Shown here: one piece after another, positions 1 to 64,000 of the stretch
How the letters are laid out: each line of letters starts with the position of its first letter
How positions within the stretch are numbered: position 1 is the first letter of the stretch
Assembly (NCBI GenBank): GCA_030615765.1
Contig: JAUWYP010000001.1
Span: 62,001 to 126,000, forward strand
Source of the DNA: Dehalococcoidia bacterium
GTDB taxonomy: Bacteria > Chloroflexota > Dehalococcoidia > SM23-28-2
DNA: 64,000 bases
Direction: 5' to 3'
Translations under genes and position numbers: made by a program
Notes under the pieces: generated by a model
The model's database searches: none
Told to the model about the DNA's origin: nothing
The model's input: only the letters and a program-made list of their open reading frames with translations

Positions 1-104
1 CCGTCCCACTCAAAGCACCGCAACTCCTCGACGGGAGGGTCCGAGCTCTGGATGATGCGCCGGGCATGGCCCACCGCGCTTAGGGCGATCTTGATGAGCT
101 TCAC
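1..104 (-). CDS. Partial unknown protein, N-terminus only
   Basis: A minus-strand reading frame opens at a GTG (102-104) and runs off the left edge of the window. The visible 34 residues begin MKLIKIALSAVGHARRI and have the codon look of a real gene, with G or C at most third positions. A perfect TATAAT lies about 30 bases upstream on the same strand, which supports a gene starting here. I do not recognise the family from so short a piece. The ribosome site is weak, so the start is tentative. Confidence 0.45.
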   Translation of the reverse strand, partial: MKLIKIALSAVGHARRIIQSSDPPVEELRCFEWD

Positions 105-134
105 CTGAGGGCTTGCTGAGGACGGTGCGTCCCC

Positions 135-140
135 ATTATA
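135..140 (-). promoter_or_regulatory. Possible -10 box for the leftmost gene
   Basis: Read on the minus strand this is TATAAT. A start site about 7 bases downstream would leave a leader of roughly 25 bases before the GTG at 104. No good -35 hexamer is visible 16-18 bases upstream, so this rests on the -10 box and its position alone. Confidence 0.35.
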
Positions 141-289
141 GTTGAGAGCGCGGAAGTTCGAGTTGGTTCCGTCAGCGCCAGCTAGACGAATCGTTCGAAG
201 GCTGGTCCATCGCCCGCGGCCGTGAGGCCCCGCGCGGCTACGGAAGCCCAACCTGACTCAGGCCCCACCGAATAGGAGACTTCTCAGGC

Positions 290-1711
290 TTGCTGGTTAC
301 CGTCGACCGCTGGAACCAAACCATTGACGTGGACGTGCCCGACGGGGCCGACGTTGTCGCTGCTGAGCCCCGGTCTGAGCACCCGGTCCTGGCCAACGAG
401 CTAGCCGCTTTGCGTGCGGCGGTCGAACGGCCGTACGGGATGCCCCCGCTTTCGGACCTCGTATCGGCCTCCAGCCGGGTGGCGATAGCCTTCGACGACC
501 CGCTGAAGTACGGACCCAAGTACCTGGCCGTACCCTTCCTGGTTGAGTACCTGCAGGACTGCGGCGTCTCGCTCACTAACATTACTCTCATCTCGGCCGG
601 CGGAACCCATGACCGTCCTCCACGCGAGGACTTCATCGGCCTGTACCGGGGGATCTACCCGGTCTTCTCGGCAGAGTTCGTCGACCGGTTCTGGCCCGAC
701 CGCTTCCTGATTCACGATGCCGAGGACGGATCGCAGCTTGTGAACATGGGAACCTCAGCGCTGGGCGACGTGGTGGAACACAACCGTATCCTGCTGGACT
801 CGGATCTGCTCATCTACTGCGGGTCTATTCTGCCCCTGATCTGGGGTGGATATTCGGGAACCGGCGTGGCCGTCGGTCTGGCCAGCGCCCGCAGCATCTT
901 CTCTCACCATCGCATGCAGGTCATCGGTTCGCCCCAGTCCTGCCACTCGGACGCTCGAACCAGCCTGTTCCAACAACACAAGGATGCGGTGATGGACCGC
1001 ATCGAGGAGTTCACGGGCCGGCGCGTCTTCTATGTAGACGGGGTGCCGGGTCCGACCGGAGGCTGGGCCGGCTTCTTTGCGGGGCACTTTCGGGCCTTGC
1101 GGGACGATGCCTGGCAGTGCGCCGACGAGCAGCACGTGCATAACTCCCCGCAGTACGACGTCATTGTGGTAGGGGTTCCCCAATACGTGTTCTACGGCGA
1201 CACGCGTAACCCCCTTATCAACCTCATGGCGGCGACCACCGTGGCTCGCGCCTGGCGGCGCAAGCCTCTGCTTCGGGCCGGAGGCGCAATGGTGCTGGTG
1301 ACGGCCTGCGACGGCCACATCGATCCAGACCTTCACCCCTCGCATCACGAGGCCCTTCGTCTCTTTGCCACCACCCGGCGAGCCGAGGCGGTGGAGGCGC
1401 ACTTCGAACGGCTGCGCTGCGAGCCGCGGTATCTAGACATGTACCGGAATCATCATGCCTACCACGGCTGGCATCCCATCGGGCTGTTCAACGAGAGCCA
1501 ATACGTTCTGGACCACGCTGGTCTGCTCATCTTCGCCAGCGGCAAGCCGCACGAGGCGCTGGAGGCAGTGGGAGCGACCTACGCACCGGACTTCCGGCGC
1601 GCCTGGGAGATAGTCCTCGCCCATTGTGGGCCCTCCCCGCGGACGCTGGTGCTCCCGTCCTATTTCAGCCGAGTGCCCATGATCTTCGACGTTGAGGCAA
1701 CGTCGGCGTAG
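290..1711 (+). CDS. LarA/DUF2088-family protein lacking cofactor-tethering residues
   Basis: 473 residues, starting at TTG with AGGAG 11 bases upstream. The N-terminal part has the LarA (nickel-pincer lactate racemase) layout: AIAFDDPL near residue 70, then SAGGTHDRP near 105, then a HDAED segment. The middle segment aligns with the LarA motif PHxxxGFSGGxK but reads PLIWGGYSGTGV. The His that assists catalysis and the Lys that tethers the nickel-pincer cofactor are therefore Leu and Val. Family knowledge: LarA-like proteins racemise or epimerise 2-hydroxy acids with this cofactor. Inference: this member either works without the tethered cofactor or has another role. It is slightly longer than typical LarA (about 420-430 residues) and is convergent with the next gene. 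Confidence 0.7.
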   Translation: MLVTVDRWNQTIDVDVPDGADVVAAEPRSEHPVLANELAALRAAVERPYGMPPLSDLVSASSRVAIAFDDPLKYGPKYLAVPFLVEYLQDCGVSLTNITLISAGGTHDRPPREDFIGLYRGIYPVFSAEFVDRFWPDRFLIHDAEDGSQLVNMGTSALGDVVEHNRILLDSDLLIYCGSILPLIWGGYSGTGVAVGLASARSIFSHHRMQVIGSPQSCHSDARTSLFQQHKDAVMDRIEEFTGRRVFYVDGVPGPTGGWAGFFAGHFRALRDDAWQCADEQHVHNSPQYDVIVVGVPQYVFYGDTRNPLINLMAATTVARAWRRKPLLRAGGAMVLVTACDGHIDPDLHPSHHEALRLFATTRRAEAVEAHFERLRCEPRYLDMYRNHHAYHGWHPIGLFNESQYVLDHAGLLIFASGKPHEALEAVGATYAPDFRRAWEIVLAHCGPSPRTLVLPSYFSRVPMIFDVEATSA

Positions 1712-1769
1712 AAGGCCGGGGCAAACCCTCAGCACCAGTTTACAGGTGCGCCGCGACAGGCACTGGCAT

Positions 1770-3212
1770 CTAGCCGTGCGGCGCGATGCCAGCAGCGGCC
1801 AGGGCAAGGTCGCGGTACTCTCCAAAAGGCGCCTCAGCGTGGATCATCATCCGCTGTGCCTCCATGGAGCCTTCGCCGTGGACGGTAATCACTTCCATGT
1901 GAGCGCTCTCGGCGGAGGCTACCATGCGGTGTGTGAGGGCGACCATCCTAAGGCGTTGCTCCGCGGTGTACCTGGGAGAGCCGCCCAGGTAGTGTTCCAG
2001 CTGCTTGTGGAGTTCCTCGTTCTGCCAGTCCTGGTAGGTAGGCATGGTGCTGATGATGCCGCCCGAGATGTCCTGAACCAGCTTGATGATCTCGTGGTAG
2101 TGGCTGGCGAAGTGCAGCTTCGCCATGTTGGTGATGAGGGGGTTGGGTACCGCCAGGTCGCCGTGCATGACGGGCGACTTGAGGGCGGCGGTGGCCAGCG
2201 CCTTCAGCGTCTCCACGTAGGCGGCGATGTCCACCAGCTTGGCACGAATGTGTCCAGCCCGCTCGAGGCCGTTCATCTCGGCCATGGCGACGGCGCAGCC
2301 GGCCAGAATCTCGACGGCGGGGATCTTGTAGCTCACGCCTGTGAAGCGATGGTAGGTGGCGAAGGTGTAGGCCAGGAGCATGGAGTACGGCCATTCGCCG
2401 CACATGAAGACTCGGTCCCAGGGGATAAGGACATCGTCGAAGATGATCATCGCCTCCACGAGGCCGCGCACCGGGAGGGCAGTTGGGAACTCTGAGGGGC
2501 CGCGCTCGCCGCGGCTGGGCCGGCAGACCATGGTGATACCCTTGGTGTTGGCGGGGATGGCGAAGGCCACCGAGTACTCGCCCTCGTTCTCCCGCATCTG
2601 GCGGGTAGGCAGTACCAGGATGTCATTGGCCACTGGGGCGCCGGTGATGTGGATCTTGGCGCCCCTGACGATAATACCGTCCTTGTTCTGGTCGACGACG
2701 TGTAGATAGTAGTCCGGGTGCGTCTGCTGGGCCGGCGGCTTGCCTCGGTCGCCCTTGACGTCGGTGATGGCAGCGCACAGGTTGAGGTCGTTCTTACGCA
2801 GGTGCTCCAGGTAGCTCTGCGCCCTCTCCAGATATTCCGGCTTCCCCATCTGCTGCGCCGTCGTCATTATGGCGTACATGGCGTCGGTGCCGACGTCCTT
2901 GCCGAAGGGGAGCCCGCCGGTTAGGCGGATGGACTGACCGATCATCTCCAGGCGCTTCTCCAGGTCCTCAGGAGTATGCGGAGGCAGGAAGTAGCGGCTT
3001 ATGGGCTCGCCGGTCTCGGGGTGAGGTGCGACGAAGAGGTCACGCACGGTCGGCTCCGTCGAGTGCGTCAGGACGAAGTCGCCGGCCGCCGTCTCGGTGC
3101 TGATCTTGAGAATGGGATGGGTGGTCACGTCCTCAACCAAGTCACCGTACAGGAAGACGCGACGGTTGTCCCTCAGGCTCTCTCTGAATTCGTCAGGTGA
3201 TCGAACTGCCAT
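1770..3212 (-). CDS. HpaB-family flavin-dependent oxygenase
   Basis: 480 residues from ATG 3212, with GGAGGT at good spacing; a longer frame upstream has no such site. It matches the family containing the 4-hydroxyphenylacetate 3-hydroxylase large subunit (HpaB) and 4-hydroxybutyryl-CoA dehydratase: the ITDVKGDRG motif near residue 147, VRGAKIHITGAP near 195, and a C-terminal helical acyl-CoA-dehydrogenase-like domain with YHRFTGVSYK near 330. The dehydratase binds an iron-sulfur cluster through three Cys and one His; the cysteines are not at the expected places here, which favours a reduced-flavin-dependent hydroxylase. The substrate, perhaps an aromatic acid, cannot be read from the sequence. 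No HpaC-type flavin reductase lies nearby. Confidence 0.78.
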   Translation of the reverse strand: MAVRSPDEFRESLRDNRRVFLYGDLVEDVTTHPILKISTETAAGDFVLTHSTEPTVRDLFVAPHPETGEPISRYFLPPHTPEDLEKRLEMIGQSIRLTGGLPFGKDVGTDAMYAIMTTAQQMGKPEYLERAQSYLEHLRKNDLNLCAAITDVKGDRGKPPAQQTHPDYYLHVVDQNKDGIIVRGAKIHITGAPVANDILVLPTRQMRENEGEYSVAFAIPANTKGITMVCRPSRGERGPSEFPTALPVRGLVEAMIIFDDVLIPWDRVFMCGEWPYSMLLAYTFATYHRFTGVSYKIPAVEILAGCAVAMAEMNGLERAGHIRAKLVDIAAYVETLKALATAALKSPVMHGDLAVPNPLITNMAKLHFASHYHEIIKLVQDISGGIISTMPTYQDWQNEELHKQLEHYLGGSPRYTAEQRLRMVALTHRMVASAESAHMEVITVHGEGSMEAQRMMIHAEAPFGEYRDLALAAAGIAPHG

Positions 3213-3737
3213 GTTGCACCTCCACGAAGTTGTGTCCATATAGTAGTCGTAGGCATGAGGACTGGCAAGGCCCGTAGGGGCAAGGGCCAGATGGCTACTT
3301 AAACGGAAGGCTGATCCCAATGGAACCAGCCTTCGGGTAGGTTATCAAGGGGGTGCGGCCCTTGTTTCCCACCATAAGGAAAACGCTTAGGCGGGCAAAA
3401 CGTTACTACTCGCGTCGCCGCCTATGACGCCGCCAGCCTCTCGCAGGCGATCCCGCCCATCTGTGCACAGCGTCGCTTAGGCAATAGCGCGTGCCGCCAC
3501 CGCACTTGGAAAACGGGGGAGACACCGAAGGGGTTTCGGCTATGAAGAGGAGACAGGGGGCTTTCTGCGCCCGTTTGACAGCCTAGCGTGGGTGATGCAC
3601 AATGGGAGGGGCGGCCCGTAGTCTGTGGGATGAGCGTATCCTATAAGTTCCGAAGAGGGGAACGCTGATGAGATCGTAACGAGGGGGCCAACAGCGGCGT
3701 CCCAATTTATGGTCAAGTAGGTCCGAGGAGGGGAACA
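3213..3737 (+). other. Intergenic region with promoter and imperfect direct repeat
   Basis: About 520 bases between two divergent genes with no convincing coding frame. A TTGACA (3575-3580) is followed after 17 bases by CACAAT (3598-3603), a plausible sigma-70 promoter for the protease gene with a leader near 130 bases. Two similar stretches of about 30 bases, 3645-3674 and 3718-3748, share the pattern TCCGA-GAGGGGAAC-CTGA-GAGA. The second copy contains the ribosome site of the protease gene. Confidence 0.5.
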
Positions 3738-5927
3738 CTGAAGAGACTGGCGAGGCTTCTTTCGCTCTTTGTGGTATTGCTGCTCGTCTCCTGCTTCTGG
3801 GCGCAGGCCGATGACGGCGCGCCGGGCTCCTCGGAGGCAGATAGGGCAGCGATTGCAGCAAGCGCTGATGCTGCTTCGGGTTGTGATGGAGACGCTCCTG
3901 GAACGGCGAACCCTGCTGCCGTCTACTGTGGCGAGCTAGGGTACGAATACGAAATAGTGGATACGGTCGAAGGACAGTACGGAACGTGTGCGTTCCCCGA
4001 TGGCAGCAAGTGTGACGGGTGGCGATTCCTGGAAGGCAAGTGCGGACAAGGCTTCTCCTACTGTGCAAGCCAGGGCTATGGCCTGATAACAAAGAGCGAC
4101 GGCAAGAACCCGTTCTCCGTGGACTACAGCGTTTGCGTTCACGATGGACAAGAGGTCGGTGCTGTCAGCGAACTGATGGGCTTGGGTGAGAAGGCCACCA
4201 GGGGAAGTCGTCGCGTGGAACAAGCGGCCGCTCCTCCGGAAGAAGGGGTTGCAGCAGTCGGTCAACCTGCCTCCTTCGACTGGAGGAACTACGACGGACA
4301 GGACTGGATGACCTCTGTGAAGGACCAGGCGTACTGCGGCGGCTGCTGGGCGTTTTCGGCTATAGGGACAACGGAAGCGGTGCACAACATCGCCGCAAGC
4401 GACCCCACCCTTGATCTGAACCTCTCGGAAGAGTATTTGGTGTCGGACTGTTACGATTTTTGGGCGGCGAGTTGCTGTGGTGGTTTTCAGAGTGGGGCCC
4501 TGAAGTTCATCCGGGACGACGGAATCCCCGATGAGGCCTGTCTACCCTGGGTTAGCGGGACGTGCGGTTGCGACCCTCAGGGCGTTGGCTGTGGCCCGCC
4601 GGGAGCACCATGTACGTACGACACTGGAGATCTCTGCAGCAATGCGACCTGCTCCGACAAATGCGGCAACTGGGAAACAAGGCTGGAGACCATAGCTTCT
4701 ATGGGCAGGGTCTCAATCGATCCCGGCCGGATCAAGCAACACGTCGTTGACAAGGGACCTCTGGCAGTGGCGCTGGGTATCAACCTGCCTGGCAGCGGCT
4801 TCGACGCAAATGACGTCTATAGATGTACGGTGGACGACGAACTGAATCACGCCGTAGTGATCGCCGGATACAACGACGCCGGCGGCTACTGGATCGTCAA
4901 GAACAGCTGGGGCGCCACCTGGGGGCCAGACTCTAACGGTTACTTCAAGGTCGGCTACGGCGAGTGCGGCATTGAGACCGACGTCTACTACGGCTCGCTC
5001 GCCGACCAGACCTGCACGTCTTACACCAGCACCGACGTGCCCAAGGCGGTACCCGACCCCGGCACTGTGACCTCCAACCTGAACGTGGGCGACAGTTTCA
5101 CGCTGGCGGACGTCAACGTGGGGCCGCTAACGATCAGTCACGAGTGGGACGACGACCTGGACGTGTTCCTGATCTCACCCATCGGCACCAGGGTAGAGCT
5201 GTTCACCGACATCGGCGGAGGTGGGGAGGACTTCATCGACACTATCCTCGACGATGAGAACGTCTACCAGATCCTTTGGTACGACAGCTCGGAGTACGCG
5301 CCTTTCAGCTGGACCTTTAGTCCCGAGGGAGTTCTGGCGGACCTGGACGGCGAGGACTCCTCGGGACAGTGGCAGCTGGAAATCACGGATGACTACGGGA
5401 CCGATCAAGGCACGCTCAACTCGTGGGAGCTGGAGCTGTGCATGTCAGACCAGGACGGCGACCGCATGCCGGATGACTATGAGGGCGCCAACCTCTGCCT
5501 GGACTCCCTCGTGGCCGACGCTGGTGCCGACCCTGATGGCGACGACTTGGCCAGCTTCGGCGAGATGACGCTGGGGACCGACCCGTGCTCGTACGACGCC
5601 TCGCTGGCGACCCACAGTGACGGTGACGGGTTTACCGACGGCCTGGAGCAGTTCCTGGGCACCGACCCACTGGACGGCTGCCCCGACGTGACCGGCACTC
5701 CGGGCCTCTGCCCCGGCCCGTCGTGCGACGGCCATGACGCCTGGCCGCCGGACTTGGACATCGACAGAGAGGTCGACATCGCCGACGTCATCACCGGCTT
5801 CCTCGGCAAGATCCTGGCGCCGGAGGAATACGATCGTCGGGCCGACTTCAAGGCCGACGGCCAGCTGAGGGTCGCCGACATCATCCTTGGGTATTACGGC
5901 AGGATCCTGACGTCGTGCACGCCGTAG
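3738..5927 (+). CDS. Exported papain-family (C1A) protease with P-domain and dockerin-like tail
   Basis: The first GTG (3771) would cut off a signal peptide. Reading back to CTG 3738, six bases after GGAGGGG, gives LKRLARLLSLFVVLLLVSC, a lipoprotein signal with lipobox LVSC, so I prefer that start (729 residues). Domains in order: a DUF333-like Cys-rich segment (about 60-105, with GQYGTCAFPDGSKC); a papain-type peptidase with Gln, Cys (CGGCWAFS, about 203), His (LNHAVVIAGY, about 371) and Asn (VKNSWG, about 389); a proprotein-convertase P-domain (about 440-570); Asp-rich calcium-binding repeats of thrombospondin type 3 style; and two dockerin-like EF-hand segments (DLDIDREVDIADV, ADFKADGQLRVADI) at the end. 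It is probably a surface-attached, calcium-stabilised protease. It could dock to a cohesin, but no cohesin or scaffoldin gene is in the window. Confidence 0.85.
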   Translation: MKRLARLLSLFVVLLLVSCFWAQADDGAPGSSEADRAAIAASADAASGCDGDAPGTANPAAVYCGELGYEYEIVDTVEGQYGTCAFPDGSKCDGWRFLEGKCGQGFSYCASQGYGLITKSDGKNPFSVDYSVCVHDGQEVGAVSELMGLGEKATRGSRRVEQAAAPPEEGVAAVGQPASFDWRNYDGQDWMTSVKDQAYCGGCWAFSAIGTTEAVHNIAASDPTLDLNLSEEYLVSDCYDFWAASCCGGFQSGALKFIRDDGIPDEACLPWVSGTCGCDPQGVGCGPPGAPCTYDTGDLCSNATCSDKCGNWETRLETIASMGRVSIDPGRIKQHVVDKGPLAVALGINLPGSGFDANDVYRCTVDDELNHAVVIAGYNDAGGYWIVKNSWGATWGPDSNGYFKVGYGECGIETDVYYGSLADQTCTSYTSTDVPKAVPDPGTVTSNLNVGDSFTLADVNVGPLTISHEWDDDLDVFLISPIGTRVELFTDIGGGGEDFIDTILDDENVYQILWYDSSEYAPFSWTFSPEGVLADLDGEDSSGQWQLEITDDYGTDQGTLNSWELELCMSDQDGDRMPDDYEGANLCLDSLVADAGADPDGDDLASFGEMTLGTDPCSYDASLATHSDGDGFTDGLEQFLGTDPLDGCPDVTGTPGLCPGPSCDGHDAWPPDLDIDREVDIADVITGFLGKILAPEEYDRRADFKADGQLRVADIILGYYGRILTSCTP

Positions 5928-5971
5928 GGTCGTACCCTATCCCCATCGCCACCATGAACCGCTCTCCTCTG

Positions 5972-6000
5972 TGGACTATTGTCCAGCCCCCTTTTATAAT
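5972..6000 (+). promoter_or_regulatory. Sigma-70-type promoter of the trypsin-like lipoprotein gene
   Basis: TGGACT (5972-5977), a 17-base spacer and a perfect TATAAT (5995-6000) lie 45 bases before the ATG at 6046. This gives a leader of about 40 bases containing the GGAGG ribosome site. Confidence 0.6.
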
Positions 6001-6045
6001 CATGATCGATTGGGGTTTCGTTGCCTGACCGACACGGAGGTAGAC

Positions 6046-7602
6046 ATGCCGCTGCGACCGACTCGTCTCATAGCCCTTCTTGTCACAATTGCCGCATTGG
6101 CCATCGCCAGCCTGGCCTGCGGTTCGGAGGCGCCGTCGAGGCCGCCGCAGACCCCCGAACCGCAGCCTGCCACCCCTAGCCCCACGGTAAGCGGGGAAGA
6201 GACTGAGACCCGGCCCCTGAGCCCGAGTACCACGGAGCTGGCGCAGGCCACCGTACAGATCTGGGCCCTAAGTCTTGTAGGAGATGCCCTTGAGCCGGTA
6301 TGGACTGGCTCGGGCAGCATCATCTCGGAGGACGGTTTGATCTTGACCAACGCCCACGTCGTGGACAATCGCCTTGGTGAATATGACCGGCTGGCGGTGG
6401 CTGTCCTGAACCGGACCGACGAGCCTCCCGAGATGTCCTATCTGGCAGAGGTGGCCTCGGTGGATTATGCGCTGGACCTGGCCGTCATCCGCATTGTGTC
6501 GGATCTGGACGCCAACCCCACGGTGGTGCATCTCCCGACCGTCGAGTTGGGAGACTCCGACGACGTTGAGATAGGCGACCACATTCGCATCCTGGGCTAC
6601 CCAAGCATCGGCGGCAAAACGATCACGTTTACGGACGGCGTCGTGAGCGGCTACACGTCCGAGCGGGGCCTGAGCGGACGCGCCTGGATCAAGACCGATG
6701 CCACCATCGCCGGAGGGAACAGCGGCGGCATGGCCCTCAATGACCAGGGGAAGCTTATCGGCGTGCCCACTATCTTAGGAGCCGGCTCGGACGCGCAGCA
6801 GTTCGTGGACTGCCGCTATGTGGCGGACACCAATCGGGACGGCCAGATCAACGATCTGGACTCTTGTGTGCCGGTAGGAGGATTCATCAACGGCCTGCGT
6901 CCGCTGAACCTAGCAACGCCCTTGGTCCAGGCTGCCGAGGCCGGCGAGGAATACGTTGGATTATTGCCCGTCGAGCCCGAACCGACGGGCGGATTCGATA
7001 CAAGCCAAGTCATATTCCACAACCTGGTCTTCGCCGACGGCGTCACCGCCGACGACCAGCCCACCCAGGTCTGGGATGCTCTACCTTCAGGCGTGACCCG
7101 CGTGTGCGCCTTCTGGGACTACGAGGGCATGGTGGACAGTATGACCTGGGGAGCCCTGTGGTTTGTCGATGGTCAGGTGAATGAAGAGGGGAGTATCATC
7201 GACAACAGCTGGACGGGTGGAGACAGCGGCAACTGGTGGGTGTGCATCATCGATGATGGCGGCCTCCCGGACGGTCTTTATGAGGTGGTGCTCTCGGTGG
7301 AGGCCGACGTGCGGCGGGCGGGCGCGGCATTCGTCGGCGGCGACCACCCGCTCACCGAGTTCACGATAGTGAACGAATCGAGCGGGGAGATCTGCTACGC
7401 CCTCATATCGCCCGCGGGCGCTCAGCACTGGGGCGAGGACGACCTGGGTGGAGAGGAGTCGATTGAGTCTGGAGCGTCCCGTACCTGGCTCTTGCCCGCT
7501 GGCACCTACGACCTGATGCTCCAGGATTGCGCTGAGGAAACGCTCACAGAGGAGTACGGGCTTGACCTAGCTCAGGCCTCCGTCTACACCCTGACGGACT
7601 GA
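6046..7602 (+). CDS. Trypsin-like (HtrA/DegP-type) serine protease lipoprotein
   Basis: 518 residues from ATG 6046, preceded by CGGAGG. An upstream GTG in frame (5971) overlaps the promoter and is rejected. Signal peptide with lipobox ASLAC (Cys about 25), then a Pro/Thr linker. The S1C-type protease core has the full triad: His in LTNAHVV (about 104), Asp in DYALDLAV (about 144) and Ser in AGGNSGGMAL (about 226). No PDZ domain is evident. The C-terminal 250 residues carry a beta-rich region of unknown role, with a segment (IVNESSGEICYALISPAG) like a surface carbohydrate- or ligand-binding fold. It is likely exported and anchored outside the membrane. With the upstream papain-like enzyme it forms a pair of extracellular proteases, each with its own promoter. 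Confidence 0.85.
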   Translation: MPLRPTRLIALLVTIAALAIASLACGSEAPSRPPQTPEPQPATPSPTVSGEETETRPLSPSTTELAQATVQIWALSLVGDALEPVWTGSGSIISEDGLILTNAHVVDNRLGEYDRLAVAVLNRTDEPPEMSYLAEVASVDYALDLAVIRIVSDLDANPTVVHLPTVELGDSDDVEIGDHIRILGYPSIGGKTITFTDGVVSGYTSERGLSGRAWIKTDATIAGGNSGGMALNDQGKLIGVPTILGAGSDAQQFVDCRYVADTNRDGQINDLDSCVPVGGFINGLRPLNLATPLVQAAEAGEEYVGLLPVEPEPTGGFDTSQVIFHNLVFADGVTADDQPTQVWDALPSGVTRVCAFWDYEGMVDSMTWGALWFVDGQVNEEGSIIDNSWTGGDSGNWWVCIIDDGGLPDGLYEVVLSVEADVRRAGAAFVGGDHPLTEFTIVNESSGEICYALISPAGAQHWGEDDLGGEESIESGASRTWLLPAGTYDLMLQDCAEETLTEEYGLDLAQASVYTLTD

Positions 7603-7643
7603 TAGCCCGATAGACTGCTTTCTTGGAAGGCCGGTGGTCGCGC

Positions 7644-7718
7644 TGGCTCCCCGGGCAGGATTCGAACCTACAACCTAGCGGTTAACAGCCGCCCGCTCTA
7701 CCGTTGAGCTACCGGGGA
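7644..7718 (-). tRNA. tRNA-Asn (GTT)
   Basis: Folds as a complete cloverleaf on the minus strand: acceptor TCCCCGG/CCGGGGA, loop CTGTTAA giving anticodon GTT, T-loop GTTCGAATC, and an encoded CCA end. It is the last of three tRNA genes in the same direction. Confidence 0.95.
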
Positions 7719-7739
7719 GCGCTCGCTGATATAGAGCCC

Positions 7740-7813
7740 TGGCTGCCGAGCCAGGATTCGAACCTGGACTAAGGGATCCAAAGTCCCTTGTGCTACCTTT
7801 ACACCACTCGGCA
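7740..7813 (-). tRNA. tRNA-Gln (TTG)
   Basis: Minus-strand cloverleaf with acceptor TGCCGAG/CTCGGCA, anticodon loop CTTTGGA (anticodon TTG), T-loop GTTCGAATC and encoded CCA. It lies 21 bases from tRNA-Asn. Confidence 0.95.
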
Positions 7814-7877
7814 GAGGACAAGCTAGAAAACGAGGCGGGAGACCAGCCTTCCCGCCCCAAGCCTCTGTCGTGCCTGC

Positions 7878-7966
7878 TGGTGCCGAAGGCCGGACTCGAA
7901 CCGGCACGGGAGTTGCCTCCCAACAGTTTTTGAGACTGTCGCGTCTACCAATTCCGCCACTTCGGC
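7878..7966 (-). tRNA. tRNA-Leu (CAA)
   Basis: Minus-strand class II tRNA with acceptor GCCGAAG/CTTCGGC, anticodon loop CTCAAAA (anticodon CAA), a long variable arm (TGGGAGGCAACTCCCG) and encoded CCA. It is probably the first gene of the Leu-Gln-Asn transcript. Confidence 0.95.
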
Positions 7967-8060
7967 CTGGGGCGAAAGCCGGTCATTTCCCCGAACCCTC
8001 GCCACTGCAGACTCATTATAGCTGACTTGTGACGGTTTGCAACACGCGCTCGGTGTTCGC

Positions 8061-8177
8061 CTAGTGGTGGTGGACGGGATAGGGCCGGCCCTTGGAGGCG
8101 CCCAGCATCACGAACAGCTCATGGGCGTCGGCGGTAATGAGCGAGTACAGGTGCTTGCCAGGGGCTGCGAGCTCGTG
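8061..8177 (-). pseudogene. Possible coding remnant without start codon
   Basis: A stop-to-stop frame of 38 codons on the minus strand encodes YHELAAPGKHLYSLITADAH and a basic, His-rich end. Codon use looks coding, but there is no ATG, GTG or TTG start after the upstream stop, and the piece overlaps the pyr promoter. It reads like the tail of a small lost gene. I cannot name the family. Confidence 0.25.
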
Positions 8178-8184
8178 GTATCAT
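8155..8184 (+). promoter_or_regulatory. Promoter of the pyrimidine operon
   Basis: TTGCCA (8155-8160) and TATCAT (8179-8184), each one base off consensus, are separated by 18 bases. Transcription should begin near 8191 and run through the PyrR-responsive leader. Confidence 0.65.
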
Positions 8185-8213
8185 GACGCTGATAAGTAGA
8201 GGTTCGCTGTTGA

Positions 8214-8336
8214 GCCTTTAAGTCGGTCCCGCGAGGCCGACAAGGAGAAACAGTGACAAAACACAACACCCATACTGATAGCCTGAGCGGGAAGCCCAAG
8301 CCCTCTTGCTGTAGAGGCGGCGAGAGGGTTTTTTCT
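8214..8336 (+). promoter_or_regulatory. PyrR-binding leader and transcription attenuator
   Basis: The stem GTCGG/CCGAC (8222-8241) holds the loop TCCCGCGAGG, followed by CAAGGA. This fits the RNA loop bound by PyrR, with its conserved TCC-G-GAGG bases. Further on, CCCTCTTGC/GCGAGAGGG (8301-8328) forms a strong hairpin followed by TTTTTT (8329-8334), a rho-independent terminator 15 bases before pyrR. Known mechanism: UMP-bound PyrR stabilises the first loop, blocks an antiterminator and lets the terminator form, so expression falls when pyrimidines are plentiful. I did not fold the antiterminator in detail. Confidence 0.85.
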
Positions 8337-8349
8337 ATGGTCTGCGATC

Positions 8350-8889
8350 ATGGCCGAGCATGTGATCCTGTCGCCTGAGGACATTCGACGGTCGCTGAGC
8401 CGCATTGCCCACGAGATCGTCGAGAACAACCCCACCCTCAACGATCTAGTGCTGGTGGGCATGCGTACCCGGGGCGTGCCGCTGGCCGCTCGCCTGGCCC
8501 AACGCATCGCCGACTTCGAGGGGCGAGGGGTGCCGGTAGGGGCGCTGGACATCGGCCTCTACCGCGACGATATCTCCTACCTCGACCTCAAGCCTCAACT
8601 GAAGCCCACTGAGATACCCACGGACATAGCGGGCAAGCGGGTGGTGCTGGTGGATGATGTTCTGTTCACCGGCCGCAGCATTCGCGCTGCCCTCGACGCC
8701 CTGATCGACTTCGGGCGGCCGCAGTTTATACAGCTAGCGGTGCTGGTGGACCGCGGCCATCGGGAGCTGCCCATCCGCGCCGATTACGTAGGGAAGAATA
8801 TACCCACCGCGCGCCAGGAGGATGTCCAGGTGTTCCTGGAGGAGACCGACGGGCGCGATGCGGTGGTAGTGATATCGATGGAGCCTTAG
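8350..8889 (+). CDS. pyrR: PyrR, bifunctional pyr operon regulator / uracil phosphoribosyltransferase
   Basis: 179 residues, the normal PyrR length. It has the type I phosphoribosyltransferase fold with the PRPP-binding loop [18 protein letters not shown] at about residues 97-114 and the PyrR-type segment [16 protein letters not shown] near 37. It binds the leader RNA just upstream when charged with UMP and attenuates transcription. It starts 15 bases after the attenuator T-run and only two bases separate it from pyrB. Confidence 0.95.
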
Positions 8890-8891
8890 CC

Positions 8892-9908
8892 ATGGTGGAT
8901 CAATCAACGCGGGGAAAGACGGCAGAAGAAGTGCACCCGCCGGAGAGCGTGGGGCTCCCCACCTGGGAGCGCCGTCACGTTCTCGACCTAGACGACTTCA
9001 ACCGGCGGGAAATGGAACAGGTCATGGAGACGGCCGACGCCATGAAGGAGGTGTTGGGCCGCGAGATAAGGCGGGTTCCCACCTTGCGGGGGACGATCGT
9101 CGCCACCCTGTTCTACGAGACCAGCACCCGCACTCGCTCCTCCTTCGAGCTGGCAGCCAAGGCGCTGGGGGCCGATGTCGTAAGCGTGGCGGCCGCCGCC
9201 AGCAGCGTGCAGAAGGGAGAGACCCTCGTCGATAGCGCGCGCACCCTTCAGGCCATAGGGGCGAACATCCTGGTGATGCGCCATCGGCAGTCGGGGGCGC
9301 CCTACCTGGTGGCCGGCCACGTCGACATGAGCGTGGTCAACGCCGGCGACGGCTGGCATGCCCATCCCACCCAGGCCCTCCTCGATGCGTACACCATCCA
9401 GCACCATCTGGGCGACCTGAGGGGGAAGAAGGTGGTCATCGTCGGCGACATCCTCCACAGCCGCGTCGCCCGCTCCAACATCTGGGGCCTGACCACGATG
9501 GGCGCTCAGGCCGTGCTCTGTGGGCCGCCCACCCTGCTGCCCTGGGGCCTCCGCCCCGGCTATCGGGGCAACGAGGACAAGGCCCTGCCGCCGGTGGAGG
9601 TCGATACGAACCTCGACCGGGCCATCGAGGGGGCGGACGTGGTGATGGCCTTGCGCCTGCAACTGGAGCGTCAGCAGGCGGGGCTCCTGCCCAGCCTGCG
9701 GGAGTACGTGCAGCTGTATCAGGTGAACGAGGAGCGTCTGGCTCGGGCCAAGCCGAACGTGCTGGTGATGCACCCGGGCCCCATCAACGAAGGCCTGGAG
9801 ATATCGCCAGAGGTGGCCCACGGCGCCCGCTCGGTCATCGAGGAGCAGGTGACCAACGGCGTGGCCGTGAGGATGGCCCTGCTGTATCTGTTGGCGAAAG
9901 GGCGATGA
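8892..9908 (+). CDS. pyrB: Aspartate carbamoyltransferase catalytic subunit
   Basis: 338 residues. It carries the carbamoyl-phosphate-binding motif FYETSTRTRSSFE near residue 75 and the HPTQALLD motif near 157. It makes carbamoyl aspartate from carbamoyl phosphate and aspartate, the committed step of pyrimidine synthesis. An N-terminal extension of about 25 residues precedes the usual start of the domain. No pyrI regulatory subunit is present, consistent with PyrR control of the operon. The stop overlaps the next start in ATGA. Confidence 0.95.
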   Translation: MVDQSTRGKTAEEVHPPESVGLPTWERRHVLDLDDFNRREMEQVMETADAMKEVLGREIRRVPTLRGTIVATLFYETSTRTRSSFELAAKALGADVVSVAAAASSVQKGETLVDSARTLQAIGANILVMRHRQSGAPYLVAGHVDMSVVNAGDGWHAHPTQALLDAYTIQHHLGDLRGKKVVIVGDILHSRVARSNIWGLTTMGAQAVLCGPPTLLPWGLRPGYRGNEDKALPPVEVDTNLDRAIEGADVVMALRLQLERQQAGLLPSLREYVQLYQVNEERLARAKPNVLVMHPGPINEGLEISPEVAHGARSVIEEQVTNGVAVRMALLYLLAKGR

Positions 9909-10621
9909 TGGCGGTGGAAGCGGGAGCCGGCGAGTGGCTGGCGGTGGCGAGCGTCAGCACGGAAGGCGTTCTTGTTCTTCCGAGCAGGGTCGATTTCCCA
10001 GACTGCCAGCTTGTGAACGGCGAGCTCCGCGCACGGGTAGTGGCGGCGGCCAGCGATGACGCGAAGGAAAAAGCGGAGGTTCTGTTTCGGGACGCGGTCT
10101 GGTCTCTGCTGCTAGCTTCGCGGCGGTACTGCGGCTTCGAGACCAGCTACGTCAAGAACCTGATGGGGGAGCCTTCTCGCACCATCTACGTAGCCGGATC
10201 AGTGGACGAGAGGCTGACCGACGAGGAGACGGGTGAAGCCATAGAGCTGTGTCGCATGCTGGAGGACGCCCGCCCGCGATCCCGGCGTGTGGAGATGGCT
10301 CTTGGTGATCTTCAGTGCGCTTTGGCCGACGGGACACCGTTTGCTTTCGTTCATCTTCACCGGTGTCTGGAACAGATCAAGGAGTTCTTTGGAAGTTGGC
10401 CCGCCATGCGTAGCGATCTCAATCTCAGTGAAGAGTACGTCAGGTACGTGACGAAGAGGCGCAGCAGTCCGGAGTTTGGCACTGCGCATGCACCCGTGAA
10501 AAGAGGGGCCCTAAGGACGATTGCGGCCGAGGAAATTCGAGAAGGAATATCGAGAGCCGTGGAAGTCTTGAAGCGTTTTCTCTGCTTTCTTACAGGCAGG
10601 GCCGTGGGGGAGCTAAGATGA
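9905..10621 (+). CDS. Unknown protein embedded between pyrB and pyrC
   Basis: 238 residues, soluble, no signal peptide or membrane segment. It overlaps both neighbours by four bases in ATGA (pyrB stop, pyrC start), so it should be translated with the operon. I do not recognise a family. Visible features are a mixed first third, a central acidic region (DERLTDEETGEAIELC near 100) and a helical, basic C-terminus with SRAVEVLKRFLCFLTGR. By eye its last 300 bases are less GC-rich than pyrB and pyrC, which hints at later acquisition. pyrI and the inactive dihydroorotase partner often found beside pyrB are both absent, but this protein resembles neither in any motif I can see. Confidence 0.75.
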   Translation: MMAVEAGAGEWLAVASVSTEGVLVLPSRVDFPDCQLVNGELRARVVAAASDDAKEKAEVLFRDAVWSLLLASRRYCGFETSYVKNLMGEPSRTIYVAGSVDERLTDEETGEAIELCRMLEDARPRSRRVEMALGDLQCALADGTPFAFVHLHRCLEQIKEFFGSWPAMRSDLNLSEEYVRYVTKRRSSPEFGTAHAPVKRGALRTIAAEEIREGISRAVEVLKRFLCFLTGRAVGELR

Positions 10622-11964
10622 ATGAATCCATCGCTATTCGCGGCGGTAGAATTCTCGACCCCGGGAGTGGGGTTGACCTGGTGGGCGATGTGCTCATCCG
10701 CGAGGGGCGTATCGCCACTGTCGGGCCGGAGGTGGCGGCAGAGGCCGAGCATATCGTCGACGCCAGCGGCCTCATCGTCTGCCCCGGCCTGGTGGACATC
10801 CACTGCCACCTGCGGGAGCCCGGCTTCGAGCACAAGGAGACGATGGAGACAGGCACGCGGGCGGCCGCTCGCGGCGGCTTCACCACCGTCTGCTGCATGG
10901 CCAACACCGAGCCGCCGATAGACAGCCGCGCCAGCGTGGAGTACATCCTGCGGACGGCGGCCGCCCAGGCGATGGTGCGCGTTCTGCCCATCGCCTGCAT
11001 CAGCCGCGGCCGCCAGGGCAAGGAGCTGGCGGAGATGGGCGACCTGGCGGAAGCGGGCGCGGTGGGCTTCAGCGACGACGGCTCGCCCGTGGCCGACGCC
11101 TCCCTCATGCGCCATGCTCTGGAGTACTCCTCCGCCTTCGCCCTGCCGGTCATCGAGCACTGCGAGGAGCTATCGGTGGCGCACGAGGGCGTGATGCACG
11201 AGGGTTGGGTGTCGAATCGCCTGGGCCTGCGGGGGATCCCGGCCGCCGCTGAGGAGGCGGCGATCGCCCGCAATATCGCCCTGGCCGAGCTCACCGGCGC
11301 CCACCTGCACGTCGCGCACGTGAGCACGGCGGGGAGCGTCGAGCTCATCCGCGGGGCCAAAGCGCGGGGCGTCCACGTGACCGCGGAGGTCGCGCCGCAC
11401 CACCTGACTCTCACTGACGAGGCGGTGATGCTGGCCGCGCTCGAGAGTCCCGGCGGCCTGGCCTACGATACGAACGCCAAGGTGAACCCGCCGCTGCGCC
11501 CGAGACCCGATGTGGACGCCTGCATCGCGGGGCTGGCCGACGGCACCATCGACGCTATCGCCACCGACCATGCCCCTCATGCCATCGAGGACAAGCTGTG
11601 CGAGTTCGACTTCGCCGCCTTTGGCATCAGCGGCTTCGAGACGGCGCTGGCTTTGTGCCTGTCGGGGGTGCACGAGGGCAAGCTGGACTTATCGACGGTT
11701 ATCTACAAGCTGACGGCCGGCCCGGTGCAAGCGCTGGGACTGGAGCGATCCGTCCCCGGCCTGGGGAGCCTGGCCGAGGGCGCGCCGGGCGATGTGCTGG
11801 TGTTCGACCCGGAGGCCGAGTGGGTGGTTGAGCCCGAGCACTTCGTCTCCAAGGGGAAGAACACGCCGCTGACTGGGCGGACGCTCAAGGGCCGGGTGGT
11901 GGCGACGGTGTACGGTGGGCGAGAGGTCTTCATCGAAGAGGGAGTTGCGGCCAGCCATGGCTGA
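10618..11964 (+). CDS. pyrC: Dihydroorotase
   Basis: 448 residues, class I dihydroorotase of the amidohydrolase superfamily. It has the metal-binding DIHCHLREPG near residue 60, the VHVTAEVAPHHL segment, and the catalytic ATDHAPHAIEDK near 317. It cyclises carbamoyl aspartate to dihydroorotate. The start overlaps the unknown upstream gene by four bases, and the stop overlaps carA by eight. Confidence 0.96.
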   Translation: MNESIAIRGGRILDPGSGVDLVGDVLIREGRIATVGPEVAAEAEHIVDASGLIVCPGLVDIHCHLREPGFEHKETMETGTRAAARGGFTTVCCMANTEPPIDSRASVEYILRTAAAQAMVRVLPIACISRGRQGKELAEMGDLAEAGAVGFSDDGSPVADASLMRHALEYSSAFALPVIEHCEELSVAHEGVMHEGWVSNRLGLRGIPAAAEEAAIARNIALAELTGAHLHVAHVSTAGSVELIRGAKARGVHVTAEVAPHHLTLTDEAVMLAALESPGGLAYDTNAKVNPPLRPRPDVDACIAGLADGTIDAIATDHAPHAIEDKLCEFDFAAFGISGFETALALCLSGVHEGKLDLSTVIYKLTAGPVQALGLERSVPGLGSLAEGAPGDVLVFDPEAEWVVEPEHFVSKGKNTPLTGRTLKGRVVATVYGGREVFIEEGVAASHG

Positions 11965-13048
11965 TAAGGCCCTCCTGGTACTAGAGGACGGCTCGGTCTT
12001 CGCGGGGCGAGCGTTCGGGGCGCCGGGCCGCACCTACGGCGAGGTGGTCTTCGATACGGCGATGACCGGCTATCAGGAGGCGCTCACCGATCCCTCCTGC
12101 GCCGGCCAGATCCTGGTGTTCACTTATCCCCTCATCGGCAACTCCGGCATCAACGCCTTCGACGAGGAGTCGAAGCGAATCCAGGTACGCGGCCTGGTGG
12201 TGCGAGAGGAGTGCGACCTGCCGAGCCACTGGCAGAGCAAGGGCACCCTGCACGAGTACCTGGCCTCGCAGGGCATCCCAGGCATCGCCGGCGTGGACAC
12301 GCGCGCTCTGACTCGCCGCCTGCGCTCGGCGGGGGTGATGATGGGCACGATCACCGCCGACGAGACGCCGGAGGAGGCGCTGGCCCGCCTGCGCAGCCTG
12401 CCCAGCTACGACACTGTCGACTTCGTCCGCCAGGTGAGCACCGAGGAGCCTTACGATTGGGAGAAGCCCGACGTTGACCAGCGCCACATCGTGGTGGTGG
12501 ACATCGGGCTCAAGTACAACATCCTGCGATCGCTGCGCGCACGCGGGTGTCAGGCGACGGCCGTGCCCTGCACCGCCTCGGCCGAGGACATCCTGGGCCT
12601 GCGACCGGACGGCATCGTGTTGTCGCCGGGCCCGGGCAACCCTGCTCTGCTGGACTACTTGGTGCGAACGGTGTCGGGTCTCATCGGCAAGGCACCCATC
12701 CTGGGCATCTGCCTGGGACACCACCTCGTCGGTCAGGCGTTCGGGGCCGGGACCTTTAAGCTGAAGTTTGGCCATCGGGGGGCGAACCACCCAGTGAAGG
12801 ACCTCCTGACCGGCCGCGTGCACATCACGGCCCAGAATCACGGCTACGCGCTCGACCCCGATGGGCTGCGGGACGGGGCCGAGGTGAGCCATGTGCACCT
12901 GAACGACGGGACCGTCGAGGGGCTGCGGCACCGGTCGCTGCCCATCATCACCATTCAGTACCACTCGGAGGCGTCGCCGGGGCCGCAGGACAACGTTTAC
13001 ATCTTCGACCGCTTCCTGGAGATGGTGGAGGAGGCTAAAGGCAAGTAG
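11957..13048 (+). CDS. carA: Carbamoyl-phosphate synthase small (glutaminase) subunit
   Basis: 363 residues from ATG 11957 (MADKALLVLEDGSVF); an earlier in-frame start at 11915 lies well inside pyrC and adds 14 unlikely residues. The class I glutamine amidotransferase domain has the nucleophile Cys in GICLGHHLVG near residue 255 and the His-Glu pair in YHSEASPGP near 340. It supplies ammonia to CarB. Normally carB follows directly; here four small genes intervene. Confidence 0.95.
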   Translation: MADKALLVLEDGSVFAGRAFGAPGRTYGEVVFDTAMTGYQEALTDPSCAGQILVFTYPLIGNSGINAFDEESKRIQVRGLVVREECDLPSHWQSKGTLHEYLASQGIPGIAGVDTRALTRRLRSAGVMMGTITADETPEEALARLRSLPSYDTVDFVRQVSTEEPYDWEKPDVDQRHIVVVDIGLKYNILRSLRARGCQATAVPCTASAEDILGLRPDGIVLSPGPGNPALLDYLVRTVSGLIGKAPILGICLGHHLVGQAFGAGTFKLKFGHRGANHPVKDLLTGRVHITAQNHGYALDPDGLRDGAEVSHVHLNDGTVEGLRHRSLPIITIQYHSEASPGPQDNVYIFDRFLEMVEEAKGK

Positions 13049-13051
13049 AGG

Positions 13052-13138
13052 ATGGCGAAGACGGTTTTTCGCAGGGCCACGGCGCGGGCGCTGGTGCCGC
13101 GCGTGGGCGCGGACCTGAGGTACGAGCTGCCGCTGTGA
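13052..13138 (+). CDS. Micro-ORF after carA, possibly a gene remnant
   Basis: 28 codons from ATG to TGA (MAKTVFRRATARALVPRVGA and eight more), starting four bases after the carA stop behind TAGAGG. Codon use is strongly GC-biased like that of real genes here. It may be a short peptide, or the start of a gene broken when the next genes were inserted. Nothing in the sequence decides between these. Confidence 0.3.
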   Translation: MAKTVFRRATARALVPRVGADLRYELPL

Positions 13139-13150
13139 GGGGGGAGGAAG

Positions 13151-13375
13151 GTGCTTGACTTGGGGAAGACAAGGATACCTGTGACGTGCCCCAGTTGCGG
13201 GTTTACGAACGTAGTCCGCCTGCAGCAGGTAGAACTTGAGCAGGAGTTTATCTGCGAGGGCTGCTTGCAGACCGTTCAACTGAAGGACGCGGACAAGAGC
13301 GTTGCAAAAGCCATTGACGCCATCGAAGACGCAATGGGCGGACTGGGTAACATGCTCAGGAGGGAATTCCGATGA
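13151..13375 (+). CDS. Small zinc-ribbon protein
   Basis: 74 residues from GTG 13151 with a GGGGGAGG site just upstream. Four cysteines in CPSCGF (about 13-18) and CEGC (about 35-38) make a zinc ribbon. The rest is a charged helix. It overlaps the next gene by four bases (ATGA), so the two are probably translated together and may act together. The function is unknown; the small size fits a nucleic-acid- or protein-binding partner. Confidence 0.65.
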   Translation: MLDLGKTRIPVTCPSCGFTNVVRLQQVELEQEFICEGCLQTVQLKDADKSVAKAIDAIEDAMGGLGNMLRREFR

Positions 13376-14259
13376 GGGAAGTGCGCCAAACGCGGCTGAA
13401 GTTGCAGCGTCTACGTGACAACCTCCTTCAAAGCGACGAGGACAGGTGTCTGTCTGATCTAGGTATCTTCTGGGATTTCATGCACTCGGATCCTTTCACA
13501 AGACCCGTAGTCGATGAGTTGCAGGACTATGCATTTGACTTCAGCTCCTGGATGGAGCAAGTGCAAAGTGAGCGAGGGTATTCCTTGCCCCCAGACGAAC
13601 GCCATAGAGCGGCGATGTGCCTCGGGATGCTACGGCCCACCAATTTCACAGAGGGTAACGACATCTGGCGGGTTTCCTTCATGCTGTGTCTCGACAAGTC
13701 TGGCAGCGGCAAGTTGTATTCGGCAGTCCAAGCTTTCTTCGAGGTGTTCTTGACGCCGCTTTGGCAGTACATCGACGAGCGCCTGCTGGAGCGCGAGTCG
13801 ATGGTAACGCCGTCCGACATCATGCTCGAGGTGACGCAGGCAGTCGGGGAGAGCAGAATGAAGCCGTTTCCTAAGACAGTCGAAGCTCTGCAGACGGCAT
13901 ACAGGGATTTGTACTCGGCATCTGGCAAAGTGATCTGGAGGAACGTTGGAAACGCATGTCGCGCAGCGCTCATCGCGTTCGCCGAGGAAATCTACGACCC
14001 AAGCATGGCGCCAGCAGATGTCCCTCAACCCAAAGGCGACGACGCCAAGCAGAAAATCGTGCTTGCGTTGAAACAGCACTGGCTTCGCAGGTCCAAGAAA
14101 GACCGTTCGCTCGGCGCGCTCGAAAAACTGATCAAGGCCACCTGGGACATGGCTCAGTCCCTGTTGCACAGAAAGGATGCAACCGAAAATGAGGCGAAAG
14201 CCTGTGTAATGTACACGTATCTGGCTGTGTGGACCGTTACAGCTATCATTTCGGAGTGA
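13372..14259 (+). CDS. Unknown helical protein coupled to a zinc-ribbon gene
   Basis: 295 residues, soluble and largely helical. A central segment, RNVGNACRAALIAFAEEIY (about 195), and a C-terminal helical bundle (ALKQHWLRRSKKDRSLGALE near 230) look like those of helical effector or HEPN-like proteins, but I see no RxxxxH nuclease motif and do not assign the family. By eye it is less GC-rich than carA and carB on either side and uses rarer codons, so it is probably a later insertion in the operon. Its end overlaps no real gene; the next likely start is 68 bases on. Confidence 0.65.
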   Translation: MREVRQTRLKLQRLRDNLLQSDEDRCLSDLGIFWDFMHSDPFTRPVVDELQDYAFDFSSWMEQVQSERGYSLPPDERHRAAMCLGMLRPTNFTEGNDIWRVSFMLCLDKSGSGKLYSAVQAFFEVFLTPLWQYIDERLLERESMVTPSDIMLEVTQAVGESRMKPFPKTVEALQTAYRDLYSASGKVIWRNVGNACRAALIAFAEEIYDPSMAPADVPQPKGDDAKQKIVLALKQHWLRRSKKDRSLGALEKLIKATWDMAQSLLHRKDATENEAKACVMYTYLAVWTVTAIISE

Positions 14260-14327
14260 ATCTGCCGCATGACGAAGCTCCGAACCGTCCTTATCGTCCC
14301 CTCGCCGGCCGCGGGAGGAGGTGCACA

Positions 14328-14711
14328 GTGCGATCGCTAGTCGTGCGGGTTCTCGCAGTGCTGACGGTGCCCCTCGTGCTGGGCGGGCTGGCGGCCATGG
14401 GCTTCGGTCTGGTCATCGGCGGCGATAGCGGCTTCTGGGTGTTCGCCTTCGGCCTGCTGGCGGCCGTCGCCGGCGCGCTGTGCGCGGCGTCGGCGCTCAT
14501 CGTCGCCCGGCCGACCAGCGGCTGGCCCAGGCTGGCCCGACGCGTTGCCCTGGGCGTTCTGGGGCTGCTATGCATAGTCGTGGCAAGCTTTCAGTTCGAC
14601 CACTCGGAGCCGTACGCGGCGCTCCTGCTGCTGGCGGGGGTGGCTGCTCTGACGCTCCTGGTGCTGGACATCCGCGAGCCAGGTAGGGAAGTAGATGACC
14701 AAGCCCAATAA
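14328..14711 (+). CDS. Small membrane protein upstream of carB
   Basis: 127 residues from GTG 14328, preceded by GGGAGGAGG at six bases; a longer frame from 14229 overlaps the previous gene and lacks a site. Four hydrophobic segments of about 20 residues each are visible (starting near 5, 32, 66 and 90), so it is an integral membrane protein with little outside the membrane. The end is charged. It overlaps the carB start by 17 bases. The family is unknown. Confidence 0.65.
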
Positions 14712-17700
14712 GGTGCTGATCATCGGGTCGGGGCCGATCATCATCGGCCAGGCGGCGGAGTTCGACTACTCCGGCAGCCAGGCCTGCCGCTCGCTGCGCG
14801 AGGAGGGCGTCACCACCGTCCTGATTAACTCCAACCCGGCGACGATCATGACCGACGAGGGGATCGCCGACATCGTCTACATCGAGCCGCTCACTGTGGA
14901 GGTGCTGGCCCGCATCATCGAGCGGGAGCGCCCGGATGGCCTCCTGCCGACGCTGGGCGGCCAGACCGGCCTGAACCTGGCGGTGGCCGCCGCCGACGCG
15001 GGCGTGCTGGGCCATAACGGCGTGCGGCTCCTGGGCACGCCGGTGGAGTCGATCCGCAAGGCGGAGGACCGTCAGCTTTTCAAGGACATGCTTGAGGAGA
15101 TCGGCGAGCCTGTACCTGAGAGCGAGACCGTCACCAGCCTCGACGAGGCGCGACGGGTGGCGCGCGATCTGGGCCTGCCGCTCGTGGTGCGTCCCGCCTA
15201 TACGCTGGGCGGCACCGGCGGCGGCATCGCTCACACCATGGCCGACCTGGAGCACATCGTCTCCGGCGGCCTGCGGGCCAGCCCCATCCACCAGGTGCTC
15301 CTGGAGCACTGCCTTCTGGGCTGGAAGGAGATCGAGTACGAGGTGATGCGGGATGCCGCCGACAACTGCATCACCGTCTGCAACATGGAGAACATCGACC
15401 CGATGGGGGTGCACACCGGCGACAGCATCGTGGTCGCCCCCAGCCAGACGCTGATCGACAAAGAGTACCAGATGCTGCGTACCGCCAGCCTGAAGATCAT
15501 CCGCGCCCTAGGCGTCGAGGGCGGCTGCAACATTCAGTTCGCCCTGGCCCCGCGGCCGGACATCGTGGACTGGCAGTGGCAGGACGCCTCGGCCGCTCCG
15601 TACTACGTGATCGAGGTGAACCCGCGCGTGTCGCGCAGCTCGGCCCTGGCCTCCAAGGCCACCGGCTACCCCATCGCCCGCGTGGCGGCCAAGATCGCCG
15701 TGGGCAAACGGCTGGACGAGATCCCCAATCGGGTGACCGGCAAGACGACCACTGCCTTCGAGCCGGCGCTGGACTACCTGGTTGTGAAGATACCGCGCTG
15801 GCCCTTCGACAAGTTCCCGCTGGGGGAGCGGAAGTTGGGCACCCAGATGAAGGCCACCGGCGAGGTCATGGCCGTCGACCGCTCCTTCGAGGGGGCGTTG
15901 CAGAAGGGGGTACGGTCGCTGGAGGTCGGCGCCCGCTCGCTCCTGTGGGAGGACCCCCGCTGGCGGGACGAGGACCCCTTGCAGTGGGTGAGGGAGGCCA
16001 CCGACCAGCGCCTGTGGGCGGTGATGGCCGCCCTGCGCCGCGACATCCCGCCGGAAGAGATCGCGGGGGCGACGGGCATCGACCACTGGTTCCTCCTCAA
16101 GCTGAACAACATCGTGGCCATGGAGCGCCGCCTGCTGGCCGAGCCCTTGACGCCCGACCTCCTGCGGCAGGCCAAGCGTCTGGGCTTCCCCGACGAGAAC
16201 ATCGCCGTCCTGGCCGACCGTCTGCCGGAGCAGGTGCGCGAGCTGCGTCAGCAGGCGGGCATTCGCCCTGTGTACAAGATGGTGGATACCTGCGCCGCCG
16301 AGTTCGAGGCGCAGACGCCCTACTTCTACAGCACCTACGAGGAAGAGAACGAGGCCGAGCCCCTGCCCGGCGAGAAGGCCCTGGTCATCGGCAGCGGGCC
16401 CATCCGCATCGGCCAGGGCATCGAGTTCGACTATTGCAGCGTGCACGCCGCCTGGGTCCTCCAGGCGGCCGGCGTCAAGGCCATCATGGTTAACTCCAAC
16501 CCTGAGACCGTCTCCACCGACTTCGACACCAGCGATCGCCTGTACTTTGAGCCCCTGGACGCTGAGGCGATGCGAGACATCCTGGAGAACGAAGGATTGA
16601 ACGATGGAGGGTTGCCTCTGTCCATCGTCCAGTTCGGTGGTCAGACAGCGATCAACCTGGCTGACCACCTGGCGCGAGCGGCGATGCCCATCCTGGGCTC
16701 CAGCGCCGAGGCCATCGACATCGCGGAAGACCGCGGCCGCTTCGAGGACCTCGTGTCCCGTCTGGGCATCCCCCAGCCGCCGGGGGCGGCCGTCACCAGC
16801 GTCGAGGATGCTTTGGTCACCGCCAAGGCCATCGGCTATCCCGTGCTGGTGCGTCCCAGCTACGTCCTCGGCGGGCGGGCGATGGAGATCGTGCAGGGGG
16901 CTGGCGAGCTGAGCCGCTACATGGGCGAGGCAGTGCAGGTGGGTGGGGGGAAGCCTATCCTTATCGACAAGTACCTCGAGGGGCGCGAGGTCGAGGTGGA
17001 CGCTGTCTGCGATGGCCAAGAGGCGCTGATCCCCGGCATCATGGAGCACATCGAGCGGGCGGGCGTGCATTCGGGCGATTCGATGGCCGTCTACCCGCCG
17101 ATCAGCTTGTCGGAGGCGGAGATACAGAGCATCGTCGAGTACACGCAGCGCATCGGGCGTGCTCTGCGGGTTCGCGGCCTGATGAACGTGCAGTATGTCA
17201 TCATGCCAGACGACTCGGATAGCGGCTCGACCGTCTACGTGCTGGAGGTGAACCCGCGCGCCAGCCGGACGGTGCCCTTTATCTCCAAGGTTACAGGCCT
17301 TCCCATGGTGCGCCTGGCCATCAACGTCATGCTGGGCAAGAGCCTGTTCGAACTGGGCTACTGGGGGGGATTGTGGCCGGCTCAGAAGCTGGTGGCGATA
17401 AAGGCACCTGTCTTCTCCATGTCGAAGCTGATCGGCGTCGACACCTACCTGGGGCCGGAGATGAAGTCAACCGGCGAGGTCATGGGCGTTGACTACAACT
17501 TCGAGGCCGCCCTGGCCAAGGCCCTCTCCGCCTCTGACCTGATGTTGCCCCGCGAGGGGAGCATCCTGGTGAGCGTGGCCGACCGCAATAAGCCCGAGGC
17601 GCTGCCTATCATTCGCCAGCTTGCCAGCCGCGGATACAAGCTATACGCCACCGAGGGCACGGCGAGCATGATCCAGGCGGTGGACCTGTCGGTGGAGATG

Positions 17701-17958
17701 GTAGCCAAGCGGTTGGAGGAGGGCCACCCTAACGTCGAAGACGTGATCCGCGACGGGCTGGTGCAGGGGGTGATCAACACGCCTGGGGGAGGCGAGGCCT
17801 CAGTCATGCGGGACGGCTTTCAGATCCGCCGCGCCGCCGCCGAGAAGCACATCCCTTGCTTCACCTCCCTGGACACCGCCCGCGCTGCTGTGGACTCTCT
17901 CCTGCAAGGTGACGGGAGCTTCGCCGTCCAGCCCCTGCGCGAGTATCTTGGGCCGTGA
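14695..17958 (+). CDS. carB: Carbamoyl-phosphate synthase large subunit
   Basis: 1087 residues, full length. Two homologous ATP-grasp halves are evident: [20 protein letters not shown] near residue 12 and [16 protein letters not shown] near 565, each followed by a VRPxYxLGG loop. The linker carries [14 protein letters not shown], and the C-terminus has the MGS-like allosteric domain ([13 protein letters not shown] near 980). It uses CarA-derived ammonia, bicarbonate and two ATP to make carbamoyl phosphate for PyrB. The stop overlaps the pyrK start (GTGA). Confidence 0.97.
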
Positions 17959-18728
17959 ACCTGGAACGGGCCGTTGTCCTGTCCTGCGAGGAAGCCTACG
18001 AGGGCACGCGCCTTATCTGGTTCTCGGCGCCTGTGGTGGGACGAGCCGCTCAGCCCGGCCAGTTCCTGATGATCCGCTGCGGCGAGGGCTGGGACCCTCT
18101 CCTGCCCCGGCCGATGAGCTTCCACCGCTTTCGGCAGGCCGACGACGAGCGGCAGTTCGCCATCCTGTTCGACCTGCGCGGGCGGGGCACCGATTGGCTG
18201 TGGCGTCGCCAGCCAGACGACGTGGTGAGTCTTTTCGGCCCTCTCGGCCGTGGCTACGCGGTCAAGCGGCAGTCCCAGAACCTTCTGCTGGTGGCTGGCG
18301 GCATCGGCATCGCCGCCCTGGTGGCCCTGGCGGACGAGGCGATCGCCGAGGGGAGGGCGGTGACCCTGCTCCAGGGGGCAAAGACCGCCAGGAAGCTCTT
18401 CCCATTGGGCTCCTTGCCAACGGAGGTGGAGGTGGTAAGCGCAACCGAGGACGGCTCGGCGGGGCATCGCGGCCTGGTGACCGAGCTTCTGCTCCAGTAC
18501 CTTCCCTGGGCCGACCAGGTCTTCGCCTGCGGGCCCAACGCCATGTACGAGGCGATGGCAGCCATGATGCGCCAGCAGGCCAGCCGCAAGTCGGTGCAGG
18601 TGCTGCTGGAGGAGCACATGGCCTGCGGGATGGGCGTCTGCTACTGCTGTGGCGTGTTCACCCGCCGGGGTGTGCGGCTGGTGTGCAAGGACGGGCCGCG
18701 GTTTGAGCTGCGGGATCTTTTTGCTTGA
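17955..18728 (+). CDS. pyrK: Dihydroorotate dehydrogenase electron-transfer subunit
   Basis: 257 residues, GTG start in the carB stop. It has an N-terminal FAD-binding beta-barrel ([17 protein letters not shown]), an NAD-binding fold ([12 protein letters not shown] near 113) and C-terminal [2Fe-2S] ligands in [11 protein letters not shown] plus LVC. One extra Cys sits between the second and third ligands. Together with class 1B PyrD, encoded 3.3 kb downstream, it passes electrons from dihydroorotate to NAD. It is the last gene of the operon. Confidence 0.93.
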
Positions 18729-18800
18729 TGTAAGATACGGCTGACGGCATGAAAGAGCCTATTGCGACTGCCTGGGAGTCATGCGAGAACTCTGAATCAT

Positions 18801-19250
18801 CTCTGAGGGTTAAAACCCTCAGCTTTGGGGGGTCAAGTGCTGGAAAGCCTGTACCACGTGTGGTTCAGCACCAAGAGGCGTAAGCAAGCCCTCGAAGGTG
18901 AACTCGGCGATGATGCTAGGGGGCTGTTGATCGAGACCGCACAGGGGGTGGGAATCCGGCTTCTGGAAGTCGAGATGGTGGTTGACCACGTCCATCTACT
19001 GGTCGCACTGGCGGAAACCCAGACGCTCCCGTCCGTGATGCACCAGCTCAAGGGCGCTAGCGCTCGCTCCATCTTCCTTACGCATCCGGAGCTCAAATTC
19101 GACATGGGCCACAACTCGTTCTGGCAAAAAGGCTACGGCTTCCATCGCCTATCCTCGGCGGAGGTCGCGAACGTGCGGCGATACGTTCGCACCCAGGCGG
19201 AGCGGCCCTTACGGAGGCATTGAAGCTGCGGGTTTCAACCCGCGGAGCTA
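18801..19250 (+). mobile_element. RAYT-type element bracketed by inverted REP-like hairpins
   Basis: The transposase gene sits between two hairpins that match each other in inverted orientation. Left: CTGAGGGTT-AA-AACCCTCAG (18803-18822), followed by CTTT. Right: GCGGGTT-TC-AACCCGC (19228-19243), preceded by GAAGCT. Reading the right end on the other strand gives the same hairpin core (GGGTT-AACCC) followed by CAGCTT, just as on the left. Such ends are what IS200/IS605-like and REP-associated tyrosine transposases recognise as single-strand hairpins. The unit is about 450 bases and lies neatly between pyrK and a methyltransferase gene. Confidence 0.75.
18825..19223 (+). CDS. REP-associated tyrosine transposase (Y1/HUH, IS200-like)
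   Basis: About 130 residues. The HUH metal-binding motif is in VDHVHLLVAL (about 50), and the likely nucleophile Tyr lies in RRYVRTQ (about 122), as in TnpA_REP proteins. YHVWFSTKRRK at the N-terminus is typical of the family. The start is either TTG 18825 or GTG 18837; the first lies just after the left hairpin. The gene looks intact. It would cut and join single-stranded DNA at the flanking hairpins. Confidence 0.85.
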   Translation: MGGQVLESLYHVWFSTKRRKQALEGELGDDARGLLIETAQGVGIRLLEVEMVVDHVHLLVALAETQTLPSVMHQLKGASARSIFLTHPELKFDMGHNSFWQKGYGFHRLSSAEVANVRRYVRTQAERPLRRH

Positions 19251-19264
19251 GCTATACGGGAGAA

Positions 19265-20056
19265 ATGATGACCCTTCCCTCCCCCAACACAATCGTCGAG
19301 GGCGACTGCCTGGAAGTGATGCGGCAGTGGCCGGACGCCTGCGTCGACCACTGCATTGCCGACCCGCCCTTCGGCATCGCCTCCGGCGGCGGCCGCCGCG
19401 GCAAGCGCGGCCTGGGCTGGGCCTTCAGCTCCCACGTCACCATGGAGGAGACCTGGGACCGCTTCAGCAAGGACGACTTCTTCCAGTTCAACGTGGCCTG
19501 GCTATCCGAGGTCTGCCGGGTGGTCAAGCCCAACGGCAACATCCTGGTGTTCGGCACTTTTCATAACATCTACCAGCTAGGGTTTATCCTCCAGAACGTG
19601 CTCGACCGGCGTGTACTTAACTCGATCGTCTGGTTCAAGCCCAACGCCCAGCCCAACATCACTGCCCGCACCCTCACCGAGAGCACGGAGCAGATCGTCT
19701 GGGCGGTGAACAACCCACCCGGCAAGGCCAAGAAATGGACGTTCAACTACTGGCAGGCGAAGGAGCTGGCGGGCGGAAAGCAGATGCGCAACCTGTGGGA
19801 GATACCCTATACCCCCGCTTCCGAGCGAACCTTCGGCAAGCATCCCTCCCAGAAGCCGCTGGCGGTCGCGGAGCGACTGGTGATTATCGCCACCAACCCC
19901 GGCGAGCTCGTCCTCGACCCCTTCGCCGGCAGCGGCACGTTGGCCCTCGCTGCCGAGAGGCACGGCCGCCGCTGGGTGCTGATCGAGAGCGAACCCGACT
20001 ACGTGGAGATGGCGCAGCAGCGGCTGACGGCGGCCCGCACATGTGAGGCCGGCTAG
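19265..20056 (+). CDS. Orphan site-specific DNA methyltransferase (N4/N6 type)
   Basis: 263 residues from ATG 19265 (or 19268); an earlier frame start at 19220 lies inside the REP hairpin. The catalytic motif IADPPFG comes near residue 37 and the AdoMet-binding DPFAGSGTLALAA near 222, with HPSQKPLAV between. This is the beta-class order of N6-adenine or N4-cytosine DNA methylases. DPPF instead of DPPY is an allowed variant. No restriction endonuclease or specificity gene is near, so it is either a solitary regulatory methylase or the remnant of a restriction-modification pair. Its target cannot be read from the sequence. Confidence 0.88.
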   Translation: MMTLPSPNTIVEGDCLEVMRQWPDACVDHCIADPPFGIASGGGRRGKRGLGWAFSSHVTMEETWDRFSKDDFFQFNVAWLSEVCRVVKPNGNILVFGTFHNIYQLGFILQNVLDRRVLNSIVWFKPNAQPNITARTLTESTEQIVWAVNNPPGKAKKWTFNYWQAKELAGGKQMRNLWEIPYTPASERTFGKHPSQKPLAVAERLVIIATNPGELVLDPFAGSGTLALAAERHGRRWVLIESEPDYVEMAQQRLTAARTCEAG

Positions 20057-20080
20057 CCTAGGCCGAAGGGAATGCAAGAA

Positions 20081-20101
20081 GGCCCTGCCACAGGCAGGGC
20101 C
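20081..20101. terminator. Bidirectional hairpin between convergent genes
   Basis: GGCCCTGCC-ACA-GGCAGGGCC is a perfect nine-pair stem placed between the ends of the methyltransferase and mrp genes. Short T-rich stretches follow on both strands, so it may stop transcription from both sides. Confidence 0.6.
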
Positions 20102-20123
20102 TCCCTCTTTCGGCGAATCGCTT

Positions 20124-21215
20124 CTAGTTGGCGGCCTTTTCCTCGGAGAACCGCTGGACGCTGGTGTGAGCGGCGATGCGCTCGGCGATGAGCATGAACA
20201 CCTGAGCCACCGGCGAGTCAGGGTCCCGCTCCAGGATGGGCACACCATCGTCGCCGCTGGCGCGCACCTGGGCGTCGAGGGGGATCTCGCCCAGGAAGTC
20301 CAGGCCCAACTTCTCGGCTGCCTCACGAGCGCCGCCGTGGCCGAAGATCTCGGTGCGCTGGCCGCAGTGGGGGCAGAGGAAGTAGCTCATGTTCTCGATG
20401 ATCCCGAACACGGGCACGTTCAACTTCTCGAACATGGTCACCGCCCTGGTGGCGTCCTCCAGCGATACGCTCTGAGGGGTGGTGACGATAACCACGCCGG
20501 CGATCGGCGCCTCCTGAGCCATGCTCAAGGGGGCGTCGCTGGTGCCCGGTGGCAGGTCGATGACCAGATAGTCCAGCTCGCCGTCGGCGGCCCAGGGCAG
20601 CTCGTGGAGTAGCTGGCGAATGCCGCTGCCGATCAGGGGGCCGCGCCAGATGACCGGCAGGCCCGGTCGCAGGAGAAAGCCGATGGAGACCACCTTCACG
20701 CCATAGCACATCACCGGCATGAGGCCCGTCTCAGCCTGGTAGCCGTGCTCGAGTCCGACCATGGTGGGGATGTTAGGCCCGGTGAGGTCAGCGTCCAGCA
20801 GGCCCACCCGTGCTCCGTGCTTGGCCAGGGCGATGGCCAGATTTACGGCGACCGTGGACTTGCCCACGCCGCCCTTGTTGCTGGCGATGGCGATGATGTT
20901 CCGCACGCCTTGCACCGGCCGCGGGCCCTTTAGGGGCGAGTGCGTCCGCACCTCGGCATCCATCTTCACATCCACGCTCTTGACGCCGGGAACGGCGCGA
21001 ACGGCCTCCTCGGCGCTGCGCTGCAACTCGTTGCGCATGGGGCAGGCGGGAGTGGTGAGCACGAACCTGAAGGCTACTTTGCCGCCGCTGACCTGGAGGT
21101 CGCGGACCATGCCCAGGGTTACGATGTCCCGATGCAGCTCGGGGTCCTCGACGGTGCTCAGGGCGGCCAGGACGGCCTTCTCGTCGGGGCTCTTCTTGCC
21201 TTCTCCTCGTTTCAC
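20124..21215 (-). CDS. Mrp/ApbC-type Fe-S cluster carrier ATPase
   Basis: 363 residues. An N-terminal DUF59/MIP18 domain (about 10-80) is followed by a ParA/MinD-like P-loop domain with the deviant Walker A motif SNKGGVGKSTVAVNLA near residue 110, LLDADLTGPNIP near 138 and VIDLPPGTSDAP near 220. The CxxC pair in FLCPHCG near 287 is the site where Mrp/NBP35 proteins hold a bridging [4Fe-4S] cluster. It probably delivers clusters to target enzymes in the cytoplasm. It is a single gene. Confidence 0.92.
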   Translation of the reverse strand: MKRGEGKKSPDEKAVLAALSTVEDPELHRDIVTLGMVRDLQVSGGKVAFRFVLTTPACPMRNELQRSAEEAVRAVPGVKSVDVKMDAEVRTHSPLKGPRPVQGVRNIIAIASNKGGVGKSTVAVNLAIALAKHGARVGLLDADLTGPNIPTMVGLEHGYQAETGLMPVMCYGVKVVSIGFLLRPGLPVIWRGPLIGSGIRQLLHELPWAADGELDYLVIDLPPGTSDAPLSMAQEAPIAGVVIVTTPQSVSLEDATRAVTMFEKLNVPVFGIIENMSYFLCPHCGQRTEIFGHGGAREAAEKLGLDFLGEIPLDAQVRASGDDGVPILERDPDSPVAQVFMLIAERIAAHTSVQRFSEEKAAN

Positions 21216-21500
21216 CGCTATCTCCTATTCAGACGTCTCCTCTTGCCGGGAGGGAAGAGCGCCGGTCTCTACGATGAGGCGCTAGCAATCGGCGCTACGG
21301 CTCTGACTCTCGGCCACTCTGCGATAGGGGCAGTTGTAGCCGACGATCTCGAATGCAGGGTGACGCTCTGGCTCTTAGTGCTTTGTGCCGCCATCGTCTC
21401 AGAGGTTGGGGTCAACGATCGCCGTGGAACCTGCGGGCGCCCATTGGCGTTATATAGTATAGCGTACGGTGACCACTATAGCGATATTAACAGAAGAAGG

Positions 21501-21516
21501 GCAGTTAAACAACTGC
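21501..21516. promoter_or_regulatory. Palindrome GCAGTT-AAAC-AACTGC, possible operator
   Basis: A perfect inverted repeat of six bases around AAAC ends 23 bases before the -35 box of the strong promoter for the small zinc protein. Its position would suit an activator or repressor site. No regulator is encoded beside it. Confidence 0.35.
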
Positions 21517-21539
21517 ATAAAGTAAATACAGCGCAAAGC

Positions 21540-21568
21540 TTGACAATCGCCGCGCTGTTCGGTATGAT
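21540..21568 (+). promoter_or_regulatory. Near-consensus sigma-70 promoter
   Basis: TTGACA (21540-21545), a 17-base spacer and TATGAT (21563-21568): the best match to the consensus in the window. Transcription should start near 21575, leaving a leader of about 60 bases before the ATG at 21638. Confidence 0.8.
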
Positions 21569-21637
21569 TTATTGACGGTGTAACGCATGGACGGCTCTAG
21601 GCGTCTTACCATGGCAACCCGAGAAGCGGAGAGTACG

Positions 21638-21937
21638 ATGAGGAAGGCCGTAGTCACTAAACGTGAAAGGGCGACCAAACAGGCCCTGTGTCGCCATCAC
21701 TGGCTGATCGAGAGCCCGCAGGGTCCGATCAGCATGGGTATGTGTAAGCTGTGTGGTGCTCAGAAGGAATTCAGCAACTCGGCGACGGGCTTCTTGTGGG
21801 AGGATGCGCCTCTGTCTGAGCTGTCCCACAGTCGCTGGGGGAAATCACGCGACCTCCACGCTCCTACGGGCGACGGGGAGGATGGTGGTGTCTCGACGGC
21901 GGGGACAGGAATAGGCGGTGGCGCTCGTCTGACGTAG
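21638..21937 (+). CDS. Small zinc-binding protein under its own strong promoter
   Basis: 99 residues from ATG 21638 with GGAGAG seven bases upstream; earlier in-frame starts (21587, 21611) lack a site. The core, CRHHWLIESPQGPISMG near residue 18, followed by CKLCGAQKEFSN, gives Cys/His ligands C-x(2)-H and C-x(2)-C for one zinc. The remainder is polar with a Gly-rich tail. I recall similar short sequences in Chloroflexota but know no function. A near-consensus promoter and a strong terminator make it a stand-alone, probably highly expressed gene. Confidence 0.7.
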   Translation: MRKAVVTKRERATKQALCRHHWLIESPQGPISMGMCKLCGAQKEFSNSATGFLWEDAPLSELSHSRWGKSRDLHAPTGDGEDGGVSTAGTGIGGGARLT

Positions 21938-21965
21938 AAGGAACGCTGTACCGTACCCCCTAAGA

Positions 21966-22000
21966 GGGGTGCACCCCTGCGGGTGCACCCCTTCTGTTTT
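21966..22000 (+). terminator. Strong rho-independent terminator
   Basis: GGGGTGCACCC-CTGC-GGGTGCACCCC, eleven perfect pairs, is followed by TTCTGTTTT. It closes the small zinc-protein gene 29 bases after its stop. Confidence 0.85.
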
Positions 22001-22021
22001 GCTAGCCCCTGAACGAGGCGC

Positions 22022-22030
22022 TGGTATAAT
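22022..22030 (+). promoter_or_regulatory. Extended -10 promoter of pyrD
   Basis: TGGTATAAT is an extended -10 element with a perfect TATAAT core. A TTGCTA lies 20 bases upstream, a long spacer, so recognition probably rests on the extended -10. The start would be near 22037, just before the ribosome site. No PyrR loop is seen here, so pyrD is regulated apart from the main operon. Confidence 0.6.
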
Positions 22031-22050
22031 GACGTCAGCAGGAGGAAAGC

Positions 22051-22971
22051 GTGAACCTGTCCGTGGAGCTGGCGCCCAGGTGCAAGCGGGGGCTCTTTCT
22101 GGCCAACCCGGTGATGGCCGCCTCCGGTACGTTCGGGTATGGGCTGGAGATGGCCAAGGAACTGGACATCCAGTGCCTGGGGGCCATCGTCTGCAAGGGG
22201 ACGACCCTGCGCCGGCGTCGGGGCAATCCTCAGCCGCGCACGGTGGAGACCCCCGCTGGCATGCTGAACTCCATCGGGCTGCAGAACATGGGGGTAGAAG
22301 CCCTGATTCGCGACATCGCCCCCGTCTGGGCCACCTGGCGCGTGCCGGTCGTGGTGAACGTAGCCGGCGAGAGCATCGAGGATTACGCTCGCCTGGCCCG
22401 GCGATTGGATGGCGTTGCCGGGGTCAGCGGCCTGGAGCTGAACATTAGCTGTCCCAATGTGGCCACCGGCCTGGAGTTCGGCAGCAGCCCTGACATGGCG
22501 GCCGCGGTGACCGCCGCCGTGCGGCGGGAGACCACCCTGCCGGTGATCGTCAAGCTGACTCCCAACGTTAGCGACATCGTTAGCGTAGCGCGGGCGGCTG
22601 CGGACGCCGGCGCCGATGCCCTAACCCTCATCAACACCTTCCCCGCTATGGCCATCGATGTGAAGAGCAGGCGGCCGGCCCTGGGCTGGCGCTTCGGCGG
22701 GCTTTCCGGCCCGGCGCTCAAGCCCATCGCCCTGCGGCTGGTGTATCAGACGGCGGCAGCGGTGGACGTTCCACTTATCGGCTGTGGAGGGATCATGACC
22801 GGCCTGGACGCGATGGAGTACATCATGGCCGGGGCCACCGCCGTTCAGGTGGGCACGGCTACCTTCATCAACCCGCGGGCCACCCTCGACGTGCTGGAGG
22901 GTATCGAGCGGTTCCTGGAGGAGGAAGGGGTGGACGATATCTCCCAGCTCGTCGGCGCCGCCAGAGTGTAA
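22051..22971 (+). CDS. pyrD: Dihydroorotate dehydrogenase, class 1B catalytic subunit
   Basis: 306 residues, GTG start six bases after GGAGGAAA. FMN-binding TIM barrel with [13 protein letters not shown] near residue 20, the catalytic Cys in LNISCPNV near 132, and [13 protein letters not shown] and IGCGGIMTG near 195 and 245. A Cys rather than Ser base and the presence of pyrK mark it as the NAD-linked 1B type. It oxidises dihydroorotate to orotate together with PyrK. Confidence 0.95.
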
Positions 22972-23012
22972 CAGACCCTTCTCGCCCAGCGTCTGAATAT
23001 AGGGTGACCTGT

Positions 23013-23201
23013 ATGACTTATGGAAAGCTACGGGCCTACGTTGCCCTTGTTCTGGCGCAGGCGAAGGGCGGAGACGGGCAGGCACTGGCCGAGTTTACGC
23101 TGGTGCTGGCCCTCGTTGCCCTGGCGGCAGTGGTTGCTCTGACCGCCGTAGGCCTGGCGGTGAACGGATTCTACGAGTCTTTCGCCGACCTTATCATCTA
23201 G
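23013..23201 (+). CDS. Flp/Fap-type pilin-like peptide
   Basis: About 62 residues from ATG 23013 (GTG 23004 is possible). A short polar head ends in GDGQALAEF, followed by one hydrophobic stretch, TLVLALVALAAVVALTAVG. The Gly before QALAEF, with Glu at position five after it, is the cut site read by prepilin peptidases of the Tad/Flp system. It would be a small pilus subunit or pseudopilin. No other tad gene is in the window, so its assembly machinery must be elsewhere. Confidence 0.7.
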   Translation: MTYGKLRAYVALVLAQAKGGDGQALAEFTLVLALVALAAVVALTAVGLAVNGFYESFADLII

Positions 23202-23303
23202 CCTCGCCAGCAGTCGTCCTCGCCGCGATAGCGGAGCCCTCAACGAACCAGCTTGGCTCGGTTCTTGACCCCCTGTTGTCTCTGGATGTACGCTGAGGCT
23301 GGT

Positions 23304-23381
23304 CGGGGTGTAGCTCAGCCAGGCTAGAGCGCGTGGTTTGGGACCACGAGGCCGGCGGTTCAAATCCGCCCATCCCGACCA
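23304..23381 (+). tRNA. tRNA-Pro (TGG)
   Basis: Cloverleaf with acceptor CGGGGTG/CATCCCG (one G-U pair), anticodon stem CGTGG/CCACG with loop TTTGGGA (anticodon TGG), T-loop GTTCAAATC and encoded CCA. Confidence 0.95.
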
Positions 23382-23509
23382 GACCGCATTCAGTACGAGC
23401 GGGCGGCGTCAAGCTCCTCTGACAGGCGTTGCAGGGGCGTGCACGCCGGGACAAATCCCCGACTTCCCGCGGCGAGACCTTTGCTCTTGAAAGGGGCCCG
23501 CTCACACCT

Positions 23510-24832
23510 CTAGGCTGCGGGGGCGTCAGCTGTCTCTGCTCTCCAGGCGCGCGGTCTGCCCATCATCGTGACGAGCACAACGGCAATGAAGGCACTGAAC
23601 GCCAGCAGGAGAAAGGCCGGCCGATAGCTGTCCACTGTGTCGTAGACAGCACCGGCAAAGATCGGCCCAATGAAGCCGCCAAGCGTACCTGAGCCCCAAA
23701 GCAGCCCCTGGATGCCGCCAAGGGCCCGCAGCCCAAAAAATTCCGACAGGAGAGCGGGCAACATGGTAATGGCACCACCATACCCAGGGGCGAACAGGAC
23801 TAGGAATATGATGGCCTGCCAGGGGCTGTGAATAGCGGCGAAGACAAGGATGCCCGAACCTTGCAGGATCCAAGCCGCCGCCAGCAGCCAGCGCTTGCTC
23901 AGGTAGTCGGCCAGCCAGCCAAAGCCCAGCCTCCCTACCAGACTCCCGAAGGGGATGCCCATCGCGATCAGGGCAGCCCCTTCCTCTGTGAAGCCCCCCG
24001 ATTCATCAAGGTAAGGTATCAGGTGGACGATGACCGCCAAGCTGCCTACCCAGGTCAGGATCAGGGCTGGCACCAGCAGCCAGAAAAAGCGAGTGCGCAG
24101 TGCCTGACCTACAGCAAGTCCGTCGGGCTGACTCGTCTCGCTGCCTCCAGGTTGCCTCTGCCCGGCCTCCGGCGGCGGATCGGCGGAGGCCGCGGCCAGG
24201 GCAAGAGGCTCGCCGTCGGGCAAAAGGCCGATCTCCTCTGGCCGGTGGCGCACCGTCAAGGCTAGAGGAATGCAGATGGCCAGCTGGCCGAGACCCAGGG
24301 CCATTACACCGGCACGTCCGTCGAAGAGATCTATCAGCAGGGGGGTCAGCACCACGATGATGCCGGTTGCCCCGGCGCCGGCGCTCACGATGCCCAGAGC
24401 GCGCCCCCGCCTCTTCTCAAACCAGTGAGCGACAGCTACTGCGCACACGGGCAGGCCAGCCAGGCTCATGCCGACGCCAATAAACGTCACGGCGATGTAG
24501 AAGTGCCAGAGGGCCTGAATTTGGCTGATGCACACATTGCCACCACCCACCAGCAGCACGCCCACCACCAGCAGGCGGCGCACACCGACACGATCCACGA
24601 GATAGCCGGCTATGGGGGTAGTCAACCCAAACATGAGCGCGCCGATGGAGGGGCCGGCCCCGATAGCCACTCGCGACCAGCCAAACTCGTCCTCCAGGGG
24701 CTCGATCAGGGCGCTGAAAATGTATAGCGGCGAGGCGCTGGCGATGAGTATGATGAGGGCCGTGGCGACAGCCACCCACCAGCCGTAGTAGAAGGGCACT
24801 AGCCGAACCAGCGCGGCGCTCGATCGATCCAT
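23510..24832 (-). CDS. Major facilitator superfamily transporter (OFA/monocarboxylate type)
   Basis: 440 residues from ATG 24832, preceded by GGGAG; an upstream in-frame extension of 70 residues is Arg-rich and unlikely. Twelve hydrophobic segments are visible, split by a polar loop near residues 195-230. FYYGWWVAVATALI at the start, DRVGVRRLLV after helix 2 and WFEKRRGRALGI after helix 4 resemble the oxalate/formate-antiporter-like branch, which often carries organic acids. The substrate is not clear. It is monocistronic and divergent from the acetyltransferase gene. Confidence 0.82.
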   Translation of the reverse strand: MDRSSAALVRLVPFYYGWWVAVATALIILIASASPLYIFSALIEPLEDEFGWSRVAIGAGPSIGALMFGLTTPIAGYLVDRVGVRRLLVVGVLLVGGGNVCISQIQALWHFYIAVTFIGVGMSLAGLPVCAVAVAHWFEKRRGRALGIVSAGAGATGIIVVLTPLLIDLFDGRAGVMALGLGQLAICIPLALTVRHRPEEIGLLPDGEPLALAAASADPPPEAGQRQPGGSETSQPDGLAVGQALRTRFFWLLVPALILTWVGSLAVIVHLIPYLDESGGFTEEGAALIAMGIPFGSLVGRLGFGWLADYLSKRWLLAAAWILQGSGILVFAAIHSPWQAIIFLVLFAPGYGGAITMLPALLSEFFGLRALGGIQGLLWGSGTLGGFIGPIFAGAVYDTVDSYRPAFLLLAFSAFIAVVLVTMMGRPRAWRAETADAPAA

Positions 24833-25053
24833 ACTCCCAATCTCGCTCAATAATACTGGCCGCGCACCCTTAGGCCAAATCGACCGCGGCTGCCGTTGCC
24901 GACATCGCCCAAAGGAAGCGTCCAAAGTGCGCCATGGCCTTCTGCCTTGCGCGTCCTGCGGCTTGCGGGTAGTATGGCGCTGCCGTTCTCGCAGTACTGG
25001 CTGTTGGCATCGTGGCGGATTTTCTGGGCCGCCAACGTACAAAGGGCTAGCGT

Positions 25054-26079
25054 ATGTGTTCCCTGAGACGGGGCTTCTCTATCCGGGAGGCTACCGCCGC
25101 CGACAATGAGGCGCTCCTGGAGCTGGAGCGCAGCTCGCCGCTGGATCTGGGGGATGCTGAGGTCGTCTTAGACCGTAGCCCCGACTACTTCGCGTGTCTT
25201 TCCCTTCAGGAGGACGCGCGCGTGATGGTGGCCGAGGAGGGCGGACGGCTGGTGGGCGTTTGCTCCGCCGCCCGGCACTGTGCACCGCTGTTGGGCAAGT
25301 CGCAGGCCCTTCTCTACATCCAGAAGGGGCGCGTCCTCCCCGAGTTCCAGCGACGGCGCATCAGCAGTGTGCTGATTTGGGCTCTGATGGAGTCGTGGCG
25401 GACCAGACGGATGCCCTTCGACTCTGCCTACTGGCTTATCGCTGCCGATAACAGGACACCGCTGGCCGCTGTGCAGCGAAGCGGCGTTCCTCTTTGGCCC
25501 AAGAAGGTTCATCTGGTCGATGTGGATGCGGAGACTGGCCGGCGACCAGAAGTTCCTGCGGTGCGCATCGAGCCCGATCGGGCTCAGGAGGTGGTTGCCC
25601 TCCTGAACCGCACCCACGCGGGCAAGGAGCTGTTTGCACCGTATAGTGAAGAGCGGCTTCAGGCTCGTCTGGGGCGCATCCCCGAATATGGCTGGCAGAA
25701 CTGGTGGGGCATCGAAGGGAGGGCTGGTCGCCTGGTGGCGGTGGCTGGCTTGCTAGACCTGGACCGGTGGTGGCGGATAAAGCGGCGACTGAAGGCCAGC
25801 GGCGAGGAGACGACGAGCAGCGCTGCCGGCGTGTTCGACTTCGGCTACGCTGAGGGCGGCGAACAGCAATTGGTGGAGCTGCTTTATGACCTGCTGGGGG
25901 TGGCGGCCTCCTGGGGGCGCGACCACCTCTCCATTTGCCTCGATCCGGAAGATGGTCTGTATCCCTTCCTGCCGGCCGGTGCCCGCGCCAGCGTTATCAT
26001 GCGCTTCCTCGCTGCTGGGATTCCTGTGCCCTCAGCCAGCGAGATGGGGCCGATCTATCTGGACCCAGCCTATCTCTGA
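25054..26079 (+). CDS. GNAT-family N-acetyltransferase
   Basis: 341 residues. The N-terminal half has the GNAT fold: FSIREATAADNEALLELE at the start, VGVCSAARH in strand 4, and YIQKGRVLPEFQRRRISS near 92 in place of the usual acetyl-CoA-binding Q/RxxGxG/A loop. The C-terminal half (about 160-341) looks like a second, more divergent GNAT domain. The substrate is unknown. The start is ATG 25054 without a strong ribosome site. Confidence 0.7.
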   Translation: MCSLRRGFSIREATAADNEALLELERSSPLDLGDAEVVLDRSPDYFACLSLQEDARVMVAEEGGRLVGVCSAARHCAPLLGKSQALLYIQKGRVLPEFQRRRISSVLIWALMESWRTRRMPFDSAYWLIAADNRTPLAAVQRSGVPLWPKKVHLVDVDAETGRRPEVPAVRIEPDRAQEVVALLNRTHAGKELFAPYSEERLQARLGRIPEYGWQNWWGIEGRAGRLVAVAGLLDLDRWWRIKRRLKASGEETTSSAAGVFDFGYAEGGEQQLVELLYDLLGVAASWGRDHLSICLDPEDGLYPFLPAGARASVIMRFLAAGIPVPSASEMGPIYLDPAYL

Positions 26080-26201
26080 ACTGGGCCACCGATGGCCACT
26101 GGTAGCCCCTAGCGCGAGGCTGTCTTGGTAGACTACAATGGCACTCTCCCTGGCACAGGGAGGACAAGTGTGACAATCCAAGAAAGGAGGCTGACGTAGC
26201 T

Positions 26202-27497
26202 GTGTGGAAGCTAGGCAAATTCTCGCTGGTCTTCCTCGCCCTGGCAGCGGCGTTGCTGGTGCTGGCGGTGGCCTGCGAGGATGAGGAAGAGGAGGAGGCC
26301 CTCACTGGCACACCTGCCGCTGCGGTCACCGAGACCCCTACACCGGTGACGGAGGTTCCCGGCATCACCGACACAGAGATAGTCCTGGGCAGCCACTTCG
26401 CCCAGAGCGGCACCTATGGGGCGGCGTTCGCTCCCGTCCTCGCGGGCACCAAAGCCTACTTCAAGTACGTCAATGCGGAGGAAGGGGGCGTCTGCGGCCG
26501 CCAGATCGTTTTCAAGGTGGAGGATGATAACTACGAGCCGGCCAGGGCCGTCGAGGCCGTCCGCAAGCTGGTGGAGCAGGACGAAGTGTTCGCCATCGTC
26601 GTCGGCCTGGGGACGGCCGCCCACTCGGCCGTCTGGGAGCGGCTGAACGAGGAGGGAATACCCGACCTGTGGATTATGACCGGGGCCCACAAGTGGGCCG
26701 CGGACCCCGAGGCGTACCCCTGGTCGGTTGCCATCCTGCCGGACTACTTCGTGGCGGGGGCGATCACCGGCAAGTACATCTCGGAGAACATGCCGGGGAA
26801 GAAGGTCGGCGTCCTCTACCAGAACGATGACTTCGGCAAGGACCACTTGGACGGCCTGAAGAACGGCCTGGACCCCGACAAGAACGAGGTGGTGTCCGAG
26901 CAGAGCTTTGAGGCCACCGCCGTCGACATCCGCTCTCAGGTCAACAACATGAAGAATGCTGGCGCAGAGATTGTGTTCGGCGCCTGCATCCCAGGCCACT
27001 GTTCTCAGCTCGCCAAGGCGGCTGACCAGATGGGCTGGGATGTCCAGATCTTCATGAGCTACGTGAATTCTGACGCTGCCATGTTCCAGTATTGCCCCGC
27101 GGCCGCCATGGAAGGCGTCATCACCCTCCAGGCGAACAAGATGTACGACTGGACTGACGACCCGGCGATAGCGGAGCACCACCGGATCATGAGCGAGTAC
27201 GGTGACTTGCCTCCCGGCAACTTCACCGTCGTCGGCCATGCAGCGGGCATACTAACCGTCGACGCCCTGCGCGCAACCTGTGACAACCTGACGCGAGAGG
27301 GCCTGATGGACGCCGTCCACACGATCTTCAAGGGCTACCAGGGCCCCCTCGCCCTGCCGGGGATCACCATCACTCTCAGCGAGACGGACCACTTGTCCTA
27401 TGAAGACATGAGGATGCTGAGGGCTACGCTCACGGCGGACGGTAAGGGGAAGTGGGAGTACTTCGGCGACGTCATCTCGTTCTCGGAGGAGGACTAG
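26202..27497 (+). CDS. ABC transporter substrate-binding lipoprotein (branched-chain amino acid type)
   Basis: 431 residues, GTG start behind AAGGAGG. Signal peptide with lipobox LAVAC (Cys about 26), then an acidic Glu run and a Thr/Pro linker. The rest is a type I periplasmic-binding fold of the LivK/Peripla_BP_6 family: GVLYQNDDFGKDHLDGLK near 205, GHCSQLAKAADQMGWD near 268. It would capture an amino acid, amide or aromatic acid outside the membrane. No permease or ATPase genes adjoin it, so it must pair with a transporter encoded elsewhere. Confidence 0.88.
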   Translation: MWKLGKFSLVFLALAAALLVLAVACEDEEEEEALTGTPAAAVTETPTPVTEVPGITDTEIVLGSHFAQSGTYGAAFAPVLAGTKAYFKYVNAEEGGVCGRQIVFKVEDDNYEPARAVEAVRKLVEQDEVFAIVVGLGTAAHSAVWERLNEEGIPDLWIMTGAHKWAADPEAYPWSVAILPDYFVAGAITGKYISENMPGKKVGVLYQNDDFGKDHLDGLKNGLDPDKNEVVSEQSFEATAVDIRSQVNNMKNAGAEIVFGACIPGHCSQLAKAADQMGWDVQIFMSYVNSDAAMFQYCPAAAMEGVITLQANKMYDWTDDPAIAEHHRIMSEYGDLPPGNFTVVGHAAGILTVDALRATCDNLTREGLMDAVHTIFKGYQGPLALPGITITLSETDHLSYEDMRMLRATLTADGKGKWEYFGDVISFSEED

Positions 27498-27688
27498 AAG
27501 GCAAGGCCTGGGCGTGGAGGGGCGCTGCGGTCGGGCTTGAGGCTCTCTGGCTCGATGGCCCGCCGCGTGGTGCTGCTGGCCCATCGCCTTCGTCTGGTTC
27601 GTGGTGGCGAGGCCGGTCCCAGCGAGCGTGTGGTGCGGATTATGCCACCTTGCCGACTATCCGGGTGATTTCATACGGGAAGCCGATC

Positions 27689-27716
27689 TTGACTACCTCG
27701 CTCGCAGTGCTAAAAT
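27689..27716 (+). promoter_or_regulatory. Promoter of the GYD-domain gene
   Basis: TTGACT (27689-27694), a 16-base spacer and TAAAAT (27711-27716), each one off consensus. The predicted start is near 27723, about 34 bases before the ATG. The roughly 190 bases upstream of it to the previous gene hold nothing I can support. Confidence 0.65.
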
Positions 27717-27756
27717 CAGGAAGTCTAGTCCAATTCTCATCAGAAGGAGGTCTGAT

Positions 27757-28047
27757 ATGCCTAACTACGTCGTCCTCTATCGGTTCACCGCGCAGGGACG
27801 CAAGAACGTCAAGGAGAGCGTGAAGCGAGCCGCAGAAATACGCAAGCAGAACGAGGCGCGCGGCTTCAAGGTCCTGGGTCACTACTGGACCCAGGGACGC
27901 TATGACCTAGTGGCCATCGTGGACGCGCCCAGCGACGAGTCCATGGTGGCCGGCCTGTTCGGGATCGCTGAGGCGGGCAACGTCTCCAGCGAGACCCTGC
28001 GCGCCTACAGTGCGGAGGAGATGCAGCGGATTCTGGCCAAAGGCTAG
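27757..28047 (+). CDS. GYD-domain protein
   Basis: 96 residues from ATG 27757, six bases after AGAAGGAGG; an in-frame start at 27601 overlaps the promoter. MPNYVVLYRFTAQGRKNVK and GRYDLVAIVDAPSDESM are typical of the GYD family, a ferredoxin-like alpha-beta fold of about 95 residues. Members are small cytoplasmic proteins of unknown biochemical role. It is a single gene. Confidence 0.85.
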   Translation: MPNYVVLYRFTAQGRKNVKESVKRAAEIRKQNEARGFKVLGHYWTQGRYDLVAIVDAPSDESMVAGLFGIAEAGNVSSETLRAYSAEEMQRILAKG

Positions 28048-28374
28048 CCTCTGCGGCAGCCCCATTACCTCTGAAGGGAACGGGGCAAGGCTAACGGTCA
28101 GAAGCGCCCTCAGACACACCGCAGGGCCGCTAGCGCTCGCTCTGGCATGGACGTTTGTCCAGAGCGCCCGCACGGTAACGCACATGAGGGCAAGGGTGGT
28201 AGGCTGTACTGCCCGAGCAAGCTAGCGGACGGGTTGTCGCGCAACTGGAAGGCCTAGGCGAGTTCGAGCGCCAACGCTGACGCTAACGCGGGGAGTCCCT
28301 GGGTTGGATGGCCCAGGGACTCTTGGTCATGCGGTCGACCAAGACATAGCCGCTAATACGGGAGGGATGCGTTC
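28048..28374 (+). other. Intergenic region with a long palindrome
   Basis: About 325 bases without a supported gene. GAGTCCCTGGG-(8 bases)-CCCAGGGACTC (28293-28322) is a perfect eleven-pair inverted repeat 52 bases before the CoA-transferase start. It lacks a T-run, so it is not a typical terminator; it could be a leader hairpin or a protein-binding site. Confidence 0.45.
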
Positions 28375-29577
28375 ATGTCTGGGCCGCTTGAAGGAATCCG
28401 CGTCGTTGAGATCGGTCTCTGGGTCGCTGCTCCTTCCGCTGCCCTCATCCTTTGCGATTGGGGCGCAGAGGTAATCAAGATCGAGCCGCCGAACGGCGAT
28501 CCGCTTCGAGGCCTGGCCACCGCAGCAGTGGGCTGGTCCCTTCCCGCCAATCCTCCATTCGAGTTGGACAACCGAGGCAAGCGGAGCATCGCCTTGAATC
28601 TGGTGACCGAAGAGGGGCGCGCAATTGCGCGGGCTCTCATCGATCGGGCTGATGTCTTGGTGACCAACGTGCGGCCTAGGGTTCTTGAGGCCGCCGGCCT
28701 GACCTACGAGAAGCTACGCGAAACGAATCGAGGGCTGGTCTACTGCCAGCTGACCGGCTACAGCCCTGATGGCCCCGATCGAGATCGAGCGGCCTATGAC
28801 ATCGGCGCATTCTGGGCACGGGCCGGCGTCGCTTCCTCCCTAACGCCGGAGGGAGCACAGCTGCCTCACCAGCGCGTCGGCATGGGCGACCACGTGGCCG
28901 GGTGCAGTGCGGCAGGAGCAATTTGTGCCGCCCTTTTGGCTCGCTCACGTACCGGCGAAGGCCAGCGAGTAGCGGTCTCCCTCATCCGAGCCGGCGTCTA
29001 CACCGTCGGCTCGGATGTCAGTATGGCGCTGCGTCTCAAATTCATGGTTCGACCCTATGACCGGTATCACGCCATCAACCCCATCATCAACTGCTACCAG
29101 GCAGGCGAGGGTCGCTGGTTCTGGCTCCTCCTGCTCCAGGCCGATCGCCACTGGCCGGACCTTTGCCGTGCCATTGGCCGTGAAGATCTGCTGGAAGATC
29201 CCCGTTTCGCCGAAATCGGCCTTCGCAGCCTCAATGCCCCAGCGCTGGTAGAGGAACTGGACAAGGTCTTTGCCACCAAGAGCCTCGACGAGTGGGGCCA
29301 AGCCTTCGATAGGGAAAACGTCTGGTGGGCGCCCGTAAACTCTGTGACCGAGGTGGTGGATGACCCGGTAGCCAAGGACGCAGGCGCCTTCGTTGATGTG
29401 CCCGGGCCGGAAGGGCCGATCCAGGGGGTGGCCACGCCAGCGGACTTCTACGGCACGCCTTGGCGGCCGCAGGGATACGTACCGGAGCTGGGCCAGCACA
29501 CGGAGGAGATCCTGCTGGAGCTGGGCTACGATTGGGACAAGATCGTCGCTCTCAAGGAGGGTGGCGCCATCCCCTGA
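28375..29577 (+). CDS. Family III CoA-transferase (CaiB/BaiF)
   Basis: 400 residues, ATG behind GGGAGGG. GPLEGIRVVEIGLWVAAP at the start, AEVIKIEPPNGDPLR near 33 and the catalytic Asp in VGMGDHVAG (about 170) are family hallmarks. It moves CoA between carboxylic acids by way of an aspartyl thioester; the substrate is not evident. It is followed after 125 bases by an SDR gene in the same direction, suggesting catabolism of an organic acid. A second member of the family is at 59168-60376. Confidence 0.9.
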   Translation: MSGPLEGIRVVEIGLWVAAPSAALILCDWGAEVIKIEPPNGDPLRGLATAAVGWSLPANPPFELDNRGKRSIALNLVTEEGRAIARALIDRADVLVTNVRPRVLEAAGLTYEKLRETNRGLVYCQLTGYSPDGPDRDRAAYDIGAFWARAGVASSLTPEGAQLPHQRVGMGDHVAGCSAAGAICAALLARSRTGEGQRVAVSLIRAGVYTVGSDVSMALRLKFMVRPYDRYHAINPIINCYQAGEGRWFWLLLLQADRHWPDLCRAIGREDLLEDPRFAEIGLRSLNAPALVEELDKVFATKSLDEWGQAFDRENVWWAPVNSVTEVVDDPVAKDAGAFVDVPGPEGPIQGVATPADFYGTPWRPQGYVPELGQHTEEILLELGYDWDKIVALKEGGAIP

Positions 29578-29702
29578 GTTGCACCTGCATGTTCGGCCGA
29601 CCATAATTGCCAGAAGTTGGGCTGGGGGCTCACGAGTGAGGGCCAGGCGTAGGTTGGGGGAGGAGCAACCCCAGATGCGTATCGAAGTGAAGGAGGTGGA
29701 GA

Positions 29703-30500
29703 GTGGCCACGGGCAGGCTCGATGGGAAGGTAGCGATCATCACCGGCGGTGCCTCAGGGATCGGCAAGCGCACCGCTGAGCTGTTTGTCGAAGAGGGGGC
29801 GCGCGTCATCATCGCCGACCTCAACGGCGACGGCGTGGCAGCCGTGGTTGCCCAGCTTGGGAAGAGCAACGCCGACGGCCTGGAACTGGACATCCGCGAT
29901 GAAGAGGCGGTCAAGGGGATGGTGGATCAGGCCTTTTCCCGCTTCGGGCGGCTCGACATCGCCTTCAACAACGCCGGGATTGGGGGCTTCAGCCCTATCC
30001 ACCAGTACCCGCTGGAAGAGTGGGAGCGGATCGTTAGCGTGTGCCTTACCGGCACCTTCCTCTGCATCAAGCACGAAGCGGGCCGCCTTATCGCCCAGGG
30101 GCAGGGCGGGAGCATCATCAACGTGGCGAGCATCAACGCCGTTCAGGCTACGGAAGGCTTCGCCGCGTACTGCTCGGCGAAAGCGGGGGTGGCCATGCTA
30201 ACGAAGGTGGCCGCCCTCGAACTCGGCCGGCACCGCATACGCGTGAATGGCATCGGCCCTGGCGTCGTCCACACGCCTCTCGCCGAACTAATGTTGAGCG
30301 TCCCCGGCCTCGAAGACGCGTTCATCCACGAGGCGCCCATCGGCCGCGTCGGCGAGCCCGAAGACGTTGCTCGCCTCGCGCTCTACCTGGCCTCCGACGA
30401 GTCCTCGCTGATGACCGGCCAGACCCTCTTCAGCGACGGCGGTGCCACCCTGAAGAAGTACCCTGAGCTCTTCAGCTACTTCCGCCTGATGGGTGGGTAG
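29703..30500 (+). CDS. Short-chain dehydrogenase/reductase
   Basis: 265 residues, GTG start after GAAGGAGGTGGAGA. Classical SDR: cofactor motif TGGASGIG near residue 15, an Asp at the end of strand 2 (IIADLNG) favouring NAD(H), NNAGIGG near 91, and the catalytic YCSAK near 157 with Ser upstream in NVASIN. It oxidises or reduces an unknown alcohol/ketone. It may act with the CoA-transferase upstream. Confidence 0.92.
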   Translation: MATGRLDGKVAIITGGASGIGKRTAELFVEEGARVIIADLNGDGVAAVVAQLGKSNADGLELDIRDEEAVKGMVDQAFSRFGRLDIAFNNAGIGGFSPIHQYPLEEWERIVSVCLTGTFLCIKHEAGRLIAQGQGGSIINVASINAVQATEGFAAYCSAKAGVAMLTKVAALELGRHRIRVNGIGPGVVHTPLAELMLSVPGLEDAFIHEAPIGRVGEPEDVARLALYLASDESSLMTGQTLFSDGGATLKKYPELFSYFRLMGG

Positions 30501-30529
30501 CAGGCCCAGGCCCGCGGGGAGCAAACAGA

Positions 30530-31057
30530 TTATTTCCTCTCGCTGAGCGCGCCGATGATCTCGCGGCAGAAGGCGCCCAGGTCGCTGGGCTGGCGTGAGG
30601 TGATGATGTTGCCGTCGCGGACCACCTCGGCATCGACGCGATCGGCGCCGGCGTTACGCACATCGTCTACGATAGCGTAGTAGCAGGTAACCCGTTTGCC
30701 CTTGAGAATGCCCGCCGAGACGAGTACCCAGGGGGCGTGACAGATGGCGGCCACCACCTTCCCCTGCTGATAGGCCTCTCGCACCAGGCGCAGGACGGCC
30801 GGATAGCGGCGAAGCCTGTCGGGGGCATAGCCGCCGGGCACGATGACGACATCCACCTCTTCGGCGCTCACCTGGTCGATAGTGGCGTCCACGGTCAGCG
30901 GATATCCCTTGAGGCCGGTATAGCTGGCGCTGCTGCCTGTTCCCACGATCACCACCTCTGCCCCTTCTTCACGCAGGCGCAGGACAGGGTACCATAGCTC
31001 CAGGTCCTCGTACATGTCCTCGGCCAGGACAACAGCCTTCTGACCCGTAAGGAGCAT
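30530..31057 (-). CDS. DJ-1/PfpI-family protein
   Basis: 175 residues, ATG five bases after GGGAGGAG. It has the glutamine-amidotransferase-like fold with nucleophile Cys and His in AAICHAPWVL (about 108) and VIVPGGYAPDRLR near 73. Members are described as deglycases, glyoxalases or stress chaperones and were first called intracellular proteases. It is convergent with the SDR gene (29 bases between stops). Confidence 0.88.
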   Translation of the reverse strand: MLLTGQKAVVLAEDMYEDLELWYPVLRLREEGAEVVIVGTGSSASYTGLKGYPLTVDATIDQVSAEEVDVVIVPGGYAPDRLRRYPAVLRLVREAYQQGKVVAAICHAPWVLVSAGILKGKRVTCYYAIVDDVRNAGADRVDAEVVRDGNIITSRQPSDLGAFCREIIGALSERK

Positions 31058-31171
31058 ATTCTCCTCCCTCTATGCATTGTTTGGGGGCATCATGGCATGT
31101 GCTCTGCCGCTCTGCAATGTGTCTCCAGCAGGGAGCCCAGCGAGAGGAGGTGCTATTATCGATAGGCTTGC

Positions 31172-31201
31172 TTGCGGCCCTGTATCGATTGATGCTATGC
31201 T
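31172..31201 (+). promoter_or_regulatory. Candidate promoter of tatA
   Basis: TTGCGG (31172-31177), an 18-base spacer and TATGCT (31196-31201) preceded by TG at the extended -10 place. It lies 30 bases before the tatA ATG. Confidence 0.5.
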
Positions 31202-31230
31202 GAGCGCGGAGGGAACGCAGGGAGGGAGCT

Positions 31231-31449
31231 ATGCCGTTCTTGGTCTTTCAAAGCTTTGGCTGGCCCGAGTTGCTTATTATTCTGGCGGTGCTTGCTCTTG
31301 TCTTGGGAGTGGGCAAACTGGCCGACGTGGGTGGTGTGCTGGGGCGCTCGATCCGCGAGTTCCGGCGCGAGCTGAGAGAGGACCAGGGAGACGAGCCGAA
31401 GGAGGCAGCGAAGGTGGAGGGAAAGAGCGAGGAGGAGAAGAAGAGCTAG
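31231..31449 (+). CDS. tatA: Sec-independent translocase subunit TatA/E
   Basis: 72 residues behind GGGAGGGAG. A short N-terminal helix (FGWPELLIILAVLALVLGVG), a hinge, then the amphipathic helix GRSIREFRRELRED and a charged Glu/Lys tail, exactly the TatA layout. It forms the pore for folded proteins with twin-arginine signals. tatC is not nearby. A hairpin ends the gene. Confidence 0.92.
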   Translation: MPFLVFQSFGWPELLIILAVLALVLGVGKLADVGGVLGRSIREFRRELREDQGDEPKEAAKVEGKSEEEKKS

Positions 31450-31480
31450 ACGAGAGCGCTCGCCGTTATCGGAAAGCAAG

Positions 31481-31503
31481 TAAGCCAGCCCAGGGCTGGC
31501 TTA
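31481..31503. terminator. Hairpin terminator between tatA and the cyclophilin gene
   Basis: TAAGCCAGC-CCAGG-GCTGGCTTA followed by TTCTGTT. It sits between two convergent genes and overlaps the stop codon of the minus-strand gene. Confidence 0.65.
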
Positions 31504-32322
31504 TTCTGTTGGTGTGGGCGTTTCCTCGGCCCCTTCGATGGTCTCTGTCGGTGTGGGCGTTTCCTCGGACTCTTCGATGGTCTCTGTCGGTGTGGGCGTT
31601 TCCTCGGACTCTTCGATGGTCTCTGTCGGTGTGGGCGTCTCCTCAGGCCCTTCGATGGTCACGGAAAGGATCTCGTCGCCGGGCGGCGGGTTCAGGTCGC
31701 GCCAGTCTCGCGGTGTGAGGGACCGGACTACCTCCATGCTCTCTTCGTCAGCCACCTGCCCGAATACGGTATTGTGGCCCTCTAACTGAGGCAGATCCTG
31801 GAGAGCAATGAAGAACTGGCTGCCGTTGGTGACGTAGGTGGCTGTCTGCTCGGCCATGGCCACCGATCCGGCGACGTGCTTCTTCTCGTTCGTCTCTCCG
31901 GGCAGGGTGTAGCCGGGGCCACCTTCGCCTGTACAGGTGACGGCGGGGCTGGCTGTACATGTGGGGTCGCCTGTCTGAGCCACTAGTTCATGATCGACGT
32001 AATGGAAAATGAGGTCATCGTAGAAGCCATCGCGCGCCAGGAACACGAAGTTGTTCACCGTTTCCGGCGCCTCAGCAGCGAATAGCTCCAGGCGGATGTC
32101 CCCCTTCTCGGTCTCGATCACAGCGAAGTACTGCTTACTGGCGTCGATGGTCATCTCGGGTGGGTTGGGGTAGGTCTTCACCTGTGTCGGCTCGGTCGTG
32201 GGAGTGGGTTCTTCGGCTGGCTGCGTCGCGGTGGGCGTGGGCGTGATGGCAAGTTCCGTAGTGTCGCCGCGGCCTGGCATGCTTCCCGACATGATGGCGC
32301 CGCCGGCTATGGCGCCCGTCAT
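31501..32322 (-). CDS. Membrane-anchored cyclophilin-like protein with degenerate active site
   Basis: 273 residues from ATG 32322. The reading frame stays open 50 codons further and encodes a basic head and the hydrophobic run FYIIALLGMTGAIAGGAIMSG, so the true start is probably upstream; the only candidate after the stop is a CTG at 32466. After a Thr/Pro linker comes a cyclophilin domain (about 65-225). Key peptidyl-prolyl isomerase residues differ: FHRV reads FHYV and the His of LDGKHTVFG is Asn, while QFFIAL is kept. The C-terminus is four copies of a 13-residue EETPTPTET-type repeat. It is probably an exported, anchored protein with weak or no isomerase activity. It lies downstream of tRNA-Arg. 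Confidence 0.75.
   Translation of the reverse strand: MTGAIAGGAIMSGSMPGRGDTTELAITPTPTATQPAEEPTPTTEPTQVKTYPNPPEMTIDASKQYFAVIETEKGDIRLELFAAEAPETVNNFVFLARDGFYDDLIFHYVDHELVAQTGDPTCTASPAVTCTGEGGPGYTLPGETNEKKHVAGSVAMAEQTATYVTNGSQFFIALQDLPQLEGHNTVFGQVADEESMEVVRSLTPRDWRDLNPPPGDEILSVTIEGPEETPTPTETIEESEETPTPTETIEESEETPTPTETIEGAEETPTPTE
31511..31666 (-). repeat. Four 39-base tandem repeats within a coding region
   Basis: Copies begin at 31511, 31550, 31589 and 31628. The two middle ones are nearly identical and the outer two differ at a few bases. Each keeps frame and encodes 13 residues rich in Glu, Thr and Pro, forming the tail of the cyclophilin-like protein. Confidence 0.9.
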
Positions 32323-32487
32323 GCCCAGGAGAGCAATGATGTAGAAGGCGCGAACGTTGAACAGAAGGGATACAGGGAATGGGGGCTTAGCCTGTGTCTG
32401 GGTAGCCAGTGGCTGTCGCCTGAGCCGCCCTCGTAGTCGCCCTCGCCGTCGCTTTTCTCTGCCCAGAGCCGATCACCCCTTTGCCAA

Positions 32488-32563
32488 TGGTACCCCCGGC
32501 GGGACTCGAACCCACGCACCCGGCTCCGGAGGCCGGTGCTCTATCCGACTGAGCTACGGGGGC
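32488..32563 (-). tRNA. tRNA-Arg (CCG)
   Basis: Minus-strand cloverleaf with acceptor GCCCCCG/CGGGGGT (terminal G-U), anticodon loop CTCCGGA (anticodon CCG), T-loop GTTCGAGTC and encoded CCA. It directly precedes the cyclophilin-like gene. Confidence 0.95.
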
Positions 32564-32621
32564 CTGCATCAATCATAGCTTGGTTGCCGCTCCCCGACAA
32601 GTCTAGCCAGTAGGAGGGCAG

Positions 32622-33902
32622 CTAGAGGAGATAGCGGAGCCACAGATAGGCCGTGGCCATAACCAGTGAGACCATGGTCACCAGCAGGCCATAGCGCAGG
32701 AACTGAACGAAGGTGATCCTATAGCCAGCCCGGTCGGCCACGCCGATGACGTACACATTGGCGGCAGCCGCCACAGGGGTAAAGTTGGCCCCCAGGCCCG
32801 CCCCGAGAGCGAGGGCCCACCACAGAGGGTTGCTGGCCGAGTCGCTTAGGTTCAACCCCTTGTTCATCTCTTCGACCACCGGGATCATCGCCGCTGTGTA
32901 CGGTATCTGGTTCACTATGCTGGATAGAATGCCTGTCGGCCAAAGGGTGAGCATGACCGCCGCCGACAGATGCCCGCCGCTGGCATCGAACATCACCTCG
33001 CCGATGTCCTCCAGCAGCCCTACCTCCTCCGCACCCCCCACCACCATGAACAAGCCCACAAAGAAGAAGATGGTAGACCACTCGACGTCCAGGAGCGCTT
33101 CGCGGGGGTGCTGGCGGCTGACCAGGATGAGGGCGGTGGCCCCACCCAGAGCTATGGTGGCCGGCTCGTAGCCCAGGGGGCCGTGGAGGAGAAAGCCAAC
33201 GGCAACCAGGGCAAGGACGACGAGCGACTTGTACAGAAGGCCGCGATCGGTGAGGACCTCGCTCTCGTCTAGCTCCATGATGCGATGCTGAAGCTCTGGG
33301 CGTGTTTGCAGCTGATGGCGGAAAAGGAAGAAGACCATGACTAAGAAAACGGCCAGAATCAAGACAATGACTGGCCCGAGGTGAACCAGGAAGTCCAGGA
33401 AGTCTAGCTCGGCGCCGCTGCCGATGATGATGTTGGGCGGGTCGCCGATGAGAGTGCCTGTGCCGCCGATGTTGGAGGCCATGATGATGGTCAGAAGGAA
33501 GGGCACGGGGTTAACCTGGAGAATGCTGGCCACGAAGATGGCCAGGGGAGCCATGAGGACAACGGTGGTGACGTTGTCCAGAAAGGCGGATGCAACAGCC
33601 GTGATGAGGGCCATGAGGAGAAGAATTTGAACGGGATTCCCTTTGGCTAGCTTGGCCGACCGAATGGCCAGCCACTGGAAGGCGCCTGTCTTGCCCAAGA
33701 TGTTGGCTATGATCATCATCCCTACCAGGAGGAAGATGACGTTGAAATCGATAGCCGCGAAGGCCTCCTCCTGGTTGAGGACGCGGAAGGCGATCATCGC
33801 CAGACCGCCGGCCAGGGCGGCGGTTGTCTTGTGAATTCGTTCGGAGATGATGAGGAGGTAGGTGATGGAGAAGATGAGGGAGGCCAGGACTAGGTCGTTC
33901 AA
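32622..33902 (-). CDS. ArsB/NhaD-type ion transporter
   Basis: 426 residues from TTG 33902, which lies in the four-base TTGA overlap with the upstream gene and has GGAGGGAGG just before; the longer ATG frame is rejected. About 11-12 hydrophobic segments. SNIGGTGTLIGDPPNIIIG near 150 and FLDNVTTVVLMAPLA near 110 are signatures of the ion transporter superfamily containing ArsB, NhaD and the P protein. VNQIPYTAAMIPV and LGANFTPVAAAANVY form the second-half counterparts. It probably exchanges Na+ and H+ or exports an anion. Coupling to a CBS protein suggests nucleotide or ionic control. Confidence 0.85.
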   Translation of the reverse strand: MNDLVLASLIFSITYLLIISERIHKTTAALAGGLAMIAFRVLNQEEAFAAIDFNVIFLLVGMMIIANILGKTGAFQWLAIRSAKLAKGNPVQILLLMALITAVASAFLDNVTTVVLMAPLAIFVASILQVNPVPFLLTIIMASNIGGTGTLIGDPPNIIIGSGAELDFLDFLVHLGPVIVLILAVFLVMVFFLFRHQLQTRPELQHRIMELDESEVLTDRGLLYKSLVVLALVAVGFLLHGPLGYEPATIALGGATALILVSRQHPREALLDVEWSTIFFFVGLFMVVGGAEEVGLLEDIGEVMFDASGGHLSAAVMLTLWPTGILSSIVNQIPYTAAMIPVVEEMNKGLNLSDSASNPLWWALALGAGLGANFTPVAAAANVYVIGVADRAGYRITFVQFLRYGLLVTMVSLVMATAYLWLRYLL

Positions 33903-34486
33903 ACGCCTCCCTCCGTACTCTCTTGCCGATAGTGCCCCTGGCCTGAGCCTCGCTTGCCCCATTTCCGATGCTTCTGCAGCCAGAGACGCACCAACTGGAG
34001 GCGATCCAGATAGCCAATCACCCGCATCCCCTGGTCGACGATAGGCAGGCCCTCCAGCTTGTTCTCGTGCATCTTGACGAAGGCCTCCCTGACGCTATCT
34101 GCCATGGTGACATACACAGGAGGCTGCATTAGCTCCTTGGCCTTGCGCGCCCGGCTGATCTTGCCGAACTCCTCGATATTCTCGAAGGCCCGCATGCCCA
34201 CCAGGAACTCCTCAGGGGCCACATGCAGATAGAGCTCGGCCAGGAGCAAGCGCATGGGGATCACCCCCACCAGGTGCCCCTTCTCATCCACCACCGCCAC
34301 TGTCTGGGTACCTAGGCAGGCAGCCATGGACTCGGCCGCATGGAAGAGATCGTTCTCCTCATAGACAACGCAGGCTGAGATGCCCACTCGGCCCAGGGCC
34401 TCACCCACCGAGGTTCCGCGAGTGATAGAGTCAGCCTTTTCCTCTGAAGGTCGACCGCTAAGCGGTTCCTCTTTGTCTCCAGTCAT
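33899..34486 (-). CDS. CBS-domain pair protein
   Basis: 195 residues. Two CBS domains: about 30-85 (TQTVAVVDEKGHLVGVIPMR) and about 115-170 (KLEGLPIVDQGMRVIGYLDR). Such pairs bind adenosine nucleotides and regulate partners. The stop overlaps the transporter start by four bases (TTGA), so both are made from one message, and this protein is the likely regulator of the transporter. An extended -10 promoter lies upstream. Confidence 0.85.
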   Translation of the reverse strand: MTGDKEEPLSGRPSEEKADSITRGTSVGEALGRVGISACVVYEENDLFHAAESMAACLGTQTVAVVDEKGHLVGVIPMRLLLAELYLHVAPEEFLVGMRAFENIEEFGKISRARKAKELMQPPVYVTMADSVREAFVKMHENKLEGLPIVDQGMRVIGYLDRLQLVRLWLQKHRKWGKRGSGQGHYRQESTEGGV

Positions 34487-34517
34487 GCGTTTCCCCCAAT
34501 CCTGACGCCTAGCGCCG

Positions 34518-34526
34518 ATTATATCA
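34518..34526 (-). promoter_or_regulatory. Extended -10 promoter of the CBS-transporter pair
   Basis: On the minus strand this reads TGATATAAT, an extended -10 with perfect TATAAT, about 32 bases before the ATG at 34486. No -35 match is seen. Confidence 0.55.
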
Positions 34527-34572
34527 CGGCCGCCGCATAGGGCCGTCGGCAGGCGGGAGCGCCCAGTTCAGG

Positions 34573-34601
34573 TTGACAGGCTTTACTCTTTGGGGCATGC
34601 T
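34573..34601 (+). promoter_or_regulatory. Possible promoter of the trehalose-phosphate synthase gene
   Basis: A perfect TTGACA (34573-34578) is followed after 17 bases by CATGCT (34596-34601), a poor -10. If used, transcription begins near 34608 and the ATG at 34618 is the first start available. Confidence 0.35.
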
Positions 34602-34617
34602 GACAAGAGTAAAAACG

Positions 34618-36150
34618 ATGGAGAGCCGCCAATCGTACTTCGACAAGAAGCAAGAGCGATTTCAAGAAGTGTGCCAGCGAATGCTGGCCGAACGTCGCCT
34701 AATCGTTGCCAGCAATCGAGGGCCCGTAGACTACAGCCTGACCCCGGACGGCAGCTTGCGCGGCCAACGGGGTGGTGGTGGACTGGTTGTCGCTCTCAGC
34801 TCTTGCAGTCGCTTCATCCCCCTGACTTGGGTGGCCACCGCCGTGAGCGAGGGCGATCGCCGCCTGGCCGAGGAGGCCGGCGGGCGCATAAGGGCGCCCC
34901 TCCCCGAGCAGGAGATATACCTGCGCTTTGTGGTGGTGCCTCGCTCTGTCTACCACCGCTTCTACTCGGTCTTCTGCAATCCCCTTCTGTGGTTCATTCA
35001 GCACTACATGTGGAATACCCCCCGCACGCCCAGCCTCGGCCGCGCCGTATACGAGGCCTGGGAACAGGGATACGTGCGGGTCAATCAGGCCTTCGCCCGG
35101 GCGGTGGCTGAGGAGGCAGGCGAGGACGGCCGTACGCCCTTCATTTTCCTCCACGACTACCATCTCTATCTGGCGCCCGCCGAGATCCGCCAGCTTCTGC
35201 CCGACGCGCCGATCTTGCACTTCACCCATATCCCCTGGCCGGGGCCCAGGTACTGGAGCATCCTGCCGGAGTTCATGCGCCGCGAGATTCACGAGAAGAT
35301 CTGCGCCGCCGACATCGTCAGCTTTCAGACCATGCGCGACGTGCGCGATTTCCTCGTCTGCTGTGAGGAATTCTTGAAGGGAGCCAGCGTCGATCATCGA
35401 GCCTGCACGGTCACTCATGACGACTGGCTCACCCGCGTCACCTACTACCCGATCTCCATAGACGCCGCCGGCCTATCCCGTTTCGCCGGTTCCCGCGAGG
35501 TTCAGCGGTATGAGGAAAGCCTGAGCATGCTCCGCCGAGAGATAACCATCGTGCGGGTAGACCGCGCCGAGCCCAGCAAGAATATCATCCGTGGCTTCAG
35601 AGCTTACGACAATCTGCTGGAGCGGTACCCCGGCCTGCACCGGCACGTCGTCCTCCTGGCCTTCCTGGTGCCCTCGCGCGCCGAAGTATCCCTCTATCGC
35701 ACCTACACCAGAGACCTACTAGAGCTGGCGGAGGCCATCAATGGCAAGTACGGAGATGATGAGTGGCGGCCCATCCACGTCTTCTACGAAGACAACTATG
35801 CCCAGGCTATTGCTGCTATGCGCTTGTACGACATTCTTCTGGTGAACCCCATAATCGACGGCATGAACCTGGTGGCCAAGGAAGGCCCGCTGGTAAACAC
35901 CAGGGATGGGGTGCTTGTCCTTTCCGAGATGGCGGGAGCTCACGAGCAGCTGGGCGAGTACGCCTTGTCGATTTGCCCCACCGATCTAGAGGGCACGGTG
36001 CGTGCTCTCTACGCTGCCATCACTATGCCCGCCGAGGAGAAGAGGCGGCGAGCCGCCGCCCTTCGCAGGGCTATCCAGGAAGAGGACATCACCTTCTGGA
36101 TGCAGCGTCAGTTCCGTGACCTCATGGCTGTTTCCCGCCGACGGCAGTAG
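34618..36150 (+). CDS. otsA: Alpha,alpha-trehalose-phosphate synthase (GT20)
   Basis: About 510 residues from ATG 34618. Starts at TTG 34573 and ATG 34597 are also in frame, but the first overlaps a TTGACA box. GT20 family: LIVASNRGPVDY near residue 23, FHDYHLY-type segment FLHDYHLYL near 178, HFTHIPWPGP near 203 and the donor-binding IDGMNLVAKEGPLVN near 418. It joins UDP-glucose (or another nucleotide-glucose) to glucose 6-phosphate. Glucosylglycerol-phosphate synthases share the fold, so the acceptor is not certain. The neighbouring phosphatase is convergent, and the two genes overlap at their ends by 29 bases. Confidence 0.85.
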   Translation: MESRQSYFDKKQERFQEVCQRMLAERRLIVASNRGPVDYSLTPDGSLRGQRGGGGLVVALSSCSRFIPLTWVATAVSEGDRRLAEEAGGRIRAPLPEQEIYLRFVVVPRSVYHRFYSVFCNPLLWFIQHYMWNTPRTPSLGRAVYEAWEQGYVRVNQAFARAVAEEAGEDGRTPFIFLHDYHLYLAPAEIRQLLPDAPILHFTHIPWPGPRYWSILPEFMRREIHEKICAADIVSFQTMRDVRDFLVCCEEFLKGASVDHRACTVTHDDWLTRVTYYPISIDAAGLSRFAGSREVQRYEESLSMLRREITIVRVDRAEPSKNIIRGFRAYDNLLERYPGLHRHVVLLAFLVPSRAEVSLYRTYTRDLLELAEAINGKYGDDEWRPIHVFYEDNYAQAIAAMRLYDILLVNPIIDGMNLVAKEGPLVNTRDGVLVLSEMAGAHEQLGEYALSICPTDLEGTVRALYAAITMPAEEKRRRAAALRRAIQEEDITFWMQRQFRDLMAVSRRRQ

Positions 36151-36931
36151 CTATCGCGCCGAGCAGCCACTCCACGCCGGGAACGCCATCAACCCAATAG
36201 TCGGCCTCCTCCATCACCTTCGGCCCGCTCTCCGGGTTGGCGACAGCGACGGCAGCGCCACTCACCTTGCCCTCTTCTCGCCAGTGGCGCAGCATCTTGA
36301 AGGCGTCCACGTCCGTCAAGTCATCCCCCAGGTAGAGGACGCCGCCCAGGCGGTAGGTCTCCATGAGGCGGGCCAGGGCGGTGCCTTTGTGGATGTCCAG
36401 GGGCGGGCCCAGCTCGAAGACGAGTCGGCCTTCCCGTATGCGCATACCTTGCTTCTTCCAGGGGACCAGGGCATCCAGAATGGCCTCACGAGCGGCCTGG
36501 GGATCGGCACACAGACGGTAGTGCAAGGCGAGGATGGGCCCCTTATCTTCCAGAAGGAGGCCGGGCAGGTTGAGACGAACGGCCAGGTCCTTCCTGGCGT
36601 CCCTGACCTTGGTTTCGTAGGGCGCTGCCTCGGCCAGCGTTTCCTCGCGCCCCTGCTGCCACCAGGACAGGCCGTGGTTGCCTATGTAGACCAAGTCCTC
36701 CAGCCCCACAAGACGGCGGGCAACCTTGGGGGCACGTCCGCTTATGGCCGCTACCACTTCCACCCGTCGCCTTATCTCTCGAAGATAGCGACGGCAGAGG
36801 GGGGTGACCGCCGCCGTGTCGGGCGTATCGACAATAGGGCTGAGGGTGCCGTCGATATCCGCCGCCAGGCCGAAGGGGCGCCGGGTGAGGACGGACTCCA
36901 GGGGACCGATGTCGTCGAGGCGAACGGCCAT
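36122..36931 (-). CDS. otsB: Trehalose-6-phosphate phosphatase (HAD family)
   Basis: 269 residues from ATG 36931. HAD motif I is ADIDGTLSPI near residue 24, motif II AISGRAP near 62, and motif IV GDDLTDVDAF near 205. VYIGNHGLSWW is typical of OtsB. It removes the phosphate from trehalose 6-phosphate, completing the OtsA route. The gene is on the opposite strand from otsA and their 3' ends overlap by 29 bases, so the two messages could form a short antisense duplex. Confidence 0.88.
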   Translation of the reverse strand: MAVRLDDIGPLESVLTRRPFGLAADIDGTLSPIVDTPDTAAVTPLCRRYLREIRRRVEVVAAISGRAPKVARRLVGLEDLVYIGNHGLSWWQQGREETLAEAAPYETKVRDARKDLAVRLNLPGLLLEDKGPILALHYRLCADPQAAREAILDALVPWKKQGMRIREGRLVFELGPPLDIHKGTALARLMETYRLGGVLYLGDDLTDVDAFKMLRHWREEGKVSGAAVAVANPESGPKVMEEADYWVDGVPGVEWLLGAIATAVGGKQP

Positions 36932-37295
36932 CACGGTTAGAAGGATAGCACAGCCACCGTGCACTGCGCCTATCGCCGCCGGCAAATGATACTTGCCTGC
37001 CTGGCGTCAGGACTAGCCGGCAGTCGTTGGTGACATAAGGTTGACGCGGCGCGAGCGTAGAACGGGGTCAGAAAGTGAGGGGTAGATGGTGAGGGAAGGC
37101 GGGGACGGGCGGGGGGTTAGCCGGGTGCGCTGGCAGTTGACGTGGGGGCAGGATAGTGCTACGTTTGCCGCGGGATTTGGTTGCTAAGAGTTCAATGCCT
37201 TTCTTCGTGCTGCAATCAGGTAGGGACGAAGCAAGACGGGCGTTCGGCGATGGCGCAGTAGTGGCGTCATCGCTCTCATTTTGGGGGGCTTCCTG
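36932..37295. other. Intergenic region between otsB and the DUF47 gene
   Basis: About 360 bases with no supported gene. TTGACG (37137-37142), a 17-base spacer and TGC-TACGTT (37157-37165) form a weak promoter candidate for the phosphate-uptake pair. Nothing else stands out apart from a very G-rich run around 37098-37117. Confidence 0.4.
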
Positions 37296-37922
37296 ATGCG
37301 GTTCCCGCTGATCCCGAAGAACTATCGCTTCTACGACCTCTTTGAGCAGAGCGCCCACAATCTGGTGGCCGCCGCTGAGGTGATGACGGACCTGATGGAG
37401 CACTTCGAGAACGTGGACATGAAGACGGCCCGCATGAAGGAACTGGAGCTCGTCGGCGACGGCATAATCCACGAGATTGTGGAGCAGCTTCACAAGACCT
37501 TCGTGACGCCGCTCGACCGGGAGGACATAACCGCCCTGGCCCAAAACATGGACGATGTGATGGACTACATGGAGGGGGCCACCACCGCCATCCGCATCTA
37601 CGGCATCAAGCGCCCCAGGCCGGCTGCTCGCGGTGTGGCTGACCTCGTCCGCCTACAGACCGTGCAGGTGGAGAAGGCTGTCCCCAAGCTGCGGCAGCGG
37701 TCGCAACTCAAGAGCGTGCTCGAGCACTGCGTAGAGATCCACCGCCTGGAGAATGAGGGCGACACCCTCTTCCTGGATGCCATGGCCAGGCTTTTTCAGG
37801 AAGAGCCTAGCCCGGTGGAGATCATTAAGTGGCGGGACATCTACGACCAACTGGAGCGGGCCACCGATAGCTGCGAGCATGTTGCCAATGTTCTTGAGGG
37901 AATCATCCTGAAGCATGCCTAG
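37296..37922 (+). CDS. PhoU-like DUF47 protein
   Basis: 208 residues from ATG 37296, with GGGGGG upstream. An all-helical PhoU-related fold: FYDLFEQSAHNLVAAAEVM near residue 10, LDREDITALAQNMDDVMDY near 72 and a C-terminal ATDSCEHVANVLEGI. DUF47 proteins sit beside PiT phosphate transporters and are thought to tune them. Here the PiT gene follows 81 bases on, with an intrinsic hairpin between them. Confidence 0.9.
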   Translation: MRFPLIPKNYRFYDLFEQSAHNLVAAAEVMTDLMEHFENVDMKTARMKELELVGDGIIHEIVEQLHKTFVTPLDREDITALAQNMDDVMDYMEGATTAIRIYGIKRPRPAARGVADLVRLQTVQVEKAVPKLRQRSQLKSVLEHCVEIHRLENEGDTLFLDAMARLFQEEPSPVEIIKWRDIYDQLERATDSCEHVANVLEGIILKHA

Positions 37923-37950
37923 ACCCCTCCACGTCTATGGAGCCGATACG

Positions 37951-37979
37951 AGAGGAAGCCCGTTGCTTCCTCTTTTCTT
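37951..37979 (+). terminator. Hairpin with T-run between DUF47 and PiT genes
   Basis: AGAGGAAGC-CCGTT-GCTTCCTCT followed by TTTCTT. It lies inside what looks like one operon, so it may reduce transporter expression relative to the regulator, or act as an attenuator. Confidence 0.7.
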
Positions 37980-38003
37980 ATGCCGTTCGCTCCAGAGGCG
38001 AGC

Positions 38004-39002
38004 ATGACCGACACCTTCGCTTTTCTCGTCATCACTTTCATCATAGTTCTGGGCTTCGAGGCCGTAAACGGCTGGACCGATGCGCCCAACGCTATCGCCA
38101 CCGTGGTCTCCACGCGGGTGATGGCCCCGGCGGCGGCCGTGGCCATGGCCGCCTTCTTCAATCTGGTGGGGGCCCTCTCCGGCACAGCGGTGGCTACGAC
38201 TATAGGCAAAGGGATCATTGACCTGGACGTGGTGCCCCTGGAGGTGCTGGCGGCGGGAGCACTGGCGGTCGTCATCTGGAGCACCTTCGCCTGGTATTTC
38301 GGCCTGCCCACCAGCGAGAGCCATGGACTTGTCGCCGGCTTAGCTGGCGCTGCCGTGGCGGTGGCAGGCACAGACGTCCTCCTCTGGGACGGCTGGCGCG
38401 ACGTGTTCGGGGGGGTAGGCCTGGCGGTGACTGGCGGCTTCCTGGGCGGCATAATAGTAATGCTGGCACTTTTCTCACTGATTAGGCGGCTCAGCCCTTC
38501 GGCCGTCAGACGGATCTTCAGCCCCTTGCAGATAGTCTCGGCGGCCTTCATGGCCTGGGCCCATGGCACCGCGGACGGCCAGAAGTCCATAGGCGTGCTG
38601 GCGGCCGCCATCGTCATCTACGAGGGCAAACCCGCTGCGGAGTTCGAGATACCCATCTGGATCATCCTTCTGGCGGCCACGGTTATGGGCGTAAGCACAG
38701 CTCTGGGTGGCTGGCGGATCATCCGCACCCTGGGCATGCGCCTCACTCACCTGGAGCCCGTGCACGGCTTCGCGGCTGAGGCCACGGCGGCGACCACCCT
38801 GGCGATTACCGCCCGCCTGGGCATCCCTCTAAGCACTACCCACACCATCGGCTCGTCTATCATGGGCGTGGGCGCCAGCAAGAGGCTGTCGGCGGTGCGC
38901 TGGGGCGTCGGCTACAACATCGTCGGCGCCTGGATACTTACCTTCCCCGTCTGCTTCGGCCTGGGCTGGCTGATTGCCTCGATCATCCACCTAGCTGCGT
39001 AG
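38004..39002 (+). CDS. PiT-family inorganic phosphate transporter
   Basis: 332 residues from ATG 38004; ATG 37980 is in frame but abuts the terminator T-run. About ten hydrophobic segments in two halves. The paired signatures are NGWTDAPNAIATVVSTRV near residue 22 and AWAHGTADGQKSIGVL near 185, each containing the Asp and Asn typical of PiT proteins. It is a low-affinity, ion-driven phosphate carrier in the cytoplasmic membrane, with the DUF47 protein as its likely partner. Confidence 0.92.
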   Translation: MTDTFAFLVITFIIVLGFEAVNGWTDAPNAIATVVSTRVMAPAAAVAMAAFFNLVGALSGTAVATTIGKGIIDLDVVPLEVLAAGALAVVIWSTFAWYFGLPTSESHGLVAGLAGAAVAVAGTDVLLWDGWRDVFGGVGLAVTGGFLGGIIVMLALFSLIRRLSPSAVRRIFSPLQIVSAAFMAWAHGTADGQKSIGVLAAAIVIYEGKPAAEFEIPIWIILLAATVMGVSTALGGWRIIRTLGMRLTHLEPVHGFAAEATAATTLAITARLGIPLSTTHTIGSSIMGVGASKRLSAVRWGVGYNIVGAWILTFPVCFGLGWLIASIIHLAA

Positions 39003-39080
39003 GTTGCTTCGGGCAGCTTCCACCACGCGGGGGCATTCTTGCAGGCAGGGCTGGCTGTGTAACATGATAGTTGTGGTAGC

Positions 39081-40151
39081 ATGAGCCGTTGCATCATCCA
39101 TGCCGATCTGGACGCCTTCTTCGCCTCGGTGGAGCAGCTCGACAACCCCGACCTGCGCGGCCGGCCGGTGGTGGTAGGCGGCCCTCCCGAGGCGCGGGGG
39201 GTAGTCGCGGCCGCCTCCTATGAGGCCCGCGCTTATGGCATCCACTCTGCCATGCCCATGCGCACCGCTCTGAGCCTCTGCCCTCAGGCGGTGCGAGTCT
39301 CTCCTCGCTTCCAGCGCTATGCCGAGATATCGAAGCGGGTGATGGACATCTTCCGCCAGGTCACACCCCTGGTGGAGCGGATCTCGCTGGACGAGGCGTT
39401 CCTGGACGTGAGCGACCGCATCGGCGAGGGCTGCTCCCCTGAAGACGTGGCCCGGACGGTGAAGGAGAGGGTACGTCAGGAGGTCGGGCTTACGGTCTCG
39501 GTGGGCGTGGCTTCATCCAAATCGGTGGCCAAGATCGCCTCAGGGCTCAGCAAGCCCGATGGCCTCACTGTGGTGCCGCCAGGAGGCGAGCGGCAGTTCC
39601 TGGCTCCTCTTCCTGTCCAGAGCCTATGGGGTGTAGGGCCCAAGACCGCCGAGCGCCTAGCTGGCGATTCCATCACCACAATAAGGGACCTGGCGAGGAA
39701 GCCCGAGGAGTGGGCGAGGAGCCGTTTCGGTGCTCGCGGTCTCTATTTCTTGAGTCTGGCCAGAGGCATCGACGATAGCCCGGTGATGGTCGAGCGCGAA
39801 ACGAGGTCGGTCAGCACGGAGACAACCTTCCCCAGGGACGTGGACGACCCGAAGGCGTTGGAGGCTAGCCTGCGCAAGCTGGTCGAGAAGACGGCCCGCC
39901 GTCTGCAAGGCAGTGGGTTGAGGGGAAGGACGATAAAGCTCAAGCTTAGGCTGGCGGATTTCACCACATTCACCCGCCAGACCACCATAGCCCAGCCTAC
40001 CGATTCAGCGGAGGTTATCTTGGCGGAGGCTTCCCGCCTTCTGGCCAGGGAACTACACGCCGGCCGTCGCTTTCGCCTTCTGGGAGTGGGCGTATCCAAC
40101 TTCGGCGAGGGTGAGGCGGAGAGTCAACCCTCGCTGTTCCGGTTGAGCTAG
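39081..40151 (+). CDS. dinB: DNA polymerase IV
   Basis: 356 residues, Y-family polymerase. Catalytic acids are in HADLDAFFASVEQ (about 8) and SLDEAFLDV (about 103), followed by the helix-hairpin-helix segment LWGVGPKTAERLA near 182 and the little-finger domain. The C-terminus QPSLFRLS fits a beta-clamp-binding motif (Q-x-x-L-F). It bypasses damaged bases with low fidelity. I see no LexA-type palindrome upstream. Confidence 0.95.
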   Translation: MSRCIIHADLDAFFASVEQLDNPDLRGRPVVVGGPPEARGVVAAASYEARAYGIHSAMPMRTALSLCPQAVRVSPRFQRYAEISKRVMDIFRQVTPLVERISLDEAFLDVSDRIGEGCSPEDVARTVKERVRQEVGLTVSVGVASSKSVAKIASGLSKPDGLTVVPPGGERQFLAPLPVQSLWGVGPKTAERLAGDSITTIRDLARKPEEWARSRFGARGLYFLSLARGIDDSPVMVERETRSVSTETTFPRDVDDPKALEASLRKLVEKTARRLQGSGLRGRTIKLKLRLADFTTFTRQTTIAQPTDSAEVILAEASRLLARELHAGRRFRLLGVGVSNFGEGEAESQPSLFRLS

Positions 40152-40202
40152 ACCTTTAGGCCTCTAGCAGTGGGAACGCGCCTCTTCAGACGACGAAGAG
40201 TC

Positions 40203-40529
40203 TTAATGATGAGGGATGCAGCAGACGAAGCGAAGCACCTCCGAACCGGTGTTGACGAAGCAGTGCTCCTCATCGCCGGGGACGTAGACGGCGTGGTCGG
40301 GGGCCAGTTCCCATTCGCCCTCATTCCCTCGCAGCTTGCCCCGGCCGGCCAGTATGAACACCTCGTGCTCCCACGAGTGGGAGTGAAAGGGCGTCGAGGT
40401 GCCTGGCTGTACCTCGAACACCCGCATGGCGAAGTGGGGAGCGCCATCCTGGTCGGAGATGACCAGGTGGAGGGCTACGCCCGGGATCTCCCTGTCCGGG
40501 GGGACGTCTCGATAGTTGCAAACCTTCAT
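40203..40529 (-). CDS. Cupin-domain protein
   Basis: 108 residues from ATG 40529, with AGGAG 12 bases upstream; the long upstream extension would run across the treT promoter and is not coding-like. Single conserved-barrel cupin: metal ligands in FHSHSWEHEVFIL (two His and Glu) near 45 and a later His in DEEHCFVNTG. Such proteins bind a metal and a small ligand; the function is not predictable here. It is divergent from treT. Confidence 0.82.
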   Translation of the reverse strand: MKVCNYRDVPPDREIPGVALHLVISDQDGAPHFAMRVFEVQPGTSTPFHSHSWEHEVFILAGRGKLRGNEGEWELAPDHAVYVPGDEEHCFVNTGSEVLRFVCCIPHH

Positions 40530-40635
40530 CTCGGAGCTGACTCCTTTCATAGCGGCTGGTCGTGCTATCAATCCTAGCGGCGTCTCATGGGGTGTCAAGA
40601 GGGGGTCAAGGAGTGGCCATATATAAGGTGGCGTG

Positions 40636-40641
40636 TATAAT
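40636..40641 (+). promoter_or_regulatory. -10 box upstream of treT
   Basis: A perfect TATAAT 46 bases before the TTG start. No good -35 match. An AT-rich stretch, CCATATATAAGG (40617-40628), lies just upstream and may serve the divergent cupin gene. Confidence 0.45.
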
Positions 40642-40686
40642 GGGGCGGAGCAGGCATTGTAATCAAGTGACATAGGGGGAATACCA

Positions 40687-41931
40687 TTGCTAGAGCTCGT
40701 AGACGTAGGACCGAGGCCACTTAAGCAGTACGAGCCCATTGTTGGCGAGGAGGTTGTGGAGGAGATAAGAGAGCTAGCGGCCCCCCTTAAAGGGGCGCGC
40801 ATAGCGCAGATTAATGCCACAACCTACGGTGGTGGCGTGTCCGAGTTGCTGAGGTCGATCGTGCCCCTCTACCGCGGCCTGGGCATTGAGTGCGACTGGA
40901 AGATCATCTCAGCCGGCCCGAAGTTCTTTACCGTTACCAAGGCCTTGCACAATGCTCTCCAAGGTGCACCCTACGAGCTAAGAGAGGCTGCCCGGGAAAG
41001 GTACCTGATGGCCAGCACCTACAATGCCCAGCTTCTGGAGGCGGAATACGATTTCATTATCGTGCATGATCCCCAGCCAGCGGCCATGCGCTATTTCAAG
41101 GGCCGAGCCGGGGCGAGGTGGATCTGGCGCTGCCACATCGATACCTCCGAACCCAATGAGGCCGTCCTGGAGTTCATGTTGCCGTTCCTTCTCGAGTACG
41201 ACGCACTAGTATTCACCATGGACCATTTTGTACCGCCGGGGCTGGAACATCAGCGGTTGGCTACGATTGTCCCGGCCATCGATCCCCTGAGCCCTAAGAA
41301 CATGGCTCTCGATGGAGGCATTTGTGACGAGATCGGCGCCTGGCGGGGCATCGACCCTAATCGACCTCTCGTGACCCAGGTGTCGCGCTTTGACCCCTGG
41401 AAAGACCCCATGGGCGTTATTGACGTCTATCGACTGGTGCGGAAGGAAGTACCGGGGCTCCAGTTGGCCTTGCTGAGCACGATAGCTCACGATGACCCCG
41501 AGGTATGGGACATGTACAAGATACTTGTGGATGAGGTTAGGGGCGACGATGACATCCACCTGCTCACTAACCTCATCGGTGTAGGCGACGTGGAGGTAAA
41601 TGCCTTCCAGGATTGCTCCGATGTGGTGATCCAGAAGTCCATCCGCGAGGGGTTCGGCCTGGTGGTCTCCGAGACGATGTGGAAGGAGACGCCGGTAGTG
41701 GCCAATCGCTCCGGTGGCATCCCCCTGCAGATGGGAGACGGGGTGGGAGGCTTCCTGGTGGACAACACCGAAGAGTGCGCCGAGCAAACCCTATACCTGC
41801 TTCGCCACCGCGATGAGGCAAGAACCCTCGGGCTGGCCGGTCGGGAGAGGGTACGCCAGCGCTTTCTCATCACCCGCCTGCTCGCCGACGAGCTGCGCCT
41901 AGTGTCAAGCCTGGCCCTGCGCTCAACGTAG
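40687..41931 (+). CDS. treT: Trehalose synthase TreT-type glycosyltransferase (GT4)
   Basis: 414 residues, TTG start eight bases after AGGGGG. GT-B fold: INATTYGGGVSELLRSIVPL near residue 42, HDPQPAAMRYF near 130, TQVSRFDPWKDPMGVI near 232 and the C-terminal donor site SIREGFGLVVSETMWKE near 320. This is the pattern of TreT, which makes trehalose directly from nucleotide-glucose and glucose. It gives a second trehalose route within 6 kb of otsA/otsB. A related GT4 sugar-phosphorylase activity cannot be excluded. Confidence 0.82.
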   Translation: MLELVDVGPRPLKQYEPIVGEEVVEEIRELAAPLKGARIAQINATTYGGGVSELLRSIVPLYRGLGIECDWKIISAGPKFFTVTKALHNALQGAPYELREAARERYLMASTYNAQLLEAEYDFIIVHDPQPAAMRYFKGRAGARWIWRCHIDTSEPNEAVLEFMLPFLLEYDALVFTMDHFVPPGLEHQRLATIVPAIDPLSPKNMALDGGICDEIGAWRGIDPNRPLVTQVSRFDPWKDPMGVIDVYRLVRKEVPGLQLALLSTIAHDDPEVWDMYKILVDEVRGDDDIHLLTNLIGVGDVEVNAFQDCSDVVIQKSIREGFGLVVSETMWKETPVVANRSGGIPLQMGDGVGGFLVDNTEECAEQTLYLLRHRDEARTLGLAGRERVRQRFLITRLLADELRLVSSLALRST

Positions 41932-41957
41932 GAGATGGCGCCAGAAGAAGGCAGGCT

Positions 41958-42241
41958 TCATGAGCGGAGCCTAGGGGGCGATTCATCAAGGCGAGCCTGT
42001 ATCTCCGCCTCGTCGAGCCCATCGACGAAGACCACCTTCTGACGAGAGGTCTCCCCGCGGACGATGCGCAGCCGCTGTCGCTCTACTCCCAGGGCGGCGG
42101 CCAGGAGGCGCAGGACGGCCTCGTTGGCCTTTTTCCCCGCTGGGCGGGGGCAGCGACCCGAAGGCGTAGTACGTCTCCCTGCCAGCCGATGACGGCGTCG
42201 CGGCTGGCGCTGGGGGTCACGCGGATGCTAATGGAGGCCAT
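41958..42241 (-). pseudogene. DUF167 (YggU-like) gene interrupted by a frameshift
   Basis: The N-terminal half (ATG 42241, MASISIRVTPSASRDAVIG) and the C-terminal half (KANEAVLRLLAAALGVERQ to the TGA at 41958-41960) are both clear DUF167 sequence but lie in different frames. A -1 shift joins them into about 94 residues, the normal family length. The switch falls at or near GGGAAAA (42131-42137 on the minus strand), which fits the X-XXY-YYZ slippery pattern in the first frame. It could be a real mutation, an assembly error in the adjoining homopolymers, or programmed frameshifting. The gene follows a hydrolase gene by 11 bases. Confidence 0.8.
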
Positions 42242-42252
42242 TGCTCTGGCTG

Positions 42253-42891
42253 CTATCCGATGAGGTGCTCGCGGAAGAACTGGGCCACCAGTCCCGCCAA
42301 CTCCTCCTCGTAGCCCCACCAGAAGTGGTCGGCGCCGGGAACGACGGTCGCCTGACAGTGGGGCCCTATCATGTGGGCCAGCGTGGACAGGCTGGCGGCG
42401 GGGGCGATCTCATCCTGCTCGCCCGATATGAGCAGGGTGGGACAGCGGATGGCCAGGTCGGGGACGCCCTGGCTGAAGGCAGGGACGGAGATGGCGGCCG
42501 CCGCCGCCACCCGCTCGTCGGCAGCCATCAGAGCCATCGTCGCCCCGAAGGAGTAGCCGACAATGCCTACCCTGTCCTGCTCGGCCTCGGTGAGCTGGCG
42601 CAGGTAGGCCAGGGCAGCGGCAGCGTCGGTGCGCTCGCCCAGGCCGTCACCATACGTCCCTTCGCTGCGGCCGACGCCGCGGTAGTTGAAGCGGAGGCCG
42701 GCGATGCCCGCGTCGGCCAGGGCCCGGCAGACGGCGACGACCACGTTGTTGCTCATGTCGCCGCCGTATAGCGGATGGGGGTGGCAGACGGCGGCGGCGG
42801 GGAAGGGGGAGGAGGCGGGCTGGTGGAGGAAGCCTTCCAGGGTCAGGCCTTCGTTGGTGAAGGTGATCGGTCTGCTGGCTGTTTCCTGCAA
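42253..42891 (-). CDS. Alpha/beta hydrolase
   Basis: 212 residues from TTG 42891, seven bases after GGGAG; the longer frame upstream has no site. Nucleophile Ser in GYSFGAT near residue 103, Asp in SGEQDEIAP near 155 and His in GADHFWWGY near 186, with CHPHPLYGGDMSNN near 35 as in the CocE/dienelactone-hydrolase-like alpha/beta hydrolase group. Cytoplasmic, substrate unknown. Confidence 0.85.
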   Translation of the reverse strand: MQETASRPITFTNEGLTLEGFLHQPASSPFPAAAVCHPHPLYGGDMSNNVVVAVCRALADAGIAGLRFNYRGVGRSEGTYGDGLGERTDAAAALAYLRQLTEAEQDRVGIVGYSFGATMALMAADERVAAAAAISVPAFSQGVPDLAIRCPTLLISGEQDEIAPAASLSTLAHMIGPHCQATVVPGADHFWWGYEEELAGLVAQFFREHLIG

Positions 42892-43137
42892 ATGCTGACT
42901 CCCTGCGGATGGAACTACCGGCCCTCGCCTGACGAAAGCGGTAGGGGTCAACCGCCAGGGGCCGTAGGAGTGGGCTACGTCAGGGTGGCGGTTGTCAACT
43001 GACCTGGGAGCAGGCTGGGCGGCTGCCAAGATAGCACCTGCGGGTACCTGGGGTCAACGGAATGCCTCCCAGCATGAGGGTTGATCGCGAAGCCTGGCGC
43101 GGCTTGCCTTCTGGCGGATGCAGTGTGAGGACTTTGC

Positions 43138-44400
43138 TTACCTGGGATGCCTTTTCTGTGTGGGCATGGTGGTGGCTCGTGCCTGCCCCTTGCGCAGTGC
43201 CTTCGCCGCGTACATGTTGGCATCCGCCCACTGCAGGATCTCGCCAACGTCCTCTCCGCTCCAAGGGTAGCCTGCGACGCCGCAGGAGACGGTGAGGATC
43301 AGCTCTATGCCGTCGCCTTCATATATGGGGCTTGTCTGCAATGCCTTCTCGAGACGTGTGGCGAGGGCGGAAGCGCGGCGCTTGTCGGTGTTCGGCATCA
43401 GGACGGCGAACTCGTCGCCCCCGATTCGGGCAGGGATGTCCTCGGCTCGAAGGCAATTAGCTAGCACCTTTCCCAAATTCGCCAGCACGACGTCTCCCAC
43501 GTTGTGGCCATAGGTGTCGTTGATCAACTTGAGGCTGTCGACGTCCAGAATGAGCAGGCCGAGGGAGCTGCCAGAGCGGCGAGCAGCCTTCAGCTCTTTC
43601 TCTAGCTGCTCGAAGAAATGGCGGCGGTTGAAGAGCTGCGTCAGCTCATCGTGTGTTGCCACTTCGCGCAAGTCCGTGCTGTGATGAAGGTTGTCCAGCG
43701 TCAGACCTACGGCCAGGCCAATAATGGCGAGGAGTCTCTTGTCGCTAAGGTCCGAGGCTTTCCGTCCGCCAACCAGGATTAGCAGGCCAACGAATCGGTC
43801 CAGCGAGAGCAGTGGTACATAGACTACGCGGCCATGGCCGTCGGAGGCGGACAGCCAAGCACGGTCCTCGCTGGCCGAGGTGACGACAACTTTGCGTTCC
43901 TCTATCGCCTGCTTGACAGCCTGCTGGCACCATGGCAGGGGCGTTGCCAGGGGCACGTCCTCAGGCGGGATGCCGTGTGTGGCTATCGTGGTCAGTTGGT
44001 CATCATGGTGGGCGCTCCAGGCTAGGATGACCTTTTCTACTCCCAGCAGCTCGGCCACCAAGCGTACAGACTGTTCGCAGGCCTGGCCGAGATCATGCCT
44101 GGCGCCCAGTTCCATGGCTAACATGCTGGGATAGATGCCTTGCTTTCGTAGCCTAAAGAACCTGGCGAAAGCGTACTCGATGGCAGCCGTGGCGACAGCC
44201 AAGCAGCAACCAAGGGTCACCAAGGTCTGCAGCGCGTTCATGCCCAGGACGAAGTAGTTTATGATGACGAACGCGGCAATGGCCCCGTACGCACCGATCT
44301 GTATCCTCGTTTTTTCGGTGCGGACGTGGTGGAGAGGATCACCGAACGCGCTGCGATATGCGCCTACGGTGTCTGTCGCGACCGCCTTGGAGTCCTTCAA
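43138..44400 (-). CDS. Diguanylate cyclase with membrane and GAF-like domains
   Basis: 420 residues from TTG 44400 after GGAGGG. Two membrane segments (about 35-78) are followed by a GAF-like sensor domain (about 95-245) and a GGDEF domain (about 250-405). The active site IGGDEFAVLMP is intact, and RAED lies five residues before it, the RxxD inhibitory site that binds the c-di-GMP product. It should make c-di-GMP in response to a ligand of the sensor domain. The N-terminal membrane part has no large external loop, so sensing is probably cytoplasmic. Confidence 0.92.
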   Translation of the reverse strand: MKDSKAVATDTVGAYRSAFGDPLHHVRTEKTRIQIGAYGAIAAFVIINYFVLGMNALQTLVTLGCCLAVATAAIEYAFARFFRLRKQGIYPSMLAMELGARHDLGQACEQSVRLVAELLGVEKVILAWSAHHDDQLTTIATHGIPPEDVPLATPLPWCQQAVKQAIEERKVVVTSASEDRAWLSASDGHGRVVYVPLLSLDRFVGLLILVGGRKASDLSDKRLLAIIGLAVGLTLDNLHHSTDLREVATHDELTQLFNRRHFFEQLEKELKAARRSGSSLGLLILDVDSLKLINDTYGHNVGDVVLANLGKVLANCLRAEDIPARIGGDEFAVLMPNTDKRRASALATRLEKALQTSPIYEGDGIELILTVSCGVAGYPWSGEDVGEILQWADANMYAAKALRKGQARATTMPTQKRHPR

Positions 44401-44544
44401 GCGTCCCTCCTCGGGCTGCTGACAGGCATGGCAAACCTGCCGCGGGTTACACCGCGTGCAAAGAAGAGACGCTGGATGTCTTATCAGCGTTACGAGGGCT
44501 TTGGCGGCCGGAGGGCTGGGAGAGGGCGGTTTGAGCGCTTCCTG

Positions 44545-45909
44545 TCAGATGGCTAGCGACCCGAAGGCCCGCTGCACCACCTCCGGCAGGGCCGGGTGCA
44601 CGTAGATGGACTGGGTGATGGCGTCCGTGGTTAGGCGCATCCTCATGGCGTTAGCGACCTCCTGGATGAGCATGGACGCCTCGCTGCCGATAATGTGGCA
44701 GCCCAGGATCTCGCCCGTCTCGCGGTGCGCCACGGCCTTCACGAAACCATCTCTGTCCTCGATGGACGAGCCGTAGGCGGTATCGTAGTAGCTGTATGTG
44801 CTGGCAACATAGGGCAGGCCCTGCTCTCTGGCCTGTCGCTCCGTCAGACCAACGCTGCCGACCTGAGGCGAGGCGAAGATGGCGTGAGGCATGGCGTGGT
44901 AGTCTACGGGCACCTTGTTCTCAGGGTTGAAGATGTTGTGGGCCACGTGAGCGGCCTCCAGGTTGGCGCTGTGCTTCAGCAGGTAGCGGCCCACGATGTC
45001 GCCCAGAGCCCAGACGCCCGGCACATCCGTCTCCAGGTACTCGTTGGCCTTGATGAAGCCCCGCTCGTCCACTGCCACCCCCGTCTGCGTCACGGCCAGC
45101 AGGTCGGTGTTCGGCACCCGTCCCACCGCCAGGAGGAGCGCGTCCGCGGCCAGGGTCCGCTGCTGCCCGTCCGAAGCGACCTCCAGCACGATCTCCCCGC
45201 CGTCCCGCTGCGCTCGCCTGACGACGGTGTTGAGGAGCATGGCGAAGCGGCGTTGATACACTTCCGTGAAGCGAGCGGACACGTCGTCGTCCTCCAGCCG
45301 GAGCAGTCGAGGCCCCCGGTGGACGATGGTCACCTCGGTTCCCAGGGCGCCGAAGAAGTGCGCCAGCTCGGCGGCGATGTAGCCTCCCCCAACGATAACC
45401 AGCCTTCGGGGCTGGCTCGGCAGGCGGAGCGCCTGGTCGGAGGTGATGAACGGAACGTCGGCCAGGCCATCGATGTCCGGGATGCGCGGCCGCGTCCCAG
45501 CGGCGATGACGATGGTCTCCGCGGCGATGCGCTCGCTGCCCACTTCCAGAGCCTTGTGCTCCACGAACTTGCCGGTGTCCTTGAAGACGGTAGTGTTCGG
45601 GTGCTGGCGGTTCCCTTCCTCTATGGCCTGAGCGTCGGGGTCGATGGTGTTGACTACCCGGTTCACGATGAAGTCCCAGTCCACGGCGGACACCTGGGCG
45701 GTGATCCCGAACAGCTCAGCCCGCCGGATCGTCTCCATGACATCGGCGGTATGGATCAGCATCTTGGATGGAATACAGCCGCGGTTGAGACAGGTCCCGC
45801 CGAACGGCCCGTGCTCCACCACCGCGACGGAGAGCCCGCGGGCGACCGCTTCGGATGAGACCTCGAGGCCGGAGCCCGAACCGATGACTATCAGATCGAA
45901 GGACTGCAT
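44545..45909 (-). CDS. FAD-dependent disulfide reductase (mycothione/mercuric reductase type)
   Basis: 454 residues, ATG start. FAD-binding VIGSGSGLEVSSEA at the start, redox-active cysteines in GGTCLNRGCIPSK near 38, NAD(P)-binding VIVGGGYIAAELAHFF near 172, FAD contact VWALGDIVGR near 300, and the dimer-interface His-Glu pair in HPALPEVVQRA near 437. It is thus a full-length group I pyridine nucleotide-disulfide oxidoreductase. GSGSG instead of GGGPGG near the N-terminus resembles mycothione reductase, but dihydrolipoamide and mercuric reductases are close relatives. It is 19 bases from the next gene on the same strand. Confidence 0.85.
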   Translation of the reverse strand: MQSFDLIVIGSGSGLEVSSEAVARGLSVAVVEHGPFGGTCLNRGCIPSKMLIHTADVMETIRRAELFGITAQVSAVDWDFIVNRVVNTIDPDAQAIEEGNRQHPNTTVFKDTGKFVEHKALEVGSERIAAETIVIAAGTRPRIPDIDGLADVPFITSDQALRLPSQPRRLVIVGGGYIAAELAHFFGALGTEVTIVHRGPRLLRLEDDDVSARFTEVYQRRFAMLLNTVVRRAQRDGGEIVLEVASDGQQRTLAADALLLAVGRVPNTDLLAVTQTGVAVDERGFIKANEYLETDVPGVWALGDIVGRYLLKHSANLEAAHVAHNIFNPENKVPVDYHAMPHAIFASPQVGSVGLTERQAREQGLPYVASTYSYYDTAYGSSIEDRDGFVKAVAHRETGEILGCHIIGSEASMLIQEVANAMRMRLTTDAITQSIYVHPALPEVVQRAFGSLAI

Positions 45910-45928
45910 GGCACGCCTCGCATATGGC

Positions 45929-47047
45929 TCAGGCCAGCGGCTTGGTCATGGCCAGGTCTTCATACGCTTCCAGTCCCTGCGCTCTCATTGCTGCCATGAG
46001 GGTTTCCGGGTCAAAACAGGCCTCTGGGGCGTACACGCCGCCGCCCTCCACGGTTAGCTCTTTGCGGGCCAGCATCTGCGTGCCCGCAGAGAGGCAGATG
46101 GCGGTGGCCTCGCGCATCTGGCCGACGCCACATATCATCCGGTGCACCCTTGCTCCGCCCTTTTCGCCCCACACATCGACGCGCAGCGCCCCCGGCGCCG
46201 GCTGCTGTCCGCCTGTCAGGTGCTCGATGGGCGCAAGGAGGCGGGCGGTGTGGTCAATGCGGCTGTCGCTGGCGAACAGGCCTCGCTGCGCCGGCCATAT
46301 GAAGAGCGCAGCGCCTCGGCCAAAGCCCATGAAGAAGCTGCACTCCTCCACCCCAGGGATGAAGTGGGGAACCGTCACCGGCTCGCTGTGGCCCATATTC
46401 CAGAGCCTAATGCGGCCGAACTGAGGGAACTCTACCACCCTCTCCTCGCTGCAGGCCGGCACCATCACCTGTCTGCCCTCGCGCCAGACGGCCACCTCGC
46501 CGGTAATGATGTGCAACATGTGCTTGAGCACTGCCTCGCCGCCGCCTGCATTCAAGGGCTGGAACACGCTCACGTCTACGCGCCGAGGGCGGTCCATCTG
46601 CTGGGCCAGGTAGCGGATGCACACGTTGGAGACGCCGGGGCTGGTACCCAGGCCAGTGATAATGATGCGGCCCGCGTCCCGGGCAGGCTGGTCGAACTCG
46701 GTCAGCACCGCTTGGGCTGCGGTCCACTCGTCGCAGATGCTGGCGTAGTCGACGCCCGCTTCGATGGCTGCCCTGACCAGCCTGGTCTCGTAGCGGTAGA
46801 AGGGGCCCAGGGTGGAAGCGGCCACGTCGTAGCCCTGCATTGCCTCGACGAGAGCGTCGTGGTCGTCGGCGTCCACCGCCTTGACGTCCACCGGAGCGCC
46901 CCGGCCGCGCAGGGTGGCGGCAAGCTTGTCGGCGGCGATGACACTGCGGTCAGCGATGGTCACGTGGTCGACGCCGGACGCGCTCACCATGTCCTCGACC
47001 GTCCTGCTGCCCACGTCGCCGGCGCCTCCGAAAACGATGATCCTCAT
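45929..47047 (-). CDS. Saccharopine-dehydrogenase-like NAD(P)-binding protein
   Basis: 372 residues. Rossmann motif IIVFGGAGDVGSRT at the start and ADRSVIAADKLAATL after strand 2, followed by the saccharopine-dehydrogenase-type catalytic half with TGLGTSPGVSNV near 150. Relatives include saccharopine reductases and carboxynorspermidine dehydrogenases; the substrate is unknown. It lies upstream of the disulfide reductase on the same strand and may be cotranscribed with it. Confidence 0.8.
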   Translation of the reverse strand: MRIIVFGGAGDVGSRTVEDMVSASGVDHVTIADRSVIAADKLAATLRGRGAPVDVKAVDADDHDALVEAMQGYDVAASTLGPFYRYETRLVRAAIEAGVDYASICDEWTAAQAVLTEFDQPARDAGRIIITGLGTSPGVSNVCIRYLAQQMDRPRRVDVSVFQPLNAGGGEAVLKHMLHIITGEVAVWREGRQVMVPACSEERVVEFPQFGRIRLWNMGHSEPVTVPHFIPGVEECSFFMGFGRGAALFIWPAQRGLFASDSRIDHTARLLAPIEHLTGGQQPAPGALRVDVWGEKGGARVHRMICGVGQMREATAICLSAGTQMLARKELTVEGGGVYAPEACFDPETLMAAMRAQGLEAYEDLAMTKPLA

Positions 47048-47112
47048 CCCTTGCCTCCTTCAGGCTGAGTCCTGAGCGTGCTGGCTTGCCCTCACATTAC
47101 ATCATACAGCGT

Positions 47113-47658
47113 CTAGGCTGATGTGGTGTGCAAGCGATCCCGCAGTCTTGCCAGCAGGTCACTCTGGACCTGTGACCGGTTGGCTTCGGTCAGCAGTATG
47201 ACCTCCACCTCGGGACGGGCCTTGACGGCGTCTGCCCAGGGATGGGGGGCCAGCATGATGCTTCCCAGTACGATCTTCCCGCTCTCCAGCGCCGATAGCA
47301 CTGCCTGACGAAATCGGTTTGAAAACAGCTCCATCTTGCCGATCTCATCGATCACCACCAGGGCAGCCCTCGCCGTGGCCCGCTCGATGGCCGGCACCCC
47401 CACGCCGTCGATGGCCTCCAGGTCCACTCCGTACTTGCTCACCCTGCGACGGCTGGGGCTGTGGACGCTGGCCAGGGTGGCGGTGTGCCCATCCAGGGTG
47501 ATGAGAGCGAAGCCCTCACGCCGACCGCCGCGGCGGATCTCCTCGGTGTAGAAGCCGCCGGCGGCCACGCTCAGGTCCTCCATCAGGCGGCGGATGACGG
47601 TGGTCTTGCCGCAGCCGGGGCCGCCGGTGAGGAGAAAGGCGGTCTTGCTCTCAGGCAT
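47113..47658 (-). CDS. THEP1-like nucleoside-triphosphatase
   Basis: 181 residues. Walker A is LLTGGPGCGKTTVIRRL near residue 9 and Walker B VVIDEIGKMELFS near 100, matching the NTPase/THEP1 family, together with GGFYTEEIRRGGRREGF near 34. Members hydrolyse ATP and GTP and may act on RNA or nucleotides. It lies 27 bases after a macro-domain gene on the same strand, which may be a functional pairing in nucleotide metabolism. Confidence 0.9.
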   Translation of the reverse strand: MPESKTAFLLTGGPGCGKTTVIRRLMEDLSVAAGGFYTEEIRRGGRREGFALITLDGHTATLASVHSPSRRRVSKYGVDLEAIDGVGVPAIERATARAALVVIDEIGKMELFSNRFRQAVLSALESGKIVLGSIMLAPHPWADAVKARPEVEVILLTEANRSQVQSDLLARLRDRLHTTSA

Positions 47659-47685
47659 GGCCTAGCACCCGAACAACTTGGGCGG

Positions 47686-48204
47686 TCACTCCACGCTGGC
47701 GCCCTGACTCGACCGCCACACCGTCTCGAAGGCCTGATAGGCCGGCTCGTCGTAGAGGACGAAGACGACCCGCTCCAGGCTGGTGTCGCTAGCGCTGTGC
47801 CTGCGCACGACGTCCAGCATGATGCGAGCGCACTCTTCGAGGGGGAAGCCGCCCACGCCCGTGCCCAGGGCCGGAAAGGCGATGCTCTTCAGCCCCAGCT
47901 CATCGGCCCGCTGCAGGCTGTTCTGGGTGGCCTGGCGGATCTTGTCGGCGTCGGTGCGCAGGTCTCGCCCCATCACCGCCGCGTGGATGACGTAGCGCGC
48001 CTTCAGGCGACCGCCGCCGGTAACCACGGCCTCGCCGATGGGGATCGGCCCCTTGGCTACCGCTTCGTCCTCGATCTCCTGGCCGCCGGCGCGCTTGATC
48101 GCCCCGGCCACGCCGGCTCCCATCCAGAGGTGGTTATTGGCGGCGTTGACAACGGCCTCGGCATCGTGCTGGGCGATGTCTCCGCGGGTGAGAAGAATCT
48201 CCAT
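47686..48204 (-). CDS. Macro-domain protein
   Basis: 172 residues, about the size of a single macro domain. AEAVVNAANNHLWMGAGVAG near residue 14 and FPALGTGVGGFPLEEC near 108 are the ADP-ribose-binding loops. It likely hydrolyses or binds ADP-ribose derivatives such as O-acetyl-ADP-ribose. It is the first gene of the pair with the THEP1-like NTPase. Confidence 0.92.
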   Translation of the reverse strand: MEILLTRGDIAQHDAEAVVNAANNHLWMGAGVAGAIKRAGGQEIEDEAVAKGPIPIGEAVVTGGGRLKARYVIHAAVMGRDLRTDADKIRQATQNSLQRADELGLKSIAFPALGTGVGGFPLEECARIMLDVVRRHSASDTSLERVVFVLYDEPAYQAFETVWRSSQGASVE

Positions 48205-48290
48205 GGCGAACCTCCACGTGGGGTGGATCAGCCTTGGGCTGATGGCACGAGTATAGAGCAGCCCTGGGCGGTGTCAAGGCGGGCCGAGGG

Positions 48291-48606
48291 CTAGCGGGAG
48301 ATCAGGAACAGGGTGCCCCACATGGCGGTGACCACCAGCCAGTGGAAGGCCACGCAGCCGGCTAGATTGCCGGTGCGCTGGCGCAAGAGGCCCAGGAAGA
48401 GGCTGCCCAGGGTGAGGGCCCAATCGAGTGCAGTGCCCGATGTCCTCTGGTCTGAGGGAGAGCAGATTGCCGTAGGCGATGATGAGGAGCGCCAGCGCTA
48501 CAGCGACCGCCGTCGCTTGCCCGATGGCGGGAAGAGCCCTGGCCAGGACGGGGGGCCTGACAGCCGCGCGCGCTTCTGGATCGCCGATGGGCGGTTGCAG
48601 AGTCAC
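48291..48606 (-). pseudogene. Degenerate CPBP-family membrane protease gene
   Basis: Two pieces in different frames: an N-terminal piece from ATG 48606 with one hydrophobic segment (AVAVALALLIIAYGNLLSLR), then, after a frame change near 48430, a C-terminal piece (LGSLFLGLLRQRTGNLAGC, then FHWLVVTAMWGTLFLISR and stop at 48291). The latter matches the last conserved helices of CPBP (Abi/CAAX-type) intramembrane proteases. The middle of the family, with the EExxR motif, is missing. The gene is therefore both internally deleted and out of frame. Confidence 0.6.
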
Positions 48607-49022
48607 GACCTCTGCTCACTATAGACGCAATTTCCCCCCGAGCCAATACCGCTTGCTCACCGTCTCCGCATTCTCAGGGAGATGGTGGAGGTAGCAATGT
48701 GACAGCCGAAGGTGCTGAGGGATACGCTATGGGACAGGAAAGCCGATAAGAGCCAAAAGAGAAAGCCCCCAAGGAACCTTCCTGCTTCGTCCACCCTCTG
48801 GCTTGCCGTCGAACCGTCCGCTTGCGCTTCCGCTTCGCCGGCTCCCCTTTGGGGGGCTCCGCTTACTCAGCCCCTTGGGAGCAACAAACATTATCTCTCA
48901 AAACCGGGTAAGCTGTCAAGAAGGAGATCAATGTCTAAGAAGCGGTGAGGCGAGATTTGTCGGCCATTACCTCTTGTGTTCTTCCGTCACCTACCATAAA
49001 GTCGAAATTCCGCCCCACTAAC
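48607..49022. other. Intergenic region without a supported gene
   Basis: About 415 bases. No frame has convincing coding character. CCCCTTTGGGG can form a small hairpin near 48844-48855 with G/C-rich repeats around it, and an ideal ribosome site AAGGAG (48920-48925) precedes a five-codon ORF, ATG to TGA, at 48931. It may hold decayed sequence next to the CPBP pseudogene or an untranslated RNA; nothing decides. Confidence 0.4.
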
Positions 49023-49955
49023 CTAGGATAGCAGCTCATGTTTCAGTATGCCGATGAAGGGAAGATTACGGTAGCGCTGGTGATAGTCCAGACCGTATCC
49101 GACCACAAACTCGTCGGGGACCTCGAAGCCGATGTAGTCCAGGGGCACGTCCACCAAGCGGCGTGCTCGCTTGTCCAGCAGGGCGCAGACTTTGAGCGAG
49201 GCCGGCCGGTGCGACCACAGGCGCTCCAGAATACGATTGAGGGTCATCCCGGTGTCGACGATGTCCTCTATCAGGAGGACGTGCTGACCGGCGATATTCA
49301 GGTCGAGGTCTTTGAGGATCTTGACCGCTCCACCACTGTCTCCTTCGTACGAGGAGATGGCCATGAAGTCTACCGATACGGGCAGGGAGGTGTGTCGGAG
49401 CAGGTCGGCCATGAAGAAGAAGACGCCCTTGAGAACGCCCACCGCCACTGGCGCCCGGCCGCTGTAATCGCGGGAGATCTGAGCGCCTAGCTCGCCCACG
49501 CGTCGCTGGATCTTGCTGGCGCTGATCAGGACGCGGTCGATGTCCGGCACTTTTTTCGCGTCGGGTGGGCCGTAGCCGTACTTGGCCAGCAGGCGCAGGT
49601 AGTCCTTCTTATTGAGCAGCTTGACGTTGACCTGCGGGTAGAGCTCGCGCAACAGGCGCACCTTGCGGTTCTTCTCGGTGATCAGCTTCTGTCTGAGGGT
49701 GGTGAGCTCTATGTAGAGATTGAGGTCAGGCAGGAAGAAGTCGGGAGTGAACGCCTCCAGGATGCGTTCGCCTTTCCGCCGCAAGGGGAAGGAACTGGGC
49801 TCGTATAGCCAGGAGATGCCGTAGAAATCGAGGATGTGGGCGAACTCGGCCTCGCTCTCGTGGGCGAACTGCACCCGCGCGGCTCTGACAGAGGCCGCTG
49901 GCGGCATGGGCTTGGCCGCCGTCGCTGAACGCCTCCGTGGCGAACGTCTGGCCAT
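49023..49955 (-). CDS. Hypoxanthine phosphoribosyltransferase with nuclease-like N-terminal domain
   Basis: 310 residues. The C-terminal part (about 135-310) is a type I phosphoribosyltransferase of the Hpt family, with PRPP loop VLLIEDIVDTGMTLNRIL near 233 and VGVLKGVFFFMADLLRH near 172. The N-terminal part (about 28-128) looks like a PD-(D/E)xK nuclease fold: an early Glu, TPDFFLPDLNLYIELTTL near 70-87 and a basic region after it, with Thr where the catalytic Lys is expected. Hpt alone is about 180 residues. The fusion might target purine salvage to nucleic acid or use a dead nuclease fold for binding. Confidence 0.85.
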   Translation of the reverse strand: MARRSPRRRSATAAKPMPPAASVRAARVQFAHESEAEFAHILDFYGISWLYEPSSFPLRRKGERILEAFTPDFFLPDLNLYIELTTLRQKLITEKNRKVRLLRELYPQVNVKLLNKKDYLRLLAKYGYGPPDAKKVPDIDRVLISASKIQRRVGELGAQISRDYSGRAPVAVGVLKGVFFFMADLLRHTSLPVSVDFMAISSYEGDSGGAVKILKDLDLNIAGQHVLLIEDIVDTGMTLNRILERLWSHRPASLKVCALLDKRARRLVDVPLDYIGFEVPDEFVVGYGLDYHQRYRNLPFIGILKHELLS

Positions 49956-50200
49956 TCCAACTGTATTCTAACTCGCTTAGAAGCTATGTTCCACTGGAGG
50001 CCCTTGCGCACTCTTCCAATGCTTGATAATGCTCGTCAAGCCGTATATCATCGGGCTATAGTCTCAGATTTGTCTGGACGCTGTCGACATATGCTAGGAG
50101 CTCTACGGCGAAGGGGGTTGGCGGTGATGGCCCAGGGCGCTGCTGGACGACTGGACGTGTAGGAATGTACTCGGCTGGCCAATCGATGGGAGGCGTCACC

Positions 50201-51253
50201 ATGCAGGAGAAATTCCGCACGATCCACTATGGTATCGGCGCCATCGGCAGCGAGGTGCTCAAGGTGGCGCTGCAACGGCAGGATATCCAGGTGGTGGGGG
50301 CCATCGATACTCATCCGGCTAAGGCTGGCCGCGAGCTGGGGGAAGTGCTGGGCCTCGGCCGCCAGTTGGGCATCACGATCAGCTATGATGCGGAGCCCTT
50401 GCTTCGGGACACATCGGCAGATGTGGTGGTGCAAATGACCACCTCCCACCTGATGACGGTCTATCCCCAGTTGGTGCAGGCGGTGGCTAGCGAGAAGAAT
50501 GTTATCTCTAGTTGTGAGGAGCTGTCCTATCCCTGGGCTGGTCAGGACGAGCTGGCCCGCAAGCTGGACAGGAGAGCCAAGGAAGCTGGTGTCACGGTTT
50601 TGGGGGCGGGCATCAACCCCGGCTTCGTGATGGATGTCCTGCCTCTGGTGCTCACCAGTCCCTGCCAGGAGGTGCAGTCGATAGCTATCACTCGGGTGGT
50701 GGACACATCGACGCGGCGGCTGCAACTCCAGATAAAGATGGGTACGGGGCTATCTCCCACGGAGTTTCGCTTTCGAGTCTCCGATGGGACAATAGGTCAC
50801 GTAGGGCTCAGAGAGTCGCTGTTCATGATTGCCGAGACGATGGGCTGGCAGCTCGACGAGGTGAAGGAGTCGATAGAGCCGATTGTGGCGACGCGGCGCT
50901 GGGAGACAGGCGCCTTTATTGTGGAGAAGGGACGCGTGGCTGGGGTACGCCAGACAACAGTCGCCATGGCGGGCAACCGCGAGGTCATTCGCCTCGAGCT
51001 CCAGATGTCGCTGGGGGCTGAGCAGCCGCACGATTCGATAGTCATCGACGGCAAGCCTCCCATCAACCTAACCATAGCCGGTGGCATCCAGGGCGATCAG
51101 GCCGCGGCGGCCATAATGGTGAACCTGATCCCGGCGGTGGTGAGGGCCCGACCCGGCCTGCTGACCATGCGTGACCTTCCCTTCATCCCCTGGTGGAGCG
51201 CTCGCGGCTGGTGGAAGGAAGTGCCCCATGACGAGCATCTTAGGGTCCTATAG
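50201..51253 (+). CDS. 2,4-diaminopentanoate-dehydrogenase-like oxidoreductase
   Basis: 350 residues from ATG 50201, behind GGGAGG. The N-terminal Rossmann domain (HYGIGAIGSEVLKVALQ) resembles dihydrodipicolinate reductase, followed by the long C-terminal domain of the Ord family (LGAGINPGFVMDVLPLVL near 140). Known members oxidise 2,4-diaminopentanoate in ornithine breakdown; the substrate here is unknown. The stop lies inside the next gene (26 bases overlap), so the pair is coupled. Confidence 0.75.
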   Translation: MQEKFRTIHYGIGAIGSEVLKVALQRQDIQVVGAIDTHPAKAGRELGEVLGLGRQLGITISYDAEPLLRDTSADVVVQMTTSHLMTVYPQLVQAVASEKNVISSCEELSYPWAGQDELARKLDRRAKEAGVTVLGAGINPGFVMDVLPLVLTSPCQEVQSIAITRVVDTSTRRLQLQIKMGTGLSPTEFRFRVSDGTIGHVGLRESLFMIAETMGWQLDEVKESIEPIVATRRWETGAFIVEKGRVAGVRQTTVAMAGNREVIRLELQMSLGAEQPHDSIVIDGKPPINLTIAGGIQGDQAAAAIMVNLIPAVVRARPGLLTMRDLPFIPWWSARGWWKEVPHDEHLRVL

Positions 51254-52589
51254 CAGCCTACACCCTCGCTCGGCTCAGCTCTACCAGCAGGCGCGCCAGA
51301 CATTCCCCAGCGGGGTGACTCACGATGTCCGCTTTCTGCCGCCCTTCCCCCTGTACATCGAACGAGCCCGGGGCTGCCGCAAGTGGGACGTAGATGGCAA
51401 CGAGATCATCGGCTACGTCATGGGCCACGGGGCCCTCATGCTGGGGCACAGCCATCCGCTGCTGGTGGAGGCGGTGACTGGCCAGATAGCGAAGGGCACT
51501 CACTACGGCGCTTGCCACGAGCTGGAGCTGGCCTGGGCGGGCTGGGTGCAGCGGCTCATTCCTTCGGCGGAGAGGGTCCGCTTCACCAACTCGGGCACGG
51601 AAGCCACCCTGATGGCCACTCGCCTGGCCCGCGCCTACACCGGCCGCGATAAGATCCTGAAGTTTAGCTATCACTTCCACGGCTGGCACGATAGTGTAGT
51701 GGGTGCCCGCTACGGGCAGCCCGAGTCGGGGCAGGTCTCCGGCGTGCCAGCGGCCACCCTGGCCAACCGGGTGACCATCCCCCAGAACGACATCGCTCTG
51801 GTGGAGCGCACCCTGGCCGAGGACCGCAATATCGCCGCTATCATCATCGAACCCAGCGGCGCTTCCTGGGGCACCCTGCCGCTGGTTGGCGGCTTCCTGG
51901 CTCAACTGCGGGAGGTCAGCCAGCGCTATGGGGTGGTGCTCATCTTCGACGAGGTAGTGACGGGCTTCCGCCTGTCGCCCGGGGGTGCGCAGGAGCTGTA
52001 CGGCGTTGTGCCCGACGTGACCTGCCTGGCCAAGATCCTGGCCGGAGGTCTGCCCGGTGGCGCCGTGGCTGGGAAGCGGGACATTCTTGCCCTCATAGAG
52101 TTCACCCAGGATATGGAGTGGAACCTCTCGCGCCGCATCCTCCATCCGGGCACCTTCAACGCCAACCCCCTGTCGGCGGCTGCTGGCTCGGCCATGCTTT
52201 CTCACATCGCCGACGGCCAGCCCCAGGCCCACGCTGACGCCATGGCCCAGCGGCTGGTGGCAGCGATGAACGAGGCGCTGGAGAAGAGGGAGATACCCGG
52301 CTGCGTCTATGGCCTATCCTCCATGTTCCACATCGTGCTGGGCAAGGATTGTCCGCGCCCCAGGGACGGCATCGAGTGGCCATGGGATGCCGCGAACGGC
52401 GCTCCACCTCCGCGCACGAACCTGGACGTGGCGCTGGCCCTCAAGTGGGGCTGCCTCAATAACGGCGTCGACCTCATGGGTTTCGATGGCGGGCTGGTCT
52501 CCGCTGTGCACGAGCCTGCCGACATCGACGCCACCATCGAGGCCTTCGACAAGACCCTCGCCCAGATGCGGGCAGAGGGCATCCTCTAG
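51228..52589 (+). CDS. Class III aminotransferase, glutamate-1-semialdehyde aminomutase-like
   Basis: 453 residues from ATG 51228. PLP-dependent fold type I: RFTNSGTEATLMATRLARA near 122, FHGWHDS near 160, the Asp pair region LIFDEVVTGFR near 240 and the PLP-binding Lys in CLAKILAGGLPGG near 268. The sequence follows the HemL group, but the genetic context is a diamino-acid-type dehydrogenase rather than haem genes. An omega-amino-acid or hydroxy-amino-acid transaminase in a catabolic route is likely. Confidence 0.82.
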   Translation: MTSILGSYSSLHPRSAQLYQQARQTFPSGVTHDVRFLPPFPLYIERARGCRKWDVDGNEIIGYVMGHGALMLGHSHPLLVEAVTGQIAKGTHYGACHELELAWAGWVQRLIPSAERVRFTNSGTEATLMATRLARAYTGRDKILKFSYHFHGWHDSVVGARYGQPESGQVSGVPAATLANRVTIPQNDIALVERTLAEDRNIAAIIIEPSGASWGTLPLVGGFLAQLREVSQRYGVVLIFDEVVTGFRLSPGGAQELYGVVPDVTCLAKILAGGLPGGAVAGKRDILALIEFTQDMEWNLSRRILHPGTFNANPLSAAAGSAMLSHIADGQPQAHADAMAQRLVAAMNEALEKREIPGCVYGLSSMFHIVLGKDCPRPRDGIEWPWDAANGAPPPRTNLDVALALKWGCLNNGVDLMGFDGGLVSAVHEPADIDATIEAFDKTLAQMRAEGIL

Positions 52590-52665
52590 TCGCCGCAGCC
52601 ACAGCACCACGATCGCAGCCTGGAACGCCCTCAGCCAATTAGAGACCGGTTTGGCACAGGCGGCG

Positions 52666-52674
52666 TGCTATAAT
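52666..52674 (+). promoter_or_regulatory. Extended -10 promoter, probably giving a leaderless message
   Basis: TGCTATAAT is an extended -10 with a perfect core. Transcription should start 7 bases downstream, near 52681, and the GTG start is at 52682. No ribosome site fits between them. Confidence 0.6.
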
Positions 52675-52681
52675 TCGGGCT

Positions 52682-53887
52682 GTGACTCCTGCCGAACGCC
52701 GCATCATCGCTTACACCTCCGCTGCCCACAGCCTCATCCACATCCTGGAATGGACCTACGCCGCCCTGCTGATAAAGATCAGCCTCGAGTTTGACCTAGG
52801 CTTCTTCCTTCTCGGCGCCTTGGGTAACGTCTTTGCCTCCACCTTCGGCTTCGGTGCGCTGCCGTCCGGCTTCCTGACCGACCGTCTTGGTTCACGGCGA
52901 GTCCTCTACGTTTGCATGCTAGGCAGCGGCCTCAGCGCTGTGCTGGTAGGGATCTCCCAAACGTCGCTCATGCTGGCTATGGCCCTGGGCCTGATGGGCC
53001 TGACGATGGGGCTCTACCATCCGGCGGGCATTGCCCTCATTGCTCAGAGGGTTCGGCAGCGGGGGATGGCCCTCGGCCTGCATGGCGTCTCGGGGAACCT
53101 GGGCATCGCGTTCACGCCGCTGCTGGCGGGCGGCCTGGCTTTGGCCTTTGACTGGCGGGCGGCCTACTTCTTCCTGGCTGCCATGATGGTAGCCCTGGGC
53201 CTCCTCCTGCGGTACGTGAGCCTGGGCGGCGAGACCCAGCGGGCGGAGGCGGAGCCAATGCCTGCGCAGCCCTCCCAGCGGAGTGGAAGTCCCCTTGTGC
53301 CTCTGATCCTGATCTACAGCGTCTTCGTTCTGAACGGCTTCGTCTACAGTGCCAGCCGTACCTTCCTGCCCGTTCACATAGGCTCGGACGGGAGCGAAGC
53401 CATGGGCGATGTGCTGGCTACGCTGGCTCTGCTTATGGGGGCGGTGGGACAGTACATGGGCGGATCGCTATCCCAGCGCTTTCCCTTGGAGCGACTGGCA
53501 CCGCTAATGGCGATCGTGGTGGTGCCTTGTCTTATCGCCATGGGGACGACCAGCGGGGCACTCCTGGTGGTGGCGTCGGGTGCCTTTGTGCTCTTCAGCT
53601 TTGGAGCCCAGCCCATATATACTGGGCTCATCGCGGACTATACGCCTGGGCGTCTCCTGGGACGCAGCTACGGCCTCACCTTTTTCGCTGCGTTCGGTCT
53701 GGCGTCGGTGGGCTCCACCTACGCCGGCTTCTTCGCCGATAGGTGGGATAGCACGTCGGCGGTGTTCGTAGCCCTGGCGCCCTTCGCTGCGTTGGCGTTC
53801 GTCCTGGGCGTCGGCCTGTGGGTCATCTGGCGGCGACGGCCGAGGCCCAAAGAAGCGGTGCTGAGGCAGCCATCACCATCGCTGTGA
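52682..53887 (+). CDS. Major facilitator superfamily transporter
   Basis: 401 residues, GTG start directly at the predicted transcription start. Twelve hydrophobic segments; GFLTDRLGSRRVLYVCMLG after helix 2 is the MFS loop motif, and the central polar loop is near 180-200. LMGLTMGLYHPAGIALIAQR resembles the fosmidomycin-resistance/sugar-efflux branch (LYHPAG). Substrate not known; an efflux role is possible. Confidence 0.82.
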   Translation: MTPAERRIIAYTSAAHSLIHILEWTYAALLIKISLEFDLGFFLLGALGNVFASTFGFGALPSGFLTDRLGSRRVLYVCMLGSGLSAVLVGISQTSLMLAMALGLMGLTMGLYHPAGIALIAQRVRQRGMALGLHGVSGNLGIAFTPLLAGGLALAFDWRAAYFFLAAMMVALGLLLRYVSLGGETQRAEAEPMPAQPSQRSGSPLVPLILIYSVFVLNGFVYSASRTFLPVHIGSDGSEAMGDVLATLALLMGAVGQYMGGSLSQRFPLERLAPLMAIVVVPCLIAMGTTSGALLVVASGAFVLFSFGAQPIYTGLIADYTPGRLLGRSYGLTFFAAFGLASVGSTYAGFFADRWDSTSAVFVALAPFAALAFVLGVGLWVIWRRRPRPKEAVLRQPSPSL

Positions 53888-53956
53888 GGAGAGATTTCAT
53901 GGCGCTTGCAGGCCAAACAGTGTTACATTATTGTGCCTTCGATCGTCTAATACTCG

Positions 53957-55123
53957 ATGGCACGAGCCACGTACATGACAAACAATAGGGAAGCCCAGCA
54001 GGCCGGTCTGGAGCGAGCTGACATTCGTCAGAAGGTGTTGCAGGCGGTCAGCCGCTTGCCCCAACGCCAGCGGCGCCTTCTGCTCCTGCGCGAGCTGGAG
54101 GGCCTGAGCTATGCCCAGATCGGGGAAACGACGGGCATCTCCCCGAGCAAGTTGGCAAAGATGCTGCATCGGGCCCGGCTGGCGTTCAGGCAAGCCTACG
54201 CCAGCCAGGTGGGGGCCAAGGAGAGGAAGGAGAAGTGCCGCCGCCTGGGACACCTACTCTCTGCCCTTTATGACGGTGAGTCGCTGGGGCCGGAGCGCCG
54301 GAAAGCGGTGGAGCACCTGGCTGAATGCCCCGACTGCCGCAGGATACAGGACAAGCTTGCTTCGACCTCTGAGCTTCTGGCCACGCTGGTGCCCACACCG
54401 GCGCCGCCTGGGCTGGCCGACCGCATCCTGGCTCGAACGGCCGTCAGCGGGATGTTGCTGGCTGGTGGCGGTGGCACGATGTGGAAGCTACCCCTCATGC
54501 TGCTGGCTGGAGGCGGCTTCATCGCCGGCGTGGTGGCAGTGGTGCTGCTCCTATGGCAGGACTCGGAGTCACCCATCCCCTTGGTCCTGCCGCCGATGGC
54601 CAGCCCTACGGCTACCGCTACGCCCACCGCCGTTGCCGCTGTCACGGCAACACCTTCGGAGCCCCCAGTTCTCACCCCCGCAGTAACGCCCATTCCCCCG
54701 GAGACGATCACCGCGACGCCCAGCCCCTCGCCGACGGCTTCACCCACACCTGTGGAGACGGCGACTCCCAGTCCCACCCCTACTCCCACACCCACGCCGA
54801 CACCAACGCCCACGCCCACTCCGACGCCGACACCCGTCCCCGGGCCGGGTGGAATACAGGGGTCGGTGACCTGCCAGGGCCAGGCGCTGGCCGGTGCCCA
54901 GGTGAGCGTGACCGGGCCGTTTCCTCAGGGAGGGCAGGTCTGGTCGGGCGTGACAGGAGGAGACGGGGCCTTCAGTACGGGACTCATCCTCGATGCCGGT
55001 TCTTACGTTGTAGCCATCGTCTCGACCGGTACCAGCTACGACAGCGTGCCGGTGACCGTACCGCCTGGCAGCTACGCCAGCGTCTTGGCGCCGTGCACTC
55101 TGGTATATGGGCCCGGCTACTAG
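53957..55123 (+). CDS. Sigma-region-4/anti-sigma zinc-finger fusion with exposed C-terminal domain
   Basis: 388 residues. Residues about 25-80 are a sigma-70 region 4 helix-turn-helix (LPQRQRRLLLLRELEGLSYA, then QIGETTGISPSKLAKML). Residues about 95-120 form an anti-sigma zinc finger (Cys at about 95, then HLAECPDCRR). One membrane helix follows (MLLAGGGFIAGVVAVVLLLW near 180), then a Thr/Pro repeat linker and a C-terminal beta-sandwich like the carboxypeptidase regulatory domain (QGSVTCQGQALAGAQVSVTG). There is no region 2, needed for promoter -10 recognition, so it cannot work as a whole sigma factor. The 70 bases upstream hold no region 2 either. Confidence 0.8.
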   Translation: MARATYMTNNREAQQAGLERADIRQKVLQAVSRLPQRQRRLLLLRELEGLSYAQIGETTGISPSKLAKMLHRARLAFRQAYASQVGAKERKEKCRRLGHLLSALYDGESLGPERRKAVEHLAECPDCRRIQDKLASTSELLATLVPTPAPPGLADRILARTAVSGMLLAGGGGTMWKLPLMLLAGGGFIAGVVAVVLLLWQDSESPIPLVLPPMASPTATATPTAVAAVTATPSEPPVLTPAVTPIPPETITATPSPSPTASPTPVETATPSPTPTPTPTPTPTPTPTPTPTPVPGPGGIQGSVTCQGQALAGAQVSVTGPFPQGGQVWSGVTGGDGAFSTGLILDAGSYVVAIVSTGTSYDSVPVTVPPGSYASVLAPCTLVYGPGY

Positions 55124-55172
55124 GAGCAGCACACCAACGTCTTCGCCCGGCGTGGTCTGAGCCTGGACGAGC

Positions 55173-56273
55173 CTAGGCTGACTGCTTGCCCTGCCTGAAC
55201 TCGGCGAAGGCCTCGCCCAGGATGCGCCAGACCACCTCCGGCCTGGCACAGCGGACGCGGGACATGCTGGTCGTCCCCTCGTAGCTCCAGGCCGCCAGGT
55301 GAGTGGCACCCACTTCCCGTGCGACCCTCAGGCCCATCCTTAGTTCCTCCTCGCGCCCCGCCGGCACCGAGAAGGCCTGCAGCCAGAGCTGGAGGTCGCG
55401 GCCGTAGCGACGGGCAGCATCCGCTGCTCGCTGGCCGTAAGCCCGCATGAAGCGCTCCGGGTCGGTGCCGAAGAAGTACCAGTAGGGGTCGCAGGCGAAG
55501 ATGTCCAGGTCGGCGATGCCTGCCGCCGCCTGCCAATCGTCGATGCCAAAGTGGAGAAGAGCAGATGAAGCCTCCTCTCCCTGCCCGGCGCCGCTCACTA
55601 GTCGGAGGAGGCGCTCCTCGACCTCGGGGAAACCCATCCGGCGGTAACCGGTAGGGACGAGGCAGAGGGCGTTGGCCAGGCCCTTCTCGTGCCCGAGGCG
55701 GCAGAGCTCGGACAGGAGATCCAGGAGCGACGCCTCACGAAAAGCGCGGGCCTCGTCTGTGAACCTTGTGGGCAGAGCATGGCCGAAGCGGTCGCGGAAT
55801 GCTCTCTGGCAGATGTCGCAGTGGCACGCCCAGGCACCGCTGAGGTCGCCGGCGAGCAGGCCAAAGTAGAAATGAGGCTCGTCCCACAGGATGACGTCAG
55901 CGCCGGTGCCCGCTGCCGCCTCCACCCACTGGCGGAGGAAGCGCCTGGTGTCGGGGTGGTTCGGACAGGCGGCTGGAGCCCGTCGGCCATCGGAGAGAAG
56001 CTGCCAGGCCTCGGGATGGTCGAGAGGAAAGCGAGAGAAGGTCTCGCCGCTGAAGATGGCGGCCACGCCCCAGGGGTCGAGCCAAGCCTGCAGCCCGGCC
56101 TGGTGGGTGGCGCGCACGATCTCACGCATCGTGTCGGCGTAGTAAGCCAGGTCGGTCTCGGTGAGGCAGTGGACGACGTAGGTGCAATGGTGGGCCACCA
56201 TGTCAGCCAGATCGGCTTCAACATGGCGGATGGTACGGCCGCTGAAGTAGCTAACGCCAGTGTGCAAGGCCAT
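55173..56273 (-). CDS. Unknown protein, possible glycoside-hydrolase-like barrel
   Basis: 366 residues, ATG start, no signal peptide, mostly alpha/beta with many Trp and Tyr. GADVILWDEPHFYFG near residue 128 and LDIFACDPYWYFFG near 258 place acidic residues at strand ends, as in TIM-barrel glycosidases, and CHCDICQRAFRDRFG near 150 adds a Cys pair. I do not recognise a named family. It is convergent with the sigma/anti-sigma fusion. Confidence 0.6.
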   Translation of the reverse strand: MALHTGVSYFSGRTIRHVEADLADMVAHHCTYVVHCLTETDLAYYADTMREIVRATHQAGLQAWLDPWGVAAIFSGETFSRFPLDHPEAWQLLSDGRRAPAACPNHPDTRRFLRQWVEAAAGTGADVILWDEPHFYFGLLAGDLSGAWACHCDICQRAFRDRFGHALPTRFTDEARAFREASLLDLLSELCRLGHEKGLANALCLVPTGYRRMGFPEVEERLLRLVSGAGQGEEASSALLHFGIDDWQAAAGIADLDIFACDPYWYFFGTDPERFMRAYGQRAADAARRYGRDLQLWLQAFSVPAGREEELRMGLRVAREVGATHLAAWSYEGTTSMSRVRCARPEVVWRILGEAFAEFRQGKQSA

Positions 56274-56436
56274 ATCTGCGCCGACGGTATCATGTCGCTA
56301 GGTGCTAGGCAAGCGCTGTGCTATGTAACGTTGGCCATGCCTCCACGTCTCTTCTACCGAGACCCCCAACGTCACCAGCGTGGGGGCCAGAAGCGTGTTT
56401 GTCCTGTTTGATGCCTGAAGTCAGGAGGCAATAAGG

Positions 56437-57882
56437 GTGGAACTTCGCGACAACCGCAACCAAGACGATAGGGATCCCTTCATTGGCGAAGACAACGTCG
56501 ATACTGCTCCCCCTCCCTCGCCGTGGTCAGCCGACGAGCCTGATGCCCAGGCATCTTCGCAGACCGCAACGGTTGAGGAAGAACAGGCGACGGCTTGCCT
56601 GCCTTTGCAGCCGCGGACGCTGGCCGACACCGGCCTTTCGAAGGCTTTTCTCATGGACCTGGCCCTCAAGACCATTCATTACACAGGCGTACCCTCGGTC
56701 GCCAATATGACCCAGAGAATGGCTGTGTCGCCGGCCATTGTGCAGGATCTCCTGACCCTGCTGACCGAGGAGCACCTTTGCGAAGTGTCCAGTTCCAGCA
56801 GCATGATGGCCGGGAATTACCGCTACCGCCTCACAACTGCGGGAACGGGCAGAGCGAGGGAGGCCCTGGACAGGTCTCGATACGCTGGGCCGGCACCAGT
56901 GACTATAGATCAGTACATCGAGGTGATGGAACGCCAGCGAGGAGAGAGGCTGCAGCCATCGCGGCAGAGCATCGAGGACGCCCTATCGGAGCTGGTGCTG
57001 GCTTCGGAGGTTAGGGACGCCCTGGCGCGCACCCTTCACTCTGGGCGCTGCGCTCTCCTCTACGGACCCTCGGGTAACGGCAAGACGTCCGTGCTGGAGG
57101 CATTTGCCCACCACTTGGAGGGTCAGGTGCTCGTTCCCTTCGCCATCTACGCTTACGGCCATATCATCCGCGTCTTTGACTCCTCCATCCACATCCGTGC
57201 TCAGGAGAGAGGGAAAATAGGGCTGCCCCCCGTGGGCTCTGACGAAGCCGAGGAGACGGACAAGAGTGACGAGCGCTGGGCTGTTGTTCGCAGGCCAGCG
57301 GTGATAGTGGGCGGCGAAATGGGTGAGGAGTCGTTGGAGTTGGCTTATGACCCCGTATCCCGTTTCTATCAGGCGCCCTCACACCTCAAGGCCCAGGGCG
57401 GCATGCTGGCGGTGGACGACTTCGGCCGTCAGAGGATCCGGCCCGAGGACCTGCTCAACCGATGGTTAACGCCTCTAGAGCGAGGCTGGTACTCCCTTAC
57501 CTTCCACACCGGGGAAAAGATCTCGATACCTTTCGACGTCCATCTGCTGTTCGCCACCAATCTCAAGGTAGAGCTTCTTCTCGATCAGCCTTTCCTGCGG
57601 CGAATCCTCTACAAGGTGGAGCTTCCCAACCCCGGCCCCGCTGAGTTTCGAGAGATTTTGCGACGGGAATGCGAAAAGCGTTCCATCACAGCCACTGACG
57701 AAACGCTGAAATACATCGTTGAACGGCTGTACGCGAACGCCGCCGACAGGCCGAGGGCCTCTTACGCTCGTGATCTGCTGGATATCGTTGCGGAGAGCGC
57801 CAAGTACGACAATGCCGAGCTTGTCCTCACTCCCGAAAGCTTCGATAAAGCCCATCGCCTATTCATTCCCGGGCGAGCATAG
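56437..57882 (+). CDS. AAA-type ATPase with N-terminal winged-helix-like region
   Basis: 481 residues, GTG start. A disordered acidic N-terminus (about 1-60) is followed by a winged-helix-like part (about 65-150) and an AAA domain with Walker A LLYGPSGNGKTSVLEAF near 208 and Walker B GGMLAVDDFGRQRI near 323. The sensor segment HLLFATNL is near 370, and a C-terminal helical lid follows. Such proteins remodel complexes or open DNA; the target is unknown. It is a single gene. The Flp-like pilin in this window is a possible but unproven link. Confidence 0.78.
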   Translation: MELRDNRNQDDRDPFIGEDNVDTAPPPSPWSADEPDAQASSQTATVEEEQATACLPLQPRTLADTGLSKAFLMDLALKTIHYTGVPSVANMTQRMAVSPAIVQDLLTLLTEEHLCEVSSSSSMMAGNYRYRLTTAGTGRAREALDRSRYAGPAPVTIDQYIEVMERQRGERLQPSRQSIEDALSELVLASEVRDALARTLHSGRCALLYGPSGNGKTSVLEAFAHHLEGQVLVPFAIYAYGHIIRVFDSSIHIRAQERGKIGLPPVGSDEAEETDKSDERWAVVRRPAVIVGGEMGEESLELAYDPVSRFYQAPSHLKAQGGMLAVDDFGRQRIRPEDLLNRWLTPLERGWYSLTFHTGEKISIPFDVHLLFATNLKVELLLDQPFLRRILYKVELPNPGPAEFREILRRECEKRSITATDETLKYIVERLYANAADRPRASYARDLLDIVAESAKYDNAELVLTPESFDKAHRLFIPGRA

Positions 57883-58025
57883 AGCGCGCTGGACATCGCA
57901 TCCCATGCAGGGCTAGGGGACGTTGCCCCCGGCCACTTCGTAGGGCTCAGGCCTGACGCAATCGTAGGTTGGACCTCCGCCTGTATTCTTGTCGTTGCGG
58001 CCCGACAGGGCATCGGGGTCGTCAC

Positions 58026-59156
58026 CTAGATCAGGCGGCTGGCGTCGGCGGCCTCGTACCTCTTCAGCTTCTCTTCATCCAACTCGATCCCCAGGCCTGG
58101 CGCCTCGGGCACTTTTACATAACCCTCGTCATCGATGCGGAAGGGCTCGGCGAGCATGAAATCGCGCGCCTCGGGCGTCCAGTTGGGGGGGTCGTAGGGG
58201 AACTCAAGATAGGGGCAGTGGCCCAGGGAGGCGGCGAAGTGGAGGTTGGCGGCAAGGCCAATGCCGTTGGTCCAGGTGTGCGGACTGACCATCTTGCCGT
58301 GGGCCTGCGCCATGGCGGCGATCTGGCGGCACTGGAAGAAGCCCCCGGCGAAGGTGACATCGGGCTGGTAGACGTCGAAGCAGTCTTTCTCCAGGAAGAT
58401 CTTGAACTCGTGGAAGCCCTGGTTCAGCTCGCCGCCGGCGATGCGCAGGTTCACCTGGCGGCGCAGCTCGGCCAGGCCATCGTAGTCGTAGCAGTAGAGG
58501 GGCTCCTCCAGCCAGTAGACGCCTAGCTCCTCCATGGCCCTGGCCATCGATATGGCCGTGCGCAGGTCCCAGCGCTGAGGCGCCCGGTCGGGGGCGATGA
58601 CCCAGCCGTAGTTGGCATCCACCATGATATCCATGCTATCGCCGACTGCCTTGCGCACCGCCTCCAGCACCCGCAGGTCGTCCCTGGGGTTGGGGCGGTG
58701 GAAGCGCAGCTTCAGGGCGCGGAAGCCCTCATCACGCAGACGCAGGGCATCCTCTACCCGCTGCTCGGGCGAGCGGAGCTCGCCGGTGCTGGCGTAGGCC
58801 TTGAGGCGCTGCTGGCCGCCGCCCAGGAGCTTGTAGATGGGCTGGCCGGTGGCCTTGCCGATGATATCCCACAGGGCTACCTCCAGCGGCCAGGGCCGGC
58901 CGATGAAGAAGGCGAAGCTGCGCATGTTCTGAACGTGCTGCTCGATGGCAAAGGGGTCCTGCCCCAGAAGGAAGAGGCGGGCGACATCCCAGCGCGCGGC
59001 CACGCCGCCGGAGCCGACGCCGGTTATTCCCTCGTCCGTGTGGATGAAGGCGAGGTGTACGCGGTGGTGCACGGTGGGCATAGGCTGCCAGGTAGAGACG
59101 AAGGGTCGCTCCAGAGGGTACTCCAGGACTCGGATCTCGATGCCGGTGATGTTCAT
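58026..59156 (-). CDS. Enolase-superfamily sugar-acid dehydratase (mandelate racemase-like)
   Basis: 376 residues from ATG 59156, six bases after AGGAGG; a longer frame into the upstream gene is spurious. Catalytic ALKLRFHRPN near residue 165, metal ligands Asp in MVDANYGW near 195, Glu in WLEEPLY near 230 and Glu in AGGELNQG near 257, and the His base in SPHTWTNG near 307. The layout fits mandelate racemase and sugar-acid dehydratases. It follows a CoA-transferase gene by 11 bases, so they are probably one operon for breaking down a hydroxy or sugar acid. Confidence 0.88.
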   Translation of the reverse strand: MNITGIEIRVLEYPLERPFVSTWQPMPTVHHRVHLAFIHTDEGITGVGSGGVAARWDVARLFLLGQDPFAIEQHVQNMRSFAFFIGRPWPLEVALWDIIGKATGQPIYKLLGGGQQRLKAYASTGELRSPEQRVEDALRLRDEGFRALKLRFHRPNPRDDLRVLEAVRKAVGDSMDIMVDANYGWVIAPDRAPQRWDLRTAISMARAMEELGVYWLEEPLYCYDYDGLAELRRQVNLRIAGGELNQGFHEFKIFLEKDCFDVYQPDVTFAGGFFQCRQIAAMAQAHGKMVSPHTWTNGIGLAANLHFAASLGHCPYLEFPYDPPNWTPEARDFMLAEPFRIDDEGYVKVPEAPGLGIELDEEKLKRYEAADASRLI

Positions 59157-59167
59157 CGGTGCCTCCT

Positions 59168-60376
59168 TCAAGGGCGCAGGCCGACGATCACGCCCGCTCC
59201 CGCCAGTTCGTCCAGCTCTTCCGCCGAAAGCCCCAGCAGGGACGAAAGCACCACGTAGGTATCCTGCCCCAGTGCCGGCGGTGGGCCTTTGATGCCGCCT
59301 GGCGTGCGGGAGAGCTTGACAGGCGTATCGGGCAGCTTCAGGGGGCCAGTGCGGGGGTGTTCCACCTCCACCAGCATGCGGCGGGCCACCACCTGGGGGT
59401 GCTCGGCGGCCTGGGCGATGTTGTTCAGGGGGCCGCAGGGCAGGCCGATGGCATCGAACTCCCGCAGCCATTCGCTGGTGGTCTTCTGGCGCATGGCCTC
59501 GTTGAGGATAGGCTCCAGTTCGGCGTGGTGCTCGGTGCGCAGGTAGGGCGTGTCGAAGCGAGGGTCGTCGATCAGGTCCACCCGGCCGATGGTGGCGCAG
59601 AAGAGCTCCCACTGATTCTCCACCCCCCAGCTGAGGGCGAGGACGATCCAGCCGTCCTTGGTGGGGAAGGCCTGAAAGGGGGTGGCGATAGGATGGCGGG
59701 TGCCGATGGCTTTGGGCAGCTCGCCGGTGGCGAAATAGCGGACGAAGGCGTTCTCCAGGATGGCGATCTGACAATCAAGCATGGCGATGTCGATCAGCTG
59801 GCCGCGGCCGCTTTTCTCCCGGTCGTGGAGGGCGGCCAGCACACCAATCGCGGTGTACAGGCCAGCGGCGATGTCGCCCAGGGAGAGGCCAGGGCGCACG
59901 GGCGGGCCGTCGGGCTCGCCGGTGATGCTCATGACGCCGCCCATCCCCTGCACCACGATGTCGAAAGCGGGCCGCAGCCGATCGGGGCCTGTCTGGCCGA
60001 AGCCGGAGGTAGCGGCATAGATGAGGCGAGGGTTCCGTTTCTGGAGAACGTCATGGCCCAGGCCCAGCTTGTCCATGGTGCCCGGCGTGAAGTTCTCCAT
60101 CACCACGTCGGATACGTCTACAAGCCGCAGGAAGAGCTCCTTGCCCCGTTCCGCTTTCAGGTCAAGGCAGATGCTCCTCTTGCCGCGGTTGATGCTGAAG
60201 AAGTAGCAGCTTTGGCCGTTGACGAACGGGCCGGTGAGGCGGGCGGCGTCGCCGTACGGGGGCCGCTCTACCTTGATAACGTCGGCCCCGAGATCGCAGA
60301 GGATCATGCTGGCGAAGGGCCCCGCCAGCACCCAGGTGAGGTCGAGGACTCTGATTCCTTCCAGGGGCCCCGTCAT
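59168..60376 (-). CDS. Family III CoA-transferase (CaiB/BaiF)
   Basis: 402 residues, ATG start with GAGGGG just before. GIRVLDLTWVLAGPFASMIL at the start, ADVIKVERPPYGDAAR near 30 and the catalytic Asp in GLSLGDIAAGLY (about 168) define the family. The N-terminus is closer to formyl-CoA- or succinyl-CoA-dependent transferases than the copy at 28375. First gene of a probable two-gene operon with the enolase-superfamily enzyme. Confidence 0.9.
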   Translation of the reverse strand: MTGPLEGIRVLDLTWVLAGPFASMILCDLGADVIKVERPPYGDAARLTGPFVNGQSCYFFSINRGKRSICLDLKAERGKELFLRLVDVSDVVMENFTPGTMDKLGLGHDVLQKRNPRLIYAATSGFGQTGPDRLRPAFDIVVQGMGGVMSITGEPDGPPVRPGLSLGDIAAGLYTAIGVLAALHDREKSGRGQLIDIAMLDCQIAILENAFVRYFATGELPKAIGTRHPIATPFQAFPTKDGWIVLALSWGVENQWELFCATIGRVDLIDDPRFDTPYLRTEHHAELEPILNEAMRQKTTSEWLREFDAIGLPCGPLNNIAQAAEHPQVVARRMLVEVEHPRTGPLKLPDTPVKLSRTPGGIKGPPPALGQDTYVVLSSLLGLSAEELDELAGAGVIVGLRP

Positions 60377-60514
60377 TTTCCCCTCCTCGCGCGGTGTGTA
60401 TTAGGCGTGCATATGATAGCAGGGGAAAGGGGTCATAGCCCAGGCCTCTCGGTCAGGCTAGAGATAGGGATGGGTGGGGTGAGGAAGCTCTACCTGATGG
60501 CGACAGCAGTTCGA

Positions 60515-60799
60515 CTAGGCCGGAGGTTCCCCCTGGGTGTTGAGGGTAAAGCGCGGGCCGGTGGGAGTGTCCTGGCAGTCGATGGAGGCATCTCCCAGGA
60601 GCTCAGACACGTCGGTTCCCACAAGGAGGACGTCGGTGTCGCCGCACTGGACGACCTGGTCGTCCTCATGGCGCTCATCGAAGGCGAATTCGTAACGATC
60701 GCCTCGATTCACGAGCCGCACGACCTTGCTGGCACTCTCTTCGTGTCCTTCCTGGATCTCTTTTAGAAGCTGGGCGGCGCGCTCGGTCACTGTGACCAT
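60515..60799 (-). CDS. HesB/IscA-like protein without cluster cysteines
   Basis: 94 residues from ATG 60799; GGGAGG lies nine bases upstream, which excludes the ATG at 60808 that abuts it. VTVTERAAQLLKEI at the start and DVLLVGTDVSELLGDASIDC near 55 follow the A-type Fe-S carrier fold. The three conserved cysteines (GGCSG and the C-terminal CGC) are missing; only two Cys remain, at other places. It therefore probably does not carry clusters in the usual way. Confidence 0.7.
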   Translation of the reverse strand: MVTVTERAAQLLKEIQEGHEESASKVVRLVNRGDRYEFAFDERHEDDQVVQCGDTDVLLVGTDVSELLGDASIDCQDTPTGPRFTLNTQGEPPA

Positions 60800-60840
60800 C
60801 AGCAACATCCTCCCTGTGGAGCTACCCTATTCGGCCATTG

Positions 60841-61149
60841 TTACCAACGGGGACGGTCAGCCCTTTGCTTGGCGAAGCACTCGTCGCAGTAGACTGGCCT
60901 GTCCAGCCTCGGTTCGAAGGGGACCTGCGTCTGAGCACCGCAACTGCTGCAGACGACATCATACATGACGCGCTCGCCGCGGCTGCCGCCATAGCCACCA
61001 CCGCGCTCAGCCCGCCTGGCCTGGCGGCAGGTGGGACAGCGCTTGGGGTCCTGGTACCCTCTCCCGGAGTGGAATTCTTGGTCCTCCGCCGAGAAGGTGA
61101 ACTCAGCGCCGCAATCGGCGCAAACTAGGGTCTTGTCTTCAAAGGCCAC
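60841..61149 (-). CDS. Zinc-ribbon protein with two CxxC-CxxC modules
   Basis: 102 residues. The first module has VCADCG (about 9-14) and RCPTCRQ (about 38-43); the second has VCSSCG (about 66) and YCDECF (about 86). A Gly/Arg-rich linker (GGGYGGSRGER) lies between. Such small proteins are usually nucleic-acid- or ribosome-associated; the function is unknown. It precedes the HesB-like gene on the same strand, 41 bases away. Confidence 0.75.
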   Translation of the reverse strand: MAFEDKTLVCADCGAEFTFSAEDQEFHSGRGYQDPKRCPTCRQARRAERGGGYGGSRGERVMYDVVCSSCGAQTQVPFEPRLDRPVYCDECFAKQRADRPRW

Positions 61150-61349
61150 TCGATGACCTCCTTCGCTAATCTCGGTTAAGCCTCGGTCATCGAGCGACTC
61201 TCGTTGTGGGGCTTTCCCCTCGCGGGGTGCCGACGCCGGAACGTTAACCTGATCCTATGCTAGCACGAGCAATTCCGCCTGACAACCTGCTGCCGTGGGG
61301 AATCGCCAGCCCATCTGATCGAATTCACCGTCATGCCTTCATTCATCGT

Positions 61350-61961
61350 TCATGGGACAGCCACCTCGAACTCGAAGGTGGTATCCGGTGATGGAGAGGC
61401 CGTCATCTCCAAGACAAATCTGACGCTCTCTATCTCTTCGGCTGAGTAGCGGCTTATGGGTGCCACCACCCGCATGTCCCGTCGGGCCCCAGGTTGGATT
61501 GAGGCCTCAACATCGCTGATAAGGGACTCAGTTGCGCTCTGCTCGTCGTTCGCCACGATTTTGGCGTTCGTATGAATGGGCACCGCGATGGTGGTAGTTG
61601 TCGGGTTGTGAACCTCAAAGGCGATCGCTATCACGGCTTTGGCATCTGCCCAATCATTCCCTAGCTCGCCGCTTGAAATGCCCAGCGCACCTAGTATATT
61701 TTCTACCGTTCCTATAGCTACGCCTTTCATCGTGATGGACAACCCTTCGCGTGTCTGACTCTGTCGGGTTCCAATAATCTTGAGCCAGGGCTCGATTCCA
61801 ATAGCCGATATATCGGCGATGGGCGCTGCGACCGTAGACGTCGCGGCCGGCGTTGTTGTGGCCTCGTCGTTCGCGCAACCGGCGCTAGCCAGCAGGGCAG
61901 CGGCCGCAAGGAGGCTGGCCAGCGCGGGTAAAAGCCTGCTCACAGCGGTTCGTCGAGCCAT
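61350..61961 (-). CDS. Lipoprotein with DUF4352-like domain
   Basis: 203 residues from ATG 61961, with GGAGAG six bases upstream. Signal peptide with lipobox ASAGC (Cys near 29). The mature part is beta-rich with DAKAVIAIAFEVHNPTTTTI near 115, which resembles the immunoglobulin-like DUF4352 domain of exported lipoproteins. Surface-anchored; function unknown. Confidence 0.65.
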   Translation of the reverse strand: MARRTAVSRLLPALASLLAAAALLASAGCANDEATTTPAATSTVAAPIADISAIGIEPWLKIIGTRQSQTREGLSITMKGVAIGTVENILGALGISSGELGNDWADAKAVIAIAFEVHNPTTTTIAVPIHTNAKIVANDEQSATESLISDVEASIQPGARRDMRVVAPISRYSAEEIESVRFVLEMTASPSPDTTFEFEVAVP

Positions 61962-62048
61962 GTCGCTCTCCAATCAAATGGACTTGTTGCTCGGCGTGGT
62001 ACCAAGGGGTATGGCTCCTGCGCACCGATGTGGTAGGAAACTAGAGAA

Positions 62049-63422
62049 CTAGGCTTCCCGCCAGCTCACCTCGTACAGCCGCACCGGGTCCTCGAATCCC
62101 CGCAGGGCCACGTCGCCTCGGTCTGAGAGCAGGAACCCTTTGCCGGCCGCGAGCTCCCGCACGACGATGGGGGCCAGGATCTGGCCGGGCTCGGCTTGGG
62201 CGCATATGCGGGCGGCGAGCTGGACGGCGGTGCCGAACAGGTCTTCCTCCTCGGCCACAGGCTCCCCGGCGTTGAGGCCGATGCGTACACGGATGGGGGT
62301 GTCTGGGTTCGATTCGTTGTGCTGGGCGAGGGCTCGCTGGATGGCGATGGAGCACTCTAGCGCCCGCGTCGCCGAGGAGAAGGATGCCATGATGCCATCG
62401 CCGGTGTGCTTGATCTCGAAGCCACTGTGCGCCTTCAGGGCATCGCGGACGATGCGGTTGTGGGTGCGGAGCACCTCCTGGGCCTTGGCGTCGCCCAGGC
62501 GCTGGGTCAGCGAGGTGGAGCCCTCCATGTCGGTGAACAGGATGGTGACAAGGCCAGACGGCGCGGGCCCCCCTGCGGCCTCCTCACCCTCACCCAAGAA
62601 CTCGTAGATAGCCTTCACATTCACCGCCGCCGCAGGTTCGTTGGGGAGGACAAAGTGATTCCTGCCGTCCAGGGAAAGGAAGCGGGCCCCGGGTATCCCG
62701 GTCGCCAGCTCCCGGCCCGCCTCAAAGGGCACCATGGTGTCACCCCGACAGTGGACCACGAGGGTGGGCGCTCTCACTTGGGGCAGGAGTTGCCTCACGT
62801 CGATGTCTAGCATGGTAGTCAGAAGGGCCACAACATCGTCGGCTGACGCGGAGACCCGCTGCAGTTCGTTGAAGGCTCGAATAGCGTCGATATCGGCGTC
62901 CGGCATGAACAGGCTGGTGAAGAACTGGCGGAACGCCGGCACATCGCTGCCCCACCCCTGACGGACTAGCGTCAGCATAGCTTCGGCCTGTTGGCGGCCC
63001 TCCTCCGTATCCACAAGCCAGGACACGCGAGCGAACGAGCCGTAGAGTATGAGGCGGCTGACCCGCTCCGGGTGGCGCACGGCATATGTGATGGCCATTG
63101 ACCCGCCCTCAGAGAGTCCGTGCAGAGCGAAGCATTCAAGGCCCAGGGCGTCAACCACCGCTTCCAGGTCGCGCACGCGCGCTTCCAGAGAATAGTCACT
63201 GACTCGGCGGTCCGACAGCCCCATGCCGCGTGCGTCGTAGCGAATGAAGAGATACCGTGTGGACATAGCATCGATGAACGGCCGCCACAGCGGGTTCCCC
63301 CACTCGTACTCCAGGTGGGTGAACCACGGGCGGATGCTGATCACCGGCGACCCTTGGCCGACAGTGGCGTAGGCGATACGCGTCCCGTCTGAGCTGGTAC
63401 AGAAGCGGATCTGCTGCTCCAT
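62049..63422 (-). CDS. Alpha/beta hydrolase fused to a class III adenylate/guanylate cyclase
   Basis: 457 residues. The N-terminal alpha/beta hydrolase (about 1-275) has nucleophile Ser in HGLSEGGSMA near 102, Asp in HCRGDTMVPF near 228 and His in DGRNHFVLP near 255. The C-terminal class III cyclase domain (about 290-455) has metal-binding Asp in ILFTDMEGSTSL near 298 and HTGDGIMASF near 345. Soluble, no membrane segment. The hydrolase may sense or process a small molecule that sets cyclase activity. Whether it makes cAMP or cGMP is not clear from these residues alone. Confidence 0.88.
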   Translation of the reverse strand: MEQQIRFCTSSDGTRIAYATVGQGSPVISIRPWFTHLEYEWGNPLWRPFIDAMSTRYLFIRYDARGMGLSDRRVSDYSLEARVRDLEAVVDALGLECFALHGLSEGGSMAITYAVRHPERVSRLILYGSFARVSWLVDTEEGRQQAEAMLTLVRQGWGSDVPAFRQFFTSLFMPDADIDAIRAFNELQRVSASADDVVALLTTMLDIDVRQLLPQVRAPTLVVHCRGDTMVPFEAGRELATGIPGARFLSLDGRNHFVLPNEPAAAVNVKAIYEFLGEGEEAAGGPAPSGLVTILFTDMEGSTSLTQRLGDAKAQEVLRTHNRIVRDALKAHSGFEIKHTGDGIMASFSSATRALECSIAIQRALAQHNESNPDTPIRVRIGLNAGEPVAEEEDLFGTAVQLAARICAQAEPGQILAPIVVRELAAGKGFLLSDRGDVALRGFEDPVRLYEVSWREA

Positions 63423-63570
63423 AGCAGCCCTATCCTACTCGCAGGCGGGAGGGTTGGCAAGAGACTAGCGAGTGCCACCTGACACCTGATAGTGAGGCCG
63501 CCCGCGCCCTCAGGGCGAAGCGGCGGGAGGTAGTTTGAGGGCTATACTAGCCCCTGGGATGGAGCGGCCC

Positions 63571-64000
63571 TCAGCCGGGGCGGAAGTCGGGGTTGCCGTC
63601 GTCGCGCTCGGCGACCACCGCCGCCTTGACCCCCAGATGGCCGGCGATCCTCTCGCTGACGGCATTGAGATCGGCCTTGCTGAATCCCTCACCGCCGAAC
63701 TCCAGCTGCCCGTTAGAGCCGATGAGGAAGAGGGTGGGAGTAGCCGGCGGATCGTAGGCGCAGGAGACGGTCCAGCCATCGGCCGGGTCGTCAACCAGCA
63801 GGGGGAAGTTAGGCTCGAATCTCTGGGCGTAGCGCTGCGAGGCCTGTTGGTCGTCCTGAGAGATGACCCACAGCTGCCAGCCCTGGGCGGCGTAGGCTCC
63901 CGCCAGGCGGTTGAGGTAGGGCATGGTCAGGTCACAGACGGGGCAGGCGGTCTGGATGAAGACGGCGAGCAGGGGGCCCTGCTTCAGGGCAGCGGCCAGG
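63571..64000 (-). CDS. Thioredoxin-fold (redoxin/TlpA-like) protein, N-terminus beyond the window
   Basis: The open frame reaches the right edge. The visible 142 residues include FIQTACPVCDLTMPYL with a CPVC redox pair near the start, then DWQLWVISQ-type segments (GWQLWVISQDDQQ) and PATPTLFLIGSNGQ with the cis-Pro, as in TlpA/ResA-like and peroxiredoxin-like thiol oxidoreductases. It probably reduces or forms disulfides; exported or cytoplasmic cannot be told without the N-terminus. Confidence 0.8.
   Translation of the reverse strand, partial: LAAALKQGPLLAVFIQTACPVCDLTMPYLNRLAGAYAAQGWQLWVISQDDQQASQRYAQRFEPNFPLLVDDPADGWTVSCAYDPPATPTLFLIGSNGQLEFGGEGFSKADLNAVSERIAGHLGVKAAVVAERDDGNPDFRPG

What the first reader, a model, noticed from the sequence alone, without database searches (positions are those of the whole stretch)
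53957..55123. Sigma region 4 fused to a zinc-finger anti-sigma, membrane helix and exposed domain
Sigma and anti-sigma are usually two proteins. Here region 4 (the -35-binding part) and the anti-sigma zinc finger are one chain through the membrane, and region 2 is absent from the protein and from the DNA just upstream. It may be a membrane-held DNA-binding regulator, or a decoy that binds the -35 site.
Basis: partly seen in the sequence, partly recalled or inferred. Interest (0 to 1): 0.6.

Follow-up and report, generated by a model that had tools for sequence, protein, structure and literature searches.

The report
Membrane-bound sigma region 4, region 2 lost
In one small genus of Chloroflexota bacteria, a protein that fuses a promoter-recognising sigma factor to its own membrane-held inhibitor has lost the half needed to start transcription but is still conserved and sits under a stress-sigma-type promoter, so it probably now regulates other sigma factors instead of acting as one.

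Summary
Window 53957-55123 (+) encodes 388 aa: sigma region 4, zinc anti-sigma domain (C-x25-H-x3-C-x2-C), one membrane helix, Pro/Thr stalk, transthyretin/CnaB-like exposed domain. There is no region 2, and no room for one: an in-frame stop lies three codons upstream and the MFS gene ends 69 nt before the ATG.
It is not a bad start call, a sequencing artefact or a fresh pseudogene. Two other species of the genus (Dehalococcoidia MAGs) have the same start, synteny and domain order, with dN/dS about 0.14-0.25. Every other Chloroflexota relative whose reading frame I examined carries region 2. The nearest, full-length sigma/anti-sigma/TM fusions in another family, are 45-48% identical. So it is an old, retained deletion of region 2 from a known kind of protein. 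No region-2-only protein was found in the three genomes.
All three copies share an ECF-type promoter (TGTTAC-N17-CGTC, 9 nt before ATG) matching a promoter class also found before an ECF gene, tad-pilus genes and others.
Best explanation, mechanism inferred: a membrane-held feedback regulator of ECF-type promoters. Region 4, clamped by its own anti-sigma domain, acts by -35 competition, with or without trapping sigma2 of another ECF. It cannot be a sigma factor alone.

The parts
53920..53951 (+). ECF-type promoter block GTGTTAC-N17-CGTCTAAT: -35 TGTTAC 53921-53926, -10 CGTC 53944-53947; 9 nt from CGTC to the ATG, so the mRNA is probably leaderless
   Evidence: Conserved in 3 species, 14 of 17 spacer bases invariant; unique in each genome within 3 mismatches
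53957..55123 (+). Gene for the R2-less sigma4 / anti-sigma / TM / exposed-domain protein (388 aa)
   Evidence: orthologs with the same start in G001 and G002
54029..54181 (+). Sigma region 4 (residues 25-75), HTH with the HRAR motif kept
   Evidence: PF08281 2.6e-15; fold match to sigmaE region 4 on -35 DNA, 2h27
54236..54340 (+). Zinc anti-sigma domain, zf-HC2 match (residues 94-128), C-x25-H-x3-C-x2-C
   Evidence: PF13490; motif; ligands invariant in 3 species
54392..54439 (+). PTPAPPGLADRILART: expected anti-sigma helix 4 (sigma2-binding in class I anti-sigma domains); most conserved cytoplasmic segment
   Evidence: 0.96 mean identity within the genus against 0.78 for R4; role of helix 4 from PMC7406223
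54494..54553 (+). Single transmembrane helix (residues about 180-199)
   Evidence: Kyte-Doolittle 2.57; helix 185-202 in model (low confidence)
54563..54847 (+). Pro/Thr/Ser-rich stalk (residues 203-297)
   Evidence: 68% S/T/P
54839..55120 (+). Exposed beta domain, transthyretin / CnaB-like fold
21579..21608 (+). Second promoter of the same class (GTAAC-N17-CGTCTTA), before a small ORF upstream of a dihydroorotate dehydrogenase gene; orthologous sites in G001 and G002

Best explanation
Shown: the protein shares ancestry with one-chain ECF sigma / zinc anti-sigma / membrane / sensor-domain proteins. It lacks sigma2 in all three sampled species of the genus, is under purifying selection, and is preceded by a conserved ECF-type promoter. 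Inferred: it cannot open promoters by itself, because sigma2 is absent. Its region 4 is held by its own anti-sigma helices 1-3, as RslA holds isolated sigma4 of SigL, until a signal at the exposed domain or at the zinc site frees it. Freed or membrane-held, region 4 then competes for the -35 element of ECF-type promoters (its own TGTTAC first), while the anti-sigma helix 4, which has no sigma2 in its own chain, can catch sigma2 of another ECF factor. Net effect: a feedback brake on the ECF regulon to which its own gene appears to belong.
For: Ortholog conservation, synteny MFS-[gene]-AAA, same start, dN/dS 0.14-0.25 over residues 1-202. All other relatives examined have R2; the nearest are full-length fusions in family f110, 45-48% identical over R4+ZAS, grouped with the genus at 93/82. 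Full-length relatives have TGTAAC-N17-CG(T/G)T just upstream, the same geometry as here. Promoter class GTWAC-N17-CGTCTRA: 12 exact sites in 3 genomes against 0 for the reversed pattern. Sites lie before an ECF operon (all 3 species), the R2-less gene (all 3) and a small ORF near pyrD (2, plus a near-match in the window); before tad-pilus genes in 2 genomes (a third probable site in G001 has N16); and before a CAP-domain gene in 1. The spacer of this gene's promoter is unusually conserved (14/17 against 7/17 and 4/17), as expected for an extra bound protein. The helix-4 segment is the most conserved cytoplasmic part although its usual cis partner is gone (PMC7406223). Isolated sigma4 binds -35 DNA (2h27) and is clamped by a zinc anti-sigma domain that blocks DNA and RNAP (RslA, PMC2877774).
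Against: No experiment. The recognition helix differs from that of the ECF whose own promoter carries the motif (here K/R/N-L/V-A/G-K-M/L-L, there N-V-R-V-T-L), so the two may not read the same -35. That ECF has its own co-encoded membrane partner. GTAAC...CGTC is a rather general ECF promoter shape, and the -10 here (TCTAAT) could also serve the primary sigma. The structure model of the cytoplasmic part is poor (mean pLDDT 53), so self-docking of R4 on the anti-sigma domain is not shown. Signal and protease are unknown.
Confidence: 0.42

Rival explanations
1. A plain membrane anti-sigma factor in trans: the anti-sigma domain (helix 4 above all) traps another ECF; the fused region 4 is only an intramolecular plug and no longer touches DNA.
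For: Helix-4 segment most conserved; gene under an ECF-type promoter like many anti-sigma genes; zinc ligands kept.
Against: R4 keeps its HTH and HRAR motif and is as conserved within the genus as between two genera of full-length relatives (0.78 and 0.78); no cognate ECF gene is adjacent.
Confidence: 0.22
2. A positive, membrane-anchored transcription factor: region 4 contacts the -35 and the RNA polymerase flap and helps another holoenzyme at its own promoter.
For: Region 4 and own-promoter conservation; the first residues of the chain are conserved too (0.85).
Against: Without sigma2 it would have to share the promoter with a sigma that already has its own region 4; no precedent found.
Confidence: 0.12
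3. Half of a two-subunit sigma factor, as SigO-RsoA in Bacillus subtilis, with region 2 supplied by another protein.
For: Region-4-only chain; two-subunit sigma factors exist (PMC8103513).
Against: Every region-2 match in the three genomes lies in a frame with region 4 or in the primary sigma; no region-2 gene nearby.
Confidence: 0.07
4. A decaying remnant: region 2 was lost and the rest persists for no strong reason, or only for its exposed domain.
For: R2 loss is derived; R4 has the higher dN/dS values (0.22-0.40, partly because its dS is low).
Against: Open frames, promoter, start and zinc ligands kept in three species with synonymous divergence of about 0.6-0.7; dN/dS under 1 in every segment where it could be computed.
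Confidence: 0.08

Closest known systems
Fused ECF sigma / zinc anti-sigma / TM proteins (groups ECF48, ECF52, ECF53; SCO4117 of Streptomyces coelicolor)
   Same: Region 4, zf-HC2 anti-sigma domain, TM helix, proline-rich stalk, exposed C-terminal domain (PMC8999054, PMC5826349)
   Different: Those have region 2 and are thought to act as sigma factors after release; here region 2 is absent. ECF52 is described as restricted to Actinobacteria.
Full-length Chloroflexota fusions, e.g. G245:C153 (L093), G739, G744, G745, G749, G750
   Same: R4+ZAS 45-48% identical, same domain order, same promoter geometry
   Different: Region 2 present; different exposed domains
IutY of Pseudomonas putida (ECF243)
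   Same: Sigma and anti-sigma in one membrane chain, activated by regulated proteolysis (PMC8999054)
   Different: Region 2 present; iron cell-surface signalling type; not compared by sequence here
RslA-SigL of Mycobacterium tuberculosis
   Same: Zinc anti-sigma domain bound to an isolated sigma4 and blocking DNA and RNAP (PMC2877774; 3hug)
   Different: Two separate proteins; SigL has region 2
SigO-RsoA of Bacillus subtilis
   Same: Sigma region 4 in a chain separate from region 2
   Different: A partner with region 2 exists there, none found here; no anti-sigma or membrane part

Membership tests
ECF sigma factor (functional) | Region 4 (-35 recognition) | tested here: met
   PF08281 2.6e-15
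ECF sigma factor (functional) | Region 2 (-10 recognition, core binding) | tested here: not met
   No match in the protein; no space upstream
Fused ECF/zinc-anti-sigma/TM proteins | Region 2 and region 4 in one chain | tested here: not met
   Region 2 missing in all three species
Fused ECF/zinc-anti-sigma/TM proteins | zf-HC2 anti-sigma domain, TM, P-rich stalk, exposed domain after region 4 | tested here: met
Fused ECF/zinc-anti-sigma/TM proteins | Common descent with them | tested here: met
   Tree: genus groups with the full-length f110 fusions, 93/82 (not starred), inside a set of fusions
Fused ECF/zinc-anti-sigma/TM proteins | Assignment to a numbered ECF group | not tested
   Group models not available; classification paper not held
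Class I zinc anti-sigma factor | Hx3Cx2C motif in a helical domain before a TM | tested here: met
   helices (low confidence)
Class I zinc anti-sigma factor | Cognate full ECF sigma encoded next to it | tested here: not met
   Neighbours are MFS and AAA genes in 3 species
Class I zinc anti-sigma factor | Binds and inhibits a sigma factor | not testable with these tools
   needs binding assays
Two-subunit sigma (SigO-RsoA type) | Separate region-2-only protein in the genome | tested here: not met
   All region-2 matches are in full sigma genes in G000, G001, G002; assemblies are incomplete

The most novel reading that the evidence does not exclude
A sigma fragment converted into a switch: region 4, locked in its own chain by an anti-sigma domain and tethered to the membrane, acts as a signal-gated repressor that occupies ECF -35 elements and/or traps sigma2 of other ECF factors, giving an envelope-sensing brake made from a sigma factor that can no longer start transcription.
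Probability: 0.35. Interest if true: 0.7.

Novelty: new variant of a known kind. Interest (0 to 1): 0.5.

Why it matters
Fused sigma/anti-sigma membrane proteins are thought to work by releasing an active sigma factor. A conserved version that cannot be a sigma factor shows that the rest of the chain (region 4, anti-sigma domain, sensor) can be kept for another job. It makes a simple question testable: can an isolated sigma region 4 serve as a signal-controlled promoter competitor or anti-sigma plug in nature? The finding also exposes a small ECF regulon (an ECF operon, tad pilus, a CAP-domain surface protein) in an uncultured Chloroflexota lineage.

Tried and rejected
Missed upstream start or frameshift: rejected (stop codon three codons upstream, 69 nt intergenic, same in three species). 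Assembly artefact: rejected by two independent MAGs with public records CP070630.1 and LJUA01000009.1. Orphan region 2 elsewhere: none found. Other R2-less copies in 400 phylum and 393 class genomes: none among the roughly 50 relatives whose frames I read; weaker matches were not all read. Structure of residues 1-203: too poor to show docking; only the R4 part found sensible PDB matches, none below E 0.001. Literature: no R4-only anti-sigma fusion turned up in the full-text searches, three of them aimed at this; the ECF re-classification paper and the original SigO-RsoA paper are not held.

Full report
Observation. The gene at 53957-55123 (+) encodes 388 aa. Pfam finds region 4 (Sigma70_r4_2, residues 25-75, 2.6e-15) and a zf-HC2 zinc finger (94-128), both over their cut-offs, and no region 2. 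NCBIfam agrees: the listed sigma models match only by their region-4 end. The zinc motif is C94-x25-H120-x3-C124-x2-C127, the single hydrophobic helix lies at about 180-199, and 203-297 is 68% S/T/P. The last 94 residues are predicted all-beta (mean pLDDT 72) and match the carboxypeptidase-D regulatory, transthyretin and CnaB folds. The open frame starts two codons before the ATG and the upstream MFS gene ends 69 nt before it, so region 2 cannot be hidden upstream.

Not a truncation artefact. The window comes from a Dehalococcoidia-like MAG (2.08 Mb, 56 contigs, 92.7% complete); the class name is inferred from the record titles of its two sister species. Those two species of the same genus carry the gene: CP070630.1 (single contig, 84% identity over residues 1-201) and LJUA01000009.1 (78%). 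All three have the same N-terminus (MAR..YMT), lack region 2, and lie between the same MFS and AAA-ATPase genes. Over residues 1-202 dN/dS is 0.14-0.25 with dS about 0.6-0.7.

No partner with region 2. The genome has eight region-2 matches, each in a frame that also has region 4 or in the primary sigma. The same holds in the two sister genomes. This argues against a SigO-RsoA type split sigma, within the limits of incomplete assemblies.

Origin. A profile of the three proteins against 400 phylum and 393 class genomes found many relatives. In every one of the roughly 50 whose frame I read, region 2 precedes region 4. Many are fusions with a TM helix and stalk, a kind known as ECF48/52/53 and IutY (PMC8999054; SCO4117, PMC5826349). 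The nearest are six full-length fusions in another family, f110 (45-48% identity over R4+ZAS); L093 has R2, R4 and zf-HC2 by Pfam. A tree of R4+ZAS puts the three R2-less proteins beside them with support 93/82, moderate and not decisive. Region 2 was therefore most likely lost on the line to this genus. The only other family member held (G003) had no match at the threshold used.

Promoter. Just before the gene, GTGTTACATTATTGT-N4-TCGATCGTCTAAT-N2-TCG|ATG is nearly invariant in all three species, while DNA 5' of it has diverged. It contains TGTTAC-N17-CGTC, with 9 nt from CGTC to the ATG in all three, so the mRNA may be leaderless. All six full-length relatives have TGTAAC-N17-CG(T/G)T before their start; none of 2000 mononucleotide shuffles gave that in even three of six, although the six are related sequences. 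In the three genomes GTWAC-N17-CGTCTRA occurs 12 times exactly against none for the reversed pattern. A scan of spacings 13-21 with GTAAC gave, in the three genomes, nine sites at 17, four at 16 and none at other spacings. Sites lie before an ECF gene in all three species (probable autoregulation), before this gene in all three, and before a small ORF upstream of a dihydroorotate dehydrogenase gene (two exact, one near-match in the window at 21579). Others lie before tad-pilus genes (two exact, a third probable with N16 in G001) and before a CAP-domain gene next to a sortase gene in G000. One site, at window 22967, lies at the 3' end of the dihydroorotate dehydrogenase gene and may be chance. 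So the R2-less gene looks like a member of an ECF regulon. That the ECF on contig C56 drives it is inference.

How it may work. In class I anti-sigma domains helix 1 binds sigma4 and helix 4 binds sigma2 (PMC7406223). Here helix 4 has no sigma2 in its own chain, yet its segment (146-161) is the most conserved cytoplasmic part (0.96 mean identity; R4 0.78). Isolated sigma4 can bind -35 DNA (2h27, the best fold match), and a zinc anti-sigma domain can clamp an isolated sigma4 and block DNA and RNAP (RslA, PMC2877774). The recognition helix differs from that of the full-length relatives and of the C56 ECF (both N-V-R-V-T-L or close), while this gene's -35 has TGTTAC where theirs has GTAAC. This is suggestive of region 4 reading its own promoter, but it is one lineage only. 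The spacer of this promoter is more conserved than in the ECF and pyrD promoters (14/17 against 7/17 and 4/17), which fits an extra bound protein; the tad promoter, compared in two species only, is also 14/17. I therefore favour a signal-gated brake on ECF-type promoters, by -35 competition and/or sigma2 capture. Every functional step is inferred.

Limits. The cytoplasmic structure model is poor. Other phyla were not searched for R2-less copies. The sign of regulation, the signal and the protease are unknown.

Verdict. Real, conserved, and a new variant of a known kind: a fused sigma/anti-sigma membrane protein that has lost sigma2.

Noticed in passing
window 21579-21608; G000:C9:940, C10:29923, C56:64664 and orthologous sites in G001/G002: Small ECF regulon with promoter GTWAC-N17-CGTCTRA: an ECF operon, tad/Flp pilus genes, a CAP-domain protein beside a sortase gene, and a small ORF before pyrD.
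   Followed up: partly
L211:3931-5301 (G000:C56): The autoregulated ECF is followed, overlapping by 4 nt, by a 456-aa putative membrane protein without any Pfam match, conserved in position in the genus; possibly a new type of anti-sigma partner.
   Followed up: no
window 53957-54210: Synonymous divergence in the region-4 part (dS 0.34-0.43) is about half that of the rest of the gene, hinting at an extra nucleotide-level constraint at the 5' end; a 118-aa antisense ORF (53897-54253, -) overlaps it.
   Followed up: no
window 55173-56273 (-): A 366-aa gene lies between the fusion and the AAA gene in this species; the corresponding interval in the two sister species is too short to hold it.
   Followed up: no
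G000:C6 13143-13871 (L044), orthologs L047, L048: Canonical ECF plus zf-HC2 anti-sigma pair, the two ORFs in the same frame and separated by only a stop codon and a few codons, followed by a lipoprotein-like gene; conserved in the genus.
   Followed up: no
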